Of a DNA stretch of 64,000 bases, positions 1 to 64,000 are shown piece by piece (position 1 is the stretch's first letter; each line of letters opens with the position of its first letter). This DNA is from Bradyrhizobium guangzhouense (GTDB lineage: Bacteria > Pseudomonadota > Alphaproteobacteria > Rhizobiales > Xanthobacteraceae), in contig NZ_CP030054.1 in NCBI RefSeq assembly GCF_004114955.1, positions 496,001-560,000 of the forward strand, given 5' to 3'. The position numbers and the translations under genes were made by a program. The notes beneath the pieces were generated by a model. It saw nothing but the letters and a program-made list of their open reading frames with translations. It was not told the origin of the DNA and did not search any database.

Positions 1-1170
1 TGCGTCCCAAGCGCCGCCGTATATCTAGGCCCAGGGCCGTTCCTTTCGGGTCCAATCGAAATGAAGTCCGGCACAACACTGTGGCTCGCTGGGGGCGCGA
101 TACTGACGGCTGTAGCCGACCCAAAAGCATACCAAAAGAGCTCGGGAAGCTGTGGCCACATCGATCGGAGCGGTGATGGCTGTCGGCCCCTCATCAGTTT
201 CACGAAGACTAAAGGCGGCGGTCTCTATGGATACGGTACAATAGACGGCGGAGGCGGGACCTTGATGGCGGGCACGGCTGAGACTTGGTGGCAACTGGCC
301 CGTCGTGCACAAAGTGAGGGCGCAAAACAAAACGCGCCTCGATTGATCCAAATGGACCGTGCTGAGGACGTCTCTGTTCATGGCATCACCTTGCGCAACG
401 CAGCAAACTTTCACATTGCGATGAGCCACGTGGAACGTGCTACCATCTGGGCGGTCATCATTGATACACCCGCTGATGCCCGCAATACCGACGGAATAGA
501 CCCAGCCGCAAGCGAGGATGTGACGATAATCCACTCCTTTATCCGCACCGGAGACGACAATATCGCGATCAAGGCTGGCACAAGCGGCCCTGCACGCCAC
601 ATTTCCATTTTAGACAACCAATTCGGCTGGGGGCACGGCATGTCGATTGGTAGCGAACTGAATTCCGGTGTCAGTGACGTGCTGGTTCGCAACCTGACCT
701 TGGACGGCACGACATTTGGTCTGCGCATTAAAAGCGATCCCAGCCGAGGCGGCTTAGTTGAGCGGGTTAATTACGAGAATATATGTATGAGAAATAACAA
801 ATGGCCCATACACTTCGACACGCGCTACGGCCCCTTCGCTGGCAATAACTTGCCACTTTATCAACAGATCGTCCTAAGGCACGTCTATGGGACTGATGGT
901 ACGCTCGTAATGCGAGGCTTTGATCAACAGCATCCGCTCGATATTGCGATGGAAGATGTGCGCTTTTCTCCCCGCGCAACTTGGCAAGTGGAGAATGCAA
1001 CAGTGACCGCGGTCAATGTATTTCCATCTCCGCCAGGTGCCGCCGCTACTCCACATTACGGCGCATCGAACCCGTGCGTAGTTGCCTTCCGCCCGTTCCC
1101 TGAAGCCACCAGTAGCAAAAACGGTGGCATTGAGCGCGACCCTCGGGCCGCAGCTCCAATCGATCGCTGA
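1..1170 (+). CDS. Polygalacturonase (glycoside hydrolase family 28), 5' end outside window
   Basis: Hydrolyses alpha-1,4-galacturonan (pectin backbone), probably secreted to loosen plant cell walls. The reading frame is open from base 1, so the start and any signal peptide lie upstream. The GH28 signature blocks appear in order: NTDGID (nt 484-501), GDDNIAIK (from nt 550) with the paired catalytic aspartates, GHGMSIGSE (from nt 631) and RIKSD (from nt 724), followed by the usual right-handed beta-helix C-terminus. An in-frame ATG at 61 falls inside the conserved LxGPIxMKSxTTLxL block and is therefore not the real start. It converges with the pectin methylesterase, the enzyme that prepares its substrate. 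The family call is secure; exo versus endo mode cannot be told from this. Confidence 0.9.
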   Translation, partial: CVPSAAVYLGPGPFLSGPIEMKSGTTLWLAGGAILTAVADPKAYQKSSGSCGHIDRSGDGCRPLISFTKTKGGGLYGYGTIDGGGGTLMAGTAETWWQLARRAQSEGAKQNAPRLIQMDRAEDVSVHGITLRNAANFHIAMSHVERATIWAVIIDTPADARNTDGIDPAASEDVTIIHSFIRTGDDNIAIKAGTSGPARHISILDNQFGWGHGMSIGSELNSGVSDVLVRNLTLDGTTFGLRIKSDPSRGGLVERVNYENICMRNNKWPIHFDTRYGPFAGNNLPLYQQIVLRHVYGTDGTLVMRGFDQQHPLDIAMEDVRFSPRATWQVENATVTAVNVFPSPPGAAATPHYGASNPCVVAFRPFPEATSSKNGGIERDPRAAAPIDR

Positions 1171-1383
1171 CGATCACAAAGGATTGGCCGGTGTAAAAGC
1201 CGGATTGCATGGTTGCGGTCAGCTTCGTACCCGCCGTGCTTGGTACGCAACTCGCACCAGTGCTTCCTGATACTCACGCTCCCACACAGATGGTCCCAAT
1301 TCGGGCCCGCCAAGACAGCCCGTCTGCAGGCCTGTCGCTAATCGGCACCGGCGCGCTGCTATTGCGGGCACTCCCGCTGCGTT

Positions 1384-2358
1384 CTATCGCGCTTGCGGGA
1401 TCCAGCTCGTATCGTGCGAGAAGAATGTCTGGAGCGACCATTGCATTGCCTCCCGATCGCTTAGCTGGCGCGCATATCTTTCTCTTCCTCTAGGATCGGC
1501 ACCAGTACCGGAGGATCTGTATTCAGCATAGTAGGCGTTCATTAAGCGGCGGCTCTTGCCCGGGTCCCATTCCACCCACCCCTCAGCCATGACCGGCGCA
1601 TTAATCTGCGACGATAAGAAGATCACCGCAGCATAGGGACGCCATGGACGCCCAAGAGCAATGTCGCGCGCGCCCTTGTCGGCTGTCAGCGTGCAATGAT
1701 CAAACACAAAGGCGCTGTCTTCGTCCGGGAAGGCTCTGCTTTGTGCGGTATAGACGACTGCGTGGTTTGCAACACCGTGTAGCTCACATTGCCTAAAGTA
1801 GGCCTTGGCGTTACCAAATATAAAATCGATATGGCCTTCGACGTAGCAGTTTACGAAGAACTGACGACTGGCGTTCCTGTTCGGCCCCTTGTTGACAAAC
1901 AATGTGTCTTGCGCACCAAGTATTCTGACGTTTGCAAAAACATCCTTGTCGCCGGTGACAGAAAGTGCCACTGCCTGAGATGCTGGATTGCCCGAATTGG
2001 CAGAATAGTCGTTCCAAACAGTCAGATTTTCGAGCCGGAAGTTATCGCCCGACGCATCTAAGGTCGCGGAACGGACAGTCCCACCCGCAGTGACGGCGCT
2101 ATCACCGTAGACAATCACCGCTTCATCCGGCCCACCACCGGCGCCCTTGATATTGACATTGGGTTTCGTCACTCTAACCTTTCCGCGATAGGTACCCGGC
2201 GCGACTACTATACTTCCACCAGCCTGAGGTAGCGCGTCTACCGCGTCTTGTATTGACCTATACGCGCCCTTTTCAGATAACGATACCTTCAGTTGCTCGG
2301 CATCGCCTGAGCGAACACTCGCAATCGTTGCCATTAATGCGACGACGCACAACACCAT
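1384..2358 (-). CDS. Pectin methylesterase (carbohydrate esterase family 8), secreted
   Basis: Demethylates pectin, producing the polygalacturonate that the neighbouring GH28 enzyme cleaves. Family motifs are visible: GAQDTLF, GHIDFIFGNAKAYF carrying the catalytic Asp, and LGRPW near the C-terminus. The start at 2358 is chosen because an AGGAGG-like site lies about 12 nt upstream and the next residues (MVLCVVALMATIASVRSGDA) form a typical signal peptide; the open frame extends to 2511, but that extra N-terminus is not hydrophobic. The mature enzyme would be about 305 residues, usual for the family. Probably exported to act on the host wall. A type III or nodulation promoter was looked for and not convincingly found. 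Confidence 0.9.
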   Translation of the reverse strand: MVLCVVALMATIASVRSGDAEQLKVSLSEKGAYRSIQDAVDALPQAGGSIVVAPGTYRGKVRVTKPNVNIKGAGGGPDEAVIVYGDSAVTAGGTVRSATLDASGDNFRLENLTVWNDYSANSGNPASQAVALSVTGDKDVFANVRILGAQDTLFVNKGPNRNASRQFFVNCYVEGHIDFIFGNAKAYFRQCELHGVANHAVVYTAQSRAFPDEDSAFVFDHCTLTADKGARDIALGRPWRPYAAVIFLSSQINAPVMAEGWVEWDPGKSRRLMNAYYAEYRSSGTGADPRGRERYARQLSDREAMQWSLQTFFSHDTSWIPQAR

Positions 2359-2560
2359 CTTCAACTCGATCTCCTCCTGTTTTGGCTTGCGGTGGGGCTT
2401 GATTATCCGCTTGCCTGGAATAGCGCAATGACACTGCTCGCGACCACTCTCCCAACCGGCTGAGCTACTCGTCGAACATGGCCGCGCGTATGTGGCGCAC
2501 TTTAGATTCACGTGACTAGCTAGTCATCTGGAACGCAAGTTCGTCACATTAGTTGATAGC

Positions 2561-2587
2561 TGAACTTCCTCCCGAATGAGTGGACAC
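2561..2587 (+). repeat. Left terminal inverted repeat of the IS3 element
   Basis: Starts TGAACTTCC and ends in the GTGGAC block; it pairs with the repeat at 5057-5083 with one gap and a few mismatches. Confidence 0.65.
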
Positions 2588-2620
2588 CTGTAGTAGGCTC
2601 GTTGAGCCTGGAGGTGTTGA

Positions 2621-2897
2621 ATGGAACGTGCACGACGGTCGTTTACTGAAGAGTACAAGCGCGAGGCGGCAGGATTGGTGGTGTCGAGCGGCCGCTCGAT
2701 CGGGTCGGTCGCCAAGGAGCTCGGTCTGCGCGACTCAGTGCTGCGGCGCTGGGTCGATAAGCTCCGGCGCGAGCCGGCATCGGCGGCGTGGCGCCCCACC
2801 ACGCAGGCGACGCCGATGTCGGCGGACCAGGCTTCGGAACTCGCCTTGCTGCGCCAGGAGAACGAGCGGCTGCGGATGGAACGCGACATTTTAAAAA
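2621..2897 (+). pseudogene. IS3-family transposase OrfA, 3' end displaced by insertion
   Basis: DNA-binding subunit of an IS3 transposase. The N-terminus reads as a helix-turn-helix (RRSFTEEYKREAAGLV then GSVAKELGLRDSVLRRWV), followed by the leucine-zipper-like stretch ending LRQENERLRMERDILK. At the run of six A residues (2892-2897) the frame runs into foreign IS110 sequence and stops at 2932. The missing tail (KSIAIFAGTRT then stop) is found intact at about 4166-4198, after the insert. The A6G run is the usual orfA/orfB slippage site, so the insertion separates the two transposase halves and should abolish the fusion protein. Confidence 0.8.
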
Positions 2898-4165
2898 ACT
2901 GTCCAGCGTCGTGGCGCGCCTGCGCGGGATAGAAACAGCCTTGTGCTATCATTTAGCTCGGAGGGTAGCGGCCGGAGAGTGGTGACGCCGTTTCGACGGC
3001 GATCCCGATTAGGAAGATGACAAATTGGCATAGCCCAGACCCTCCAGCCCATCATCGGACGGAGGAGTTGCGATGCCTAACAGGACAACCGACCGCGGCC
3101 CGGACCTAAAGCTGGTCAACCTCGGCGCGGCCGCTATCGATATCGGATCAAAGATGCACATGGCCGCGGTAAACCCGGCCTGCACCGACAAGCCAGTGCG
3201 TGCATTCGGCACATTCACGCAAGACCTGCATGAACTGGCGGACTGGTTCAAGATGTGCGGCGTGACCAGTGTCGCGATGGAATCCACTGGGGTCTATTGG
3301 ATCCCAGTCTACGAGATCCTAGAACAGCGCGGGTTTGAGGTCATTCTGGTCAACGCGCGGTACGCCAAGATTGTACCTGGCCGTAAAACCGATCTCAGCG
3401 ATGCCGCTTGGTTACGCCAGCTCCACTCCTATGGCCTGTTACGGGGCAGCTTCCGACCCGATGCCGAGATCGCAACGTTGCGAGCCTATCTACGCCAGCG
3501 CGAGCGGCTCGTGGAATATGCTGCCGCCCATATCCAACATATGCAAAAGGCTCTGATGGAGATGAACCTGCAGCTCCATCATGTTGTGTCGGATATCACC
3601 GGCGCGACCGGCATGCGGATTATCCGAGCCATTGTTGCAGGCGAACGCAATCCCGACCTCCTGGCAACCTATCGGGACGTGCGCTGCCACTCATCGATCG
3701 AGACGATCCGCGCAGCGCTCGTAGGCAATGACCGCCACGAACATGTTTTCGCGTTAGCTCAATCACTGGAGCTCTACGACGTTTATCAGGCAAAGATGCT
3801 CGACTGTGATCGCAAGCTCGAAGTCCTGATCAGTGCATTGAACACCAAAGGAGCAAGACCGGTCGGAAACCTAGCCAAGCCGCGCGTAAAGACCAAGCAG
3901 GTCAACATCCCCACCTTCGATGTCAGGACCGCACTGTACGGAGTGCTGGGCGTCGATTGAGGCGGTGACGGCGACGGCTCGCAAGATTGCGGTTTTATTC
4001 TACAACACACTCCGGCACGGCATGAGCTACAAGGATCCTGGCGCCGACCAATATGAGCAGCAATATCGTAGCCGCGTCCTCGCCAACCTACAGCGCCGGG
4101 CGAAATCGCTAGGCTTCGTGTTGCAGGCCCTCCCGGGCGACGCCAATCCGGCTGTTTCTTAGGAA
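2898..4165 (+). mobile_element. Decayed IS110-family element inserted in the IS3 element
   Basis: About 1.27 kb of sequence lies between the two separated halves of the IS3 orfA. It holds an IS110-type transposase missing its central part and a roughly 175-bp non-coding left end (2898-3072). In intact IS110 elements that non-coding end specifies the bridge RNA. The exact ends are uncertain by a few bases because of the A-rich target. Confidence 0.7.
3073..4162 (+). pseudogene. IS110-family transposase, internally deleted and frameshifted
   Basis: The N-terminal RuvC-like DEDD domain is present: AAIDIGSKMHMAAV, VAMESTGVYWIPVYEIL, and NARYAKIVPGRKTDLSDAAWL, with the acidic residues in place. 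The frame stops at 3960 just after VRTALYGVLGVD. A piece in another frame (about 3966-4130: ARKIAVLFYNTLRHGMSYKD, then QYRSRVLANLQRRAKSLGF) is the normal extreme C-terminus of the family. The stretch between, which should carry the serine-containing Tnp domain, is missing. The gene is therefore dead, by deletion rather than point mutation alone. Confidence 0.8.
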
Positions 4166-4195
4166 GTCGATCGCGATCTTTGCCGGAACCCGGAC

Positions 4196-5056
4196 ATGAG
4201 CTTTCGCTTCATCGAGGACCATCGCGACACCTATCCGGTGCGGCTGATGTGCGCCGTGCTCGAGGTCTCGCCGGCCGGCTACTACGCTTGGCGCGACCGC
4301 CCCGTGAGTGAGCGGACAAAATCCCATGCCGCGCTGCTGGCCGAGATACGGCAGGTCCATCAGGACAGCAGCGGCCGCTACGGCAGTCCGCGCGTCCATG
4401 CCGCCCTGCGCAGGCAGGGACGCAGCGCCAGCCGCGGCCGGATCGAGCGGACGATGCGCCGGCATGGCATCCGCGCCATCACCGCAAAGCCACGCCGTGT
4501 GCGCACCACCGACAGCCATCACGACCTGCCGGTCGCACCGAACCTGATCGCGCGCGACTTCACGGCGGAAGCCCCGAACCGGGTCTGGCTCGGCGACATC
4601 ACCTACATCCCGACCGCCGAGGGATGGCTTTATCTGGCCGCCGTCATGGATCTGTTCAGCCGAAAGATCGTCCGCTGGGCCATGCGCGATCACATGCACG
4701 TCGAGCTCGCCTCCGCAGCCCTGACGATGGCAATCCGGGAGCGGCGGCCGCAGGCCGGATTGATCTGCCACACCGACCGGGGTGTGCAGTACGCTTCGCA
4801 CGCTTATCGCAGCACCCTTATGGAGGCCGGCATGACGGCATCAATGAGCCGCAGGGCCGATTGCTACGACAACGCCCCGATGGAAAGCTTCTTCCATACC
4901 CTGAAGACCGAGCTCGTCCATCATCGCAACTACAAGACCCGCGCCGAAGCTCAACGCGATATCTTCGCCTTCATCGAGGGATTCTATAACCGGACAAGGC
5001 TCCATTCCGCACTCGGATATATCCCCCCGATCGAGATGGAGCTAAAAGCCGCTTAA
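4196..5056 (+). CDS. IS3-family transposase OrfB (DDE integrase)
   Basis: Catalytic half of the IS3 transposase, 286 residues, uninterrupted. An HTH_21-type N-terminus (SFRFIEDHRDTYPVRLMCAV) leads into an rve integrase core with the DDE triad readable at VWLGDITYIP, CHTDRGVQYAS and NAPMESFFHTLK. The ATG at 4196 overlaps the stop of the displaced orfA tail. In intact IS3 elements OrfB is made mainly as an OrfAB fusion by frameshifting; here the IS110 insertion separates it from OrfA, so activity in cis is unlikely. Confidence 0.85.
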   Translation: MSFRFIEDHRDTYPVRLMCAVLEVSPAGYYAWRDRPVSERTKSHAALLAEIRQVHQDSSGRYGSPRVHAALRRQGRSASRGRIERTMRRHGIRAITAKPRRVRTTDSHHDLPVAPNLIARDFTAEAPNRVWLGDITYIPTAEGWLYLAAVMDLFSRKIVRWAMRDHMHVELASAALTMAIRERRPQAGLICHTDRGVQYASHAYRSTLMEAGMTASMSRRADCYDNAPMESFFHTLKTELVHHRNYKTRAEAQRDIFAFIEGFYNRTRLHSALGYIPPIEMELKAA

Positions 5057-5083
5057 CCCGTCCACTTTATCGGGGGAAGATCA
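5057..5083 (-). repeat. Right terminal inverted repeat of the IS3 element
   Basis: Read inward it begins TGATCTTCCCCCGATAAAG then GTGGAC, matching the left repeat at 2561-2587. It lies directly after the orfB stop, as is usual in IS3 elements. Confidence 0.65.
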
Positions 5084-6524
5084 GATCCAGGTCAATGTGT
5101 TGGGCGCCGAACGTCGGCGGGATAGAGTTACTTCGAGTAGGTCTGCCCGGTCGAGGAAATCTTGCAGGCCGGGGAGAGGGTCTGCGGCATCATGCGGCTG
5201 GGATGGCTCATAGGTTCTGTTCACATGGTGTCGGATAACGCCCTATCGATCAGGACGGCGCAAATGACTTACATGCTAGCAGGCATCGGCTGGCGGAGTT
5301 CCACATTGAGTTAGCAGCCGCAGAGCGCAGGCTGAGCGCGGACTCTGTCGCTTCTTGCATTTTGGTGAATCCCACCGCGTCCAATTGCTTATTCACTGCG
5401 TCGCACAAATGTAGATCGCGACGCTGTTCGGGATCCCGTTCCCACCCCGAAAGCGGCGCTGGCAGCCGAGCGTGCGAAGGTTTGGCGATCGGCGCTGAGC
5501 CGTTCGCTGTGGCCTACGCCCAACAGCTACCTTACGGAAGAATGTCGGAACCAAAAGAACTCGAGCCATTTTCTGCGGCCACCACAATGTCTGAAGATCC
5601 TCGGCATTCATTCAGTTCCCGAGAACTGCCGGGCGCCGGGCCGGCCTTAGCGAGGCACCTATGTTGTATGCCGCATGAGAGCTCAAGCCCGCCGAACTCC
5701 CTGGGAAGCAGCGATCATCACTGCAGGATCGATGCGCCTTTGAAGACTGCTCAGAGACGTTCGGCGGATTTTGCCGGCGCGACGATCACGATGTTCGCGC
5801 GCCGGGGACCTTCAGATTGCCGATTGCAAGACACAATCGGTGGCTTGATCGGCGCAATAGCAAAATGGCAGCTCCTGGCTCGACGAACCCACGGCTTGAC
5901 ATCTGTACTACTAGCGCCACTCTTTCCGCTCGCTGGCCTCCGGCCCAAAGCAGCTTTTTTAATAGACAACTGTGAGACCTTCTCACTTATGATCAAAACG
6001 CCGATTGGCCATTCCACGCCCACGCGTCGAGCCTATCTAGCCGTCACTTGCACATGAACTTCGCCTCCAGCCGAGCTCTCAATGATTGCGCTTCAAAAGC
6101 ACAAGGCCATAGCGGTCGGCCGGCTTGTCCGCAAGTCAGCGGCAACAACATCTTTGTGCAGCAGGAGACGGCCGTGATGCCAAGACATACACAACTACCA
6201 GGAACGAAGGCGGACACCCGATGGCATCGATGACGGTGCGTCGGGACGCTGCGGAGAAACTCTCTCGCTCGTGTCCTCGGGCGTCCTGTAGCGACCGCTG
6301 CGGCGCCGGGTACGCCAGCGTGACCCGAATCGGCGCTTACCAGTAAGCTGACAGGATCATACCCAATGAGCGCCGGTTTTCAGTTTCATGTAGCGGCCGT
6401 GCCGTGCCGTCTAGACGCCGTTCTGTTCAAGCGGGATCTGTCGACGAGCCTCGCTTGTTGGAGTGTGATGACGCGGCACGCCACGCTCCGAATCAAAGCG
6501 GCCCGCCTCGTCCTACACTCTACA
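5084..6524. other. Spacer of 1.4 kb without a recognisable gene
   Basis: Open frames exist (for example 5362-6057 on the plus strand) but their translations have no recognisable motif, no good ribosome binding site and biased composition on both strands. I read this as decayed island DNA between the IS3 element and the fixR control region. Confidence 0.5.
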
Positions 6525-6540
6525 TGTCGCGTAAGCGACA
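6525..6540 (+). promoter_or_regulatory. Upstream activator site for fixR (palindrome TGTCGC-GTAA-GCGACA)
   Basis: A perfect inverted repeat of six bases separated by four, which also fits the NifA-type TGT-N10-ACA rule. Its centre lies about 72 bp upstream of the start site inferred from the -24/-12 element at 6580. The B. japonicum fixR-nifA operon has an essential upstream site centred near -68 that binds RegR. Position and symmetry suggest the same role; RegR versus NifA binding cannot be decided from sequence. Confidence 0.6.
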
Positions 6541-6579
6541 TCGAGCCGCGCACATCGCGACTACCGGCCAGGAGACGCG

Positions 6580-6595
6580 TGGCCCGGGTCCTGCA
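6580..6595 (+). promoter_or_regulatory. Probable sigma-54 (-24/-12) promoter of fixR
   Basis: TGGCCCGGGTCCTGCA: the GG (6581-6582) and GC (6593-6594) doublets are separated by ten bases as RpoN requires. There is one mismatch in each half of the consensus TGGCACG-N4-TTGC. It lies 58 bp before the fixR start codon. Confidence 0.6.
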
Positions 6596-6652
6596 GGGCC
6601 ACCTGCTAGCATCATTAGAGTGCGCCCGCCGAGGCGCTATCAGGAGCTTCGC

Positions 6653-7483
6653 GTGACCCTCAATCTGCTGGACCGCCAAAATGTAACAGATGGCGCGCCA
6701 GCGCCCGCCGCGTGCCCATCTAGCAATAAGCGGCGCACTCAAAATGCCGAGGGGAAGACGCTCGTATTGACTGGTGCTTCCCGCGGTATAGGCCACGCGA
6801 CCGGCAAATTGTTTTCGGCAGCTGGATGGCGGATCATCACGTGTTCTCGGCAGCCATTCGAGGGTAGCCGTTGTCCTTGGGAAGCAGGATTGGACAACCA
6901 TATTCAAGCCGAACTTAGCGACTCTCGAGCGTTGCAGCACGCGATCGCGGAGATCAAGGAGCGGCTCAATGGCGGCCCTCTGCATGCGCTTATCAACAAT
7001 GCGGGCATTTCCCCGAAGGCCGCTGACGGCACCCGATTAAATTCGCTGAACACTCCGGTCGACACCTGGAAGAGCGTGTTCCATGTCAATTTGCTCGCAC
7101 CCATCATGTTCTCGCAGGGGCTCTTCCATCAGCTAACGCTCGCTTCTGGTGCAATCGTGAACGTCACCTCGATCGCCGGATCGAGAGTGCATCCGTATGC
7201 CGGTACTGCCTATGCGACATCAAAGGCGGCACTTTCGTGCTTGACCCGCGAGATGGCGCATGACTATGCGCCTTACGGGATTCGCGTCAATGCTATTGCA
7301 CCAGGCGAGATCAAGACAGACATTCTGTCGCCGGAGACAGAAACCAATTTGATCCCAACTATCCCGATGCACCGGGTCGGAACACCGGACGAGGTCGCGA
7401 AGGTTATCTTCTTCCTTTGCTCGGAGGCTGCCAGCTATGTCACAGGTGCCGAAGTGCCTGCAAATGGAGGGCAGCATGTGTGA
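6653..7483 (+). CDS. fixR: FixR, short-chain dehydrogenase/reductase family protein
   Basis: A 276-residue SDR protein of the kind co-transcribed with nifA in B. japonicum; its biochemical role is not established. The cofactor site TGASRGIGHA, the structural NNAGIS block and the catalytic Y-x3-K (AYATSKAALS) are all present, and the C-terminus ends in the usual GGQHV. The GTG at 6653 is chosen because AGGAG lies six bases upstream and the length then matches known FixR; the frame stays open back to 6404. nifA does not follow: the next gene is nifD after 587 bp. Its own control region (6525-6595) appears intact. Confidence 0.82.
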   Translation: MTLNLLDRQNVTDGAPAPAACPSSNKRRTQNAEGKTLVLTGASRGIGHATGKLFSAAGWRIITCSRQPFEGSRCPWEAGLDNHIQAELSDSRALQHAIAEIKERLNGGPLHALINNAGISPKAADGTRLNSLNTPVDTWKSVFHVNLLAPIMFSQGLFHQLTLASGAIVNVTSIAGSRVHPYAGTAYATSKAALSCLTREMAHDYAPYGIRVNAIAPGEIKTDILSPETETNLIPTIPMHRVGTPDEVAKVIFFLCSEAASYVTGAEVPANGGQHV

Positions 7484-7843
7484 TCAGACACCAAGAAGAG
7501 TTACTCACGCGCGATCGATTAATTGGCAGCTCCCGCATGGAGCGTTGAGCGCTCGCGTTACTCCCGACTAGCAATTCCTGATTCCGCAGTTTCGATCCAA
7601 CGGCCACGCCGTACGAGCCAGGATAGCGCCGTTGCTCGCACGCCGCGGCGCGACCGCGATGGCACGCCTCTCGCCTGAGAGATACCACGTTTTGGCCCAC
7701 GTTCCATTCCGGCCGCAGGAACATTTTTTATGAGCTGCCACATAGACGCTAGCCCCGATGCCCAAGGGGCGGCGGCCAGAAGGTGAAATTTATTAAGCGC
7801 GGCCTTTATAAAACAAGTCCCGCTAATATGGCTCGACGGGGCA
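7484..7843. other. Spacer between fixR and the nifD control region
   Basis: This is where nifA follows fixR in B. japonicum. I searched the three forward frames for NifA features (AAA+ GESGTGKE, the C-terminal Fis-type helix-turn-helix) and found none. A short minus-strand frame has no recognisable motif. Confidence 0.5.
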
Positions 7844-7859
7844 TGTCACATTTCGAACA
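7844..7859 (+). promoter_or_regulatory. NifA upstream activator sequence of nifD
   Basis: TGT-CACATTTCGA-ACA, an exact TGT-N10-ACA box, about 100 bp upstream of the -24/-12 element at 7960. That is normal spacing for NifA acting by DNA looping. Confidence 0.75.
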
Positions 7860-7959
7860 ATGCTACGAGTAAGAACATATCAGCACGCGGCTACGTCCAC
7901 TTTGCGACAATCGGGTGCATCGACGCTGTCTGCCTCCGACCTTTTTCCTTCCTATCCGT

Positions 7960-7975
7960 CGGCACACTTGTTGCA
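7960..7975 (+). promoter_or_regulatory. Sigma-54 promoter of the nifDKENX operon
   Basis: CGGCACACTTGTTGCA has GG (7961-7962) and GC (7973-7974) ten bases apart and a perfect TTGCA -12 half. The nifD start codon lies 96 bp downstream. Confidence 0.82.
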
Positions 7976-8070
7976 AACGCCTTCTAATGCAGCCTCGCGT
8001 TAATAGATCGCCAGAAGCGCGCGCCGCGCAAGGCGCCCGATCGTTCAAGCACCGCATCCGAGGAATTCGT

Positions 8071-9573
8071 ATGAGCATAGTCACTACCCAGAGCGCCGCG
8101 GAGATGAAGGCCCGCAACAAGCAACTGATCGATGAGGCCTTAAAAATCTACCCGGAAAAGACCGCCAAGCGCCGCGCCAAACACCTGAACGTACACGAGG
8201 CGGGTAAGCACGATTGCGGGGTTAAGTCGAACCTGAAGTCGATCCCCGGAGTAATGACGACTCGCGGCTGTGCATACGCTGGCTCCAAGGGGGTCGTGTG
8301 GGGCCCGATCAAGGACATGATTAACATCAGCCACGGTCCGGTCGGCTGCGGCCAATATTCCTGGGCTGCACGCCGCAATTACTACATAGGCAAGACCGGA
8401 ATCGACAGCTTCGTCACCATGCAGTTCACCTCCGACTTCCAGGAGAAAGACATCGTGTTTGGCGGCGACAAGAAGCTCGGTAAGGTCATTGACGAACTTC
8501 AGGAGCTCTTTCCGCTCAACCACGGCATTACGATTCAGTCCGAGTGCCCGATCGGCCTTATCGGCGACGACATCGAGGCTGTGTCGAAGGCGAAGTCAAA
8601 GGAACACAATGGCAAGACCATTGTACCGGTTCGCTGCGAAGGGTTTCGCGGCGTCTCGCAGTCGCTTGGCCACCACATCGCCAACGATGCGCTGCGGGAC
8701 TGGATCCTGGACAGAGTGTCGCCGGAAGCGACACCCGCGTTCGAGTCAACGCCCTACGATGTCACGATCATCGGCGACTACAATATCGGTGGGGACGCTT
8801 GGTCATCGCGTATCCTGCTCGAAGAGATGGGCCTGCGTGTGATTGCGCAATGGTCCGGCGACGGCAGCCTCGCCGAACTGGAAGCAACGCCCAGGGCGAA
8901 GCTCAACCTATTGCACTGCTACCGTTCGATGAACTACATCTCCCGACACATGGAGGAAAAGTTCGGCATTCCATGGTGCGAGTACAACTTCTTTGGCCCT
9001 TCCAAGATCGCCGATTCGCTGCGCAAAATTGCCAGCTTCTTCGACGAACGCATCAAGGAAGGTGCCGAGCGTGTGATCGCCAAGTACCAGCCGCTGATGG
9101 CCTCGGTAATTGAGAAGTACCGCCCCCGCCTCCAGGGCAAGACAGTGATGCTGTTCGTCGGCGGCTTGCGTCCCCGCCACGTAATCGGCGCCTATGAGGA
9201 CCTTGGTATGGAGGTCGTAGGAACGGGCTACGAATTCGGCCATCATGACGACTACCAGCGCACTGCTCAGCACTACTTAAAGGACGGCACACTGATCTAT
9301 GACGACGTCACGGGCTACGAGTTTGAGCGTTTCGTCGAGACCATTCAGCCAGATCTCGTCGGCTCCGGCATAAAGGAGAAGTACGTCTTCCAGAAAATGG
9401 GCATTCCATTCCGTCAAATGCACTCCTGGGACTATTCCGGTCCTTATCACGGCTATGACGGCTTCGCGATCTTCGCTCGTGACATGGACATGGCAATAAA
9501 CTCGCCCGTCTGGAAGAAACTCAAGGCACCTTGGAAGGATACTCCAGCGCCAGGCCTAATGGCCGCGGAATAA
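8071..9573 (+). CDS. nifD: Nitrogenase MoFe protein alpha subunit
   Basis: Forms the alpha2beta2 MoFe protein with NifK; it binds FeMo-cofactor and part of the P-cluster in the cytoplasm. It has 500 residues. P-cluster cysteines are visible at C67 (GCAYAG), C93 ([10 protein letters not shown]) and C159 ([11 protein letters not shown]), and the cofactor ligands at C283 ([10 protein letters not shown]) and H451 (QMHSWDYSG). The ATG at 8071 is preceded by AGGAA and gives the conserved MSIVTTQS N-terminus; the frame remains open to 7915, but that stretch overlaps the promoter. First gene of a nifDKENX run controlled by the NifA box at 7844 and the sigma-54 promoter at 7960. Confidence 0.97.
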
Positions 9574-9658
9574 AGGAATGCACAGATCTGGCTCCGCCTA
9601 TGCGAGAAGGCGGGCCAACCTAGTCGATAAACCAATCGCCGAAAAGGAGAGTGCCGCG

Positions 9659-11203
9659 TTGACACAGAATGCCGAACACGTCCTCGATCACTTGGATCTA
9701 TTCCGAGGTCCGGAATATCAGCAAATGCTCGCCAAAAAGAAGGCGCTGTTCGAGAACCCGCATGACCAAAGGGAAGTCGAGCGGATCAGCGAATGGTCAA
9801 AGACGCGAGAATACCGCGAGAAGAACTTCGCGCGTGAAGCATTGACTGTGAACCCCGCCAAGGCCTGCCAGCCACTCGGTGCGGTGTTCGCTGCCTCCGG
9901 TTTTGAGGGCACGCTGCCCTTCGTTCACGGCTCACAGGGTTGCGTCGCATACTACCGAAGTCATCTTTCGAGACACTTTAAGGAGCCAAGCTCCTGCGTC
10001 TCTTCCTCGATGACTGAGGACGCCGGGGTGTTCGGTGGTCTAAACAACATGATTGACGGGCTCGCTAACGCTTACAACATATACAAGCCCAAGATGATCG
10101 CGGTTTCCACCACGTGCATGGCCGAAGTGATCGGGGATGACCTGAACGCCTTCATCAAGACAGCGAAGGAGAAGGGGTCAGTCCCGGCACAATATGATGT
10201 TCCCTTCGCTCATACACCTGCCTTTGTCGGCAGCCACGTGACCGGGTATGACAATGCGCTGAAGAGCATCCTTGAGCACTTCTGGGATGGCAAGGCAGGC
10301 ACCGCCTCCAAACTAGAGCGCAAGGTGAACGGCAAGATTAATTTCATCGGTGGGTTCGACGGGTACACGGTCGGGAACATCCGGGAAATTAAGCGCGTCT
10401 TCGAGTTGATGGGAATCGAATATACTATACTCGCCGACAACAGCGATGTCTTCGATACTCCGACCGACGGCGAGTTCCGCATGTATGATGGCGGCACCAC
10501 GCTGGAGGACGCGGCTAACGCGATCCATGCCAAAGCCACGATCTCCATGCAGCAACACTGCACCGAGAAGACACTGTCCTTCGTCGAGGGGCACGGTCAT
10601 GAGGTTGCCGCCTTCAACTACCCCATCGGTGTCAGCGCGACGGACGAATTCCTAATGACTGTGTCCCGCATGACCGGCAAGCCGATCGCGAAGGCATTGG
10701 AGCGGGAGCGCGGCCGTCTCGTGGACGCCATGGCAGACTCCAGTGCGTATCTGCACGGCAAGAAGTTCGCGATCTACGGCGATCCGGATCTCTGCTACGG
10801 GCTCTCTTCATTCCTCCTGGAGCTCGGTGCAGAGCCGGCTCATGTGCTGTCTACGAATGGTGGCAAGGCTTGGGCAGAGAAAATGGAGGAACTGTTTGTT
10901 AGTTCACTGTTTGGCAAGAACTGCTCTGCATATCCCGGCAAAGATCTCTGGCACATGCGCTCCCTATTATGCACTGAGCCGGTCGATTACCTGATTGGCA
11001 ACACCTACGGGAAGTACCTCGAGCGCGATACCGGGACGCCACTGATCCGCATCGGTTTCCCTGTGTTCGATCGGCACCATCAACATCGGTATCCCGTCTG
11101 GGGTTATCAGGGCGGCATAAACGTTCTTGTCAAGATACTGGACAAGGTCCTGGACCAGATGGACAGGACTGGAGCGGACTATAGCTTTGATATCATCCGC
11201 TGA
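9659..11203 (+). CDS. nifK: Nitrogenase MoFe protein beta subunit
   Basis: Partner of NifD; it completes the P-cluster and docks the Fe protein. The P-cluster cysteines are C70 (KACQPLGAV), C95 ([11 protein letters not shown]) and C153 ([12 protein letters not shown]). The start is set at TTG 9659, seven bases after AAGGAGA. The product then begins [15 protein letters not shown], aligning with known rhizobial NifK of about 515 residues. An ATG at 9578 in the same frame would add 27 residues without family resemblance. It lies 85 bp after nifD and is surely co-transcribed. All cluster ligands are present. Confidence 0.96.
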
Positions 11204-11320
11204 CGTAAATGATTTGGTCTAGCGCCGGCCAGAGCAGGGTCGACGGCCGGTGTCTAGCCAGAAAGATCCACGTCGCGGCACAAGGCTCGCGCGGCGGGTC
11301 GAAGAAAATAGGAGATACGT

Positions 11321-12883
11321 ATGAGCGTCGACACGTCCGCCATCGAGGACGTCTTCAACGAGCCGGGTTGTGGCAGAAACGACAACAAGACGGCGGCCGA
11401 ACGTACTATGGGGTGCACTAGGCAGTTGAAGCCAGGAGAGGCGGGCGGCGGATGCGCATTCGACGGCGCCAAAATCGCGCTACAGCCGTTCACCGACGTT
11501 GCGCATCTGGTCCACGGCCCAATCGCCTGCGAGGGCAATTCCTGGGACAACCGAGGCAGCGCCTCCTCAGGCTCCGATCTCTGGCGCCGAAGCTTCACGA
11601 CCGACATGAACGAAACCGATGTAATCTTTGGCGGCGAAAAGCGCCTTTATCAAGCGATCGGGGAGGTGATCGGCAAGTTCGATCCGCCGGCTGTCTTTGT
11701 TTACCAAACCTGCGTGCCAGCCGCGATTGGCGACGACATCAAGGCCGTGTGCAAGGCTGCCGTGGCCAAGTTCGGTAAGCCTATCATTCCTGTAAATTCG
11801 CCGGGGTTCGTCGGGTCCAAGAACCTCGGAAACAAGCTTGCCGGCGAGGCGCTGCTTGAGCATGTGATCGGCACTGAGGAACCGGACTATACCACTCCCT
11901 ACGACATCAATATCATCGGCGAATACAACTTGTCCGGCGAGTTCTGGCAGATCAAACCGCTGCTCGATGAACTTGGCATCCGCATCCTTTCTTGTATCTC
12001 CGGCGATGGGAAATATCACGAGCTGGCCTGTTCGCATCGCGCAAAGGCTGCGATGCTAGTGTGTTCCAAGGCGATGATAAACGTCGCCCGTAAGATGGAG
12101 GAACGCTACGGCATTCCCTACTTCGAGGGCTCGTTCTACGGCGTGCAGGATTCCAGCAACTCCTTGCGGACGATCGCGCGCATGCTGATCGAGCGCGGCG
12201 CGCCGCTGGAGCTTGGAGGGCGTACCGAGGCTGTCATCATGCGTGAGGAAGCAAGGGTACGCGCGGCGATCGAGCGCTTCAAACCACGATTCAAGGGTAA
12301 GAAGGTTCTGTTGATCACCGGCGGTGTTAAGTCGTGGTCGGTGGTCGCGGCGCTGCAGGAGGCCGGTCTAGAGATCGCCGGCACCTCCGTGAAGAAGTCC
12401 ACCAAAGAGGACAAAGACCGCATCAAGGAGCTGATGGGCCGGCACGCCCTTATGATCGAGGAAGCGGCGCCGCGCGACATCTACAAAATGTTGATGAACT
12501 CCCGGGCTGATATGATGCTCTCCGGCGGCAAGTCGCAGTTCGTCGCGCTGAAGGCGATGATACCTTGGCTTGACATCAACCAGGAGCGTTCTCAGGCGTA
12601 CATGGGGTATATTGGCATGGTCAAGCTGATGGAGGAGATTGATAAGGCGCTCTACAATCCAATATGGACCCAACTACGCCGTCCCGCGCCTTGGGACGAA
12701 GCGGAGGTCAATCGGCAGACCAACATCCCGCACACGGATTCGCACGCCGCAGAGAATTCCACCGCCGTGCGAGGTCATTCCAGCGCCGCCGGATTCAAGG
12801 AACGCGCCAATGCCTCGGGCAGGTGGGTCGTTGGGCACATTTCCGCTGCGCAGGCAACATGCGCCGTCCAGGCGTCGGAATAG
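11321..12883 (+). CDS. nifE: NifE, FeMo-cofactor scaffold subunit
   Basis: NifE and NifN form the tetramer on which the NifB product is matured to FeMo-cofactor. The protein is a NifD paralogue of 520 residues. Cluster-binding cysteines occur in GGCAFDGAKIAL, HGPIACEGNSW and YQTCVPAAIGDD, and the conserved ISGDGKYHEL and GGVKSWS blocks follow. AGGAGA lies nine bases before the ATG. The last 60 or so residues, after about 455, are alanine-rich and unlike the core, an extension common in rhizobial NifE. Confidence 0.95.
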   Translation: MSVDTSAIEDVFNEPGCGRNDNKTAAERTMGCTRQLKPGEAGGGCAFDGAKIALQPFTDVAHLVHGPIACEGNSWDNRGSASSGSDLWRRSFTTDMNETDVIFGGEKRLYQAIGEVIGKFDPPAVFVYQTCVPAAIGDDIKAVCKAAVAKFGKPIIPVNSPGFVGSKNLGNKLAGEALLEHVIGTEEPDYTTPYDINIIGEYNLSGEFWQIKPLLDELGIRILSCISGDGKYHELACSHRAKAAMLVCSKAMINVARKMEERYGIPYFEGSFYGVQDSSNSLRTIARMLIERGAPLELGGRTEAVIMREEARVRAAIERFKPRFKGKKVLLITGGVKSWSVVAALQEAGLEIAGTSVKKSTKEDKDRIKELMGRHALMIEEAAPRDIYKMLMNSRADMMLSGGKSQFVALKAMIPWLDINQERSQAYMGYIGMVKLMEEIDKALYNPIWTQLRRPAPWDEAEVNRQTNIPHTDSHAAENSTAVRGHSSAAGFKERANASGRWVVGHISAAQATCAVQASE

Positions 12884-12894
12884 GGCGTCTGCCA

Positions 12895-14277
12895 ATGGCC
12901 ATCGTCTCCACCTCCGAGAAATCCTGCACGGTCAATCCGCTCAAGATGAGCCAGCCGATCGGCGGCTCTTTCGCCTTTATGGGCCTTCGCGGCGCGATGC
13001 CGCTGCTACACGGCTCCCAGGGCTGCACCTCGTTCGGCCTGACCCTGTTCGTGCGGCACTTCAGGGAGGCAGTGCCGATGCAGACCACCGCAATGAGTGA
13101 AGTCGAGGCCGTGTTCGGCGGTCAGGAAAATGTCGAACAGGCGATACTTAACATCTACAATGGTGCGAAACCGGAAATCATCGGGATCAATTCGACCGGC
13201 CTGACCGAGATAAAGGGAGAGGACGTCGAACGATTCATTTACCTGATTCAGCAAAAGCACCCACAGCTCGAAAGGCTTCCGCTGGTTTACGTCTCGACCC
13301 CGGATTTCAAGGGCGCGTTCCAGGACGGCTGGGACAAGACGGTCGCACGAATGGTGGAAGTCCTGGTCCATCCCGTCGAGACGGGTCGGGCGCGGGATCC
13401 CGCTCGCATCAATGTTCTGCCGGGCTGCCACCTCACGCCAGGCGATCTCAATGAGCTGCGGACGATCCTGGAGGATTTCGGACTGAAACCATCCTTCCTG
13501 CCGGACCTGGCCGGTTCGCTCGACGGTCAAATTCCCGATGAGTTCACGCCCACCACGATCGGCGGCATCGGGGTCGACGAGATTGCGACAATGGGGCAGG
13601 CGGCATGGACGATCGCGATCGGCGCGCAGATGCAACGTGCGGCGGAGGCCATGTATGCGAAAACAGGCGTACGATTTCGCTTGTTCGAACGCCTCTGCGG
13701 CCTCGTTCCCAACGACGAGTTCATCGCGTTTCTGAGCAAGATCAGTGACCGGCCAGTTCCGCTAAAGTACCGCCGGCAGCGCGGCCAACTCGCGGATGCT
13801 ATGTTGGATGCGCATTTCTACATCGGGGGCCGTAAGCTGGCGATCGGCGCCGAGCCGGACTTGCTCTTCGATCTCTCCAGCATGCTGTACGACATGGGTG
13901 CCAATATCGCAGTCGCCGTGACCACAACAGCCTCCCCCGTGTTGCAGCGTATCAGGACGGAGGAGGTCCTGATCGGAGATCTCGAAGATCTCGAGGAACT
14001 TGCCAAGACCCACGGCTGCAATCTCCTCATCACCCATTCGCACGGCCGCCAGGCGGCCTCGCGCCTTAACATCCCGTTTTTTCGCGCTGGCTTCCCGATG
14101 TTCGATCGTCTTGGCGCCGGCCACCAGCTCTCAGTCGGCTACCGCGGCACGCGCGATCTCATCTTCGGCCTCGCCAATCTTGTCATTGCCGATCGCGAGG
14201 CGAAGCACCAGCCGACGCCCGATACTTGGCGAAGCGTTGACCGCGACTTCAAGACCGTCCCGTCCTACCCGCAATAA
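12895..14277 (+). CDS. nifN: NifN, FeMo-cofactor scaffold subunit
   Basis: Second subunit of the NifEN scaffold, a NifK paralogue of 460 residues. It opens with AVNP-type conserved sequence (TVNPLKMSQPIGG), the cysteine block LLHGSQGCTSFG and the later LPGCHLTPGDLNEL. The ATG at 12895 (MAIVSTSEKSC) lies 11 bases after the nifE stop and matches the usual N-terminus; an ATG at 12859 inside nifE is the alternative. Downstream motifs such as THSHGRQAA and GYRGTRDL are typical. Confidence 0.94.
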   Translation: MAIVSTSEKSCTVNPLKMSQPIGGSFAFMGLRGAMPLLHGSQGCTSFGLTLFVRHFREAVPMQTTAMSEVEAVFGGQENVEQAILNIYNGAKPEIIGINSTGLTEIKGEDVERFIYLIQQKHPQLERLPLVYVSTPDFKGAFQDGWDKTVARMVEVLVHPVETGRARDPARINVLPGCHLTPGDLNELRTILEDFGLKPSFLPDLAGSLDGQIPDEFTPTTIGGIGVDEIATMGQAAWTIAIGAQMQRAAEAMYAKTGVRFRLFERLCGLVPNDEFIAFLSKISDRPVPLKYRRQRGQLADAMLDAHFYIGGRKLAIGAEPDLLFDLSSMLYDMGANIAVAVTTTASPVLQRIRTEEVLIGDLEDLEELAKTHGCNLLITHSHGRQAASRLNIPFFRAGFPMFDRLGAGHQLSVGYRGTRDLIFGLANLVIADREAKHQPTPDTWRSVDRDFKTVPSYPQ

Positions 14278-14297
14278 CCCAATAAGGAGAATAGATC

Positions 14298-14708
14298 TTG
14301 AAAGTCGCTTTTGCCACCCAGGATCTGAAGTGCGTGGATGCGCATTTCGGTTGGGCCAAGAACATCGCTATCTACGACGTCACTCCGGACGCTCACCGCA
14401 TCCTTCAGGTCATCGAGTTCGGTGACGATCTCACGGAAGATGGCCGCAAGGATAAGCTGACGCGGAAAATCGACGCCATCAAGGACTGCACGATCCTTTA
14501 TGTCGCTGCGATCGGCGGCTCGGCCGCGGCACGCGTCGTTGCCAACAAAATCCATCCGTTAACGGTGATCAAGCGCGAGGCGATCGAGACCCTCTGCATC
14601 AAGCTCGAAGATGCGCTGAAGGGCTCCCCACCACCCTGGTTGCGCAAGGCGCTCGGAGGTACGAGCAAAGCCCCCCTCCATTTTGACGACTGCAGGACGC
14701 TTCCATGA
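14298..14708 (+). CDS. nifX: NifX, FeMo-cofactor/NifB-co carrier protein
   Basis: Small protein that holds NifB-cofactor or VK-cluster during transfer to NifEN. At 136 residues it fits the family, with the dinitrogenase-cofactor-binding fold visible as KVAFATQDLKCVDAHFGWAKN and IAIYDVTPDA. The start codon is TTG 14298 with AAGGAG eight bases upstream; no ATG is placed suitably. It is the last clearly intact member of the nifDKENX run, and its stop overlaps the start of a decayed nifX-associated gene (ATGA). Confidence 0.92.
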   Translation: MKVAFATQDLKCVDAHFGWAKNIAIYDVTPDAHRILQVIEFGDDLTEDGRKDKLTRKIDAIKDCTILYVAAIGGSAAARVVANKIHPLTVIKREAIETLCIKLEDALKGSPPPWLRKALGGTSKAPLHFDDCRTLP

Positions 14709-14959
14709 CAGACGCTGCTTAACCCGCTTTCTCCCGCACTGCGACTCGAGTCGGCCGCGCTCGCAATCGAGAAAGCGACTGGCGTCATGATCTTGACGAT
14801 ACTTAGAGATGCACCTCGAAGAATTTGAGCGCATGGACCTGCTCGGCGGCCGGTTCATCGTCATCAACAAACAACCGCGCGACGTGAACCGCTTAGACTT
14901 CGACGATTTCGGCACGCTCGCAGCCACGGTTAATATGTCTGTCGGCCGAGCGGCGTAGG
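14705..14959 (+). pseudogene. NifX-associated protein (DUF269 family), decayed
   Basis: The usual gene here encodes a DUF269 protein of about 150 residues. What remains is a start MTDAA overlapping the nifX stop and followed at once by a stop codon, a piece reading ESAALAIEKATGVMI, then in another frame MHLEEFERMDLLGGRFIVIN continuing into KQPRDVNRLDFDDFGTLA. The N-terminal half is deleted and the frame is broken at least twice. I infer that the gene is not functional. The family assignment rests on the GRFIVINKQPRDV block, which is characteristic. Confidence 0.72.
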
Positions 14960-14960
14960 C

Positions 14961-15096
14961 CAATCGGACCTGCACGATCTATCGACGGCGCTTACGCCGA
15001 ACTTGGCCTCGATCCTGAGCGTCGCGCAGAAGGCTCATGATGCCTTCACCAAGCTTGATCGCAAGCGCAAACAGAAGAGACAGAAAACAGCGCAAA
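14961..15096 (+). pseudogene. DUF683-family nif-cluster protein, 5'-truncated remnant
   Basis: In many diazotrophs a 65-75 residue DUF683 protein follows the DUF269 gene. Here the frame reads SDLHDLSTALTPNLASILSV then AQKAHDAFTKLDRKRKQKRQ, matching the middle and end of that family, but there is no start codon or N-terminal coiled segment. The frame is fused to the tail of the decayed upstream gene through a shift, and it runs on past the fdxB start instead of ending normally. Confidence 0.6.
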
Positions 15097-15441
15097 ATGA
15101 TCGCAATCATGTCCTACGTAACCCGCGACGGACGCGCCTGGATACCGGACTATCTGGTATCAATCGATACCCAGAAGTGCATCGGCTGCGGCCGCTGCTA
15201 TAAGGTTTGCGGCCGGCAAGTCATGACGCTGAAGGGCATCAACGAGGATGGCGAGGTCATCGGCCTCGATGATGATGATGGTGACTTAGAGAGGAAGGCC
15301 ATGGTGATGCAAGACGCCGGTGCATGCATCGGCTGCGGCGCCTGTTCGCGGATCTGTCCTGCGAACTGCCAGACTCACACCCGGCCGCTTGAACTCGGGC
15401 CGGAGTGGACGAACCCGCAAGTCGATCCGCCGCCGTTTTAG
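15097..15441 (+). CDS. fdxB: Nif-specific ferredoxin III
   Basis: Two-[4Fe-4S] ferredoxin of the nif-specific type, presumed electron donor in nitrogenase function or cluster assembly. The motifs are CIGCGRCYKVCGR and CIGCGACSRICPANC, separated by the long acidic insert (GLDDDDGDLERK) typical of the family. The ATG at 15097 (MIAIMSYVTRDGRAW) or 15109 (MSYVTRDG) is most likely; the frame is open to 15037 but overlaps the DUF683 remnant. There is no strong ribosome binding site, perhaps because translation was coupled to the now broken upstream genes. Confidence 0.9.
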   Translation: MIAIMSYVTRDGRAWIPDYLVSIDTQKCIGCGRCYKVCGRQVMTLKGINEDGEVIGLDDDDGDLERKAMVMQDAGACIGCGACSRICPANCQTHTRPLELGPEWTNPQVDPPPF

Positions 15442-16159
15442 GCAGCGTTCTTGGCCTCCGCAAGCCATCTGTCGGCCCGTGGGCGGCTCGGCGCCGGACA
15501 TCACTGCGACGAACCCGATCGCACCCGTTCCCCCGCGTAACTTTTCTACTTGGAACTGTGAACACACCGAGCCCGGTGAACCTGACGACGGTCTGCTCTC
15601 TCGTGCGACCGTGCTCTGAGCCTCGAGGGCTTGTCCTTGAACAGACCGAACCCGCTAGCCGGCGTTGTGCGCCTGTACCACCATGCTCCGGTGCAAGTTG
15701 TTTTGCCGCAACCAGTGGGCAGCTCCTGAGCACGTTGTTCTTAGTGCTATGGAGCTTAGGTTAGCGCGGATGTGCTTAATGCCTAAGGCTCGGCAAACGC
15801 ATCGCCGACAGCGAACTATTCGTCACCACGCCGATCATCGCTTACGACGCCCTGACCGTGACGCCCTAGCTTTGGGGTACGCCACGGCAGCGTTGAGACA
15901 ACGAAAAAGAGCCGTTCGTGTCTGGTCCGATCGACCTCCAAGAAGGCGACGCGGGATGGGATGATAGTACACATCTATGGACGAGTCCGCCGACAGCGCC
16001 AGAGTTAGCGCCGCCGACCTGTCACAGGCGCGATGGTTTTCGGCCGCCTTAGTCCGCCGGCGTCGACGAACGTTTCCATACATGGGATTCCGGACTGCTG
16101 TGTGCGGTACGCCCGGTACAGCTGTGCCATTCCGCTTCTCGTGCGCCACCGAGGCCGGT
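15442..16159. other. Spacer of 0.7 kb between fdxB and the iscN control region
   Basis: No convincing gene. A plus-strand frame at 15977-16273 overlaps the iscN upstream activator and promoter and has no recognisable domain. Confidence 0.5.
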
Positions 16160-16175
16160 TGTCGCAGATCCGACA
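16160..16175 (+). promoter_or_regulatory. NifA upstream activator sequence of iscN
   Basis: TGT-CGCAGATCCG-ACA, an exact TGT-N10-ACA box, 63 bp upstream of the -24/-12 promoter at 16238. Confidence 0.7.
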
Positions 16176-16237
16176 CGCGAGGCGGAGCAACGGGCGGTGG
16201 CGGCGAAATGCCAGTGATTTCCGTCTTCTGTGTGCTC

Positions 16238-16253
16238 TGGCACGAGAGTTGCG
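16238..16253 (+). promoter_or_regulatory. Sigma-54 promoter of iscN-nifT
   Basis: TGGCACGAGAGTTGCG matches both halves of the consensus exactly, TGGCACG and TTGC, with GG and GC ten bases apart. The iscN start codon follows 34 bases later. Confidence 0.85.
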
Positions 16254-16287
16254 ATCTGTTGAACGATCCATAACAGCGGGACGTGCG

Positions 16288-16590
16288 ATGATTGATTTGA
16301 CGGAGAGCGCGGTGAATGCGGTGAAGGCAGCGATCTCGATGGCGCCGCAACAAACGAGCGGTTTGCGCATCATAGTCGAAACCGGCGGCTGCGCCGGGTT
16401 CAAGTACGTGATGGCCCTCGCCGTGGAAGCCAATCCGGACGATACTGTTATCGAGCGTCACGGCGTCAAGCTGTTCGTCGATCGCAAGAGCCTGACGCAC
16501 CTCAACGGCACCACCATGGACTTCGTCGTGGGTCTAGATGGCTCCGGTTTCACGTTTGATAACCCCAATGTGAACTCACACAACGACTAA
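16288..16590 (+). CDS. iscN: IscN, A-type iron-sulfur assembly protein of the nif cluster
   Basis: IscA/HesB-like Fe-S carrier that probably delivers clusters to nitrogenase proteins. It has 100 residues. The conserved core ETGGCAGFKY carries the first cluster-binding cysteine. The paired C-terminal cysteines of the canonical family (CGCG) are absent: the tail ends SGFTFDNPNVNSHND. A variant C-terminus like this is seen in some nif-associated members, but it makes cluster-holding chemistry less certain. The ATG at 16288 lies just after the sigma-54 promoter. nifS, its usual partner in B. japonicum, is not downstream. Confidence 0.85.
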   Translation: MIDLTESAVNAVKAAISMAPQQTSGLRIIVETGGCAGFKYVMALAVEANPDDTVIERHGVKLFVDRKSLTHLNGTTMDFVVGLDGSGFTFDNPNVNSHND

Positions 16591-16703
16591 CGAAGTAGCG
16601 ATGTGATGCACGCACTGCCCGAGTCCCTATGGAATCAGAGAGCATCGCATCCGCCGTGCGAAGAGCGCACGAGCAGCGGCTCCCGCAACCAGAAGTTCAG
16701 ATC

Positions 16704-16919
16704 ATGAAAGTCACGATCCGCCGCTCAACGGAGACCGGTCTGTCGATTTACGTGCCGAAGAAGGATCTCGAGGAGCCAATCGTCGAAGCCGAGCACGAGA
16801 CGCTGTGGGGCGGGTGGATCAAGATCGCCAATGGCTGGGTGCTCGACCTGCCGCACATGGCCTCCGACACCCAGTTGCCCATCACGATCAGCGCCAGGAA
16901 GCGGGGCGGAGAGGGATAG
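16704..16919 (+). CDS. nifT: NifT/FixU family protein
   Basis: Small nif-cluster protein (71 residues) of unknown biochemical function. It is recognised by MKVTIRRS, YVPKKDLEEPIV, LWGGWIKIANGW and the C-terminal LPITISAR. The ATG at 16704 begins the conserved MKV; the frame extends back to 16629 through 25 extra residues (MESESIASAVRRAHEQRLP...) that I do not recognise and that lie where the end of nifS might be expected. It is 113 bp after iscN and presumably on the same transcript. Confidence 0.88.
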   Translation: MKVTIRRSTETGLSIYVPKKDLEEPIVEAEHETLWGGWIKIANGWVLDLPHMASDTQLPITISARKRGGEG

Positions 16920-17619
16920 GAGTGATGAATGCGCTCGCCCCATACACGAATTCGCCGGCCCCACCCCGGCGCTGAAGCACATCAGAAGACCTCACCAAGT
17001 CCGCCCATGCCCCGTGAGAAGGCACCCCTGCAAGCGCCTTCGCCAAGCCACATTCGTTTTCGCCGCTTAAGTTGCCGCCAATCAGAAGAGGCTAGTAAAA
17101 TTGCGCAACGGGAAGCCCTCTTCGCCGGGCGCTGCCATTTGACCCCGCCCACCTGGCGTAGCCCGCACCGATCTCGGCGATGATCGCTGGTACGGTTTTT
17201 TTTATGGCAAGCCGCGAAAGAAGGATGGACCACAGTCATAAGGCGTGCTGCATCGGCTACGGTCTTCACGTTTTTCGCCTGCAGCAGAAAACGGGCAACT
17301 CCTGCGCACCTACCGGGCTGTTGAAGAACTCAGCCGCGTCTACAGCGAACGCAAAGTCGTCGCCAATGTGGATCTAGAAGTGGCTCATCGCCGACACATG
17401 ACAACTCGGTGCGGGGCGATCCGTGGCGGGTGACTTGGCAGCCATCAAGGAAGCCCTTCAGGGCAGCGAAGGCACATTTGTTGTCGGGCTTGTCCTCGAA
17501 GGTGAGATGCGCCTCTTCGACAAGATCGAGAAACTCTCTGTCCCGGTTGTCCATCTTGACAATGTTCGTCAGCGACCGGCCAAGCCCCAGCCGAAGCCGT
17601 GCACCTTAGCCTTCAGCCC
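16920..17619. other. Spacer downstream of nifT
   Basis: Short frames occur on both strands (for example 17423-17632 plus and 17330-17554 minus) but neither translation is recognisable. Probably decayed DNA flanking the IS5-type remnant. Confidence 0.45.
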
Positions 17620-18410
17620 GGTCCCGCGATAAGATTCGGCAATCGCACCAGCTTGTAGGCGGTGGCAACGAAGATAGAGGCCCATTTGGCGCGCTCACCA
17701 CCATGAAACCTGTCTCTTGCCCGGCAACCGTATTGATCCCGCCGAATGCCTCCCGACCCGCTTGCAGATGCGCTGGCTTACGGCTAGTGACCGACCCAAA
17801 CTCAGAGCTACGGCCGCTGGTATTCTGTGAAACATGCGCGTCACGTTCATCGAGCGCGGCTCATTGACGAACTCTTCCGCATCGTGGGCCGGCCATTCAG
17901 CACGCGGCTCCATCATGTGCAGCGCTGCGATGCATTCGGCATGCCCGCCAGCATGAGGCAGGCGTCGGCCAGCCGGTCGTGGCGGTTCTGCATCAGCCCG
18001 TGTCCACAGTGGCGTCCTCTTGCCTTTGCCCTTCCTGCAGCGCGGTAGCGCCTAGCATCGGGACTGGTGGTCGACGCATGGAGGTCCTTCCAGCGTGTTT
18101 TGGCTATGGAAGTCGGGCCGGCGGCTCGCCAGAGTCGTCCTTCGGACTGCCGATTGAGCACCCGGCCGCCGTTTTTCGAGAACATCGAACATCCCGGACC
18201 ACGTCGTCACCCCCGATTGCGACAAACCAGCGGACAGCGGGCGGGTATTCCAGCCGCTCTTCACAAGCCGTTCCGCGCGGATCAAATAAAACGCCTGCAA
18301 CAGCGTCGCCCGCAGCAGCTTCACTCTGCGAGATCGCAGCCCGTCCAATCGTCGAATAGAGCGCAGCGCAGTCCCGCTCCAACGCCGACAGCGCCTCGTT
18401 CACAATCGTT
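17620..18410 (-). pseudogene. IS5-family transposase fossil with many frameshifts
   Basis: Pieces of one transposase can be read in order on the minus strand in alternating frames: NEALSALERDCAALYSTIGR, LLRATLLQAFYLIRAERLV, KDDSGEPPA, CGHGLMQNRHDRLADACLML, MMEPRAEWPAHDAEEFVNEP then RSMNVT, and finally WASIFVATAYKLVRLPNL. These match successive blocks of the transposases common in rhizobial islands (GHxLMENRxGLVVDA, EPRADRP, AEDFVxELRSMNVTPH, AYNLVRLPKL). Several shifts and internal losses make it dead. It sits between nifT and nifB, so an old insertion here could have rearranged the cluster. Confidence 0.7.
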
Positions 18411-18906
18411 AGAATCGCGGCGGATGATCACGCCGCACCCGCGTCTCCAGATCAAGCTAGCTATACAGCTCGCCCATTCGATTATCGCCGCGACCCAGGC
18501 ACCATCTCCGAAGTTTGTCGGAGCCGCCAATGGATCACGGTACCACCATCAGCGGCGAGCGACTTTTTTTCAACGGCCTGCTAGAACGCGACGGACGCCC
18601 CTACGCTTGGCGGGCGTCCCCCTTCGGCGCGCGACCAAACGCTGTCTTTAGAGCGAACTCCTCTTTGCGCCCTGGGCTTCAATTCGATTCATTTTAATTT
18701 GCGCGCGCGGCCAGGTTCGGGCTGACGCTCTGGCTCATGATAGCCAGATACGATCGGTCGAACCGGGGATGCGCAGACCATTTTCGTAAAAGCGCTCTCT
18801 GGTAACGCCAAATTCGTCCATTTTCCAACGTGCGTCGGCTACCCGACATACTCGACTTCTGTAACGACCAATCTTGCAGGCGCAAACCAGCGCATGGACC
18901 CAACGC
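18411..18906. other. Spacer upstream of nifB
   Basis: No gene recognised. The stretch separates the IS5 fossil from the nifB promoter. I looked for a TGT-N10-ACA box and found none that fits. Confidence 0.45.
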
Positions 18907-18922
18907 TGGCATAGAGGTTGCT
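18907..18922 (+). promoter_or_regulatory. Sigma-54 promoter of nifB
   Basis: TGGCATAGAGGTTGCT has GG (18908-18909) and GC (18920-18921) ten bases apart and a perfect TTGCT -12 half. nifB starts 82 bp downstream. No NifA box was found in the preceding 200 bp. Confidence 0.72.
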
Positions 18923-19004
18923 GAAGGCCGTTCTAGAACGACGCATCAGACGCTTGGCAAGATCCGAGCTTCCAATCTATTCGGTCTCCAGGGAGAATGA
19001 CCAA

Positions 19005-20561
19005 ATGTACGCTTCAGCTCAACACGGCGCTAGCAGGAGCGATATCCTCACCGCTCTCGGCGATACCAAGCAGGTCGGGCGCAAGAGCTGCAGCACCTCA
19101 GGTTGTTGCGGTCAAGGAAAGTGCGGATCGCAAAAAGGGCAGGGAGATCTGCCGTCCGGACTCTGGGACAAAGTGAAGACCCATCCATGCTATAGCGAGG
19201 AGGCGCATCATCACTACGCGCGCATGCATGTCGCGGTGGCACCCGCTTGCAATATTCAGTGTAACTACTGTAATCGCAAATACGACTGCGCAAACGAGTC
19301 GCGCCCTGGCGTGGTCAGCGAGAGGCTGTCGCCCGAACAAGCTGTCAAGAAAGTACTGGCGGTCGCCTCGGCCGTCCCGCAGATGACGGTGCTCGGCATT
19401 GCTGGCCCGGGCGATCCGCTGGCGAACCCCAAAAGGACGTTCAAAACCTTCGAGCTAGTCAAGACCGCGGCCCCCGACATAAAGCTGTGCCTGTCCACAA
19501 ATGGGCTTATGCTGCCGGATTACATCGACGCCATTTCCAATTTCAACGTCGACCATGTCACGATCACCATCAACACGGTCGATCCTGAGATCGGCACTCG
19601 GATCTATCCTTGGATCTTCTATAAGCACAAGCGTTACACCGGCCATGAAGCGGCTAAGATTTTGACTGAACGCCAGCTTCAGGGGCTTCAGATGCTCACC
19701 GAGCGCGGTGTCCTCACCAAAGTCAACTCTGTAATGATACCGGGGATTAACGACCATCACCTTGCGGAGGTCAACAAGGTAGTGAAATCGCGCGGCGGTT
19801 TTTTGCACAACATCATGCCGCTTATCTCCTCACCGGAGCACGGCACTGCTTTCGGCGCCAGCGGTCAGCGTGGCCCGAGCCCTCAGGAGTTGAAAGCCGT
19901 TCAAGACTCCTGCGAAGGCGAGATGATTATGATGCGGCACTGCCGTCAGTGCCGCGCTGACGCTGTCGGTCTGCTTGGCGAGAGCCGCACCGCCGAGTTC
20001 ACCATCGAGAGGATCATGTCAATGGAGCTGAACTACGATATGGACACCCGTAAGGCTTACCGAGCCAAGGTCGAGAAGGAGCGCGCCGCTATGATTGTGG
20101 CAGGGCATGACGCGCTTGTCGGACTGGCGGATGTGTCAAGCGACATCAAGGTGCTGGCTGCGGTCGCGACTAAGGGCTCTGGTCTGATCAATGAGCACTT
20201 TGGCCACGCTGCGGAGTTCCAGGTTTACGAGCTCTCGAAGGCAGGGGCGAAATTCGTAGGCCACCGCCGCGTCGATGTCTATTGCCAGGGCGGCTACGGC
20301 GAGGAGGGCAGCTTGGCTTCGATTATCAGCGCAATCAATGATTGCCACGCAGTGTTCGTGGCTAAGATCGGCGCCTGCCCGAGGGAGGCCCTGATCAAGG
20401 CAGGCATCACGCCAGTCGATCAATTCGCCCATGACTTCATCGTCAAGTCGGCGATCGTGTGGTTCACAGCCTATCTGAAGAAAGTCAACAGCGGCGAGAT
20501 TGCACACGTGCAGCGCATTCAGGCCGGCAGTCGCAACGCCACGGTTATTTCTGCAGCTTGA
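19005..20561 (+). CDS. nifB: NifB, radical SAM FeMo-cofactor precursor synthase
   Basis: Builds NifB-co, the [8Fe-9S-C] core of FeMo-cofactor, with S-adenosylmethionine. It has 518 residues. The radical SAM cluster motif is [17 protein letters not shown] (CxxxCxxC), followed by the glycine-rich [14 protein letters not shown] and, after residue 370, a NifX-like domain ([18 protein letters not shown]) as in full-length NifB. The ATG at 19005 follows AGGGAGA by nine bases; the frame is open to 18918, inside the promoter. An N-terminal [11 protein letters not shown] segment gives additional cysteines typical of rhizobial NifB. Confidence 0.95.
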
Positions 20562-20571
20562 GGAGACATCA

Positions 20572-20811
20572 ATGCCATTCAAGATCGTTTCTTCGCAATG
20601 TACGGGCTGCTCCGCCTGCGAGCTGGAATGTCCGAATGCAGCAATCTTTGAGAGGGATGGCTCTTTCGTAATCGATTCAAAGAAGTGCACTGAGTGCATC
20701 GGGCACTTCGACGAGCCGCAATGTGTGGCCGTTTGTCCTGTGGACAGAACCTGCGTCATCGATACCTCGCTACCGCGCTACCAAGCGCCTGCTAGAGGGG
20801 AAACAGCATGA
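20572..20811 (+). CDS. frxA: FrxA/FdxN 2[4Fe-4S] ferredoxin
   Basis: A 79-residue bacterial-type ferredoxin always found after nifB in rhizobia; FdxN is thought to supply electrons for NifB-co synthesis. Cluster motifs are [12 protein letters not shown] and [20 protein letters not shown], the latter with the expanded spacer of this subfamily. AGGAG lies seven bases before the ATG and overlaps the nifB stop, so the two genes are translationally close. Its own stop overlaps an ATG (20808) that opens only a 43-codon frame of unknown meaning. Confidence 0.93.
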
Positions 20812-21754
20812 CCTTCATGGTCATACCGACAACGCGCCAATCGACGTCAAGAATGCCCCGCAGCGACCGCGGCATTGGAGGCAGCTTTCTGCTCGGGCGA
20901 CTGCTCCCAGCCTGGCAGCCGCCCGAGCGTAACCGCTGAGCCCCGACCGGCGGGCCGGGTCGCCGAGCGGCGGCTCGAGATCCAGGAGCTACTGGAGCTC
21001 GACCCCAGCGATACAATCGACGCCAAGGTTTTGCTGAACGTGTTCGAGAGGACAGACACTATGATGAGTTATGGCGGCGTCGAGGCTCTCGACCGGAACG
21101 CCAGGTCGACGCAATCGTTGTCTGAATTGGCGGTCCATGGCGCGGGCGCCTACCAGATCAGTCGCGCTTAGGTGTACCATTGCTAGCACCGCACCGCCTT
21201 TTCCTCGCCCAGCGCCTCGACGAGGCCCACCCGCCATATTCGCGTATCGTCGCTGCGCAATCGCAGTAGGGCTCTCATTCTGGTCTTGCGTCACCTCTGC
21301 TGGGCGATCTCGTCAACAGATCCGCGGGCATCCCCTCAACGCCTGGCCGAGCAATTTGGTGTGCCGTCGCGAAACGCTCCGCATCGCGCGACGAAGATGC
21401 GAGTTCGAAAGCCGATCGAGAATGGCAGCCTGCAGCCGATCGTTGCCGGCGAGGCCGGCGAAAACTCAGATGCTAGCATGTACCGGCTAACACCGGAGCT
21501 CCCTGGAGGGATAATCAAGACGAGGCCAATGTCCACCCGGTCGTGGCCCAAGGCATTTTACGCATGGCTACCCGGCATGCTTACCTAACGCCACGCTGCA
21601 GTGCACTTGACGGCCCGCCATCCGACATCCATTTCAGCGTTACGGCTCGTGCCGTGGCTGGCGAGCTCATGGTGCGGGGCGAAAGCCATGATAGCCTCGT
21701 GCAAAACGCGCGCGGCCGCCGGCCACCCCTCCGCTGGAGCGAGGAAATGCGAGT
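20812..21754. other. Spacer of 0.94 kb between frxA and nifZ
   Basis: In B. japonicum nifZ is close behind frxA. Here nearly a kilobase intervenes. A 43-codon frame (20808-20939) begins on the frxA stop (ATGA overlap), and a frame at 20875-21171 contains LEIQELLELDPSDTIDAKVL, which I cannot assign. The rest looks non-coding. This may be an old insertion or the ruins of a gene. Confidence 0.45.
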
Positions 21755-22069
21755 ATGAGCGACCACGTGAACGACGACGACTTTATCGAGCTAACGGCCC
21801 AGCCGTTTTTCAGCTATGGAGAGAAAGTGCGGGCAACGCGCACCATTCGAAATGATGGGACGTATGCTGGCAAGGAGATCGGCGAGGTTCTCGCTGTGAA
21901 GGGCGAGATCGGCTATGTCGTCTCGATTGGCACCTTCCTCCAGCGATTCTACATTTATGGCGTCGATTTCATCGAAAGCGGTCGCCGCGTCGGGATGAAG
22001 CGCAAGGAGCTTGATCGCGTTGCGCCGCGCGACGGCATCAGGCACGTCCAGTTACCGGACGAGTGCTGA
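21755..22069 (+). CDS. nifZ: NifZ, P-cluster maturation protein
   Basis: NifZ helps form the second P-cluster of the MoFe protein. It has 104 residues, a normal length. The family is recognised from the N-terminal PFFSYGEKVRATRTIRNDGT, followed by EIGEVLAVKGEIGYVVSIG and FLQRFYIYGVDFIESGRRVG. The ATG is preceded by a GAGGAAATGCGAGT stretch that gives a usable ribosome binding site. No sigma-54 promoter was found directly in front, so it probably depends on read-through from nifB across the 0.9-kb spacer. Confidence 0.9.
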   Translation: MSDHVNDDDFIELTAQPFFSYGEKVRATRTIRNDGTYAGKEIGEVLAVKGEIGYVVSIGTFLQRFYIYGVDFIESGRRVGMKRKELDRVAPRDGIRHVQLPDEC

Positions 22070-23195
22070 TAGTCGCGCTGGATTGACAATTGTTAGTCGC
22101 CGGCACGTAAGGGGCAGTCGATCGGCACCACGACCGCGTCTTTTCCAAGAATCGACCGACGATGTCTAGGCGCGCGCCGACCAACTAGGCGCATTATGTT
22201 GCTGACCGACACTATGCAGACCTGTCGATCCAAATCGTTGATTCCGCGGGTGGCGGTCGGTCGCCTCCCAGGCGAGAAAGCGGGCGGTACGCATGCGCTT
22301 GCGGCACGAAGGCATCACCGGATGCACATCGAAACATGAGAGGGCACACGAGCGACGCATCTACGTACGATTATTCCAGTGAGAACGTGCTTTTATGGAA
22401 GATCGCACACACGGCGGTGCTTCTGCACGGCAGGACAACGGCGGCCGGTGCACACTTCCGGCTCTTCGCTGGCCAATGGCCGGCCTGAGGCCTCGCGATC
22501 GACGCTCGCTTCAGCGCTCGTCAGCCAGGGGTAAGACCAGAATATCCCAGAGCATTGGCGTAACTAGGCGCCGCCGCATCCGACCCGGCTCGCTCTATCT
22601 CGGCTCTCGGGTTTCCCTGCCGCGGCCAGTCCAGCCATAACGTGACAGGCGTCTTCCTAAGGAAGCCGCACCATCGCTGTGCGGTCCATTGCTCGCGCCA
22701 GAAGCTCCTTCTTATCGCGCTTTGGCGAGGCGCCTGCAGTTCAGGTTGCCCGAACGTCTTCAAGCACCTGCATGATTGCAACAGCCGTTAGCGCCAGTAT
22801 TCATCGCTTATCCGTGGCTTCGTCGCACTTGTCGACGACAGCGAGATGTTCGCGCCGGGAGCGCGCTTCCTGCCTTAGGCGATCGGTTTAACGCTGCGCT
22901 CCATCAAGAAGGCGCCGAACAGCAGCCGAGCAGGGTTCAGCCAGCCCACGCCCCTTTCGGGAGAGTCGGCCTCCGCCCGAGGCGAGGCTGTCGCTCTCGA
23001 TTCCCGCATGCGACAGGCTCTGGGCGGCATAGCTGATCCACTTTCGTCCGTCACAGACATTGGACAATGGCTCCTTAACTGTCGCAATACCGATCTGCAC
23101 CGACGCGTCTAAACGCTAGCGCCCAACCTGAAGCAACCTTTCCCCCGCCTATGGCGGCGCAGATACGCTGTGATCTTACCATGGCGGCGCTCCTT
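22070..23195. other. Spacer of 1.1 kb upstream of the nifH control region
   Basis: Several short open frames on both strands give unrecognisable, low-complexity arginine- and serine-rich translations typical of non-coding high-GC DNA. No gene is supported. Confidence 0.5.
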
Positions 23196-23211
23196 TGTCT
23201 GGATCCTCACA
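23196..23211 (+). promoter_or_regulatory. NifA upstream activator sequence of nifH
   Basis: TGT-CTGGATCCTC-ACA, an exact TGT-N10-ACA box, 98 bp upstream of the promoter at 23309. Confidence 0.75.
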
Positions 23212-23293
23212 CTGGCCTGACTTTCGTAGAGGCGACATCCCTTCCAACTTCGGCTCCGGGCGAACCACTTTGCGAGCGTACTCAGCGCCTTAG

Positions 23294-24358
<1,065 letters not shown>

Positions 24359-24453
24359 GGATCCTGCCGGTCTCCTCGTCTCATGGGGCCGGCTATCCAG
24401 CGGTCTTTCCAATAGCGGCGGGGCATTTCTTGGCTGAGGTGCAAGCGAGTAAC

Positions 24454-25104
24454 ATGGAAGTGTCGAACTCTCGATCGGCTGAGCCGAGCGCCGTTGTGCA
24501 ACAGGTCGGAATCGCGCTCTATCGACTGCTCACGGGCAGCAACCCAGCGGAAGCCGAAATCAGCGCCGACGATGATTTCGATCGTCATGCACTGGCCTCA
24601 ATCCTGGTCGCTGCCGCGTTGGATGGCGGCTCGATCGTAGAACGCGTTGGAATTCCAGAGCATGCCCTGAGAAAACTGCTCGCCGGCTTTTTCCCGGCGG
24701 CCGCGGCCCGCGCCTTCACATGGATACCAAACTCATCCTCCGACGTCCATGACGAAACCGCTGTCCTGCGCGAGCTCCTGCTCGCGCAGCGTTCGACTGC
24801 CGGCGACGTCGGCCATTGGCTCGCGGCAATGGTAGCGCGACGTGCAATGGAGCCTCACCACCTCTGGCAGGATCTCGGGCTGCGCGGGCGTACGGAGCTG
24901 TCCCGTCTCCTGACGCGCCATTTCGCGCCACTGGCCCGCCGGAACACCGGGAATATGCGTTGGAAGCGCTTCTTCTATCGCGTGCTCTGCGAACGCGATA
25001 GTTTAGGTATGTGCAGGGCGCCAGTCTGCACCCAATGCGCCGATTTTGGTCGTTGCTTTGGCGAAGAGAGCGGTGAGAGCCGCCTGGTCGAACGCAAGCT
25101 GTAG
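24454..25104 (+). CDS. nifQ: NifQ, molybdenum donor for FeMo-cofactor
   Basis: NifQ carries a [Mo-3Fe-4S] cluster and supplies Mo to NifEN. The protein has about 216 residues. The diagnostic C-terminal motif C-x4-C-x2-C-x5-C is present as MCRAPVCTQCADFGRC, and the preceding NTGNMRWKRFFYRVLCE is typical. ATG 24454 is preferred; a TTG at 24430 in the same frame is an alternative. It lies 95 bp after nifH, so it is probably transcribed from the nifH promoter. A strong sigma-54 promoter begins six bases after its stop. Confidence 0.9.
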   Translation: MEVSNSRSAEPSAVVQQVGIALYRLLTGSNPAEAEISADDDFDRHALASILVAAALDGGSIVERVGIPEHALRKLLAGFFPAAAARAFTWIPNSSSDVHDETAVLRELLLAQRSTAGDVGHWLAAMVARRAMEPHHLWQDLGLRGRTELSRLLTRHFAPLARRNTGNMRWKRFFYRVLCERDSLGMCRAPVCTQCADFGRCFGEESGESRLVERKL

Positions 25105-25110
25105 CTGAGG

Positions 25111-25126
25111 TGGCACGTGCATTGCT
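25111..25126 (+). promoter_or_regulatory. Sigma-54 promoter ahead of nifW-fixABCX
   Basis: TGGCACGTGCATTGCT matches the consensus TGGCACG-N4-TTGC exactly, with GG (25112-25113) and GC (25124-25125) ten bases apart. It lies immediately after the nifQ stop. The first substantial gene, nifW, is 464 bp downstream. Confidence 0.78.
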
Positions 25127-25589
25127 CACTTCGATGATTGGAATGAATATGGAAAGACCCAGATGACGGCACCCCGCCCGACACCATCAGACCTTGATCA
25201 GTCCCGATCTCTCGTCGACCAACAACATCATCTCGACCGATGGCACACCAAGCGCCAACCTCCAGAAAGCAAGACGGTGCCGATCGCATCAGCGCTAATT
25301 TCCGCAAGCATCAACAACGCCACAGCTTCATGGGGAAGTGACGGCCTTGCGCGAACACCGGTCCGTCGTGCCAGCCAACTCGTCCGACGACGGTCGGCTC
25401 CGGACTACCAGCATCGGCCACTGTTGCCGACGCCCGGAGTGAGCGCGCCGATGCGGACTCGCGGCGTGCAGATCGCCACCAATTAGATCGCACCGGGCCG
25501 GACGTTGAGGCGCAACGCTCGCTCGGCATATCAGCGCACCCGCGAAGCAGACCCGGCCGGTAGAGACCGCAGAGTATGAAGGAACTTGA
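25127..25589. other. Long leader between the 25111 promoter and nifW
   Basis: About 460 bases with only a ten-residue open frame near the expected transcript start (ATG at 25134) and no recognisable longer product. Either a long untranslated leader or the remains of a lost first gene of the operon. Confidence 0.45.
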
Positions 25590-26006
25590 ATGTCTGATGG
25601 AATTATCGCGCGCCTCAGCAAAGCCGCTTCTGCCGAAGAGTTCTTCGCTCTGTTAGGCGTCGACTACGATCCTAAAGTGGTCAACGTTGCGCGGCTGCAC
25701 ATTCTCAGGCGCATGGGCGAATATCTTGCTAAGGAGAGCCTTAGCGATCTGGCGGACGACAGCGTTGCTAAACGGTGCAAACTCGTGCTTGAGCGCGCAT
25801 ATTCAGATTTCGTCACGTCACCGCCGATTGAACAGCGCGTGTTCAAGGTCTTAAAGGACGCCGCGCCCGACACCAAGCCTGTACCCGTACTAGTGCAGAT
25901 TGGTAACGAAATTGAACTGCCCTCTGTCGGACTGGCTACGCCTAGTCGCAGCGGCGTACTGCCCTCCGGGCGCCTAGCGGTTACACCCGAAACCTCCGCC
26001 GACTGA
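25590..26006 (+). CDS. nifW: NifW, nitrogenase protection/assembly factor
   Basis: NifW interacts with the MoFe protein during maturation or oxygen stress. At 138 residues it is slightly longer than the usual 105-115. The family block is SAASAEEFFALLGVDYDP in pattern (here SKAASAEEFFALLGVDYDP), then VARLHILRRMGEYL and the VFKVL helix; the extra C-terminal 25 residues are proline-rich and not conserved. AAGGAA lies eight bases before the ATG. It precedes fixA by 75 bp and is probably the first gene of nifW-fixABCX. Confidence 0.9.
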   Translation: MSDGIIARLSKAASAEEFFALLGVDYDPKVVNVARLHILRRMGEYLAKESLSDLADDSVAKRCKLVLERAYSDFVTSPPIEQRVFKVLKDAAPDTKPVPVLVQIGNEIELPSVGLATPSRSGVLPSGRLAVTPETSAD

Positions 26007-26081
26007 AACGTTCTCGTTCTCGTTGGTGTGATTGCCATTCCACTCTGAACTGTTTTGGGGAGATTAGTCTTGGAGAAGATC

Positions 26082-26924
26082 ATGCACTTGCTCGTTTGCA
26101 TCAAGCAGGTTCCAGACTCCGGACAGATCCGCGTGCATCCCGTGACAAATACCATCATGCGTCAGGGCGTGCCGACCATCATCAACCCGTACGATCTCTT
26201 TGCATTGGAAGCTGCCCTTGAGCTACGCGATCAGTTCGGCGGCGAAGTCACGGTGTTGACTATGGGCCCCCCTTCTGCCGAGGACAGTCTTCGCAAGGCG
26301 CTCACCTTCGGCGCGGATCGTGCGGTGCTCCTGACCGATCGCTTTTTCGCGGGCGCGGACACCCTAGCCACAACCTACGCTTTGGCGACAGCGATCCGTA
26401 GGATCTCGAGCGAGTTCGGCGCCCCTGACATTGTCTTCACAGGAAAGCAGACCATCGATGGAGACACCGCACAGGTCGGCCCTGGCATCGCAAAACGGCT
26501 TGGCCTGTTTCAGCTCACCTATGTTGGCAAGATCAGCGCACTGGACTTGCATGCCCGCACCATCGACGTCGAGCGACGCTCTGAGGGTGGCGTCCAGTTG
26601 CTTCGGACACGGCTCCCCTGCCTGGTCACGATGCTCGAAGCGACGAACCAGATCCGCCGCGGTGCGATGGCTGATGCGCTGCGCGCTGCCCGCGCGACGA
26701 TCCTGAAATGGAGCGCGCAACAGGCGGGGGTTGATGACATTTCACAATGCGGCTTGCGGGGCTCGCCCACCGTCGTCAAGCGCGTTTTCGCACCAGCCGC
26801 CCGCAACGAGAAGGCCACGATGATAGAGCCTGACGAGCAGCCCGCGGAGGCATTGATCAACGCTATTTTCAGGTGCCGGCCGGCCCTCGAGATCGAGCTC
26901 GCGGCACTGGCGCGCGGCTATTGA
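26082..26924 (+). CDS. fixA: FixA, electron-bifurcating ETF beta subunit
   Basis: FixABCX takes electrons from NADH and, by flavin-based bifurcation, reduces both quinone and ferredoxin for nitrogenase. FixA is the small ETF subunit (280 residues), seen from MHLLVCIKQVPDSGQIRVHP, PYDLFALEAALELRD, FTGKQTIDGDTAQVGP and the RRGAMADALRAARA block near the end. The ATG at 26082 has GGAG six bases upstream; upstream TTG codons are less likely. In B. japonicum fixA is separate from fixBCX; here the four genes are contiguous. Confidence 0.95.
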   Translation: MHLLVCIKQVPDSGQIRVHPVTNTIMRQGVPTIINPYDLFALEAALELRDQFGGEVTVLTMGPPSAEDSLRKALTFGADRAVLLTDRFFAGADTLATTYALATAIRRISSEFGAPDIVFTGKQTIDGDTAQVGPGIAKRLGLFQLTYVGKISALDLHARTIDVERRSEGGVQLLRTRLPCLVTMLEATNQIRRGAMADALRAARATILKWSAQQAGVDDISQCGLRGSPTVVKRVFAPAARNEKATMIEPDEQPAEALINAIFRCRPALEIELAALARGY

Positions 26925-26942
26925 GCTAAAGAAAGGCGCAAC

Positions 26943-28049
26943 ATGAATACCGCATCTGAAATCGGCGCTTCCCCTTCGAGTCGCGCCGCGGCTAAGAAGC
27001 AGCTGTCTGACCGCTTCAAGACCTACAAACATGTGTGGGTCTTCATCGAGCAAGAACGCGGCCAGGTCCACTCTGTATCCTGGGAGCTAATGGGCGTTGG
27101 CCGCAAGCTTGCTGACAAGCTCAAAGTTGATCTCGCCGCAGTGGTGATCGGGCAAGAGGGCGAGGCATCGCAGGCCGCCGCTACCGAGTCGTTCTGCTAC
27201 GGAGCCGACCTTGTCTATATGGTCGCCGATGATCTGCTCAAGGACTATCGCAACGAATCCTATATCAAGGCGCTCACCAAGCTCGTCAATAGCTACAAGC
27301 CCGAGATCTTGCTCCTAGGCGCGACCACTCTAGGCCGCGACCTAGCAGGTTCAGTCGCAACGACATTGCGCACTGGTCTGACTGCCGATTGCACAGAGCT
27401 CGACGTCGATGCCGACGGTTCCCTCGCCGCGACGCGTCCGACCTTTGGCGGCTCGCTGCTATGCACGATCTATACGCTGAACTACCGTCCGCAGATGGCT
27501 ACAGTCCGGCCGCGCGTGATGCCTGTGCCAGAACGCTGCGCGCGCCCGATCGGCCGCATCATCACCCTCCCGCTTGGACTTGTCGAGGACGATATCGTAA
27601 CGAAGGTGCTGTCGTTCCTACCGGATCGCGATTCCGCACGATCCAATCTCGCTTATGCCGATGTTGTCGTTGCCGGAGGCCTCGGCCTTGGTTCGTCTGA
27701 AAACTTCCGGCTCGTGCGCCGGCTCGCCGACGTGCTAGGTGCCGAGTTTGGCTGCTCGCGCCCCCTGGTGCAAAAGGGTTGGGTCACATCCGACCGGCAA
27801 ATTGGCCAAACCGGCAAAACCATCAGGCCAAAGCTCTACATCGCCGCCGGAATCTCCGGAGCCATTCAGCACCGCGTCGGTGTCGACGGCGCCGACCTTA
27901 TCGTCGCCATCAACACCGAAAGGAACGCGCCTATCTTCGAGTTCTCGCATTTAGGCATTGTCGAGGACGCGATCCGGTTGCTGCCAATCCTGACCGAGGC
28001 GTTTCGCGCCCGGCTGTCGCCGCATTCGCGCGACCGGATCGCAGGATAG
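26943..28049 (+). CDS. fixB: FixB, electron-bifurcating ETF alpha subunit
   Basis: Large ETF subunit carrying the exchangeable FAD, 368 residues. The N-terminal domain reads [20 protein letters not shown] and the C-terminal FAD domain contains GRGLG-like [34 protein letters not shown] and the adenine-binding [10 protein letters not shown]. It starts 18 bases after fixA with AAAGGCG as ribosome binding site. Pairs with FixA; FixC and FixX form the quinone-side branch. Confidence 0.95.
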
Positions 28050-28065
28050 GACAAGGAGAGACCTC

Positions 28066-29373
28066 GTGACCGCGGAAACATTTGACATCATCGTCGTCGG
28101 GGCAGGTATGGCCGGCAATGCAGCGGCGCTCACGCTTGCCAAGCACGGCCTGAAGGTTCTTCAGCTCGAGCGTGGCGAATATCCCGGGTCGAAGAACGTG
28201 CAGGGTGCGATCCTCTATGCCGATATGCTGGAGGCGCTTGTCGCTAACTTTCGACAAGACGCGCCGCTTGAGCGGCATCTGGTCGAACAGCGCTTCTGGA
28301 TGATGGATGACCGCTCTCACACCGGCCTGCACTACCGCTCCGACGACTTCAACGAAGAAAGGCCGAACCGCTATACTATCATCCGCGCTCAGTTCGATAG
28401 GTGGTTCTCGCAGAAAGTTCGCGAAGCTGGCGCCACGGTGCTATGCGAGACAACGGCAACCGAACTAATGCAAGATGCTAACGGCAAGGTGGTGGGTGTG
28501 CGGACTGACCGCGCCGATGGCGAGATCCATGCTGGCGCGGTGGTCCTCGCGGAAGGCGTCAACGGCCTTCTTGGCACGCGGGCCGGCGTACGCAAGCGGC
28601 CTACGCCGGACACGGTCGCACTCGCCGTGAAGGAGATGCACTTCCTACCGCGCGAAGTTATCGAGGCCCGCTTCAATCTTAAGGGCGATGAAGGGCTCGT
28701 CATTGAGGCTGCGGGCACCATCTCCCGCGGCATGACAGGCATGGGCTTCATCTACACCAATAAGGAATGCATCTCCCTTGGCATCGGATGCCTGGTCGCG
28801 CACTTCACAAGCACCGGGGAAACACCGTATGGTCTGCTCGATCGCTTCAAGCGGCATCCTTCGGTCGCTCCGCTGATCGAGGGATCGGAAGTCAAGGAAT
28901 ATGCCGCTCACCTCATTCCCGAGGGTGGCTTCAAGGCCATTCCGCAGCTATATGGCGAGGGCTGGGTCGTCGTAGGCGACGCCGCTCAACTCAACAACGC
29001 TATGCATCGCGAGGGCTCAAACCTCGCAATGACATCGGGGCGACTCGCGGCCGAAGCGATCATCCAAGTCAAGTCGCGCGGCGCCCCAATGACAGCGACG
29101 AATCTGTCAATTTACAAGACGATGTTGGACCATTCGTTTGTCATTAGGGACCTAAGGAAGTACAAAGACATGCCCGCGCTGATGCACACCTACTCCCGGA
29201 ACTTTTTTCTGACATATCCGGAGCTCGTCTCGGAATCGATGCAGAATTTCTTGCGGGTCGACGGGACACCAAAGGCCGAAAAGGAAAAGCAATCACTAAA
29301 CTCCTTCGTCAAGAGCCGTTCGTGGAGCGGCCTGCTCGGTGATGCCGTTCGCCTCGCGCGCGCTTGGCGGTAA
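28066..29373 (+). CDS. fixC: FixC, ETF-quinone oxidoreductase-like flavoprotein
   Basis: Quinone-reducing flavoprotein of the FixABCX complex, 435 residues, membrane-associated in the model. The FAD-binding Rossmann motif [20 protein letters not shown] is at the N-terminus and [20 protein letters not shown] near residue 305 completes the site. The start is GTG 28066 with AAGGAG eight bases upstream. It lies 16 bases after fixB and 31 before fixX. Confidence 0.95.
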
Positions 29374-29404
29374 CGCTTCTCTCACACCCCCATGAGGGCT
29401 AACC

Positions 29405-29701
29405 ATGTCGACCGACCGATCCGCGCGCGTCGAGGACAGGCTATTCTACAACCGCTACCTGCTTGATCCTGGGCACCCTCACATCAAGGTGCGGCCACAC
29501 ACGATGCCATCCTCGGAGCTCGTGAGCATGCTGACAACCTGCCCGGCTCACTGCTATGTAGCTAACGACAAGCACCAGATAGAAGTCGCCGTGGACGGCT
29601 GCATCGAGTGCGGCACTTGCCGCGTGATCTGCGAGGAGAGAGGTGACATCGAGTGGAGCTATCCGCGAGGTGGTTACGGCGTACTGTTCAAGTTTGGCTA
29701 A
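29405..29701 (+). CDS. fixX: FixX, ferredoxin-like subunit of FixABCX
   Basis: Ferredoxin-like partner of FixC that transfers electrons toward nitrogenase's donor. It has 98 residues. The cluster motif is [11 protein letters not shown] with an upstream cysteine in TTCPAHCY; the C-terminal [12 protein letters not shown] is the conserved ending. Last gene of the nifW-fixABCX run; IS481-type debris follows it. Confidence 0.95.
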
Positions 29702-29801
29702 TAATTCGGCTCAACGTAGCTGTGATCTTTCAGGAAGTGCCCATCCGTTCTGAACCGAGAAAGCTGAGTTTCCGAAGCTGCAGTGTTCTGGGAGAGACCG
29801 G

Positions 29802-30470
29802 ATGAACACCCACAAGAATGCGCCGTTGATGCCCAAAGGTCGATAGGCGATGCTGCGGAGGAGTAGGCTGCCGCAAGCCGATGGCTGACCTGTGAAACAT
29901 CTTGCCGAAGACGATTGAAAATAGGTCAAGCGGTTCCGCGCGGAAGGTGTTGCTTGGTTGCGCAATCGCTCCTCCAGACCCTTTCGTCGCCAAGTCCCGC
30001 CAGCCACATGTGCAGGCTTCGACGCATTGCGCCGACATCTACACCGGCACGCAGATCGCCGACCAGGTCGAAGTGTCGACGGCCGCCGTCAGCCATCCTC
30101 GTCGCTTAGAATTGAACCGGATCGCGAGGAGCTGACTGAGCGGGGAAGGCCGATATGAGCGTGAAAGCCCAGGCGAGATCATTCACATCGACATCATAAC
30201 GCTGTGGCGTTTTTGGAGGGATCGGAGACGGCATTACCCGGCGCTCCCAGCCCGTCTACATTGACGACCACTCCCGTGTCGCCTTTTCCGAGATCAAGCC
30301 ATTGGCGCCCAAGGGACGCTGCTGCCTTTCGGACGTCCCTAAGACCCGCGCGGCATTTTTGGTTCGGCGTGCAATAGACGTGTTTCTGTTGCCTAACCTC
30401 GTCTGCAATGTCCCCGGCCGCGCGCCGCAAGCCGTCCATCACCGGAACAGTTGCGCCCCTCCACGTGCTC
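29802..30470 (+). pseudogene. IS481-family transposase fossil
   Basis: The remains begin MNTHKNAPLMPKGR, the standard N-terminus of this transposase type, and then hit a stop. Further pieces in other frames are VSRSA-like RFRAEG debris, RPHVQASTHC, the block GEIIHIDI (30170-30195), and VYIDDHSRVAFSEIK (30256-30300), after which similarity fades. Frameshifts, stops and loss of the last DDE residue show it is dead. It separates fixX from panB. Confidence 0.68.
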
Positions 30471-30664
30471 AACGCCGCGGGATTTGGTTACGCGAAGAAG
30501 TACTCACACCATGATCGCGCAATCATCAAAACCTCCGGCCTGCTGATGTTGCCATTCAGAGAGACATTTTCTCTTTCTTAAATTGACCATTGACCCATTT
30601 CTGTCGTCTCCCCTAAGAAGCGCAGCTGCAACGAATGCGGATTGAACACAACCGGGGATCGCAG

Positions 30665-31543
30665 ATGAGCCACATATCTCAAGCGCCCAGTGCGCGAGTG
30701 ACGATTCCGCTCCTTCAACAATGGAAGGAGGAACGGCGGCGCATAACGATGACCACCGCCTATGACGCCGTGACAGCGCGGATTGCCGATTCCATCGTCG
30801 ATATCCTCCTCGTGGGCGACAGCGTCGGCAATGTCTGTCTCGGCTACGACAATACCCTTCCGGTCAGCATGCCGATGATGAACTATCATCTGGAGGCTGT
30901 CGCGCGCACAAGACCTCGTGCGCTGCTCGTGGCTGATATGCCGTTTCTCAGCTTCCATGTCAGCCCGCAGGAAACTATCCGCAACGCAGGTGGCTTCCTG
31001 CAACGGGGAGCAGATGCCGTCAAGCTGGAAGGGGGCGCCAAGCGCATCGACATGATACGCGCGCTGGTCCAATGCGAAATCCCGGTGATGGGACACCTCG
31101 GCCTCACCCCGCAAAGCGTCAACGTCATGGGCGGCTTCAGGGTGCAGGGTCGCACGAGCGAGGCTGCATTGCAACTGCTCGAGGACGCGCACCGGTTAGA
31201 GCAAGCGGGATGCTTTGCGCTCGTGCTCGAGGGCATTCCGGCCGAGCTTGCAGCGCGTGTGACCGAGATCCTGAAGATTCCGACCATTGGGATCGGCGCG
31301 GGAGCGAAATGTTCGGGCCAGGTACTCGTGTTCCACGACGTGGTCGGATTGACGGAGGGGCACCGGCCGAAATTCGTGCGCCCCTATTCGAACGGATTTC
31401 AGGTCTTGCAGGATGCCCTCGCAAGCTGGGCGACCGATGTCCGGGAGGGCACATTTCCGGACGCTCAGGAGTCCTACCGTTTGCCGGAATCCCTGGCGGA
31501 GGTCGTCGCAAACTGGACGCCAGGCGAGCGGGACGGAATTTAG
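30665..31543 (+). CDS. panB: Ketopantoate hydroxymethyltransferase
   Basis: Transfers a hydroxymethyl group from methylenetetrahydrofolate to 2-oxoisovalerate, the first committed step of pantothenate and coenzyme A synthesis. It has 292 residues. Motifs: TMTTAYDAVTARIAD, LLVGDSVGNV, the Mg-binding and substrate residues around DMPFLSFHVSP, and VMGHLGLTPQSVN. The start at 30665 gives MSHISQAP; the frame is open to 30635. It lies four bases from panC, so the pair is an operon. No sigma-54 site was seen ahead of it. Confidence 0.95.
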   Translation: MSHISQAPSARVTIPLLQQWKEERRRITMTTAYDAVTARIADSIVDILLVGDSVGNVCLGYDNTLPVSMPMMNYHLEAVARTRPRALLVADMPFLSFHVSPQETIRNAGGFLQRGADAVKLEGGAKRIDMIRALVQCEIPVMGHLGLTPQSVNVMGGFRVQGRTSEAALQLLEDAHRLEQAGCFALVLEGIPAELAARVTEILKIPTIGIGAGAKCSGQVLVFHDVVGLTEGHRPKFVRPYSNGFQVLQDALASWATDVREGTFPDAQESYRLPESLAEVVANWTPGERDGI

Positions 31544-31547
31544 CGTC

Positions 31548-32411
31548 GTGCGCACCATAAAAACCGTCCGCGAGCTGCGCCGCGCCCTCGCTGGTCACAA
31601 ACCGAATGGTCGCGTCGGATTTGTGCCCACAATGGGATACCTGCACGATGGTCATCTCGCGCTTGTTAAAGCGAGCCGGGCACGCTGCAACACCACGGTC
31701 GTCAGCATCTTCGTCAACCCGGCCCAGTTTGGCCCGAAGGAAGATCTCAGCGTGTATCCACGGGACTTCCCCCGAGACGAACGACTGTGCCGCGAGGCTG
31801 ACGTCGATATTATCTTTGCTCCCGGGGCGGAGGAAGTGTATCGGTCGGGGTTCGACACCTTTGTCGAACCGGGTGCACCGGCACAGCCCCTCTGTGGCCC
31901 GTTCAGGCCCGGCCACTTTCGGGGTGTTACGACCGTCGTCTGCAAGCTGTTCAACATGGTGCAGCCTGATCTGGCGTTCTTCGGACAAAAGGACTTTCAG
32001 CAATGTGCCGTAGTGCGGCGGATGGTCACCGATCTCAATCTCCCGATCGAAATCGTCACCGTCCCGACGGTTCGCGATCCGGACGGGCTCGCCATGAGCA
32101 GCCGGAACCGCTATCTCAGCGCTCCTGAACGCAGCAGCGCCCTTTCCATCAGCCGCGGCCTTTTCGCAGCAAAGGCTGTCTTTCAGGCAGGCGAGCGCGA
32201 TTCCATCCGGCTGTTGTCACTCGCCAGGCAGACTATAGAGATCGACGAGCTGCAATACCTGGAAATCGTCGATGCCGAAACGCTCACGCCAGCTACAAGC
32301 GAGCTGACGCGTCCTGCTGCGATTTGTGTCGCAGGTTATGTTGGCTCAACCCGGCTGATCGACAACATCCTGCTCGATACCACGGAGGCTCGCAGGCTGA
32401 CCGCGCGGTGA
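31548..32411 (+). CDS. panC: Pantothenate synthetase
   Basis: Condenses pantoate with beta-alanine using ATP. It has 287 residues. The nucleotidyltransferase signature is VPTMGYLHDGHLALV, followed by SIFVNPAQFGPKEDL, FFGQKDFQQ and the KMSKS-like MSSRNRYLS. The start is GTG 31548, four bases after panB stops; the frame runs back to 31413 inside panB. Likely translationally coupled to panB. A pantothenate gene pair on a symbiosis region is known from other rhizobia, where it supports growth on or near the host. Confidence 0.94.
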   Translation: MRTIKTVRELRRALAGHKPNGRVGFVPTMGYLHDGHLALVKASRARCNTTVVSIFVNPAQFGPKEDLSVYPRDFPRDERLCREADVDIIFAPGAEEVYRSGFDTFVEPGAPAQPLCGPFRPGHFRGVTTVVCKLFNMVQPDLAFFGQKDFQQCAVVRRMVTDLNLPIEIVTVPTVRDPDGLAMSSRNRYLSAPERSSALSISRGLFAAKAVFQAGERDSIRLLSLARQTIEIDELQYLEIVDAETLTPATSELTRPAAICVAGYVGSTRLIDNILLDTTEARRLTAR

Positions 32412-32483
32412 TAAGCGAGCACGATCTCCGTCGCGCCAGGAGGCAGGGCGGTGCTCCAGCGCGCGTGCTGATCCCAGCCGCGC

Positions 32484-32636
32484 TCACTGCGATGATGTTG
32501 CAGCTCGTTCGACCTTTTGCACCTTGAGTGCACGACGCTTCATTGTCGCCGTCAGCTTTTTTGCTTTTGCCGGGCGAGGTTTCTTTGGAAAAACGATGCC
32601 GGCTTGAGATAGCTCCTTCGGTCCGCGCTTCGTCAT
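32484..32636 (-). CDS. Small lysine-rich hypothetical protein (50 aa)
   Basis: Three consecutive ATG codons (32642, 32639, 32636) follow a GGAG; the third has ideal spacing of seven. The product begins MTKRGPKELSQAGIVFPKKP and is very basic (about a third Lys or Arg), which suggests nucleic-acid binding, but I do not recognise a family. It ends about 70 bases from the panC stop, convergent to it. Confidence 0.4.
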   Translation of the reverse strand: MTKRGPKELSQAGIVFPKKPRPAKAKKLTATMKRRALKVQKVERAATSSQ

Positions 32637-32685
32637 CATCATTCTCCGAACATATCTGGTTGATTTCGGGACGGCGCCGCAGCAG

Positions 32686-32919
32686 CTAACGCCGCACACC
32701 TGGCCGCTCGCCAGCTCGCGGCGGTGAAGCTGGATGTCGCGCGCCGCCTGGCGCGCTGAGCAGCAAAAACAAAGCCCTGTTAGCCTCATACCGGGCGGCC
32801 AGCCGGCTACGTTTTGAACCTGCCATGACCAGCATCCCTTCATCCGTCGAGAGCGACCAGAACCAGCCGCGGCCACGGCGAGTGAGCAAAATCTCATAAT
32901 AGGGAAAACGGTCGGACAT
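32686..32919 (-). CDS. Conserved small hypothetical protein of Bradyrhizobium type
   Basis: A 77-residue product beginning MSDRFPYYEILLTRRGRGWF with later SRLAARYEANRALFLLL. The pattern (RFPYYEVLLTxRGxxWxWxV then SRxxARYxANRALFxLL) recurs, from memory, in many small bradyrhizobial proteins of unknown role. An in-frame ATG at 32928 is the alternative start; neither has a clear ribosome binding site. Convergence with panC and divergence from its right neighbours suggest a solitary gene. Confidence 0.6.
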   Translation of the reverse strand: MSDRFPYYEILLTRRGRGWFWSLSTDEGMLVMAGSKRSRLAARYEANRALFLLLSAPGGARHPASPPRAGERPGVRR

Positions 32920-33273
32920 CGAATCCATTGTTCGTCTGCGCGCGGCGAGTTCCGGACCACCCGCTCGGCCGCGCCTGCCTAGCGGATGGGTTCACATCCA
33001 ACCGTTGGGGGGCGTGCTGAACAGCTGGATCGGCCTGTTGCAATCCCGCTGCGGTGAAAATCATCAACAAATCCCAGTTCAACGCCGAATTCCGCCAGGA
33101 CAGCCGGGTCCGTTCTTGCCCCTAGTTGCGCAATGTCGTCCGTGTTCGTTGACACCCGGCCTGGGTGCGTCATCCGGGCTAACAGTTTATATTGTCCTAC
33201 TTTCAGACGAAAGATCAAATTTGCAACGTGCCTGCTCGTGCCCTTATTTTCCTTCACGTTTTCGGAGTCGCCC
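32920..33273. other. Spacer between two small hypothetical genes
   Basis: Frames at 33005-33382 and 33133-33273 overlap but are not supported by motifs; I see no gene, only the likely promoter area of the small gene at 33274. Confidence 0.4.
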
Positions 33274-33474
33274 GTGTTGGACCCAGCGACGAGTGTCCTT
33301 CTCCGCGCCGTGCTTGATGAGGTCTGCCAGGAGATCTCCCGCAGTGAAACTGGCCTTCGTGCCCATGTCGCCTCCAAGTTGATCGAAGCCGCAACCAAGG
33401 GTGAGACAACAGCGGAGCGCCTAAGGCAGGTCGCGCTTGAGGCACTTCGCTCGACGCCGACGATGTGGCGCTAG
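33274..33474 (+). CDS. Conserved small hypothetical protein (66 aa)
   Basis: Reads VLDPATSVLLRAVLDEVCQE, then SRSETGLRAHVASKLIEAAT and GETTAERLRQVALEAL with a final PTMWR. This helical pattern is familiar from small proteins scattered through Bradyrhizobium genomes; no function is known. GTG 33274 is taken as the start because GGAG lies seven bases upstream and homologous proteins begin at the LDP block; the frame is open to 33133. Confidence 0.6.
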   Translation: MLDPATSVLLRAVLDEVCQEISRSETGLRAHVASKLIEAATKGETTAERLRQVALEALRSTPTMWR

Positions 33475-34134
33475 GGAAGGGCGTGGCTGTGACTTTCAAG
33501 GTTCGTGTTGAACATCCTGGCCACCGGCAAAGACGGCCTCGCACAGATGCCGGATCTCAAGCAAATATACCAGGTTTAGCTACGGTGGATCCGATTAGGC
33601 CAAGCGCTCGAGAAGAATGATCGCATACTTGAGCTAGCCTTTTCTCAGAAGTTGATCGAGCGCATCGATCGAGATAGCGCGTCACCGAACAGAGCCCCGT
33701 GCCCTGGAGGCGATGGAAGTAAAGTCGCCTGCTGTCAGCGAGGGCACCAATATCAACAGCGCTTTTCTCGATGCGATTGTAGCTGGCGAGCCGCAGCGCA
33801 TGACAACAAGCAAGCCGGTGTTCTAGCGACGCCTTTGGCTGCACGCGGATGGAGCCGGTCGCCAAGGCGGCCGGCAGCGGCCCGCACGTCTGCATCTAAA
33901 CGCATCATACGCTCGTGAAGGTAAGATCGTGCTGAGGGGAAATTTAGCTAGGCCTTCCGGCCTTCTGAGGTTGGAGCGCGCTAATTTTGCTCGGGCGCAT
34001 CTCATGCCTCGCCCTGGTTATTGGAACATGCTGGCTTCTGGGCGGTTCAATGAAAGGGCCCTTGTGCCCCCACGGTCCTGCCGCATACCCCCAAAGCCCC
34101 CCAAAGGCGGGACCGTGCCCCCGCGGAGTCCGCC
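33475..34134. other. Spacer without a recognised gene
   Basis: Short frames only. The segment around 34050-34130 is rich in C runs (CCCCCAAAGCCCCCCAAAG), unusual for the window, and lies directly before the DUF2934 gene. Confidence 0.45.
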
Positions 34135-34302
34135 ATGGCATTCCCGACCGAAGAGCAGATCAAAAACAAGGCCCACGAGCTCTGGGAGAAAGCAGGCAGG
34201 CCGGAAGGGCGCGAACTCGAATTCTGGCATCAAGCCGAACGCGAGCTGCAGGAGCAGGCAGAGCGCGGCGCTCCGGAAAATGGCTCGCCTGACGCGATTT
34301 AG
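34135..34302 (+). CDS. DUF2934 small protein (55 aa)
   Basis: MAFPTEEQIKNKAHELWEKA, then GRPEGRELEFWHQAERELQE: the pattern I-x2-RA-x-ELWE-x2-GRPEGR-x3-FW-x2-AE-x-EL defines the DUF2934 family of short, charged helical proteins widespread in rhizobia. Function unknown. GCGGAG lies seven bases before the ATG. The longer plus-strand frames over this region are shadows. Confidence 0.7.
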   Translation: MAFPTEEQIKNKAHELWEKAGRPEGRELEFWHQAERELQEQAERGAPENGSPDAI

Positions 34303-34694
34303 CCGCCGCCGTTTGGCACTCTCTACACGGGATCATGTTGTGCGTGCCCGCAAGACCGCCCGAGCGGAGTGAGCGACGAGCAGACGGGTGGAAACGGTTC
34401 GGCCGGGTTATTCGTCAACGTCAACTCTCATCTCGCGTGAGCTCTGCACGTCTGATTGGACGGGCCTCAAACCGCTGGCCATTCAGATCCACGTCCGTCT
34501 TCCTCTTCTTCAATGCCGGTCGTTGTCGATGGCGTCGTTCGTTCCGCGCTCGCTCGGCATGTTTTCTGGCTTGGAGCGCGGATCAATCGCTCACGCGCAC
34601 ATTAAAGCGCGATGAGAATGAGATGAATCCTCGTCGCGCTTTAGGTTATTGTTTGAGCCTCCGAAAACCGCTGCACACTTCTCGGGATCATGCT
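34303..34694. other. Spacer before the DprA/phosphoribosyltransferase pair
   Basis: Non-coding on both strands as far as I can see; it is the shared downstream end of the DUF2934 gene and the convergent HAD-phosphoribosyltransferase gene. Confidence 0.45.
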
Positions 34695-35795
34695 CTAGAA
34701 GTTTTCAGTGTTTTGGCAGTGGTGAGGATAACCCGAGCAGCCCCAGAATTTGAAATGGGTTGTGTGATTCTCCCGGATTTTCATAGAGCGACCGCAGGCG
34801 GGGCAGGTCTTGCGAGCAAATACCCGCTGGTCCTTCGCCAGCGTCATGATCCTGACTTCGCCGGCGCCGCTGGCGGCGAGTGTCCGGACACATTCCCCGG
34901 TGGTCTCCCCGGTCGTGTAGACATCGTCGATCAGCAAGATCTTGTTATTGTTCCATCTGAAATTAGAATGGAAAGCGCCTTTGATTGCTTCGGCGCGCTC
35001 CAGCGAATTCATCTGCTTGTAGCCCTCGATTTCCTTGACGACACGCAGGCCCTTCAGCTCCAGTTCGATGTCCTCATCGAAATGATCTGCTGCCTCATTG
35101 AGCAGCAATTCAAAGCGATTGCGCTGTTGAGAAGGCTTCATCGGAACCGGCACAACATAGTCCGGTGCCCAGTCGAGGGTTGCGATGGCTCGACCTACGG
35201 CCTCACCGAGAATCTTGGCGTGGGTATCATCACTCTTCAGCGACAACACGGCTGCGCTCACGCTTCGCCAATATAGCCGCGGCCAGGAATGTTCGCGTCT
35301 CAGCAAGGTGGATGCCTTCGACATGAAGACGTCCGGTGCACTGGAGGAAAGCTCGAAGATTGACGTAGGCCCCCATCGGACCGCAACAGAAGTCACCCCG
35401 GCATGGTAACTGGCTTCGATGTCACCGACATCATCACCGATGTAGAGCGTTTCCGTCGTCGCAGCCACGCCGACACGACGTAGCGCTTCCAGGATCGGCT
35501 CGGGGTCGGGTTTGTGGTTCTGGGTATTGCCGTAGCTGACCAGCACGTCGTAAGGGATGCGGAATTGCTGGAGGACTGAAGTCGCGTACCATTCAGGCGA
35601 AGAGGTGACGATGCCGATCCTCTGTCCGTCCGCCCTGAGAAGGGCGGGAAGCTCATGAGGCGCCGCGCGGCCTTGCGCGGGGAACGGCCGGATCAGATGC
35701 ATATTCTGCCGGACATTGTCCCACATCTGAAAGCGACGTTGCTGCGCAATGGCCGAGCTATCGAAAAGCGTCATGTCGAGGTCAAACAGGAACAT
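34695..35795 (-). CDS. HAD hydrolase-phosphoribosyltransferase fusion with C-terminal zinc finger (ShosT-like)
   Basis: A 366-residue three-part protein. Residues 1-160 are a HAD phosphatase: FDLDMTLFDSS (nucleophile and acid aspartates), IVTSS, NHKPDP and GDDVGD are motifs I-IV. Residues 200-325 are a ComF-like phosphoribosyltransferase with DYVVPVPMKPSQQRNRFELL and the PRPP loop ILLIDDVYTTGET. Residues 330-362 hold two cysteine pairs, CPACG and CSGYPHHC, a zinc-ribbon-like tail. It lies eight bases downstream of a DprA-like gene. A DprA plus phosphoribosyltransferase pair is the hallmark of the ShosTA toxin-antitoxin/anti-phage system, in which this partner is the toxin. Toxicity here is inferred, not shown. 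Confidence 0.8.
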   Translation of the reverse strand: MFLFDLDMTLFDSSAIAQQRRFQMWDNVRQNMHLIRPFPAQGRAAPHELPALLRADGQRIGIVTSSPEWYATSVLQQFRIPYDVLVSYGNTQNHKPDPEPILEALRRVGVAATTETLYIGDDVGDIEASYHAGVTSVAVRWGPTSIFELSSSAPDVFMSKASTLLRREHSWPRLYWRSVSAAVLSLKSDDTHAKILGEAVGRAIATLDWAPDYVVPVPMKPSQQRNRFELLLNEAADHFDEDIELELKGLRVVKEIEGYKQMNSLERAEAIKGAFHSNFRWNNNKILLIDDVYTTGETTGECVRTLAASGAGEVRIMTLAKDQRVFARKTCPACGRSMKIRENHTTHFKFWGCSGYPHHCQNTENF

Positions 35796-35803
35796 CCCAG
35801 CCG

Positions 35804-36856
35804 TTAGAGCATCGACATCTGCGTGGGTGACGACGGCGGAGCGACTGTTTGGGTTTCGCCACCAGCCAAGCGGCTTTCCAATAAGCCAAGCATGGAGGCG
35901 TAGTCTTCCTTGCTGGCTAGCGGCACAGCCACCGGGCGGTTGCCATACCTCTCGGCGAGTATGCGTCGGTAGTCACCTTCAGCCCGCACAGCTTCGGCGA
36001 AGCGGCTCGCGGGCAACTGCGTCATGGCCAAGATGCCCTGGCTCTTAGGCTCTGTGGCATGACGGCCCTGCGGCACTGGCGCAAACAGCACGCGGTCCTG
36101 TTGGATCGTGAAGCGCACCGTGTGCATCGAGCCGCCCTTGATGTCTGTCTGCATGACAAAGGTTGCTATCGAAAGCCCGCTTTGCAGGCGATCGCGCTGC
36201 ACAAGATTGCGCGGGGATGGCGGCACGCCGAAAGGCTGCTCGCTGATCAGCGCGCCATCCTTTTCCAGAATCTCTTCGGCGAGCTTGCTATTCTGCTTCG
36301 GGTAAATGCCCTCAAGACCACCCGCCATCACAGCGACGGTCCGCCCGCCGTGATGCAATGCGCTTTGGTGGCTCAACGTATCGACGCCGATCGCAAGGCC
36401 ACTCACGATCGCCCAATTGGCGCCGACCAGTGTCTCCACGATCCTATCGCTGACGATTTCGCCGAATTCGGACGGCTCGCGCGTGCCGATGCAAGCGACG
36501 CTGCGGCGCGGCGGAAGCTGGCCCTTCACAAACAGGATGGGCGGGCGATCGGCAAGAGAGCGCAGAGCCACTGGATAATCCGTATCGAAGATCGACAGAA
36601 CACGCACCCCACGCCGATCCGCCTCGTCGAGCACTCGCTGTGCCTTCTCGCTGGCTTTAACAATGGCGGCGGGCTCCTGAAGGCATTCAGCCACCGCGGC
36701 CGAAACGACCGATCGAAGCTTCGCAGGCTCGGCGCCCAAAATCGCTTCAAGAAGCGAGAATCGTTCAGCGAGACGCTCGGCCGTAGCAGGGCCGATACCG
36801 CGCAAAGCGGTGAGTGTGAGAATGCCGGCTGCAGTTCGTGTCTCGGTGCCAATCAT
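35804..36856 (-). CDS. DprA/Smf-like SLOG-fold protein (ShosA-like)
   Basis: About 350 residues. An N-terminal helix-hairpin-helix (LTALRGIGPATAERLAERF) precedes the SLOG Rossmann domain: VACIGTREPSEFGE, VSGLAIGVDTLSHQSALHHG, GGLEGIYPKQN and ISEQPFG. It departs from housekeeping DprA in the ssDNA-binding block, where RNRIIAGLS-type sequence is replaced by RDRLQSGLSIATFVMQTDIK. The DprA winged-helix C-terminus is not evident. Start ATG 36856 has AAAGGCG upstream; TTG 36865 is possible. The next gene, eight bases on, is the HAD-phosphoribosyltransferase. The pairing suggests an antitoxin role as in ShosTA rather than natural transformation. Confidence 0.8.
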   Translation of the reverse strand: MIGTETRTAAGILTLTALRGIGPATAERLAERFSLLEAILGAEPAKLRSVVSAAVAECLQEPAAIVKASEKAQRVLDEADRRGVRVLSIFDTDYPVALRSLADRPPILFVKGQLPPRRSVACIGTREPSEFGEIVSDRIVETLVGANWAIVSGLAIGVDTLSHQSALHHGGRTVAVMAGGLEGIYPKQNSKLAEEILEKDGALISEQPFGVPPSPRNLVQRDRLQSGLSIATFVMQTDIKGGSMHTVRFTIQQDRVLFAPVPQGRHATEPKSQGILAMTQLPASRFAEAVRAEGDYRRILAERYGNRPVAVPLASKEDYASMLGLLESRLAGGETQTVAPPSSPTQMSML

Positions 36857-36865
36857 CGCATTCAA

Positions 36866-37244
36866 CGCCTTTCAAATTGCCCTACTTCGGCGTTCTAGAA
36901 CGACAGTCTCTCTTAAGGACGAGGATGAACGAGTCCGAGGTTAACGCAGTAAATGGCGAGCACCCTAGGAGATCGGCGGCGGCGAAGGATCAAGATTGCC
37001 GTGAACACGAACTTGCGCTTGGCATCCGCACATCGATGGACATCTGCACAATAGGTCATCACAGCGTAAGCAGGCAAGCCGGCCTACTCGATCAGCAGGT
37101 TGATAGAGCCGATCACCCGTGTTGAGGAAGCCTCAGCAACGAGAGTTCTTGTCTCGACGAATTAACGACGTCGATGTTGCGGTTAAGTTGCGTTGAGAGG
37201 ATCTTCTCAAATGCTTCTTCCTCCTCATCCTTCCCGTTCCGCCA
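36866..37244. other. Spacer upstream of the DprA-like gene
   Basis: No gene recognised; expected to hold the promoter of the DprA-like operon and the 3' end of the Fic gene. Confidence 0.45.
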
Positions 37245-38357
37245 TCAGCTGTGTGTGTCAACGAGCGAGTAGCTGGTGCTTCTGCCCCCGGCGGCATCTT
37301 TCTTAAGGATGCCATGTTCGATCAATTCCTCAATGTCCCTTGCCGCCGTCGCCTGGGAGACCTTCGTTAGCTTTGCCCACTTTGAGGACGTTAGCTTGCC
37401 CTCAAATCCATCGAACAGGCAATTAAGCACAGTTCGTTGACGTTCATTGAGCTGGCGAGCCGCATGACGATCCCAGAAGTCCGCTTTCTGGAGAATTCTC
37501 CCGAGAATGGCATCCGCGTTGTCAAAGGCGCGATCTAAGCAATCCAGGAACCACGCCATCCAATCGGTGATGTCGAGGTTTCCTTTCTGGATCCGCTCGA
37601 GAATTGAGTAGTAGTCGTTCCGCTCGCGCCGAATCTGCGCGGACATACTGTAAAACCTTTGCGGGCTCCGCTCTGATCTTGCCAGCGCAAGGTCAGCGAT
37701 CGCACGCGCAATACGACCGTTGCCGTCTTCAAATGGATGGATGGTCACGAACCAAAGATGAGCGAGAGCGGCCTTCAACACGGGATCGATGCTAACGATA
37801 TTACGGTTAAACCACTCCAAGAAGGTCTGCATCTGCGCATCGAGACGCTCGGCCGATGGAGCTTCATAGTGTACGCGCTCGCGACCCATCGGGCCCGAGA
37901 CAACTTGCATGGGTCCAGTCTCGACCGTCCGCCACGCGCCGACGACTATCTTGGTCATACCGCTGCGCCCAGTGGGGAAGAGCGCGGCATGCCAGCCGAA
38001 GAGGCGTTCGGCAGTTAGCTCCTCGGCATAGTGTTCGGTGGCGTCGAGGATCATCTCGACCACGCCTTCGACGTACCGGTCGGCAGGGATAAGGCCCCCA
38101 ATGTCCATACCAAGATGACGAGCGATGGAGGACCGAACCTGCGCATGATCGAGGATCTCACCCTCGATCTCACTCGACTTCACCACTTCTTCAGTGAGGG
38201 TCTGAAGAGTAGCCTCAGTTTTGAGGGGGAATCCGAGCCGCTCCATCCGGCCGAGCAGGCGGCCCTGCTTATGACGGACCGCCGCCAATCGGTCTGCAAT
38301 CCGCTGCATATCCCAAGTGAATGTGGGCCAAGCAGGCAGTTCATGAATGTAGGCCAT
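37245..38357 (-). CDS. Fic-family AMP-transferase, class II with N-terminal inhibitory helix
   Basis: A 370-residue Fic protein that would transfer AMP (or another nucleotide) to target proteins. The inhibitory motif (S/T)xxxE(G/N) is present near residue 65 as SSEIEGE, so the enzyme is probably self-inhibited. The catalytic loop HPFEDGNGRIAR is complete. The Fic_N domain (PAWPTFTWDMQRIADRLAAV) precedes it, and a C-terminal winged helix (KWAKLTKVSQATAARDIEEL) suggests DNA binding and perhaps autoregulation, consistent with repeated sites over the start codon. It is one of three Fic genes or pieces in the window and the only intact one. Confidence 0.88.
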   Translation of the reverse strand: MAYIHELPAWPTFTWDMQRIADRLAAVRHKQGRLLGRMERLGFPLKTEATLQTLTEEVVKSSEIEGEILDHAQVRSSIARHLGMDIGGLIPADRYVEGVVEMILDATEHYAEELTAERLFGWHAALFPTGRSGMTKIVVGAWRTVETGPMQVVSGPMGRERVHYEAPSAERLDAQMQTFLEWFNRNIVSIDPVLKAALAHLWFVTIHPFEDGNGRIARAIADLALARSERSPQRFYSMSAQIRRERNDYYSILERIQKGNLDITDWMAWFLDCLDRAFDNADAILGRILQKADFWDRHAARQLNERQRTVLNCLFDGFEGKLTSSKWAKLTKVSQATAARDIEELIEHGILKKDAAGGRSTSYSLVDTHS

Positions 38358-38461
38358 AATCTCATCATCTCTTGCAGAGATTATGCAAGCTAATCATTGC
38401 GCTGACAAGCTATTCTCTGCAACAAATGATGAGAAAATTGCCATAATCTCAGCAAGAGAAT
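38355..38461. promoter_or_regulatory. Repeated operator-like sites at the fic promoter
   Basis: The nine-base word CATAATCTC occurs at 38355-38363 (covering the fic start codon), inverted at 38377-38385 (GAGATTATG), and again at 38442-38450. ATTCTCT (38412-38418) and AGAGAAT (38455-38461) form a further inverted pair. Such clustered inverted repeats over a start codon suggest binding by a repressor, possibly the winged helix of the Fic protein itself. Confidence 0.5.
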
Positions 38462-38535
38462 TCGGGGACCTGCGTAATGAGAGTCCGGAGAAGATAACCG
38501 TCTCGGGCGGGCGGTAATCGCTTCGAAGGGTTGGA

Positions 38536-38775
38536 TCACACTTCGCCAGCGCCGGAGAAGAGCACCGTCGGCGGCGTTGCGCGGGGCGGCGGGAGGGACC
38601 GAACGCCTGGCGATCCCGGTCTGCTCTTCAGATCGTAACGCTGGGCGAGGTCGAGAAGCCGCCGCTTGGTGAATGGGTCGGCTTTCTCTGCTAGATCGCG
38701 CGCCCGCTGCGCAAAGCCACTATAGAACTCTTCCACGACGCCCCCCCGCAACATCACTGATAACCCGAATATCAT
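38536..38775 (-). CDS. Small hypothetical protein (up to 79 aa)
   Basis: The translation contains EEFYSGFAQRARDLAEKADP followed by FTKRRLLDLAQRYD, a helical pattern seen in small bradyrhizobial proteins of unknown role, then a proline-rich tail. Start is uncertain: ATG 38775 or the internal ATG at 38754 (MLRGGVVEEF). Divergent from the zinc-ribbon gene that starts at 38808. Confidence 0.5.
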   Translation of the reverse strand: MIFGLSVMLRGGVVEEFYSGFAQRARDLAEKADPFTKRRLLDLAQRYDLKSRPGSPGVRSLPPPRATPPTVLFSGAGEV

Positions 38776-38807
38776 TGCCGGATGCGCGTTCCGTCAAGGG
38801 CCTGCTG

Positions 38808-39128
38808 ATGCGTCGGACGGATTTAAAGGATCTGCTTGAGCTCACGGCGCCAGAGAAACTAAGCTCACAGCGGAGGTGTAGCGCGGCAATCTGGGTAGGA
38901 AGCGCCTTCCATCCTGATCGCCGCGCGACACGGGGGGAAATCCGATCACAAGGCTCTACGCAAGCCGAAACCCTGTGCCCGACCTGCGGCAAGCCGATGA
39001 CGGCCGTGCCTGACGACGAGGCGCCCGGCCGGCCGGGCTACGTCTGCCTCGCCTGCGGAGGCGATCCCCTGCACGATCCAGCTGCGCGGAAGTGGGCGGA
39101 TAGCCCGCTGTGGCCGCCGTCCAAATAG
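38808..39128 (+). CDS. Small zinc-ribbon hypothetical protein (106 aa)
   Basis: The C-terminal half carries two cysteine pairs, CPTCGKPM and CLACG, spaced 22 residues apart as in a zinc ribbon, and ends WADSPLWPPSK. The N-terminal half (MRRTDLKDLLELTAPEKLSS) has no recognisable domain. ATG 38808 is the most likely start; a start closer to the ribbon cannot be excluded. Function unknown. Confidence 0.5.
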   Translation: MRRTDLKDLLELTAPEKLSSQRRCSAAIWVGSAFHPDRRATRGEIRSQGSTQAETLCPTCGKPMTAVPDDEAPGRPGYVCLACGGDPLHDPAARKWADSPLWPPSK

Positions 39129-39377
39129 CGCAACAACGAAACCGTCCCCGAGAGCTGGAGCCGACGGTCCTCTCATCTCGTCCAAATGCTTCGTCGTCGA
39201 CTGCATTTCCAGCCTTGGTTTCATCAAACGAGCTGGCGGTGCTGTAGCAGCCGACGCCACCTCTAGGACGCAAATAAGGGCGCAGAAATATCAAATCAAC
39301 GGCGGCGTTTCGCGTTGCCTTCGAGAGATGAACAAAGTTGTGATCGGACGCGTCTGTTGGTCAACGCTCGCCTCACA

Positions 39378-40250
39378 TCACGAATCTCCAAGTGCATCCT
39401 CAAGGATGGCTTTCAATCGCGCAGCTCCCTTTGCCAGCTCGCCATCAAGATCTGATTTGACGGCAGCGGCATACTCCGCTCCGAGCTCAATGGGATGACC
39501 AGCGTCGTTCTGCTCCGGCGCACCTTGAGGCAGAAGCTGATAGGCCCTTATCCCGAGCGCATGGGTGTCATTGGCCCAAGCAGCGATGCGTGCCTCATCA
39601 TAGGGAGCGGGCTCAACCGCCGGCAACGATGCACCGTCGATTGCGTCCGCATAGCTTCCCCACGAATAGGCCTGAAGGTCGATCAGAGAATCATCCCACA
39701 TGCTGTGAAACGTCGATGCGCGCGTGTATGACGTTCCATCCGAGCGTTTGGCACGCAATATGACGTGCAACTTGTTACCACCCTGGTCGCCATCCCGTTC
39801 ACTTGCGTGAAGCGGTTGCTCAAGATCACCCGCAAGATGAACCACCAGCTTGAGCGCACGCAGCCTGTCGTCCTTACTGCGCGAAGTGTCCTTTAACACC
39901 GCAATCGCCTCAGGCAGGCCCCGCACGATGCAAGTGCCCTGATTGTTTGCCTCATTGCAGTCCAGCGCGGAATCATAAGTGGCGCGGGCGACATCGATGT
40001 CGACGAAGTGCCAGCGATACGTGTTCTTCCCTTCTGCCGTGAACTTGTAGTCGTCAGCCCAGTTCGAGATCGACGCCAACGAGGTCTCTCCGATCAGGTC
40101 CTTGAGCTTGGTCGTGGCAGCCGGGGTGAGATGTCGCTGCGCGAGCTCAGCAATCACGGAATGCCCGAGCTGTCCCCACGCGAGCGCAGTCGACGTGCTG
40201 CCCGCCAGGATGGTAATGCAGGCGGGAAGTAGAACTCTAAGCTTTGTCAC
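39378..40250 (-). CDS. S1/P1-type nuclease, secreted
   Basis: Zinc-dependent single-strand nuclease/3'-nucleotidase family. GTG 40250 is chosen because GGAGG lies five bases upstream; the open frame starts at an ATG (40271) that precedes this site. The resulting signal peptide (KLRVLLPACITILAGSTSTA) is followed by LAWGQLGH, whose Trp would become the mature N-terminus and a zinc ligand. Further ligands lie in WHFVDID, HLAGDLEQPLHA and GNKLHV. About 290 residues, typical for the family. Presumably a periplasmic or external nucleic-acid scavenger; in a host setting it could also degrade extracellular DNA. Confidence 0.88.
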   Translation of the reverse strand: MTKLRVLLPACITILAGSTSTALAWGQLGHSVIAELAQRHLTPAATTKLKDLIGETSLASISNWADDYKFTAEGKNTYRWHFVDIDVARATYDSALDCNEANNQGTCIVRGLPEAIAVLKDTSRSKDDRLRALKLVVHLAGDLEQPLHASERDGDQGGNKLHVILRAKRSDGTSYTRASTFHSMWDDSLIDLQAYSWGSYADAIDGASLPAVEPAPYDEARIAAWANDTHALGIRAYQLLPQGAPEQNDAGHPIELGAEYAAAVKSDLDGELAKGAARLKAILEDALGDS

Positions 40251-40487
40251 GGCAACCTCCAAAAAACGCATCGCATGTCAAACAGATGGTTGTGTCGGCT
40301 CTCGCCGCATCTCGCGGGCACGGCGGAACGTTTCCGCGGATTGGGCTGTCTCAACGCTTCCGATAGCGCTGCTCACCGCGCTCTGCCCTCGACCGGCGCC
40401 GGCGGATAGTTCTTCGAATCTGACTGACGAGATAAACGCCCCAAATGATCAGCATCTTGCCAACGCATTCCTTGCTCCCGCCAAGCC

Positions 40488-40607
40488 TTAAGGTACGTTG
40501 ACAGGCGGCATGGCTTCCGTCGGACGCAACGCGACACTCTCACGCTGGTGTCCGCGCACGGCCAAGATAATTGCAAAGATGGCAAGGACAATCAGAGACC
40601 CACGCAT
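40488..40607 (-). CDS. Possible single-pass membrane micropeptide (39 aa)
   Basis: MRGSLIVLAIFAIILAVRGH is a convincing transmembrane start followed by a short polar tail ending PPVNVP. GGAG occurs 11 bases before the ATG. Short length and lack of relatives keep confidence low. Confidence 0.35.
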   Translation of the reverse strand: MRGSLIVLAIFAIILAVRGHQRESVALRPTEAMPPVNVP

Positions 40608-40889
40608 GTCGAAAGGATACTCCCGAACTCTTATCGCAATTATGAAGCCGCTCACATCTACCTGGACGGAGGTTCTGGACCATCTTGTACGGCCAACGTC
40701 CAAGCAGCTTAAGTCGTATGCCAAGCCTTAAACGAGGCCTGCTGCTGCAACACGCCTCAGTCGTCTCGAGCAGTGTCCAAAAAATGCATTTTCAACGCGC
40801 AATAGCCGAAAAAGTGCGAGCAAGCGGGCTAACAACAGCCGCTCCAAACCTGCTCTGATTCGAAGCTGGCAGAGACAGCTGAGGCACTC

Positions 40890-40988
40890 ATGCGCGAACA
40901 TGATCTCATCTCAGGAAGCTTCCTGGGCCTGACTGGAGCGGGATTTGTCCTCCTGTGCGCAAGCCTGTTTGCATTCACCTTTTTATAG
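40890..40988 (+). CDS. Possible small membrane protein (32 aa)
   Basis: MREHDLISGSFLGLTGAGFV continues into LLCASLFAFTFL, a single hydrophobic helix with a charged N-terminus. GAGG lies six bases upstream of the ATG. The compact start, helix and stop architecture suggests a real small membrane protein, though chance cannot be ruled out. Confidence 0.4.
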   Translation: MREHDLISGSFLGLTGAGFVLLCASLFAFTFL

Positions 40989-41130
40989 AGAACCGCTAGA
41001 TCGGAGCCGGCGCGGATCAAGCCACAGTTACTTTGATGTTTCGGTCTGGGCAGAGACGTGCGCTGGCCTTCTGCTCTTCGACTTCTAATTGCAATGATTT
41101 TGTTTGAAGGCGCCGTCAGGCGGAGTCTTG

Positions 41131-41412
41131 ATGCTCCCGACCAAGAGAGGAACCCGATTCGTCCGTTTTGAACATGAACATCGGATGACCCTCCTGGCAG
41201 CGGACGGGCGATGGTGGCGCAACTGTATACTAATCGAGGCGTCCGAAACTGGCGCCCGCGTTCTTATCGACGGATCGCCAGACGTGCTGCGATCACGGCA
41301 TTTTTTCTTGCTGCTTTCAACGACTGGCTTGGCGTTTCGGCGCTGCGAATTGGTCAGGCTGGACGGTTCTGAGGCGGACATTCTGTTCAAAACCGGCAAC
41401 GCACCTTGCTGA
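41131..41412 (+). CDS. PilZ-domain protein (93 aa)
   Basis: Short single-domain protein with the PilZ-like pattern RGTRFVRFEHEHRMTLL, WRNCILIEASETGARVLI and HFFLLLSTTGLAFRRCELV. PilZ domains bind cyclic di-GMP through RxxxR and D/NxSxxG; here the second motif is degenerate (EASETG), so binding is uncertain. ATG 41131 has GGAG six bases upstream; the TTG at 41104 is less likely. Such stand-alone PilZ-like proteins are numerous in Bradyrhizobium. Confidence 0.65.
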   Translation: MLPTKRGTRFVRFEHEHRMTLLAADGRWWRNCILIEASETGARVLIDGSPDVLRSRHFFLLLSTTGLAFRRCELVRLDGSEADILFKTGNAPC

Positions 41413-41450
41413 AGAGACGACGTGCGCACGGCCCGACTGGTTTTCCACCC

Positions 41451-42794
41451 TCACGCAATGGCCCGCACGGCGCCCGAGAACAGGCTGGCCGGGCGGCTCA
41501 AACCGTAGTGATCGCGCAGACTGCTGCCCGCATAATCACGGCGGAAGAGGCCGCGCTTGCGCAAGATCGGCACGACCTGTTCGGCGAACAGGTCGAACCC
41601 GCCCGGCAGCCACGGAGGCATGACGTTGAAACCGTCGGCTGCGCCGTTCTCGAACCAGGTCTGGATGTTGTCGGCGATCTTTTCCGGGGGGCCGGCGATG
41701 ACCCAATGCCCGCGCGCACCGGCGAGGCGCTGCACCAGCTGGCGGATCGTGGGCTTTTCGCGATCGATGATGTCGACGATCAGCTTGAAGCGGCTGGCAA
41801 CGCCATGCGCACCGTCGGTATCGATCAGGTGACGTGGGAAGGGGCCATCGAGATCAAAGCCGGCGAGGTCGAGCCCGGTCATCTGGCGGAGCTGGGCGAG
41901 CGAGAACTCCGGCTGGATCAGCGCGTTGAACTCGTCCTGAAGCCGGTCGGCCTCCGCTTGTGTGCTGGCGATGAACGGCGAGATGCCGGGCAGGATCTTG
42001 ATCTGGTCAGGGCTGCGATCGAACGCACGCGCCTGCCGTTTGATGTCGGCATAGAACTCCTGCGCGCTCGCCAACGTCTGGTGCGCCGTGAAGATGGCCT
42101 CGGCAAAGCGCGCTGCGAAGGCGCGTCCGTCCTCGGAAGAGCCGGCCTGGACATAGACGGGCCGGCCCTGCGGCGTCCGTGAGACGTTGAGCGGGCCGCG
42201 CACGCGGAAGTATTTCCCTATATGGTCGATCGCGTGGATCTTGCTGGTATCAGCGAAAATGCCGGAGACGGGGTCATTGACGAGCGCATCGTCCTCCCAG
42301 CTGTCCCATAGCGCGGTGACGACATCGAGATATTCGCGCGCCCGCTCGTACCGCTCGTGATGCGGAGGATGCTCAGGCAGGCCGAAGTTCTGCGCTGCCT
42401 GTGGCGAGCTTGTCGTCACGATGTTCCATCCTGCACGCCCGCGGCTGAGGTGATCGAGCGACGCGAACAGCCGAGCGAGATTGTAGGGTTCGGTGTAGGT
42501 GGTTGAAGCGGTCGCGATCAGGCCGATGTGCGTGGTAGCCGACGCGATCGCGGCGAGAAGCGTGATCGGCTCGAGCCGGAAGCGCTGCGCGTAGCGGACG
42601 TTATCCGAGAGCACCGGCCCGTCGGCGAAGAAGACCGCGTCGAACTTGTGCGCTTCGGCGCGTTGCGCCAGTTCCTGATAGTAGGTGACGTCGAGAATGC
42701 GGTCCGTCGTCGAGGCCTTGTGCCGCCACGCGGCCTCGTGATGACCGTCCGGATAGATGAAGAAGTTGAGGGAAAGCTGGCGTTTGCTCATCAT
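41451..42794 (-). CDS. LLM-class flavin-dependent monooxygenase (NtaA/SnaA/DszA type)
   Basis: FMNH2-dependent monooxygenase of 447 residues, in the family of nitrilotriacetate, dibenzothiophene-sulfone and alkyl-sulfur monooxygenases. Recognised by LSLNFFIYPDGHHEAAWRH, DAVFFADGP, TEPYNLARLFASLDHLSRGR then AGWNIVTT, and PVYVQAGSSEDGRAFAARFA. It is divergent from a TauD-type dioxygenase and sulfonate-type importer, so its substrate is probably an organosulfur compound released during sulfur starvation. A separate flavin reductase is not in the window. Confidence 0.9.
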   Translation of the reverse strand: MMSKRQLSLNFFIYPDGHHEAAWRHKASTTDRILDVTYYQELAQRAEAHKFDAVFFADGPVLSDNVRYAQRFRLEPITLLAAIASATTHIGLIATASTTYTEPYNLARLFASLDHLSRGRAGWNIVTTSSPQAAQNFGLPEHPPHHERYERAREYLDVVTALWDSWEDDALVNDPVSGIFADTSKIHAIDHIGKYFRVRGPLNVSRTPQGRPVYVQAGSSEDGRAFAARFAEAIFTAHQTLASAQEFYADIKRQARAFDRSPDQIKILPGISPFIASTQAEADRLQDEFNALIQPEFSLAQLRQMTGLDLAGFDLDGPFPRHLIDTDGAHGVASRFKLIVDIIDREKPTIRQLVQRLAGARGHWVIAGPPEKIADNIQTWFENGAADGFNVMPPWLPGGFDLFAEQVVPILRKRGLFRRDYAGSSLRDHYGLSRPASLFSGAVRAIA

Positions 42795-43434
42795 CTGGCT
42801 CGCAATGGTTGGTTATCTCCGGATCGCGGCGTCACCGCGCGCGTTGCAGTTGACTCTATGTCGATGCTCGCAAAGCTGTCGATGTAATGAATTTGCGTTG
42901 TTGTCGGCGAAGCGAGCATGAACGATACGAGCGCGTCGCTAGCGGGAGATGAGTGCGTTCGTGCTGGTGATCAAGGCAAATGAACCGCGTCGTTTCGTGC
43001 GTCCGTTGGCTCGATTTTGCTCGTCTTCGCGCATGTGAGGCGCTCGCATGGGCCGTCATGATCGCAAATCTTTCCGTGCTCGCCGTCCCAACGAAGCGAT
43101 CATTGCGCGGCGCCGAAAACAACGCTGGTTTCGTTTCATTGACTGGAGCGCCATCGCTTTTACCATCGGCAACGTCCAAGCGAGGTCGTTCACCATGCGG
43201 CAATCCGATCCAAACATCGTTCGCAATGTGGCCCGGCTAATGGTGCTGTGCGCATCGCTTCGCACTGCGGCGATGGCGGAGAGCTGTACCGCCGGGATCC
43301 GCCTGCTGCCGACTGTCTAGCCGCCGACGTGATCCCCTAGGGCCAACCAGGAAACCACCCGTCACTGTCCGCCGCCGCCGGCATGACCGGCGTATGGCGG
43401 AGCTTTGTCCACGAATTCAATGAGAGATACGATC
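42795..43434. other. Divergent control region between the monooxygenase and dioxygenase genes
   Basis: About 640 bases holding the promoters of both flanking transcripts. An open frame at 43048-43320 (beginning MGRHDRKSFRARRPNEAI) has no recognisable domain and I do not call it a gene. Confidence 0.4.
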
Positions 43435-44364
43435 ATGAGCAACCCGATCACCATCGACAACGTCATTCCGCGCGCCGATATCGTCAAACGTGCGGCCCGG
43501 CTCGGTGCCGAAATCCGGAACGTCAAATTATCAGGCGATTTGTCCGACGACGTCATTCGCGCCATCAATCATGTGCTGCTGGAGCACAAGGTCACCTTCT
43601 TCCGCAACCAGGGGCATCTCGACGATGCCGAGCAGGAGCGCTTTGCTATCAGGCTCGGTAAGCTCGTGCCGCATCCGACGGTCGGTGCGACCAAGGGCAC
43701 TTCATCGATCCTGGAGCTCGATTCAGGTCGTGGCGGCGGTCGTGCAGACCAGTGGCACACGGACGTCACCTTCGTCGATGCCTATCCGAAAATCTCGGTG
43801 CTGCGTGGCGTTGTGATCCCGCCATACGGCGGCGATACCGTGTGGTCGAACACGGCGGCGGCCTATCTCGACCTGCCGGCGCCGCTGCGCAAGCTTGCCG
43901 ACGAGCTCTGGGCGGTCCACAGCAACGCTTACGACTACGCGGTGAAGACGCCCGCGAGCGAAGCGGATCGCAAGCATTTCGACGAGGTTTTTACCGGCAC
44001 GATCTATGAGACGGAGCATCCGGTCGTGCGGGTTCATCCCGAAACCGGCGAACGCACCCTGGTGCTCGGCAACTTCGTGCAGCGCTTCGTCGGCTTGCCG
44101 AAATATGATGGCCAGAAGCTGTTCGAGCTTTTCCAGTCCCACATCACCGCGCCCGAGAACACCGTACGCTGGACCTGGCAGGCCGGTGACCTCGCGATCT
44201 GGGACAACCGGGCAACCCAGCACTACGCCGTCAACGATTATGGCGATCAGCACCGCGTCGTCCGCCGCGCCACCATCGATGGGGAAGTGCCTGTCAGCGT
44301 CGACGGTCGTCACAGCGTGACGCGCGTCAAGGCGCCGAAGGCGCAGGCGCCCAAGGCCGCTTGA
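43435..44364 (+). CDS. TauD/AtsK-type 2-oxoglutarate-dependent dioxygenase
   Basis: Non-haem Fe(II) oxygenase that would cleave a sulfonate or alkyl sulfate, releasing sulfite or sulfate. It has 309 residues. The facial triad is visible as H-x-D in WHTDVTFVDAYP and the distal His in NDYGDQHRVVRR; the 2-oxoglutarate arginine follows (RRATIDGE). ATG 43435 with GAGAGA upstream is preferred over TTG 43405. The C-terminus ends in a lysine-alanine-proline repeat (KAPKAQAPKAA). First gene of the importer operon. Confidence 0.88.
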   Translation: MSNPITIDNVIPRADIVKRAARLGAEIRNVKLSGDLSDDVIRAINHVLLEHKVTFFRNQGHLDDAEQERFAIRLGKLVPHPTVGATKGTSSILELDSGRGGGRADQWHTDVTFVDAYPKISVLRGVVIPPYGGDTVWSNTAAAYLDLPAPLRKLADELWAVHSNAYDYAVKTPASEADRKHFDEVFTGTIYETEHPVVRVHPETGERTLVLGNFVQRFVGLPKYDGQKLFELFQSHITAPENTVRWTWQAGDLAIWDNRATQHYAVNDYGDQHRVVRRATIDGEVPVSVDGRHSVTRVKAPKAQAPKAA

Positions 44365-44391
44365 TCTCCAACACTTGACCGGGTTTGACAC

Positions 44392-45447
44392 ATGAACTCT
44401 CTGTTTCAATTTTTTCAAGCGCGGCATCGTGCTGCACGGAGCGCCGCACGGCGGCTGCTTGTCAGCGCGCTGGCATTGGGCCTTGCCGCTCCCGCCTTCG
44501 CCGAGCCGCCGCTCGACAAGAGCGAGATCCGGTATCAGGGCTGGGCGGGGCAGGTGACCTTCATCGAGCTCGCCGACGACCTCGGCTATCTGGCGCCCCT
44601 GAAGCTGAAATGGGTCGGCAACACCATCAGCGGCCCACAGGACATCCAGACCGTGGTGACCGGGGATATCGACATCGGCGGGGCTTTCTACGGCGCGATC
44701 CTCAAGCTGATCGCGGCAAAGGCGCCCATCAAGGCCGTGGTCGGCTATTACGGCTCGGACGCCAACACCTATAACGGCTACTTCGTCAGGGACGACAGCC
44801 CAATCAAGACCGCGCGCGACCTGATCGGCAAGAAGGTCGCCGTCAATACGCTCGGTGCCCATCTGGAATTTGTGCTCCGCGAATATCTCGCCCGCAACGG
44901 CTTGACATCAGCGGAAGCCAAGCAGGTGACGCTGGTCGCGATCCCGCCGGTCAGCGGTGAACAGGCCTTACGCCAGGGCCAGGTCGAAGTGAGCACCCTT
45001 AGCGGCGTGCTGCGCGACAAGGCACTGGAGCGTGGCGGCATCCACTCGCTGTTCAACGACACCGGTCTGTTCGGCAATTTCACCGGCGGCTCCTACGTCC
45101 TGCGCGACAAGTTCATCAAGGACAATCCGGAGGCCTCACGCAAGCTGATCGAGGGCATTTCGCGCGCCATCGCTTGGGCGCAGTCGACGCCGCCCGAGGA
45201 GGTGCGCGCGCGCTTCGGGCGCATCATCGCGGAGCGCAAACGTAATGAGGACGCGACGCCGATCAAATACTGGAAGAGCACGGGCGTCGCGAGCAAAGGC
45301 GGGGTGATCTCGGATGCCGAGATCCAGGTGTGGATCGACTGGCTGGAGAAGGACGGTCTGTTCAAGCCGGGCCAGGTCAAGGCCTCCGAGACCTACACCA
45401 ACGCCTTCAACTATTTCCGTCCCGGCAAGACGGCGGAGGCCCAGTGA
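44392..45447 (+). CDS. ABC transporter substrate-binding protein (sulfonate/nitrate/taurine type)
   Basis: Periplasmic binding protein, 351 residues, with a signal peptide (RRLLVSALALGLAAPAFA). Conserved SsuA-like features include IRYQGWAGQVTFIELADDLG, GPQDIQTVVTGDIDIGGAF and DLIGKKVAVNTLGAHLEFVL. It ends in a GTGA overlap with the ATPase gene. The context of oxygenases suggests an organosulfur ligand; the ligand itself cannot be read from sequence. Confidence 0.9.
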   Translation: MNSLFQFFQARHRAARSAARRLLVSALALGLAAPAFAEPPLDKSEIRYQGWAGQVTFIELADDLGYLAPLKLKWVGNTISGPQDIQTVVTGDIDIGGAFYGAILKLIAAKAPIKAVVGYYGSDANTYNGYFVRDDSPIKTARDLIGKKVAVNTLGAHLEFVLREYLARNGLTSAEAKQVTLVAIPPVSGEQALRQGQVEVSTLSGVLRDKALERGGIHSLFNDTGLFGNFTGGSYVLRDKFIKDNPEASRKLIEGISRAIAWAQSTPPEEVRARFGRIIAERKRNEDATPIKYWKSTGVASKGGVISDAEIQVWIDWLEKDGLFKPGQVKASETYTNAFNYFRPGKTAEAQ

Positions 45448-46319
45448 CCCAAGCGAGCCCGATCAAAATCAGCTTCGAACACGTCCGCAAGGAATTCGTG
45501 ACGCGCGGCGAGGGAGGCGGCCCGTTGGGCCGTTTCACCGCCCTCGAGGACATCACGCTCGATGTTCGCACTGGTGAGTTCCTGGCCCTGGTCGGTCCCA
45601 GCGGCTGCGGGAAATCGACCCTGCTCGATCTGTTGGGTGGGCTGACGACGCCGACCAGCGGCCGCATCCTGCTCGACGGGCGGCAGATCAAAGGGCCCGG
45701 CCGCGACCGCGGCATCGTGTTCCAGCAATACGCGCTGTTTCCCTGGCGCACCGCCCTGGAGAATGTCGAGTTCGGGCTCGACATCGCCGGGCTGAAGGCC
45801 GCGCAGCGACGCGAGATCGCGCGGCATTTCCTCGACCTCGTTGGCCTGTCCGGATTTGCCAGCCGCTATCCGCACGAGCTCTCCGGCGGCATGAAGCAGC
45901 GCGTCGCGATTGCCCGCAGTCTTGCTTACGATCCCGAGGTGCTGCTGATGGACGAGCCGTTTGCCGCGTTGGATGCCCAGACGCGCGAGACGCTCCAGAC
46001 CGAGCTGCTGCGGATCTGGCGCGCCACCGGCAAGACCATCGTCTTTATCACCCATGGCATAGACGAGGCCGTAGCGCTTGGCCAACGCGTGGCCGTGATG
46101 ACCTCGCGCCCGGGCCGGATCAAGCAAATCTTCGACATTCCGGCCTCGCTGCGCAGCGAAGATGAGGACGTGCGTTCGCTGCCGGAGTTCGGTCAGGTCA
46201 GGCACGAGATATGGAGCCTGCTCCGGGAAGAGGTGCAGAAGGCGCAGCAGGGACAATCGAGCCGCCCCGCCGATGTCCGTCGCGGCAACAGTGACGTGAA
46301 GGAGATCGCGCATGTCTAG
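45444..46319 (+). CDS. ABC transporter ATP-binding protein (SsuB/TauB type)
   Basis: ATPase of the importer, 291 residues. Walker A is GPSGCGKST, the Q-loop FQQYALFPWRTALENV, the signature LSGGMKQRVAIARSL, and Walker B LLMDEPFAALDAQTR. The start is GTG 45444, overlapping the stop of the binding-protein gene. It overlaps the permease start by eight bases, so the three genes are translationally coupled. Confidence 0.94.
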   Translation: MTQASPIKISFEHVRKEFVTRGEGGGPLGRFTALEDITLDVRTGEFLALVGPSGCGKSTLLDLLGGLTTPTSGRILLDGRQIKGPGRDRGIVFQQYALFPWRTALENVEFGLDIAGLKAAQRREIARHFLDLVGLSGFASRYPHELSGGMKQRVAIARSLAYDPEVLLMDEPFAALDAQTRETLQTELLRIWRATGKTIVFITHGIDEAVALGQRVAVMTSRPGRIKQIFDIPASLRSEDEDVRSLPEFGQVRHEIWSLLREEVQKAQQGQSSRPADVRRGNSDVKEIAHV

Positions 46320-47187
46320 CCTTGAAACGCTGACGCTGCTGGAGCTCGCGCATGGGCGTCCGAACGCGTTGTCAGGCGGAGATCGCGCATCCCCACGGAT
46401 CGCCGGCCGGCTTCATGCTGCCCTGCGCGCGCTCGGCGCATTGGGGCATCGCTCGCTGCTGCTCATCGTGCTGCTGTCGGTGTGGGAGGTTGCCCCGCGA
46501 CTTGGGGTGGTCGATCCGGTATTCCTGCCGCCGTTCTCCGAGGTGATTGCCGCCGGCTGGCAGCTCGCACAGAGCGGCGAGCTCTATGACGACGTGTCAG
46601 CAAGCCTGCTGCGTGCCTTGAGCGGGTTTCTGATCTCGGTTGCCTTGATCGTTCCGCTTGGCCTTCTCGTCGGCTGGTACGCGCGGCTCGGCAATCTCCT
46701 GAACCAGTTCATCGAAATCTGCCGTAACACCGCGCCGCTGGCGCTGCTGCCGGTCTTCATCCTGCTGCTCGGCATCGGCGAGATGTCGAAGATCACGATG
46801 GTAATCTACAGTTGCGCCTGGCCGCTGCTGCTCAACACGATCGCCGCCGTCAAGCAGGTCGATCCGCTCCTGATCAAGTCGGCGCGCACCATGGGCGCGA
46901 GCCCGCAGCAATTGTTCCGCAAGGTCATTCTTCCGGCAGCGCTTCCGACCATCTTCGTCGGCATTCGCCTCGCCAGCGCCTCTGCCATGCTGGTGCTGGT
47001 CGCCTCCGAGATGGTCGGGGCGAAGGCGGGGCTCGGCTATCTCATCATCAACAGCCAGTACAGCTTCCTGATCCCGCAGATGTATTTCGGCATCCTGGGC
47101 ATCACTGTGATCGGGCTGGCGTTCAACGCTGTGCTCGAGGTGATCGAGCGGCGCTTCATGCGCTGGAAGGCGCCGGTTTCGGCGTGA
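46312..47187 (+). CDS. ABC transporter permease (SsuC/TauC type)
   Basis: Inner-membrane channel subunit, 291 residues with about six hydrophobic segments. The EAA loop that contacts the ATPase reads KSARTMGASPQQLFRKVILP followed by AALPTIFVGIRLA. The start ATG lies inside the end of the ATPase gene. Confidence 0.93.
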   Translation: MSSLETLTLLELAHGRPNALSGGDRASPRIAGRLHAALRALGALGHRSLLLIVLLSVWEVAPRLGVVDPVFLPPFSEVIAAGWQLAQSGELYDDVSASLLRALSGFLISVALIVPLGLLVGWYARLGNLLNQFIEICRNTAPLALLPVFILLLGIGEMSKITMVIYSCAWPLLLNTIAAVKQVDPLLIKSARTMGASPQQLFRKVILPAALPTIFVGIRLASASAMLVLVASEMVGAKAGLGYLIINSQYSFLIPQMYFGILGITVIGLAFNAVLEVIERRFMRWKAPVSA

Positions 47188-47227
47188 GCGCGCCAATTGT
47201 AATGGTTCGAACTTGGGGACGTGTTCA

Positions 47228-48843
47228 ATGACCAACCAAATCCATCGCGCCGAGCGTAGGTCCGCACCTTCAGGATCGGTCGAATATGATGCAGACGTGC
47301 TGGTGCTGGGTGGCGGGCCCGCGGGCACCTGGGCAGCGGTAAGCGCGGCCGAACGCGGCGCGCGTGTTGTTCTCGCCGATAAGGGCTTTTGCGGCACCTC
47401 GGGCTCGACCGCGGCGGCGGGAACCGGCGTCTGGTACGTCGATCCCACGCCGACTGACCGCGAGGCGTCGATGGCGAGCCGCGAGAAGCTCGGCGGATAT
47501 CTTCAGGACCGCCGCTGGATGGTCCGCACGCTCGATCTCACTTTTCAGCAGAGCAATCGCCTCGCCGAATGGGGCTATCCCTATCCCGTGGATGACCACG
47601 GCAAGTCGCAGCGCAACTCGCTGCAAGGCCCCGAATATATGCGCTTGATGCGCAAGCGGACCAAGCAGGCCGGCGTCACCGTCCTCGATCACAGCCCGGC
47701 GCTGGAATTATTGCTCGACGAGGCCGGGGCGGTTGCGGGCGCGAGCGGCCTGCGTCGCCAGAAGCAGGATCGCTGGACCGTGCGCGCCAAAGCGGTGGTG
47801 ATTGCGACCGGCGGCTGTGCGTTTCTGAGCAAGACGCTAGGTTCGAACGTGCTCACCGGTGACGGCTATCTCATGGCCGCCGAAGCCGGCGCCGAATTCA
47901 GCAGCATGGAGTTTTCCAATCCCTACGCGATCTCGCCGGCGTTCGGCTCGGTCACCAAGACGCTGTTCTATGGCTGGGCCAACTTCACCTATGAAGACGG
48001 CAGCTGGTGCTGCATCCAAAGGCGGTCGTTCCGCGATTGCCCGAGCCCTGCTTCGGGGGGCCGGTCTATGCGCGGCTCGACAAGGCCGACGCGGACGTCC
48101 AGCTGCACATGCGGGCCTCGCAACCGAATTTCTTCCTGCCCTTCGACCGCACCGGAATCGATCCGTTCAAGGATCGTTTTCCGGTTACGCTGCGACTGGA
48201 AGGCACCGTGCGTGGCACCGGCGGCCTTCGCATCGTCGACGAGACCTGCGCAACCACCGTCCCCGGGCTCTATGCCGCCGGAGATGCGGCGACGCGCGAA
48301 TTGATCTGCGGTGGCTTCACCGGCGGCGGCAGCCACAACGCCGCCTGGGCGATGACGTCGGGGACGCTGGCCGGGCAGGGCGCCGCGGACTACGCGCGGC
48401 AAGCCGCTGACGGTCGAGAGCTGTCCTCGGCTGGAACGGTCGGCCTCCGGAGCCGGTCGCGGCGCGCATTCGAGCCGGCCGCGCTGGCGCGAGCCGTCCA
48501 GGACGAGGTCTTCCCCTATGAGCTGAATTATTTCCGCGAGGCCTCACGGCTCGGTGGTGCGCTGGCGCGCCTCGATGCCGCCTGGCGCGATGTCTCGGAA
48601 GCAGGCGCTGCCGGCGCGGCCGAATTGCTCCGCACGCGTGAAAGCGCGGCGATGCTGGCCACAGCGCGATGGATGTACCGCAGCGCACTGGCGCGTCAGG
48701 AAAGCCGCGGCATGCATCGTCGTGACGATTTCCCCGAGCAGGACCATCGGCAGCGCCACTACCTGACATCGGGCGGCCTTGACGAAGTCTGGACCGCCGT
48801 CCGGCCCCATGCCGAGGCGGCTTACGCGGAGGCTGCGGAATGA
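47228..48843 (+). pseudogene. FAD-dependent oxidoreductase (fumarate reductase/AprA-like), two frameshifts
   Basis: The frame starts at ATG 47228 and shows the FAD fingerprint VLVLGGGPAGTWAAVSAAER and AAGTGVWYVDP. At about 48000 the reading shifts: EDGS ends frame one, GAASKGGRSAIARALL (48010-48060) is in the second frame, and PVYARLDKADADVQLHM onward to RELICGGFTGGGSHNAAWAM and the C-terminus (end 48843) is in the third. Two single-base gains, or equivalent losses, would explain it. The rest is well conserved, so the lesion is recent or a sequencing error. A ferredoxin gene overlaps its stop. If repaired it would be a roughly 537-residue flavoprotein working with that ferredoxin. Confidence 0.75.
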
Positions 48844-49160
48844 TCGAGGTCATCGATAGCGAGCGCTGCACCTCTTGCGACATTTGTGTCGCGGTATGTC
48901 CGACCAACGTATTCGACAAAACGGACGGGCTTCCGGTGATCGCGCGGCAGAGCGATTGCCAGACCTGCTTCCTCTGCGAGCTCTATTGTCCTGAGGACGC
49001 GCTCTACGTCTCCCCTTTTGCCGATGAGACAGAGCGGGTCGATCTTGTCACCGTCAAGGAGGCCGGGGTGATGGGCAGCTATCGCCGTGCCGTCGGCTGG
49101 ACCGACGAGACGAGCAATCGGCGCAACGCTGATCGCAGCTACCTCCTCTTTGTGCATTGA
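48840..49160 (+). CDS. 2[4Fe-4S] ferredoxin partner of the flavoprotein
   Basis: A 106-residue ferredoxin with CTSCDICVAVCPTNVFD and CQTCFLCELYCPEDALYV, enough for two [4Fe-4S] clusters. It overlaps the flavoprotein stop by four bases (ATGA), so the two are coupled. The arrangement resembles the alpha/beta pair of adenylylsulfate reductase and related flavoprotein-ferredoxin oxidoreductases. Last gene of the organosulfur operon; the role of the pair in sulfonate use is inferred. Confidence 0.9.
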   Translation: MIEVIDSERCTSCDICVAVCPTNVFDKTDGLPVIARQSDCQTCFLCELYCPEDALYVSPFADETERVDLVTVKEAGVMGSYRRAVGWTDETSNRRNADRSYLLFVH

Positions 49161-49438
49161 GGACAGTGCATGCATTCGCTCCCGCTCCGCCATCAATGCG
49201 ACTAACGTTGCGGCGTAGGTGCGTAACGCGATGGAGGCAACTTCGCTGGGATCGACGCATAGATCTGATAGAAACCGTCAATGACGGTCTACTCGCAACT
49301 CAAGAATTTCATATCCAGCGCCGGGCGAGGCTCGCCTGACCCCACAGTCCGCGCGCAGGGACTTCATCGAATTCAAATAACCAGTGGGAAGGAAGCGTCT
49401 CTCACTCTATTCTGTCAGAAACCCCGGCTATTCAAGCC

Positions 49439-50662
49439 TTAGAGCTCCTTGTAGATCGGGATCGTCTCGGTATGTGCATCGATGACTTCGATGACTTGTC
49501 GTTGCAGCGGGAGTTCTGTCTTGCGCTCCTTCCAAAGTTTCTTGAAGCGCTGCACCGTTTCCGCAGCCGTTTCGAGCGCAAGCGTCTCCGACATCTTCGC
49601 CTTGGCAGCCAGATGCGCCAGCTCGTCCTTTGAGAATTCGGCCATCTTCTTCGTGCGCGAATAGTTCAACGCCATCTTGTCGTCCGGGATGTACGCAATA
49701 GTCGAGAGCAGATCGTAGGCGGGCGACAGGACGGGTGTCCGCCCATCAGGGTAGATCAATGACCAGTTCTTCAGGTGCATGTCGGCGTTGCCGATCAGTG
49801 TGCTGAATACGAGTCGTCGGACGAACTCGGCGAGGTCGGCCTCACCAGTCTCAATGCCGAGGACACGCGCGATGCTTCGGTAATTCGCCTTGTCGTATTT
49901 TTCATCCGGAAAGACGCCGAATACCTGAGCGAAATCCTCCATGTGGACCGGAGCATCAGCCGTGCGGTCGAACCGCTTCACGGCAAACGCCCGCCCCTCG
50001 AGTTCGCCGATTCCGTCCGGAAGACCTTTGATTGCCTCGACGTCGATCAGTTGAAGCTCGGGCACATCCATGCCGATGTCCTTCGCCAGGGTCATCATGG
50101 AGTATTCGTTCTCAGGCACGCCGATATACTGATGTGACGGTAGCTTGACGATCCATGAACCGCCGACACCTTCGACCGGAATAGTGAGTCCGCCCTTCTT
50201 GGGATCATTCTTGAGCGCGGAGAACTTCAGCTGCACGCCCGCAAGCGAGAAGCGCATCATGTTCTGCCGTTTATCGGGCGTAAGATTCTCCTCGACCTGG
50301 GGGGGCAGCGCGTCTCCATCGGCCGGGTGGACCGACAGGGCACCCGGAAGGTCTCGGCCCAGCATCCACAGGAGGAAGAACTCGCGCCGTTCCTTCACGC
50401 CCGCCCGTTCCGCAAGATAGCGACGAAGCGGCCCTTCCGGCAGAAGATTGGAGAAGAATGGCGCGAGAACTTGTTGATACGGTTTGAACGAGGTGAGCAG
50501 ATTCCCGAACGAGTCCTTGAAAGACAGGCTCAAGGTGGAACGGTGGGCGTCATCGATGTAGGTCTGATTGAAGGCGAGCAGCGAACGATCGCCCTGCACG
50601 AGTGTGAGAGTCGCGATCGGGGTATCGTGCAGGTGGACATTTAGAACGGATACGTCAGGCAT
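49439..50662 (-). CDS. hipA: HipA-like toxin kinase
   Basis: HipA-family serine/threonine kinase, 407 residues; E. coli HipA phosphorylates glutamyl-tRNA synthetase and induces persistence. The HipA N-terminal subdomain (VLNVHLHDTPIATLTL) is followed by the kinase core with RFSLAGVQLKFSA, GSWIVKLPS, ENEYSMMTLAKDIGMDVPEL, the catalytic STLIGNADMHLKNWSLI and the metal-binding SPAYDLLST. Start ATG 50662 has GAGGA five bases upstream and overlaps the end of the XRE gene by eight bases; the frame is open to 50824. Confidence 0.9.
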   Translation of the reverse strand: MPDVSVLNVHLHDTPIATLTLVQGDRSLLAFNQTYIDDAHRSTLSLSFKDSFGNLLTSFKPYQQVLAPFFSNLLPEGPLRRYLAERAGVKERREFFLLWMLGRDLPGALSVHPADGDALPPQVEENLTPDKRQNMMRFSLAGVQLKFSALKNDPKKGGLTIPVEGVGGSWIVKLPSHQYIGVPENEYSMMTLAKDIGMDVPELQLIDVEAIKGLPDGIGELEGRAFAVKRFDRTADAPVHMEDFAQVFGVFPDEKYDKANYRSIARVLGIETGEADLAEFVRRLVFSTLIGNADMHLKNWSLIYPDGRTPVLSPAYDLLSTIAYIPDDKMALNYSRTKKMAEFSKDELAHLAAKAKMSETLALETAAETVQRFKKLWKERKTELPLQRQVIEVIDAHTETIPIYKEL

Positions 50663-51233
50663 CGTCGTCCTCATCGTCGAGAGCGTAGGCGGGGCGAGGG
50701 GCTTCTTCGGGATGAGCGACCCTGTTGCGTACACCCTGTAACGCGCCTGCAGAATCTTCCAGCAGAGCCCTGGGTATAGGTTCGACGCTATAGGGACGCA
50801 GGCTCTCGACGATATCTGAGACAAGTGCCAGGTCGGTTTTTGAAAGATGGACCTGTTTCAGAAAGCGAAAATATTCGGCGATGCGGTCGAGGGTGGCTGA
50901 ACTGCCATAGCGTTTCCTTTGACCAGAGACGATGCGTTCGGCCTTGCTGAAGACATCCGACGATCCTTGTTCGGACGAGAATTCGGCAGCGTTTGATCGC
51001 AGTAAGCCCTCTATCGCGGGAAGAAGTTTCTTCGGCACAAGGACGAGCTCCAGGTCGAGCGCCCGCGCCATCTGCATGAAGCTCGACAGGCCCGGTTCGA
51101 GGCGACTGGTCTCGATTTGCGAGATGTGCGCCTGGGTCATACCCGCGCGGGCCGCCAGCGCGCGTTGGCTCATGCCCGCCTTTGCGCGCTGAGCGGAGGC
51201 GGCTTTGATGAGCTCTTCACTTTGGTAAGTCAC
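50655..51233 (-). CDS. hipB: HipB-like XRE-family antitoxin/repressor
   Basis: A 192-residue protein with an N-terminal helix-turn-helix (GMSQRALAARAGMTQAHISQ then IETSRLEPGLSS), followed by a region longer than E. coli HipB that has no obvious domain and an acidic tail (LDDEDDDA). The start is GTG 51233 with AGGATA nine bases upstream. It overlaps the toxin gene and should neutralise HipA and repress the operon. An imperfect palindrome GATC-AAAT...ATTC-GATC at 51247-51267 and CTGACCGATCAG at 51302-51313 are candidate operators. Confidence 0.85.
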   Translation of the reverse strand: MTYQSEELIKAASAQRAKAGMSQRALAARAGMTQAHISQIETSRLEPGLSSFMQMARALDLELVLVPKKLLPAIEGLLRSNAAEFSSEQGSSDVFSKAERIVSGQRKRYGSSATLDRIAEYFRFLKQVHLSKTDLALVSDIVESLRPYSVEPIPRALLEDSAGALQGVRNRVAHPEEAPRPAYALDDEDDDA

Positions 51234-51701
51234 AATATATTATCCTGATCAAATAAGTCATTCGATCTGTATTATATATCGAAACGCCGACATGTCTCAA
51301 GCTGACCGATCAGTATTGTTATCAAGCAGCCATCATGATAAGTAAAATTATCGATGAAGCGCGGACGAATTTCGCTTGCGCGCGGCCTTCGCCGGGCCGG
51401 CTCTTGACTAGGCCGCCCGGCCCAGGCCCTGCGGCGTTCCCGCCCGCGCAAGAAACTGCGAAAAACCTAGCTGCCTAGACGATCATCGCTGCCATAGCCG
51501 AGAGGCGAACGGATCCATCGTGGACCGATAACGAAAGAGACTTTGAGAGCCTCAGATCCATCAACCCGCTTTGCAAAGGCCGGAACTCATAAACACGAGG
51601 GAATTGCTTCCTTGCGAACCAAAATAAAGCCTCAGCGATCGCGGTGTGTTATGGTTTTTTGCAACAACCCAAAATATAACTAGCAAAATTAGCCTCTTAG
51701 T
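51234..51701. other. Divergent region between hipBA and the fic pseudogene
   Basis: Contains the AT-rich hipBA promoter area with the imperfect palindrome at 51247-51267 and a second one at 51302-51313. No gene recognised. Confidence 0.5.
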
Positions 51702-51710
51702 TTGGGTTCC

Positions 51711-52907
51711 ATGAAGCGTAGCGATCTCAGCCGCACCATCCGGGAAACCCTAAAACGGCTTCCGCCACCCTACGATTCCCACTACGGGATCGTTCCACCG
51801 GCACCTCCAGAGGACGGCGTATTCGCCCCCGGTGCAGCGAAAGCCCTGGAAGCGGCACAAGCGGCATTCGGGACGGTCAACGCCATCCTTACCAGGCGCG
51901 AGGCGGTCAGTTCCTCGTCGATCGAAGGCACCCAGAGCACTCTCGACGAACTGCTTTCCGTCGAAGAGACGGGCGATGACGGCGCCCGCAACGAGGCACG
52001 CCAGGTCTGCAGCTACGCCGTCGCCCTCGATAGGTTTGTCCCGCGGGCCACCGAGCTTGGCTACGGCGTCTTCACTATTGATCGATCAAGGATCTCCATC
52101 GCGCGTGATGAAGGACGACCCGGATTATCAGGACGATCCCGGCGACTTCCGAACGCGCGTAGTCTGGATCGGCGGGAACAAAGACATCGCATATTCAAGT
52201 ATAAATCCTCCACCCCCACCCGACGTGCCAGATTGCCTCGCTCAGGCGGTCGACTACCTCCGGAACGAGGGCATGCAGCAGATGACTCAAGGGTTCATCA
52301 CGCGCATGGCCATTGCGCACGCCCATTTCGAAGCGGTACACCCCTTTCGCGCCGGCAACGGTCGCGTGGGTCGTCTCCTCCTCCCGCTCATGATGGCGGC
52401 GGAGAAGCGTGTACCGCTGTACCTTTCTCCCTACATCGAAAGCAAGAAGGGCACGTACTACGCATCCCTCAAGAACGCCCAGCAGCGGCTCGACTGGGAG
52501 CCGATCATCACGTTCATGGCCGACGCCGTGACCGCCACCGTTGAAGAGCTCATCCGCACCCGGCAGGCGCTGTCGGAGTTGTCCGAACGCTGGAGGGGTC
52601 GCCGGAAATTCCGTAAGGGTTTCTGCGGCTCTTCGGGCGCTGGACGAGCTTCACAACTATCCGGTCGTGACGGCGAAACGGCTCCGCGAACTTCTCGACA
52701 TCTCTACCGCCCAGATCAACCAGGGCATCGCGCAGCTGGAAGAGGTGGGCATCCTACGGGAGCGGACCGGCTACGCGCGCAACCGCGTACGCCGCCTCGG
52801 AGGCGCTTGCCATCATCAACCGCCCGTTCGGCGAAGAGCCGGTTCTCGCAAACGTCAGTCCCGAGGTCGGTCCTGACAAGATCTCGGTCGGCCCCAAGGG
52901 GCCATAG
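51711..52907 (+). pseudogene. Fic-family protein, several frameshifts and altered catalytic loop
   Basis: Consecutive pieces in different frames make one Fic protein: MKRSDLSRTIRETLKRLPPP to SSSIEGTQSTLDELL (inhibitory motif SSSIEG, frame one), SIKDLHRA (near 52087), MKDDPDYQDDPGDFRTRVVW to EAVHPFRAGNGRVGRLLLPL (second frame), then LRALDELHNYPVVTAKRLRE (third frame), ending ISVGPKGP with a stop at 52907. At least four shifts inactivate it. The catalytic loop reads HPFRAGNGR, where the metal-binding Asp/Glu is replaced by Ala, so activity may have been lost before the frame broke. Confidence 0.75.
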
Positions 52908-53560
52908 AGCGAATTCCGGAAGATGGCTGCGGCTCAGAATCGAAGAGGCGCTCCGGCTGCTTCATCGAAATAAATCCGTTCTCTTATGCCGGTATTGGCG
53001 GATGAAAAATTTAGAACTGGCAAATTTGGAACTATGGGCAGGCAAACTATGCCGCGAGAGCTAAGCGGATCGTCCAGGTGGTCCACGGCCATGGATGCTC
53101 GCGTCATGTTCAACCGCGGCCTTCTTCGCATCCGTCGCAACTGGCCGACCACTGTCCACGCCGCCGGCCTTTATTCGGTATTGGCTATCCGTTGAGCCTA
53201 CGGCTGGCCGTCTGACAACGAAATCGGCCCCCGCAACCGAATTGCTGCCGGAGCCGGAATTCACCTCGTCCAAATGCTTTCGCCATCAAACTGCAATCCC
53301 ACGCCTCGTTCCATCGAACGTGGCTCACGGTGCTGTCGACGCAGATCAAGGCGCGCAGGCTCGGAGTGCCGAGGAGTCCGGGGGTGCAACGTAACAGTGC
53401 CGGGGACCACGCTCGTGCCGATCGGCAGAATTCAACCTGCGTCTCGGCATGTCGCTTTGAACAGCGTCAACATCGCATCGGCCCACATAGCGGTGCCCAT
53501 TCCGCAATGCGTCCGTCTGATCGTATTGCGGTCTTTTTCGAATGAACTCAGAGCCTTGAT
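52908..53560. other. Spacer between the fic pseudogene and hicB
   Basis: Short open frames on both strands, none with recognisable motifs. Likely decayed island DNA. Confidence 0.45.
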
Positions 53561-53959
53561 TTAGGCTGCTTCTCCTATGAGTCTCTTCGCGGCCTGAGTT
53601 AGGAGGCCCGATCTCGTAAAGCCGTGCGCTTCAGCATATTTGTCGATCTGATTCAGAACGTCCTCAGGAAGGGTGACATTCACACGTATAGCCTTTGGTT
53701 GTTCGGGTTTGACCGACACCAAAATAGCTACCCCAGTTCGATGATCAGGATCTGCCATAACATCCTCTAGAGTAGAGGGCTCCGGAATGGCTTCTCCATC
53801 TTCAGCAAGACCCTCGATATGAAGGGTGAGGGCTTCCTCTGCCATAGCACGAGCGTCATCAAGGCTTTTGCCTGCCGTGATCACTCCGGGGAAGTCTGGA
53901 AATGAGACGCCGAAATCGCTGTCGGCATCCTTATGGATAAGACCAATATAGTTACGCAT
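53561..53959 (-). CDS. hicB: HicB antitoxin
   Basis: Antitoxin of the HicAB pair, 132 residues. The partial RNase-H-like HicB fold reads YIGLIHKDADSDFGVSFPDF then PGVITAGKSLDDA, and a C-terminal ribbon-helix-helix (AIRVNVTLPEDVLNQIDKYA then EAHGFTRSGLL) provides DNA binding. It lies five bases after hicA. Its ribbon-helix-helix probably binds the perfect palindrome over the hicA start. Confidence 0.92.
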   Translation of the reverse strand: MRNYIGLIHKDADSDFGVSFPDFPGVITAGKSLDDARAMAEEALTLHIEGLAEDGEAIPEPSTLEDVMADPDHRTGVAILVSVKPEQPKAIRVNVTLPEDVLNQIDKYAEAHGFTRSGLLTQAAKRLIGEAA

Positions 53960-53964
53960 GGCGC

Positions 53965-54153
53965 TTACCTCAGTTTGAGACCTGACTGCTTTTCAATACT
54001 CTTCAGTGTCCCGAGTGGGACATCCCGTTCGGGGTGCGGAACAATTACGCGACCCTTCTTGAATGGATGTTTGAACTGCACATGGCTGCCTTTCCGGCCC
54101 ACCTCAAACCATCCATCCCCTTGAAGGATCGAGATAATTTCCCGGCTTTTCAT
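53965..54153 (-). CDS. hicA: HicA mRNA interferase toxin
   Basis: Small double-stranded-RNA-binding-fold ribonuclease, 62 residues. The catalytic histidine lies in GRKGSHVQFKHP and the rest (MKSREIISILQGDGWFEV, PLGTLKSIEKQSGL) is typical. Toxin precedes antitoxin, the usual HicAB order. The ATG (54153) coincides with the edge of a palindrome and lies only eight bases from the -10 box, so the message is probably leaderless. The IS66 element begins 44 bp upstream. Confidence 0.92.
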   Translation of the reverse strand: MKSREIISILQGDGWFEVGRKGSHVQFKHPFKKGRVIVPHPERDVPLGTLKSIEKQSGLKLR

Positions 54154-54189
54154 AGTGTGTATTTATACACACTATGTGTAGACTGTCAA
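54151..54189 (-). promoter_or_regulatory. hicAB promoter with perfect palindromic operator
   Basis: Arms CATAGTGTGTAT (54151-54162) and ATACACACTATG (54165-54176) are exact reverse complements around two bases. On the minus strand TTGACA (54189-54184) is a consensus -35 and TATAAA (54167-54162), in the centre of the palindrome, a -10, separated by 16 bases. Binding by HicB would occlude the -10. The first T of the -35 is also the first base of the IS66 target duplication. Confidence 0.75.
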
Positions 54190-54196
54190 CCCAATG
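54189..54196 (+). repeat. Target-site duplication of IS66, left copy
   Basis: ACCCAATG, identical to 57371-57378. Eight bases is the normal IS66 duplication length. Confidence 0.88.
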
Positions 54197-54228
54197 GTAA
54201 CCGGTATGAGCTCCCACGTCTGCAGTGA

Positions 54229-54855
54229 TCAGCCTGTGCGAGCGTAGCGGGTCGGCATCCAGTACTGACGCATGGCCTCGACGACGTCCGGAATGTCGGC
54301 ATGGGCGTTGCGCAGGAATTCCTCGGTCTCGCGGCCTTTCCTTGGTGGTCCAAGCAGTGGACGCCCTTGATCGTCGACGCAATGCAGCAGGATGGGCAGG
54401 AGCAAGCCGTGGTGTATGTTGCTGACGTCGAGCAGTGGGCCCCAGGCTGATAGTCGCAACCGCATGGCGGCATGGAATCCCTGACACCACGGCCGCGCAT
54501 CAACGTCGCCATTCGGCTTGCGGCCATGGACCGGTGCGAACCGATGTGGTGCGGTGGAAAGAACATTACTGATGTCGTTGTGGCGCAGCGCGACGGCCGA
54601 AATCGCGGCGAACTCCGGCGTGCCGCCATGGTTGAATGCGTCGGCGTCGATGGCGAGCAGCGGACAGATCCAGTCGAGCGGACTCATCGACACCGGCCCG
54701 GCCACGATCGCGGCGACATAGCCGTCGAGCATGGGAAGACTGGTGGCGACGGGATGCTGCTCGGCACGAGCCTGTAGCCAAGGCTCAAGTTCGTCGAGCG
54801 GCATCGCGGCTGCCGCCATCGATGATGAAGATGATGAACGGCGGCGGCGGGTCAT
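54229..54855 (-). CDS. UPF0149 (YecA/YgfB)-family passenger protein of IS66
   Basis: A 208-residue protein recognised by LDGYVAAIVAGPVSMSPLDW, the later AFNHGGTPEFAAISAVALRH and the DVSNIHHGLLLPILLHCVDD region. The N-terminus is a serine/arginine-rich stretch (MTRRRRSSSSSS). The start overlaps the tnpC stop by four bases, so it is part of the transposon operon. UPF0149 proteins have no firm role; this gene is seen in some IS66 elements of rhizobia and might help transposition or be a bystander. The UPF0149 C-terminal SEC-C zinc motif is absent. Confidence 0.72.
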   Translation of the reverse strand: MTRRRRSSSSSSMAAAAMPLDELEPWLQARAEQHPVATSLPMLDGYVAAIVAGPVSMSPLDWICPLLAIDADAFNHGGTPEFAAISAVALRHNDISNVLSTAPHRFAPVHGRKPNGDVDARPWCQGFHAAMRLRLSAWGPLLDVSNIHHGLLLPILLHCVDDQGRPLLGPPRKGRETEEFLRNAHADIPDVVEAMRQYWMPTRYARTG

Positions 54856-56411
54856 GCGGCCACCCGTGCGCTGAGCTCGCGGGTCGCCTTCCAGTTCCAG
54901 GGGAGAAGTTCGTGCAGCTGGTGGCTCTTGGTCTGACCGGAGACGATGCGCTCCAGCACATCGGCCAGATAGGCCTGCGGATCGAGTTCGTGGAGCTTTG
55001 CCGTATTGACCAGCGACGCAAGGATTGCCCAGCTCTCGGCGCCGCCCTCGCTGCCGCTGAACAATGAGTTACGGCGCCCCATCGCAATCGGGCGCATTGA
55101 ACGCTCGACGGTGTTGCTGTCGACCTCGACGCGGCCATCGCGGAGAAATAGCGTCAGTCCGTCCCAGTGATTGAGCGTATAGTTGATGGCCTCCACTAGC
55201 TTCGATTGGGAGAACAGGTGGTCGAGCATCGAGGTCAGTCGCGCCTTCAGCACCTCCATCAGCGGTGCGGACCTGGTGCGGCGGGCGGCAAGCCGCTGTT
55301 CGGCGCTCAAGCCACGGATCTCGGCCTCGATGGCGTAGACCGCTTGCAGGCGCTCGATCACTTCGTGAGCGAACGGCGACTGCATCGTCTTGTACACCTC
55401 GACGAATTTGCGTCGGGCATGCGCGAGACAAAAAGCCAGCTGGATCGCCCCGCCTTGACCGCGGGCAAGCGCTTTGTAGGCGGCATAGCCATCCACCTGC
55501 AGAATGCCGGAGAAGCCGGCCAATTGCCCGGCGATCTCCTCGGTGCCGCGGCCATCCGCAAACACATAGGCGACCGCCGGCGGCGATGGGCCACCCCATG
55601 GGCGATCATCCATCGCATGCGCCCAGAACTGGCAGATACGAGTGCGATGTCGTCCGGGATCGAGCACCGGCATCGGCGTCTCGTCGCAGAACAGCCGCGG
55701 CGAAGCCTGGATCGTCCGCAGCTGAAGCTCATAAAGACTCTTAAGCCACCATGCCGCACGCTTCACCCAGCCGGCGAGCGTCGCGCGGTCGAGATGAAGG
55801 CCCTGACCGGCCAGGATCTGCACCTGGCGGTACAGCGGCAGATACCAGGCGAACTTCGAGATCACCACGTGAGCCACGAGTGCCGTCGATGCCATGCCGC
55901 TGTCGATCAGACGCGGCAGCACCTTCGCCTGCACCACGCCGTCGGTGCAGCCGCGGCAGGCGTATTTGGGACGAATCGTGCGCAGTACCCGCAGGATCGC
56001 CGGGATCACGTCCAGTACCTCGCTCACATCCTCGCCGATCCGGTGCAGAAGGCCCTGGCAGCACGGGCACGCTGTCGTGTCTGGCTCGAGCACCTGCTCG
56101 CAGCGAGGCAAATGCTTGGGTAGCGCGCCGATGTTGCGCCTCGCCTTCTTGCGCGGCTTCCCAGCCGGCTTCGTCGCAGGCAAATCGTCGTTGGCTGGCG
56201 CAGGTGATGTGACGCCAGTCGCGAGATCGTCCAGTTCGAGCGCGAGCTGCTCGGCCACGATCGCCGCCAGCCGCTCTGAGCGCTTGCCGAAGATCATCTC
56301 CTTCAGCGTCTGCATCGCCACACGTAGCTTCTCGTTCTCGGCGTCAAGCGCGAGCACCATCTCGGCCAGAGCCGCTGCATCGGTCGGAAGAGCTTCGGGA
56401 CGAATCGCCAT
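54852..56411 (-). CDS. tnpC: IS66 transposase TnpC
   Basis: DDE transposase of 519 residues. The N-terminal leucine-zipper region (LAEMVLALDAENEKLRVAMQ then TLKEMIFGKRSERL) precedes the zinc-finger-like CPCCQGLLHRIGEDVSEVLD and the core with RLFCDETPMPVLDPG, ILQVDGYAAYKAL, AFCLAHARRKFVEV, and the glutamate in VDSNTVERSMRPIAMGR. The C-terminal IS66_C piece (LPWNWKATREL) is intact. Start ATG 56411 gives the usual MAIRPEALP; the frame is open to 56513. Confidence 0.92.
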   Translation of the reverse strand: MAIRPEALPTDAAALAEMVLALDAENEKLRVAMQTLKEMIFGKRSERLAAIVAEQLALELDDLATGVTSPAPANDDLPATKPAGKPRKKARRNIGALPKHLPRCEQVLEPDTTACPCCQGLLHRIGEDVSEVLDVIPAILRVLRTIRPKYACRGCTDGVVQAKVLPRLIDSGMASTALVAHVVISKFAWYLPLYRQVQILAGQGLHLDRATLAGWVKRAAWWLKSLYELQLRTIQASPRLFCDETPMPVLDPGRHRTRICQFWAHAMDDRPWGGPSPPAVAYVFADGRGTEEIAGQLAGFSGILQVDGYAAYKALARGQGGAIQLAFCLAHARRKFVEVYKTMQSPFAHEVIERLQAVYAIEAEIRGLSAEQRLAARRTRSAPLMEVLKARLTSMLDHLFSQSKLVEAINYTLNHWDGLTLFLRDGRVEVDSNTVERSMRPIAMGRRNSLFSGSEGGAESWAILASLVNTAKLHELDPQAYLADVLERIVSGQTKSHQLHELLPWNWKATRELSARVAA

Positions 56412-56461
56412 GATCGAACGATATATCCGCCCATCACAGGCTCCAGCAAAATCTTCGCCTC

Positions 56462-56816
56462 TCAGCCGACAACGGCCGGCTGCTTCACAGGCTTGTGTGA
56501 AACACGCGTCCACTCAAGTCCGTCGAGCAGCATCGCGAGTTGTGTCGCACTCAGATGCACCACGCCGTCGCGGACCGGCGGCCAGGTGAAGTGTCCCTGG
56601 TGCAGCCACTTCGTCACCAGCACCATGCCGCTACCATCCCATGCCAGAAGCTTCACTCTGTCCGCGCGCTTGCTGCGGAACACGAAGATGTCGCCGCAAT
56701 ACGAGGTTCGCGTGCAACGCTTCGCTCACCAGCGCCGACAGCGTGTGCACCGACTTGCGAAAGTCGACTGGCTGTGCCGCCAGCACCACCTTGAGGTCAG
56801 ACCGTAATGCAATCAA
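56462..56816 (-). pseudogene. tnpB: IS66 TnpB, single-base frameshift
   Basis: The N-terminal part reads MIALRSDLKVVLAAQPVDFR and KSVHTLSALVSEALHAN, then the frame shifts near 56703-56706; the correct continuation YCGDIFVFRSKRADRVKLLA and WDGSGMVLVTKWLHQGHFTW is in another frame to 56462. One extra base (AACCTCG where AACCCG-type sequence is expected) would explain it. TnpB is normally required for IS66 transposition, so this copy may be inactive unless a programmed shift or a copy elsewhere supplies it. Confidence 0.75.
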
Positions 56817-57286
56817 CGGATGCCCCGAAGCGCCGATAGCACTGTCGAAAGCGTCGCCAGCTCCACTCCGGGCTCGACCCGGATGCGTGCCCCGCCCAGC
56901 TCGATCTCGATCATTCCGCCAAGCTTGCCTGGAGCCGATGCCATCTGCGGCGGCACCTTATGCGCGCACGCTAACCGGTCCGACTCGTCTGCCGTCGCCG
57001 GACCGCTCTCGGAAGCGATCCGGACCGGCACGAAGCCTGGCGCCTGAAAGCTCACTGCCGTCGCGAACTTGCGCCGCCACACCGTCAGCAACCCACGGAC
57101 AACGCCATGGCGCCGAGCGACCTCGGAAATATTGGCCCCTTCCTCGAAGCTCTCGGCCACGATCCGAGCCTTCTCTTCAGCCGTCCAGCGCCGTCGTCGA
57201 CGCTGCCCTGTGATCACCTCGATCCGACGATAGGAGCCGCTTTCCTGCCTGGCATCAAGCCTGGCTTCATGCATGGCATCTGCCAT
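56813..57286 (-). CDS. tnpA: IS66 TnpA (helix-turn-helix accessory protein)
   Basis: A 157-residue accessory protein. The helix-turn-helix is RRRRRWTAEEKARIVAESFE then EGANISEVARRHGVVRGLLT; the C-terminal half ends IEIELGGARIRVEPGVELAT, which is standard for IS66 TnpA. It overlaps the tnpB start by four bases. Confidence 0.9.
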   Translation of the reverse strand: MADAMHEARLDARQESGSYRRIEVITGQRRRRRWTAEEKARIVAESFEEGANISEVARRHGVVRGLLTVWRRKFATAVSFQAPGFVPVRIASESGPATADESDRLACAHKVPPQMASAPGKLGGMIEIELGGARIRVEPGVELATLSTVLSALRGIR

Positions 57287-57370
57287 AGCCCACCTCCAAA
57301 AAACAGTTCATGCCAGGCTGTATCGCAGCTCATTCGCGCGATGCCCAGGTGGGGGGCTCATGCCGGTTAC

Positions 57371-57378
57371 ACCCAATG
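57371..57378 (+). repeat. Target-site duplication of IS66, right copy
   Basis: ACCCAATG, identical to 54189-54196. The sequence beyond (TTGACCCC) is the original upstream flank of hicAB. Confidence 0.88.
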
Positions 57379-57462
57379 TTGACCCCAGGGTTCCGCCTTC
57401 GATACCGGAATTTCTGAGGCGGCGGTAACAGGACCGAATCTGCAGCGGGCTGGCGTGTGGCT

Positions 57463-57927
57463 CTAAGCGGTTGGCTGATACAGTGTTGGAAACCAACGAT
57501 CGACAACCGCAGTTGGGAAGCCGAGCTTCACCGGCGAGCGTGTTGTGGACGAGACGAGGTAACCCTTTTCAATAAGGGAGTTGAGCACCGCCCGCGCCTG
57601 GCGCTCTTTGTAGCCGGTGAGGCCGCGCGCAGGGCCCCGAGCATATTCGCCCGCCATGACCGCTTCGCGCAGCAAAGGCCATGAACCCTTTGGAAGGCGC
57701 TTTGCACGCGTCTCCTCCTCGGTCCAAATCTCCATCCGCCTCAGTAATTCTTCCGGCTCCAAAAGCCCGGCCATGAAGTTGACCTGGTCAACACAGGTGG
57801 CCAGGAAGAATTTGCAGAAATCAAGAAGCCCTGCCATCGTAAGATTGCCTCGGCTATCGAGGTCGCCGCGACGCGGCTCGTCAGCAGCCTGCAGATAGGC
57901 GTGGTATTCCTCGTGAAGCCAAGTCAG
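57463..57927 (-). pseudogene. Fic-family protein, C-terminal fragment
   Basis: The frame reads LTWLHEEYHAYLQAADEPRR, GDLDSRGNLTMAGLLDFCKF and continues through CVDQVNFMAGLLEPEELLRR to LTGYKERQARAVLNSLIEKG and WFPTLYQPTA. This is the region after the catalytic loop of a large Fic protein, including its winged helix. The catalytic HPFxxGNGR part is absent; upstream the frame runs into an EAL-domain fragment on the other strand. An ATG at 57837 could start a short protein, but I regard it as a remnant. Confidence 0.65.
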
Positions 57928-57929
57928 TC

Positions 57930-58235
57930 GATTACCTCCACGCTTTCCTATTCGATCGCATCAAAGTCGATCGCCCCTTCGTCGCGGAGCTTGGAACCAA
58001 CCAGCGCTCCGACGCGATCATGCGTGCCATCGTGAGCAGGACCAGGAGTCTTGGAATACCGCTGCTGGCCGAGGGTATCGAAACGGAGCAGCAATGGTCG
58101 TGGTTGCCCAAACTCGGCTGCAACGCAGCACAAGGCTATTTGATCGGTAGGCTAAAACTGCCACACGCCGTTTTGTCCCACATGATGAGTGGCAGGTCAC
58201 GTCGACGAAAGATGGGGCTTGGGCACTCCGTGTAA
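57930..58235 (+). pseudogene. EAL-domain (cyclic-di-GMP phosphodiesterase) C-terminal fragment
   Basis: Reads YLHAFLFDRIKVDRPFVAEL, then AIMRAIVSRTRSLGIPLLAE, GIETEQQWSWLPKLGCNAAQ and GYLIGRLKLPH, which are the last blocks of an EAL domain (DRxxVDRxFV, AEGIET, QGYLIGRP). The EAL signature itself and all N-terminal parts are missing. The piece abuts the Fic fragment in opposite orientation, marking a recombination joint near 57927-57950. Confidence 0.7.
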
Positions 58236-58454
58236 TGCACATTGTAGCATACCGTTCGGGACCGTGAAGATCATGAAGTCTGCTTGATTTGCCGATGACA
58301 GCAGATCTTTCTGGTCGCTTTCCGTGACGCGCCTTTTCTTATCATTTTTCGAAATAATTTCGATCGGGAAGTGGGCATTGCGACGACGGCGCCGGAAGGC
58401 GCGCGACCAAAAAATTCGACGGTTGCGGGCGAGGGGGCCAGACGGCTTGGCCGG

Positions 58455-58700
58455 CAGGTCACTACACCCCGAAACACGCCAGTTGGCTCATCATGGTCGA
58501 GTGCGAGATCAGCGTGTTTCAGCGCCAGTGTCTTGGCCGCCGCATCGACGACCCCAAAAGGTCCCGAAACGAGATCGCAGCATGGCAAAGCCGGCGAAGC
58601 AAAACTCGAGCTCGCATCAAGTGGATGTTCGCAACCTGACAAAGCACGCGCCAAACTCGGCCGCGCCTATCCAGCCACCGCAAAGAGTCAAAATCACTGA
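58455..58700 (+). pseudogene. IS630-family transposase, C-terminal fragment
   Basis: Reads HYTPKHASWLIMVECEISVF and QRQCLGRRIDDPKRSRNEIA then AWQSRRSKTRARIKWMFAT, followed by a stop; the normal ending DKARAKLGRAYP is in the next frame. The N-terminal two thirds, with the first two acidic residues, are missing. A minus-strand frame of 127 codons over the same stretch (58271-58654) is its shadow. Confidence 0.72.
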
Positions 58701-59347
58701 GCTGAACCACTAGGTGCTCGCGCATTTTAGTCGTTCCAAAAAACGTTAGGGTGATCCCGCTCAAATTTCGGAGTTTCAGTCGTTTCCGACACCGATAAGC
58801 CGGGCTAGTAAGAGCAATAACCAGAAGGCACCGTTCATTCGAACACTCCCTTCTTCTCTACGCCGAAACGACGCACTCCATCCTGCTTCGATCCGTCGCG
58901 GAACGAGGAGCGGAGCTCCTCGCCGGGGGCGCTCGGGAACGGCATGCATGCCTATCTGTAGGTTCAATCCTAATTCGGACTCCGTAACGATGAATTAGGA
59001 CACCGCGGTTAGGCGGAGATCGTCGGGTGCTTCCTCAGTCCCACCCGACACAGCTTAAATGCGTATATCGGAAAAGGGAGGTCCCGGCGGCAAACCGGGG
59101 CTTTTTCGTTTGGCTCAAGGCGGTAAACACAAAAAGGCAAAAACGCCGCCCGCTTGAAAAACCGATGCGAGCGGCGTTTAGCCAGCCAAGGGAAGGTGAT
59201 GCAAAATCCCAGCGAGCACTAGTATGCACAGACTGTAACACGATTTTGTGTCGGGGAAAGGGACACCCGCCAGACGAGTACCTGCTATCTCGCAGCAGGG
59301 TATTGTGTGTGAGCAGACTTGGTGGAGACGCACGCATTGCTAAGCGC
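58701..59347. other. Spacer between the IS630 fragment and kynU, with hairpins
   Basis: No gene recognised. It contains a terminator-like hairpin at 59083-59107 and a second inverted repeat at 59140-59179. A plus-strand frame at 59027-59572 runs over kynU and is not credible. Confidence 0.5.
59083..59107 (+). terminator. Rho-independent terminator-like hairpin
   Basis: Stem CCCGG (59083-59087) and CCGGG (59095-59099) around a seven-base loop, followed by GCTTTTT. In the plus orientation nothing but the IS630 fragment lies upstream, so it may end a small RNA transcribed from the 58.7-59.1 kb spacer. A second inverted repeat, AAACGCCGC with GCGGCGTTT, follows at 59140-59179 and could terminate kynU on the minus strand. 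Confidence 0.45.
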
Positions 59348-60562
59348 TCATGTCACGGCATGCACAACGTCATATTCTGGCCGCCGCCAAAGCTCCCGCG
59401 TAAATACCCGCTCGATCACCTCGATTGCTCTCATCACTTCGGCCTTGCCGATATAAAGCGGGGTGATACCGAACCGCATGATGTCGGGCGCCCGAAAGTC
59501 GCCGATCACGCCATGGGCAATCAGGGCTTGCATCGCTGCGTAGCCCCTTTCAAATGCGAACGAAACCTGTGAGCCTCGCTCTTCATGCGAGCGCGGCGTC
59601 ACCAGCCTGAGCTGCGGGCAGAGACGCTCGACTTCGCCAATCAGCAGATCGGCGAGCTCGAGCGAGCGAGCGCGGACTTCATGCATGTCGATGCGGTCCC
59701 AGATATCGAGCGAGGCTTCCAGCGCTGCCATAGCGAGCACGGGCGGAGTGCCGATCCTCATGCGCTCAATGCCAACTGCTGGTGCATAGCCGAGATCGAA
59801 GGCGAAGGGCTTGGCGTGGCCCATCCAGCCCGACAGAGCAGGCCGCGCGTGATCAGCATGGCGCGGCGCAATGTAGAGAAACGCCGGCGCCCCAGGGCCG
59901 CCGTTGAGATACTTGTAGGTGCATCCGGCCGCGAAGTCGGCGCCAACGCGTGCGAGATCGACGGGCAACGCGCCGGTAGAATGTGCGAGGTCCCAGACAG
60001 TGACGATGCCCAGTGCGTGGGCTCTTGCGGTGAGCTCGGCCATGTTATGACGCCGCCCCGTGCGATAGTCCACCTCCGTGATATAGAGCACCGCGATTTC
60101 CTCGGACAGCGATTCCTCTATCTCCTCAGGCCGAACGAGCCGCAATTGGTGCCCGCGTCCCAAGGTCGCGATCAAGCCTTCGGCCATATAAAGATCGGTC
60201 GGGAAATTGCCGGTATCCGACAACACGATTTTGCGATCACGATTCATCTCGAGCGCGGCGGAGAGCGCCTGATAGACCTTCAACGACAGCGTATCGCCAA
60301 CGGTGACAGACCCAGTTTCAGCGCCAATAAGCCGTGCAATCCGATCACCCAGCTTGCGCGGCTGCACATACCAGCCGGCAGTATTCCAGGCGCGGATCAG
60401 CTCGACGCCCCACTGCTGCTGGATGACGCGGCCCATTCGATCAGCCGTGCTAAGCGGCAGCGGACCAAGCGAATTGCCATCCAGATATGTCACACCGTCC
60501 GGAATGTTGAACAGCGGCTTTGTCTGTTCGTAAACGCGCAATCTGTTTTCTGTAGTGCTCAT
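59348..60562 (-). CDS. kynU: Kynureninase
   Basis: PLP enzyme that splits kynurenine to anthranilate and alanine. It has 404 residues. Motifs: [11 protein letters not shown] at the N-terminus, [15 protein letters not shown], the cofactor aspartate in [15 protein letters not shown], the PLP lysine in [18 protein letters not shown], and [10 protein letters not shown]. Its start overlaps the kynA stop by four bases (ATGA), so kynA and kynU are coupled. The separate formamidase needed between the two steps (KynB) is not in the window. Confidence 0.96.
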
Positions 60563-61398
60563 AGGACCGTTCGGACGCGCCAGAGTTCCGGGAATAGTTC
60601 GACCTCCAGCATTCGCTTGAGATAGCTGACGCCGCCGGTGCCTCCCGTACCTCGTTTGAAGCCGATGATGCGCTCCACGGTGGTCACATGGTTAAAGCGC
60701 CAACGGCGGAAATAGTCCTCGAAGTCGACGAGCTTCTCAGCAAGCTCGTAGAGCAGCCAATGCGTTTCCGGCGCCTCATAGACACAGCGCCAGGCCTCGA
60801 CCACTGCATCGTTGAGGCGATGCGTTTCACGGACATCACGTTCCAGTACGGAGCGCGGAATCGCAAGCCCCTTGCGGTTGCCGAGGCGCAGCACCTCGTC
60901 GTACAGGCTTGGGATTGTGAGCTCCCTCTCAAGAAGCCGTGTCGCCTCCGCATCATGCGCGTGCGGCTTCAGCATGGCTGGATTGCGATTGCCCAAAACA
61001 TATTCGATGAGGCGGTACTGACGGGATTGGAAGCCGGACGACTGTCCGAGCTTCGCCCGGAAATGCGTATACTCGCTTGGCGTCATCGTGCGCAGCACGT
61101 CCCATGCGCTGTTCAACTGTTCGAAGATACGTGAGACGCGCGCCAGCATTTTCATTGCCGGCGCGACGGCGTCGCGTGCAATCGCGTCGCGGGCCGCACC
61201 CAATTCATGAATGGCAAGTCGCATCCAGAGCTCCGAGGCCTGATGCTGCACAATGAACAGCATCTCATCGTGCGCATCCGACAGCGGATGCTGCGCGCTG
61301 AGAATGGTCTCCAATCGCAGATAATCGCTATAGGACATCCGCGCAGCGAAATTCGTTTCTGCGCCTTCTGCTGTTGGATCGTAGTCATTGTTGGCCAT
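60559..61398 (-). CDS. kynA: Tryptophan 2,3-dioxygenase
   Basis: Haem enzyme opening the indole ring of tryptophan to N-formylkynurenine. It has 279 residues. Motifs: [40 protein letters not shown] carrying the substrate histidine, [20 protein letters not shown], and the haem-ligating histidine in [20 protein letters not shown]. First gene of the kynAU pair; the promoter probably lies in the 256 bases between it and the permease gene. Confidence 0.96.
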
Positions 61399-61654
61399 CG
61401 CGGGCGTCCTTAGTCAGACCGATCAGACAAGGGGTGAGCTCTGACCAGGGATCTCTTAGTGGGACGACTGCGCCTGCAGGGGTTGCGATTTGGCTCGACG
61501 ACGAGACGACTCGGAACCTCCCGCCTGATCCGGACATCCCCCATCAGCTCGGCTTGGCAACTTAAGCTGAGACGTTCACCGCCGCCCACCCGCGCTGCGA
61601 GCGTGCCAAATTGCGCATTCATCGTCGCTGTTCCATCATCTGCCGGTCGACGAT

Positions 61655-62512
61655 TTATGCAGATCTTTCGAACTGCGGCTGCCAACGCAAGAGGTATGAT
61701 TGCAAATATTGTACAAGCAGCGCCAGCATGGTTCCGACGATCATCATTATAAAGATCGCGACCATCATTTCGCTGGCATTGGCGCGTGCCTCTGCCTCAA
61801 TGATGAGCTTGCCGAGGCCACGTTCAGCGCCGATAAACTCTCCGACGATCACGCCGACAAGTGCAAACGACACTGCAGGGAGCAGAGACGCGAACACCCA
61901 GGCCAGCGCAGACGGAATGACAACGGTACGCAAGATGGTCAGCTCGCTCGCGCCCAATAGGCGGGCGGCGGCAATTTGATCTCTGTCGACCGCCCGCGTG
62001 CCTTCGAACGTATTAAAGAACACGATGAAGAACACGACGAGTGCGGCGGTCACCACCTTCGACACATCGCCAAGGCCAAACATGAGAATGATCAGTGGCA
62101 CGAGCGCGATGCGTGGGATCGAATTGAACGCCAGAATGAACGGTCCAAATATGCGCGCAAGAACGTCCGAGCGTCCGAGGAGGAGGCCAACGACGATGCC
62201 GGCGGCCGAGCCGAACAGAAATCCCCACCAAGTATTCTTCAGCGTGACAAGCGTCGCTATCCAAAGATTGTTATCGGCATTCCTGAAGCAGACCAGAAAA
62301 TCCGATGGGTCGTTGAGGCAGCTAAGCCGCAAGAAGCTCTGCCAGATCAATGACGGCTTCGCCACGAAATACGGGTCGAGAATCTTGGGAACATAGGCTC
62401 TTGGCAGAACTGCTTTGCTCCATTCAAAGCCCCATTGCCAAATCACAAGCAGAAAAGCGAAAATTGCGATCTGCCAGAGCACGATCACCTGACGACGGGT
62501 AGCCATGATCAA
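61655..62512 (-). CDS. ABC transporter permease (nitrate/taurine/sulfonate type)
   Basis: Six hydrophobic segments in 285 residues; the EAA loop reads AARLLGASELTILRTVVIPS followed by ALAWVFASLLPAVSFALVGV. The N-terminal MIMATRRQVIVLWQIAIFAF is the first membrane helix. The start overlaps the ATPase stop by four bases; ATG 62506 is a possible alternative. It is the last gene of the importer operon and is followed, after 256 bp, by kynA. Confidence 0.92.
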   Translation of the reverse strand: MIMATRRQVIVLWQIAIFAFLLVIWQWGFEWSKAVLPRAYVPKILDPYFVAKPSLIWQSFLRLSCLNDPSDFLVCFRNADNNLWIATLVTLKNTWWGFLFGSAAGIVVGLLLGRSDVLARIFGPFILAFNSIPRIALVPLIILMFGLGDVSKVVTAALVVFFIVFFNTFEGTRAVDRDQIAAARLLGASELTILRTVVIPSALAWVFASLLPAVSFALVGVIVGEFIGAERGLGKLIIEAEARANASEMMVAIFIMMIVGTMLALLVQYLQSYLLRWQPQFERSA

Positions 62513-63354
62513 TCGGCCTTGGTACGGCGAAACTCTTCGCCAAGCGAATGCCAGATGTGAGAATACAGGCGGCCGAATTCGGCCGTTTCGCGCAACCCGA
62601 CTGGATCTCGCGGACGAGGAAAGGGCACCTGGAAGTCATCCTTCAGCCGTCCGGGCCTTGCGGACAGGACGATGATGCGGCTGGCCAGTGTAAGCGCCTC
62701 GCCGAGGTCGTGAGTTACGAACAGCACAGTCTGCCGTTCGCGCTCCCAGATATCGAGCAATGTCTTGTGCATTTCCAGCTTGGTATGAGTATCAAGCGCG
62801 CCGAAAGGCTCATCCATCAGGAGAATTTCAGGTTCGAGGATGAGGGTGCGCATTAAGGCCACCCGCTGACGCATCCCGCCCGAAAGCATCCGAGGAAAGC
62901 TCTGGCCGAAGCCAGTCAACCCGGCCTTTCCAATCGCATCGGCAACCCGCGCGGAACGCTCCGTCTTCGTGATACCGGAGATTTCGAGCCCGTAGCCGAT
63001 ATTCTGCTCGACCGTTCGCCAAGGAAATAGTGTGTCGCGCTGAAACACGTAACCGACGTTGGAATTTACCTTGCCGGTATCAACTAAGTCGCCGTCGACG
63101 AGAATTCGGCCGCCTGAATGTGGCAAGAGCCCGGCCACCATGTTGAGGATCGTGCTCTTTCCGCAGCCGGAGGGGCCGAGCAAGGCAACGAATTCGCCTT
63201 GGCGAACCTCGAATGATACATTGTCGACGGCAGCAAAATCGCCTCGACCGGCGCTGAAGCGCTTAACTAGTCCTTGCACAGCAATCCGAGTGCGACCAGC
63301 GTCCGCATTCGTCGTTTCTCGGGCAACGGCGAGGCTGGGGCCAGGCGCGGACAT
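62509..63354 (-). CDS. ABC transporter ATP-binding protein
   Basis: 281 residues. Walker A GPSGCGKST, Q-loop FQRDTLFPWRTVEQNI, signature LSGGMRQRVALMR, Walker B LLMDEPFGALDTHTK, and the switch histidine in FVTHDLGEAL. Start ATG 63354 (MSAPGPSLAV) overlaps the stop of the binding-protein gene; the frame is open to 63447. Middle gene of a three-gene importer. Confidence 0.93.
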   Translation of the reverse strand: MSAPGPSLAVARETTNADAGRTRIAVQGLVKRFSAGRGDFAAVDNVSFEVRQGEFVALLGPSGCGKSTILNMVAGLLPHSGGRILVDGDLVDTGKVNSNVGYVFQRDTLFPWRTVEQNIGYGLEISGITKTERSARVADAIGKAGLTGFGQSFPRMLSGGMRQRVALMRTLILEPEILLMDEPFGALDTHTKLEMHKTLLDIWERERQTVLFVTHDLGEALTLASRIIVLSARPGRLKDDFQVPFPRPRDPVGLRETAEFGRLYSHIWHSLGEEFRRTKAD

Positions 63355-64000
63355 CACTTGTATTTTGCCTTCGCTACATTGAGAAAGCTCATATCGACAA
63401 CGTCCTCGTATGCAGTCTCCGGAATTTCTGTACCCTTGCGGGACCAAATTCTGCTGCCCCGATCATAGGCGGCTTTGTCGATGTTTCCGTCATATGCCCA
63501 AGTCAATTTGTCAAAGCCAAGCTCTGCGCTAACGGCGGTGGGATCGATTCCAGAAAACCACTTGGGCGCAACCAGTGCCTGGACTTCGGCGAGCGGCGTC
63601 GTTTTGACCCACTTCATCGCCCGATAAATCGCGTTCACGAAGGCCTGTACCGTCGGCTTGTCCTGCTCGATCGTGTCCGCCAGCGTGTAGACGACCAGCA
63701 CCGGAACCGTGCCCCCGAAATCTTTCTCAAACATCCCCGGTTGGGAGGTATCGTAGATCAGAGTGCCAAAGCCCTTTTTCTTGATTTCGATGATCCAACT
63801 TGGCGGTGCCATGATGGCATCAAACTGCTTGGTTTCGAGAGACGGAAACATGATCTCCTGCCCGCCGCCAGCGACCCAATTCACTTTTCCGCCAAGCCCT
63901 CGTGCTTCAAACAGATAAGTGCCATAGACCCAACTGCCCGATCCGATGGCCGTGGCCGCGATGATCGGCTTGGCCCCGTCTGGGCGCTTGTAGGCCGCTA
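63354..64000 (-). CDS. ABC transporter substrate-binding protein, 5' part outside window
   Basis: The frame is open to the right edge (AAYKRPDGAKPIIAATAIGS then GSWVYGTYLFEARGLGGKVN), so the N-terminus and signal peptide lie beyond the window. Conserved NMT1/SsuA-like pieces include FPSLETKQFDAIMAPPSWII, QPGMFEKDFGGTVPVLVVYT and KPTVQAFVNAIYRAMKWVK. Overlaps the ATPase start. Its closeness to kynAU suggests an aromatic or tryptophan-derived ligand, but this is only context. Confidence 0.88.
   Translation of the reverse strand, partial: AAYKRPDGAKPIIAATAIGSGSWVYGTYLFEARGLGGKVNWVAGGGQEIMFPSLETKQFDAIMAPPSWIIEIKKKGFGTLIYDTSQPGMFEKDFGGTVPVLVVYTLADTIEQDKPTVQAFVNAIYRAMKWVKTTPLAEVQALVAPKWFSGIDPTAVSAELGFDKLTWAYDGNIDKAAYDRGSRIWSRKGTEIPETAYEDVVDMSFLNVAKAKYK

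Follow-up and report, generated by a model that had tools for sequence, protein, structure and literature searches.

A ShosTA-type gene pair with a shortened toxin gene on a Bradyrhizobium symbiosis plasmid

Described ShosTA pairs and the Bradyrhizobium locus

In a review of these systems, ShosT is described as a phosphoribosyltransferase (PRTase) and pyrophosphatase, ShosA as a DNA-binding protein and Gp0.7 of phage T7 as the trigger. By analogy with published ShosTA, an intact ShosT would act through PRPP/nucleotide chemistry, disturbing the nucleotide pool and causing DNA damage; the DprA-like ShosA would neutralise ShosT until infection releases the toxin. Two phage-borne pairs are close points of comparison: that of the P2-like phage Peduovirus P24C9, which matches the PADLOC models ShosT PDLC03012 (973 bits) and ShosA PDLC02997 (765 bits), and the annotated ShosT and ShosA of the Pseudomonas filamentous phage PfAC02a (OR790968, ORF6/ORF5). 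A further group, PsyrTA/RqlHI, pairs a RecQ-like toxin with a DprA antitoxin.

The locus examined here lies in a 64,000-nt stretch (the window) from a peanut-nodule Bradyrhizobium, on its symbiosis plasmid. Reading of the open reading frames (ORFs) bore out the original prediction of a DprA/SLOG gene and, 8 nt downstream on the same strand, a gene joining HAD, PRTase and cysteine-rich parts. The features are as follows.

35804..36856, minus strand: ShosA-like DprA/SLOG gene, 350 aa, running from an ATG at 36856 to the stop codon at 35804
35795-34695, minus strand: ShosT-like HAD-PRTase-zinc-ribbon gene, putative toxin, 366 aa, shortened from 411 aa
35295..35795, minus strand: HAD phosphatase domain, 210 bits with our own HAD profile built without the window sequence; catalytic motif residues intact
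35261..35285, minus strand: lesion, 25 nt out of frame between two deletions, from a DNA alignment with four intact orthologues
34830..35258, minus strand: remaining PRTase domain with the PRPP loop; the N-terminal stretch with G-R-Y-F is missing
34695..34814, minus strand: C-terminal zinc ribbon of topoisomerase I type (CPACG ... CSGYPHHC), Pfam Zn_ribbon_Top1, conserved in orthologues

A longer DprA-like ORF, from a TTG at 36865, is a possible alternative. Around the pair, 31,098 nt are 100% identical to a 981,946-bp Bradyrhizobium guangdongense plasmid with nif genes, and because of this identity 'symbiosis plasmid' is to be preferred to the 'symbiosis island' originally proposed. Scans of the locus for promoters and terminators gave chance-level results only, and an Rfam scan gave nothing at gathering scores. 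PADLOC recognised no defence gene beside the pair except a Fic gene.

Relationship of the two proteins to ShosA and ShosT

The DprA-like protein has a helix-hairpin-helix at its N-terminus followed by a Rossmann SLOG domain (Pfam HHH_5, 27.0 bits; DNA_processg_A, 191.6 bits), and residues 13-264 match PADLOC ShosA PDLC03961 with 245.3 bits (E 2e-73). That model is not fully specific: 5 of 14 control genomes give matches at E up to 1e-60, and housekeeping-like DprA genes of other genomes reach 228 bits with it. In an alignment the window protein reads GTR / QRDR / GGSMH against GSR / RRNR / SGSL in the host's chromosomal DprA, the canonical GSR / RNR / SGSL motifs of housekeeping DprA being absent (GTR / RDR / GGSMH). 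The alteration of the ssDNA-binding motif had been taken to argue against a role in transformation; the alteration itself is real, but it is common to all eight ShosA-like rows aligned, and is thus a feature of the whole branch, and the ShosA that has been studied does bind DNA according to the review. The ShosA of P24C9 keeps RNR together with SGTSH, as does the aligned stretch of PDB 9vzo, whereas that of PfAC02a has QRDR and GGS-H like the window protein. We regard the latter as a putative antitoxin/sensor.

A DprA serving recombination or natural transformation, beside an unrelated HAD/ComF-like nucleotide enzyme, would account for a TIGR00732 (DprA equivalog) score of 172.9 bits, below the cut-off of 191.15, and for the weak NCBIfam ComF match of the toxin (35.4 bits, cut-off 233.55). 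Against this, the host chromosome (C1) encodes a separate housekeeping DprA with the usual motifs, the pair is patchily distributed (below), and a PRTase-like ORF adjoins ShosA-like genes in 6 of 9 other alphaproteobacterial loci, some of these matches being weak (19-34 bits), and housekeeping-like DprA in none of 11. We consider this the least probable of the explanations weighed here.

The toxin is less readily captured by existing models. Pfam gives HAD_2 at 65.7 bits, Pribosyltran at 22.5 bits (E 7.8e-5, under the gathering score of 26.3) and Zn_ribbon_Top1 at 26.1 bits (E 7.3e-6, under the cut-off of 32). The HAD motif residues D-x-D, T/S, K-P and GDxxxD are all readable, and the PRPP loop reads ILLIDDVYTTGET. 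The profile search proposed at the outset was clear for ShosA only: ShosT PDLC03962 matched weakly (19.8 bits, 275-324 only) and PDLC03012 was not among the matches at E up to 1. For comparison, an intact orthologue scores 22.6 bits and the PfAC02a ShosT 62.8 bits. In a whole-genome search with ShosT the window toxin was not listed and three other places on C1 reached up to 37.5 bits; the model is unspecific, matching in 13 of 14 control genomes. Searches of solved structures by sequence found a ShosA entry (9vzo) and no entry named ShosT (in one of them, among the best 60 of 82 matches). AlphaFold models of the 411-aa and 366-aa toxins, from an alignment of seven rows, were of too low quality (pLDDT 51 and 48) to assess the lesion. 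The 50 Foldseek matches listed for the first model are, by title, nearly all HAD-type phosphatases or HAD-containing enzymes, with TM-scores of at most 0.58; none is named ShosT.

PADLOC PsyrT scores slightly above ShosT on the toxin (28.9 versus 19.8 bits), and an E. coli plasmid encodes, next to a DprA, a helicase-type toxin whose N-terminal part holds both HAD and PRTase (L031), so that a PsyrTA/RqlHI-type system had to be weighed as well. The PsyrT match, however, covers only positions 610-684 of 689, where the model represents the PRTase. The toxins of that group contain a helicase, which was found neither among the Pfam (9) and PADLOC (4) families listed nor among the best 25 of 39 NCBIfam matches. 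The PsyrA model gives 93 bits on the DprA-like protein against 245 for ShosA. This assignment is disfavoured and very unlikely.

Membership of the ShosTA class, as originally proposed, is upheld by the ShosA score and by a layout like that of the annotated PfAC02a pair. P24C9 shares with the window a DprA-like gene directly followed by a PRTase toxin on a mobile element, and its toxin likewise has a HAD-like region (Pfam Hydrolase, E 2.9e-4, under the cut-off) ahead of the PRTase. By eye, the aspartates of motif I are absent from this region, and also from locus L098, whereas the window HAD set is complete, and the Pfam matches of P24C9 do not include the zinc ribbon found in the window toxin. 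The PfAC02a toxin, 30% identical to the Pseudolabrys orthologue, runs HAD, G-R-Y-Y, PRTase and topoisomerase-type zinc ribbon, like the window family; unlike the window, its toxin gene comes first, it has two zinc ribbons and it is not shortened. A Psychrobacter plasmid pair also has HAD, PRTase and zinc ribbon in common with the window, with a second Cys-rich stretch in its ShosT. The HAD and the zinc finger are therefore not the rhizobial elaborations they were first thought to be, both being present in the PfAC02a and Psychrobacter proteins.

The HAD also occurs in other arrangements. In three-gene PRTase-DprA-HAD sets (Sinorhizobium meliloti pHRB800, Rhizobium leguminosarum CB782, Segatella copri and Hymenobacter pHB) the three window domains are encoded by adjacent same-strand genes, the HAD being a separate gene rather than a fusion as in the window; the HAD of Deinococcus pDrdI is part of a fusion with DprA and that of Priestia comes after the PRTase, again unlike the window. 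The HAD phosphatase thus looks like a module shuffled within ShosTA-type systems and not an add-on. That it is a universal third component was considered and rejected, since none of the nine other alphaproteobacterial ShosA-like loci carries one.

A lesion in the PRTase domain of the toxin

The original prediction had overlooked a lesion in the PRTase domain that is apparent when the sequence is aligned with intact relatives. Orthologous pairs with the gene order and domains of the window occur in a Pseudolabrys MAG, Bradyrhizobium sp. Leo170, Ensifer, Sinorhizobium fredii and Mesorhizobium (L024-L029, L039), their toxins being 77-86% identical to that of the window for L024-L029 and 71% with gaps for S. 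fredii. All seven intact orthologues fetched are 411 aa in one frame. Relative to all of them, the 366-aa window toxin is without 42 internal residues (126 nt) and 3 N-terminal residues, and its start codon is shifted. The alignment puts one deletion, of 2 nt, near 35285/35286 and another, of 124 nt, near 35260/35261, each to within about one base; together they keep the frame. The missing segment was not found elsewhere in the genome (best E 0.52).

What is lost is the start of the PRTase domain including the G-R-Y-F motif, so the window protein no longer has a full-length PRTase, which bears on activity and not on ancestry. G-R-Y-F is present in all seven intact orthologues; in an alignment of seven rows six have G-R-Y-F/Y and only the window row lacks it. 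Among 16 hand-picked ShosT-like PRTase domains, four of them close orthologues, 9 have G-R-Y-F/Y and 12 have G-x-Y. A PRTase profile matches the window from position 18 with 162.6 bits and intact orthologues from position 3 with 192-196 bits, a comparison that favours the orthologues, four of which, and not the window, are in the profile. Because the start of the domain is deleted, an active toxin is doubtful.

Seven Bradyrhizobium genomes gave a match, and the lesion is seen in six of them (split profile hits at 3-178 and 217-411 of 411), the seventh giving an unbroken match over 1-411. Five plasmid records carry the identical lesioned protein, as does a contig of B. zhengyangense, which indicates that this is not a sequencing error. 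Pairwise dN/dS values of 0.045-0.105, with several dS above 1, mostly reflect the time before the lesion; the lesioned proteins are identical to one another and so carry no signal of selection after it.

The frame is restored, the HAD motifs, the PRPP loop and the zinc ribbon are all in place, and the PRTase half has changed no more than that of Pseudolabrys (branch lengths 0.032 in the window, 0.035 in Pseudolabrys), so that the shortened toxin may still work. A fully functional short ShosT, its lost stretch a dispensable linker and PRTase edge and the double deletion tolerated, would also fit the spread across six genomes of one genus. This reading has to contend with the conservation of the lost G-R-Y-F in seven of seven intact orthologues and in distant PRTases, and with the drop of about 15 positions and about 30 bits in a profile that favours its member orthologues. 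One plasmid haplotype can moreover explain the spread: a comparison of four loci, of which two are probably one and the same contig, gave 100% identity over 11-31 kb. We judge full function unlikely.

A relic that is no longer selected and is at an early stage of decay overlaps as a reading with our preferred explanation and differs in that no function at all would be retained. The lesion, the shifted start codon and the faster change of the HAD half on the window branch (0.122 versus 0.047 for Pseudolabrys) speak for it, and plain remnants lie on other Bradyrhizobium plasmids: B. septentrionale has a C-terminal half next to an IS3 element, and strain 155 has a C-terminal fragment. Both ORFs are nevertheless open, the antitoxin is full length and the catalytic residues are intact, and we hold this reading to be possible but rather unlikely.

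The explanation that we prefer, and consider probable, is a horizontally acquired ShosTA-type toxin-antitoxin/phage-defence pair whose toxin is here most likely inactive or attenuated. The pair is of the branch in which the toxin combines a HAD phosphatase with complete motifs, a PRTase and a zinc ribbon of DNA-binding type; intact members would be toxic and neutralised by ShosA. On the peanut Bradyrhizobium plasmid two deletions that jointly preserve the frame have cut away the beginning of the PRTase domain, which would have disarmed the toxin, while the antitoxin and the toxin ORF are retained.

Distribution and implications

The toxin was matched in 7 of 264 Bradyrhizobium genomes searched; in an order-wide sample of 397 genomes it was found in the window's own genome only, with the HAD part matched in one more. 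These counts and the plasmid location support a pair that is patchy and mobile in Bradyrhizobium. Scans of viral contigs with the rhizobial alignment and with the PfAC02a ShosT gave no relatives. In three of the seven intact orthologous loci, the three that the scan covered, the next gene after the toxin is a defence gene of SIR2(-HerA) or Ppl-like type, and one toxin fragment is likewise adjoined by such a gene.

The locus extends ShosTA-type pairs to rhizobial symbiosis plasmids, and the 411-aa and 366-aa toxins form a natural pair of states for mapping the part of the PRTase needed for toxicity. It also calls for caution, as a locus that looks like defence by gene content may hold an inactive toxin. 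More speculatively, and with considerable doubt, the HAD may recur, with its catalytic motifs complete, as a third component throughout one large ShosTA/PsyrTA-like branch, sitting now in the toxin, now in the antitoxin and now in a separate gene. The peanut plasmid may then have fixed a frame-kept version with a disarmed toxin and a retained antitoxin, which would possibly serve not to kill but to protect from related modules of addiction or defence.

No paper in the literature collection searched names ShosTA together with Bradyrhizobium. A search on defence systems that combine HAD with DprA and PRTase matched one paper, which by its title concerns a Pseudomonas genome.

The gene pair and its class

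The pair lies on the minus strand and comprises two open reading frames (ORFs), identified by ORF reading, Pfam and PADLOC:

35804-36856, minus strand: DprA/SLOG ORF, 350 aa
34695-35795, minus strand: HAD-phosphoribosyltransferase (PRTase)-zinc-ribbon ORF, 366 aa, 8 nt after the DprA/SLOG ORF

In Pfam, the first ORF has HHH_5 and DNA_processg_A domains (the latter 191.6 bits). The second has HAD_2 (65.7 bits), with Pribosyltran (22.5 bits) and Zn_ribbon_Top1 (26.1 bits) both below cut-off. These ORFs and domains at 34695-36856 bear out the originally predicted arrangement of a DprA/SLOG gene and, 8 nt away, a HAD-PRTase gene with a Cys-rich tail. In NCBIfam, the HAD part scored above the cut-off of a HAD-IA subfamily model (45.8 versus 23.3 bits). 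Among the best 25 of 39 families, the highest-scoring named enzymes were phosphoglycolate phosphatase (67.5 bits) and PpaX pyrophosphatase (61.3 bits), both far under their cut-offs, and the PRTase part was ComF-like (35.4 bits, under cut-off).

With PADLOC, the DprA/SLOG ORF matched the ShosA model PDLC03961 at 245 bits; the 366-aa ORF matched the ShosT model PDLC03962 at 19.8 bits and PsyrT at 28.9 bits, the latter over model positions 610-684 of 689 only. In a search of the whole genome (E up to 1e-3), the ShosT model missed the window toxin and matched three other places on contig C1 (up to 37.5 bits); it also matched in 13 of 14 control genomes. The ShosA model (E up to 1e-60) matched in 5/14 controls and in 76/385 alphaproteobacterial genomes, many of the latter matches being small-genome DprA genes at 204-228 bits. 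Because neither model is very specific, we based class assignment on pairing, domain layout and alignment with annotated ShosTA rather than on one model score. On these grounds the predicted ShosTA membership holds: the window pair is a genuine further example of a kind already known, albeit with a toxin that is likely disarmed.

Compared with the host DprA, the window ShosA has GTR for GSR, QRDR for RRNR and GGSMH for SGSL. GTR, RDR and GG[ST][ML]H are common to all eight ShosA-like rows aligned, and the change therefore marks a branch. In contrast, the solved ShosA (PDB 9vzo), whose aligned stretch reads as the protein of the P2-like phage P24C9, has RNR and SGTSH. The altered motif that had been held against a transformation role is thus present (QRDR for RRNR) but branch-wide and, since DNA binding by ShosA is stated in the review PMC12593503, is alone no argument against DNA binding.

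A two-part deletion in the toxin

Intact toxin orthologues were 411 aa in 7/7 fetched (Pseudolabrys, Bradyrhizobium sp. Leo170, Ensifer, Sinorhizobium fredii and three Mesorhizobium). Aligned with the DNA of four of them, the window gene lacks 2 nt and then, 25 nt onward, 124 nt. As the deletions total 126 nt, the reading frame is restored, and the 25 nt between them are translated out of frame; the start codon is also shifted three codons downstream. The lesion takes out the segment that leads into the PRTase domain and the domain's beginning, including a G-R-Y-F/Y motif found in 6/7 rows aligned with the Pseudomonas filamentous phage PfAC02a and Psychrobacter, the window being the sole exception. 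Across 16 hand-picked ShosT-like PRTase domains, four of them close orthologues, 9 have G-R-Y-F/Y and 12 have G-x-Y. A PRTase profile that excluded the window sequence and included the four close orthologues aligned from position 18 in the window protein (162.6 bits) and from position 3 in the intact rhizobial orthologues (192-196 bits). A search of the genome for the missing segment did not recover it (best E 0.52).

The toxin was matched in 7/264 Bradyrhizobium genomes (E up to 1e-20), the match being split at the same place in six and unbroken in the seventh (G547). Four lesioned loci, two of them probably one 50,443-bp contig, are identical to the window across 11-31 kb. Given the shared split and this identity, the lesioned copies represent a single plasmid haplotype that spread recently, rather than a sequencing error.

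The window belongs to C2, one of the genome's two contigs, and the 31,098 nt surrounding the pair are 100% identical to a 981,946-bp Bradyrhizobium guangdongense plasmid with nifH, nifB and other nif genes close by. Toxins 100% identical to the window's are encoded by one B. zhengyangense contig and by five plasmids of 979-982 kb, of which four came from peanut nodules and the fifth from peanut roots. An order-level sample gave matches in 2/397 genomes, the window's own and one with the HAD part only. Among the matches listed for 100 relatives including its own genome, the full-length protein was in two (its own and G036), and the rest reached at most 43.4 bits to partial HAD or PRTase. The pair is patchy and has moved horizontally. 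This distribution and the separate host DprA on C1 speak against vertical inheritance in the core, which the original prediction had named as a finding that would count against it.

With a conserved N-terminal stretch of its catalytic domain gone, the toxin is probably weakened or inactive, judging from sequence. Counting against a dead toxin, the residues of the HAD motifs, PRPP loop and zinc ribbon are all intact, the reading frame survives, and the PRTase-half branch does not exceed the Pseudolabrys one in length (0.032 versus 0.035); the HAD-half branch is longer (0.122 versus 0.047). Pairwise dN/dS across both genes (0.045-0.105, several dS >1) reflects mainly pre-lesion time, and structure models of the toxin were too poor to judge activity. 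Toxin remnants also occur on a B. septentrionale plasmid (the C-terminal half, with an IS3 element on one side and a SIR2 gene on the other) and on the plasmid of Bradyrhizobium strain 155 (a short C-terminal fragment).

Among the window and the seven intact orthologues, the two ShosT halves differ in identity pattern: window-Ensifer identity is 83.6% in the HAD half and 78.8% in the PRTase half; window-Leo170, 74.5% and 86.4%. This hints at recombination between modules, the HAD-half tree having weak support.

HAD domain and zinc ribbon among relatives

The suggestion that the HAD module and zinc finger are rhizobial elaborations did not survive comparison. PfAC02a ORF6/ORF5, annotated in GenBank as ShosT/ShosA, are a HAD-PRTase protein with two zinc ribbons and a DprA, and a Psychrobacter plasmid pair has a similar layout; PMC11878078 lists the system of these filamentous phages as ShosTA. 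The HAD also turns up in other positions: it forms the N-terminus of a helicase-type toxin adjoining DprA on an E. coli plasmid (L031), Priestia has it on the C-terminal side of the PRTase (L059), and in Deinococcus it is joined to DprA. S. meliloti, R. leguminosarum CB782, Segatella copri and Hymenobacter encode it as a third gene of its own. Motif I D-x-D, K-P and the GD motif are kept in 13/13 aligned HAD domains and likewise in the window's, which stood outside that alignment. The P2-like phage ShosT (PADLOC ShosT 973 bits) and one relative differ, having a HAD-like region without the motif I aspartates (2/2, by eye), which the HAD profile matched weakly and in later motifs only.

A universal HAD was considered and rejected, as it is absent from phage phiOH2 and from nine other alphaproteobacterial ShosA-like loci. 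These nine, of at least 239 bits, a line set after the list was known, came from 385 alphaproteobacterial genomes; contig ends cut three of these stretches and several controls. An adjoining PRTase-like ORF was found in 6/9, some weak (19-34 bits), and a HAD in 0/9; lower-scoring housekeeping-like DprA loci had HAD or PRTase in 0/11. In a phylum sample, 3/398 genomes lay beyond 1e-69; besides the window's own these were two others, each having a PRTase and one of them also giving a weak HAD match. Ten plasmid or phage loci from ShosA searches, hand-chosen and some for an annotated HAD, had HAD in six and PRTase in seven, with neither in the stretches fetched for L061 and L065.

Several of the fetched loci carry further variants. 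phiOH2 (L066) has a ShosTA-like pair without HAD, a DprA gene (1164-2396) and then a PRTase gene (2425-3630) whose product carries G-R-Y-F and ends in a Cys-rich tail. Salmonella phage SopEPhi orf14/orf15 (L060, 2367-2948 and 2938-3915; annotated 'unknown') scored ShosT 60 and ShosA 238 bits and form another such pair without HAD. On Deinococcus wulumuqiensis pDrdI (L056, 3386-4804), a HAD phosphatase and ShosA-like DprA form one protein, with no PRTase match within the 8.8-kb stretch. Rhizobium beringeri pRlX1 (L043) has a ShosA-like gene broken across two frames (5191-6934) after a HAD-PRTase ORF, then a further PRTase-like ORF (7008-8162). An Agrobacterium sp. S7/73 plasmid (L063, 587-1099) has a lone HAD gene like the ShosT HAD, with no DprA annotation in the 5 kb fetched.

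Proposed mode of action and defence neighbours

According to PMC9122126, the antitoxins of shosTA, syrTA and rqlHI are DprA homologues, and a P2-like phage DprA-PRTase pair protected E. coli from T7 and lambda. Reporting on Pu et al. 2025, a review (PMC12593503) describes ShosT as a PRTase plus pyrophosphatase that disturbs purine metabolism, leading to DNA duplications, filamentation and death; ShosA as DNA-binding and probably promoting recombination; and T7 Gp0.7 as a trigger. PMC10732053 counts ShosTA with the systems that phage single-stranded-DNA-binding protein or replication intermediates activate. By analogy, intact members of the window branch would follow the published scheme: the HAD may supply the pyrophosphatase activity or a nucleotide phosphatase step, and the complex would be placed at DNA by its zinc ribbon and DprA. 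The window copy is probably an attenuated or inactive toxin retained with its antitoxin.

In both Pseudolabrys and S. fredii, the gene directly downstream of ShosT is a Ppl-like AAA gene (PADLOC Ppl 109 bits). A SIR2 gene (745 and 742 bits) takes that place in Leo170 and behind the B. septentrionale ShosT fragment. A Ppl-like or SIR2 gene thus lies downstream in 3/7 intact orthologous loci, the scan having covered the downstream genes of these three. In Leo170, HerA comes next after SIR2 and is broken across two reading frames (L025, 4611-5836), which may reflect an error in the draft assembly or a genuine disruption of the gene.

The nearest upstream neighbour of the window pair, 388 nt from the ShosA-like gene and on the same strand, is:

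37245-38357, minus strand: Fic-domain gene (DUF4172, Fic and winged helix), PADLOC SoFic 172 bits

By eye, no Fic-domain gene was recognised beside the pair in relatives. The window also holds a HipA-family toxin gene with an HTH partner at about 49439-50662 (minus strand), placed from L032 positions 134-1357 and named from the annotation of the identical B. guangdongense plasmid.
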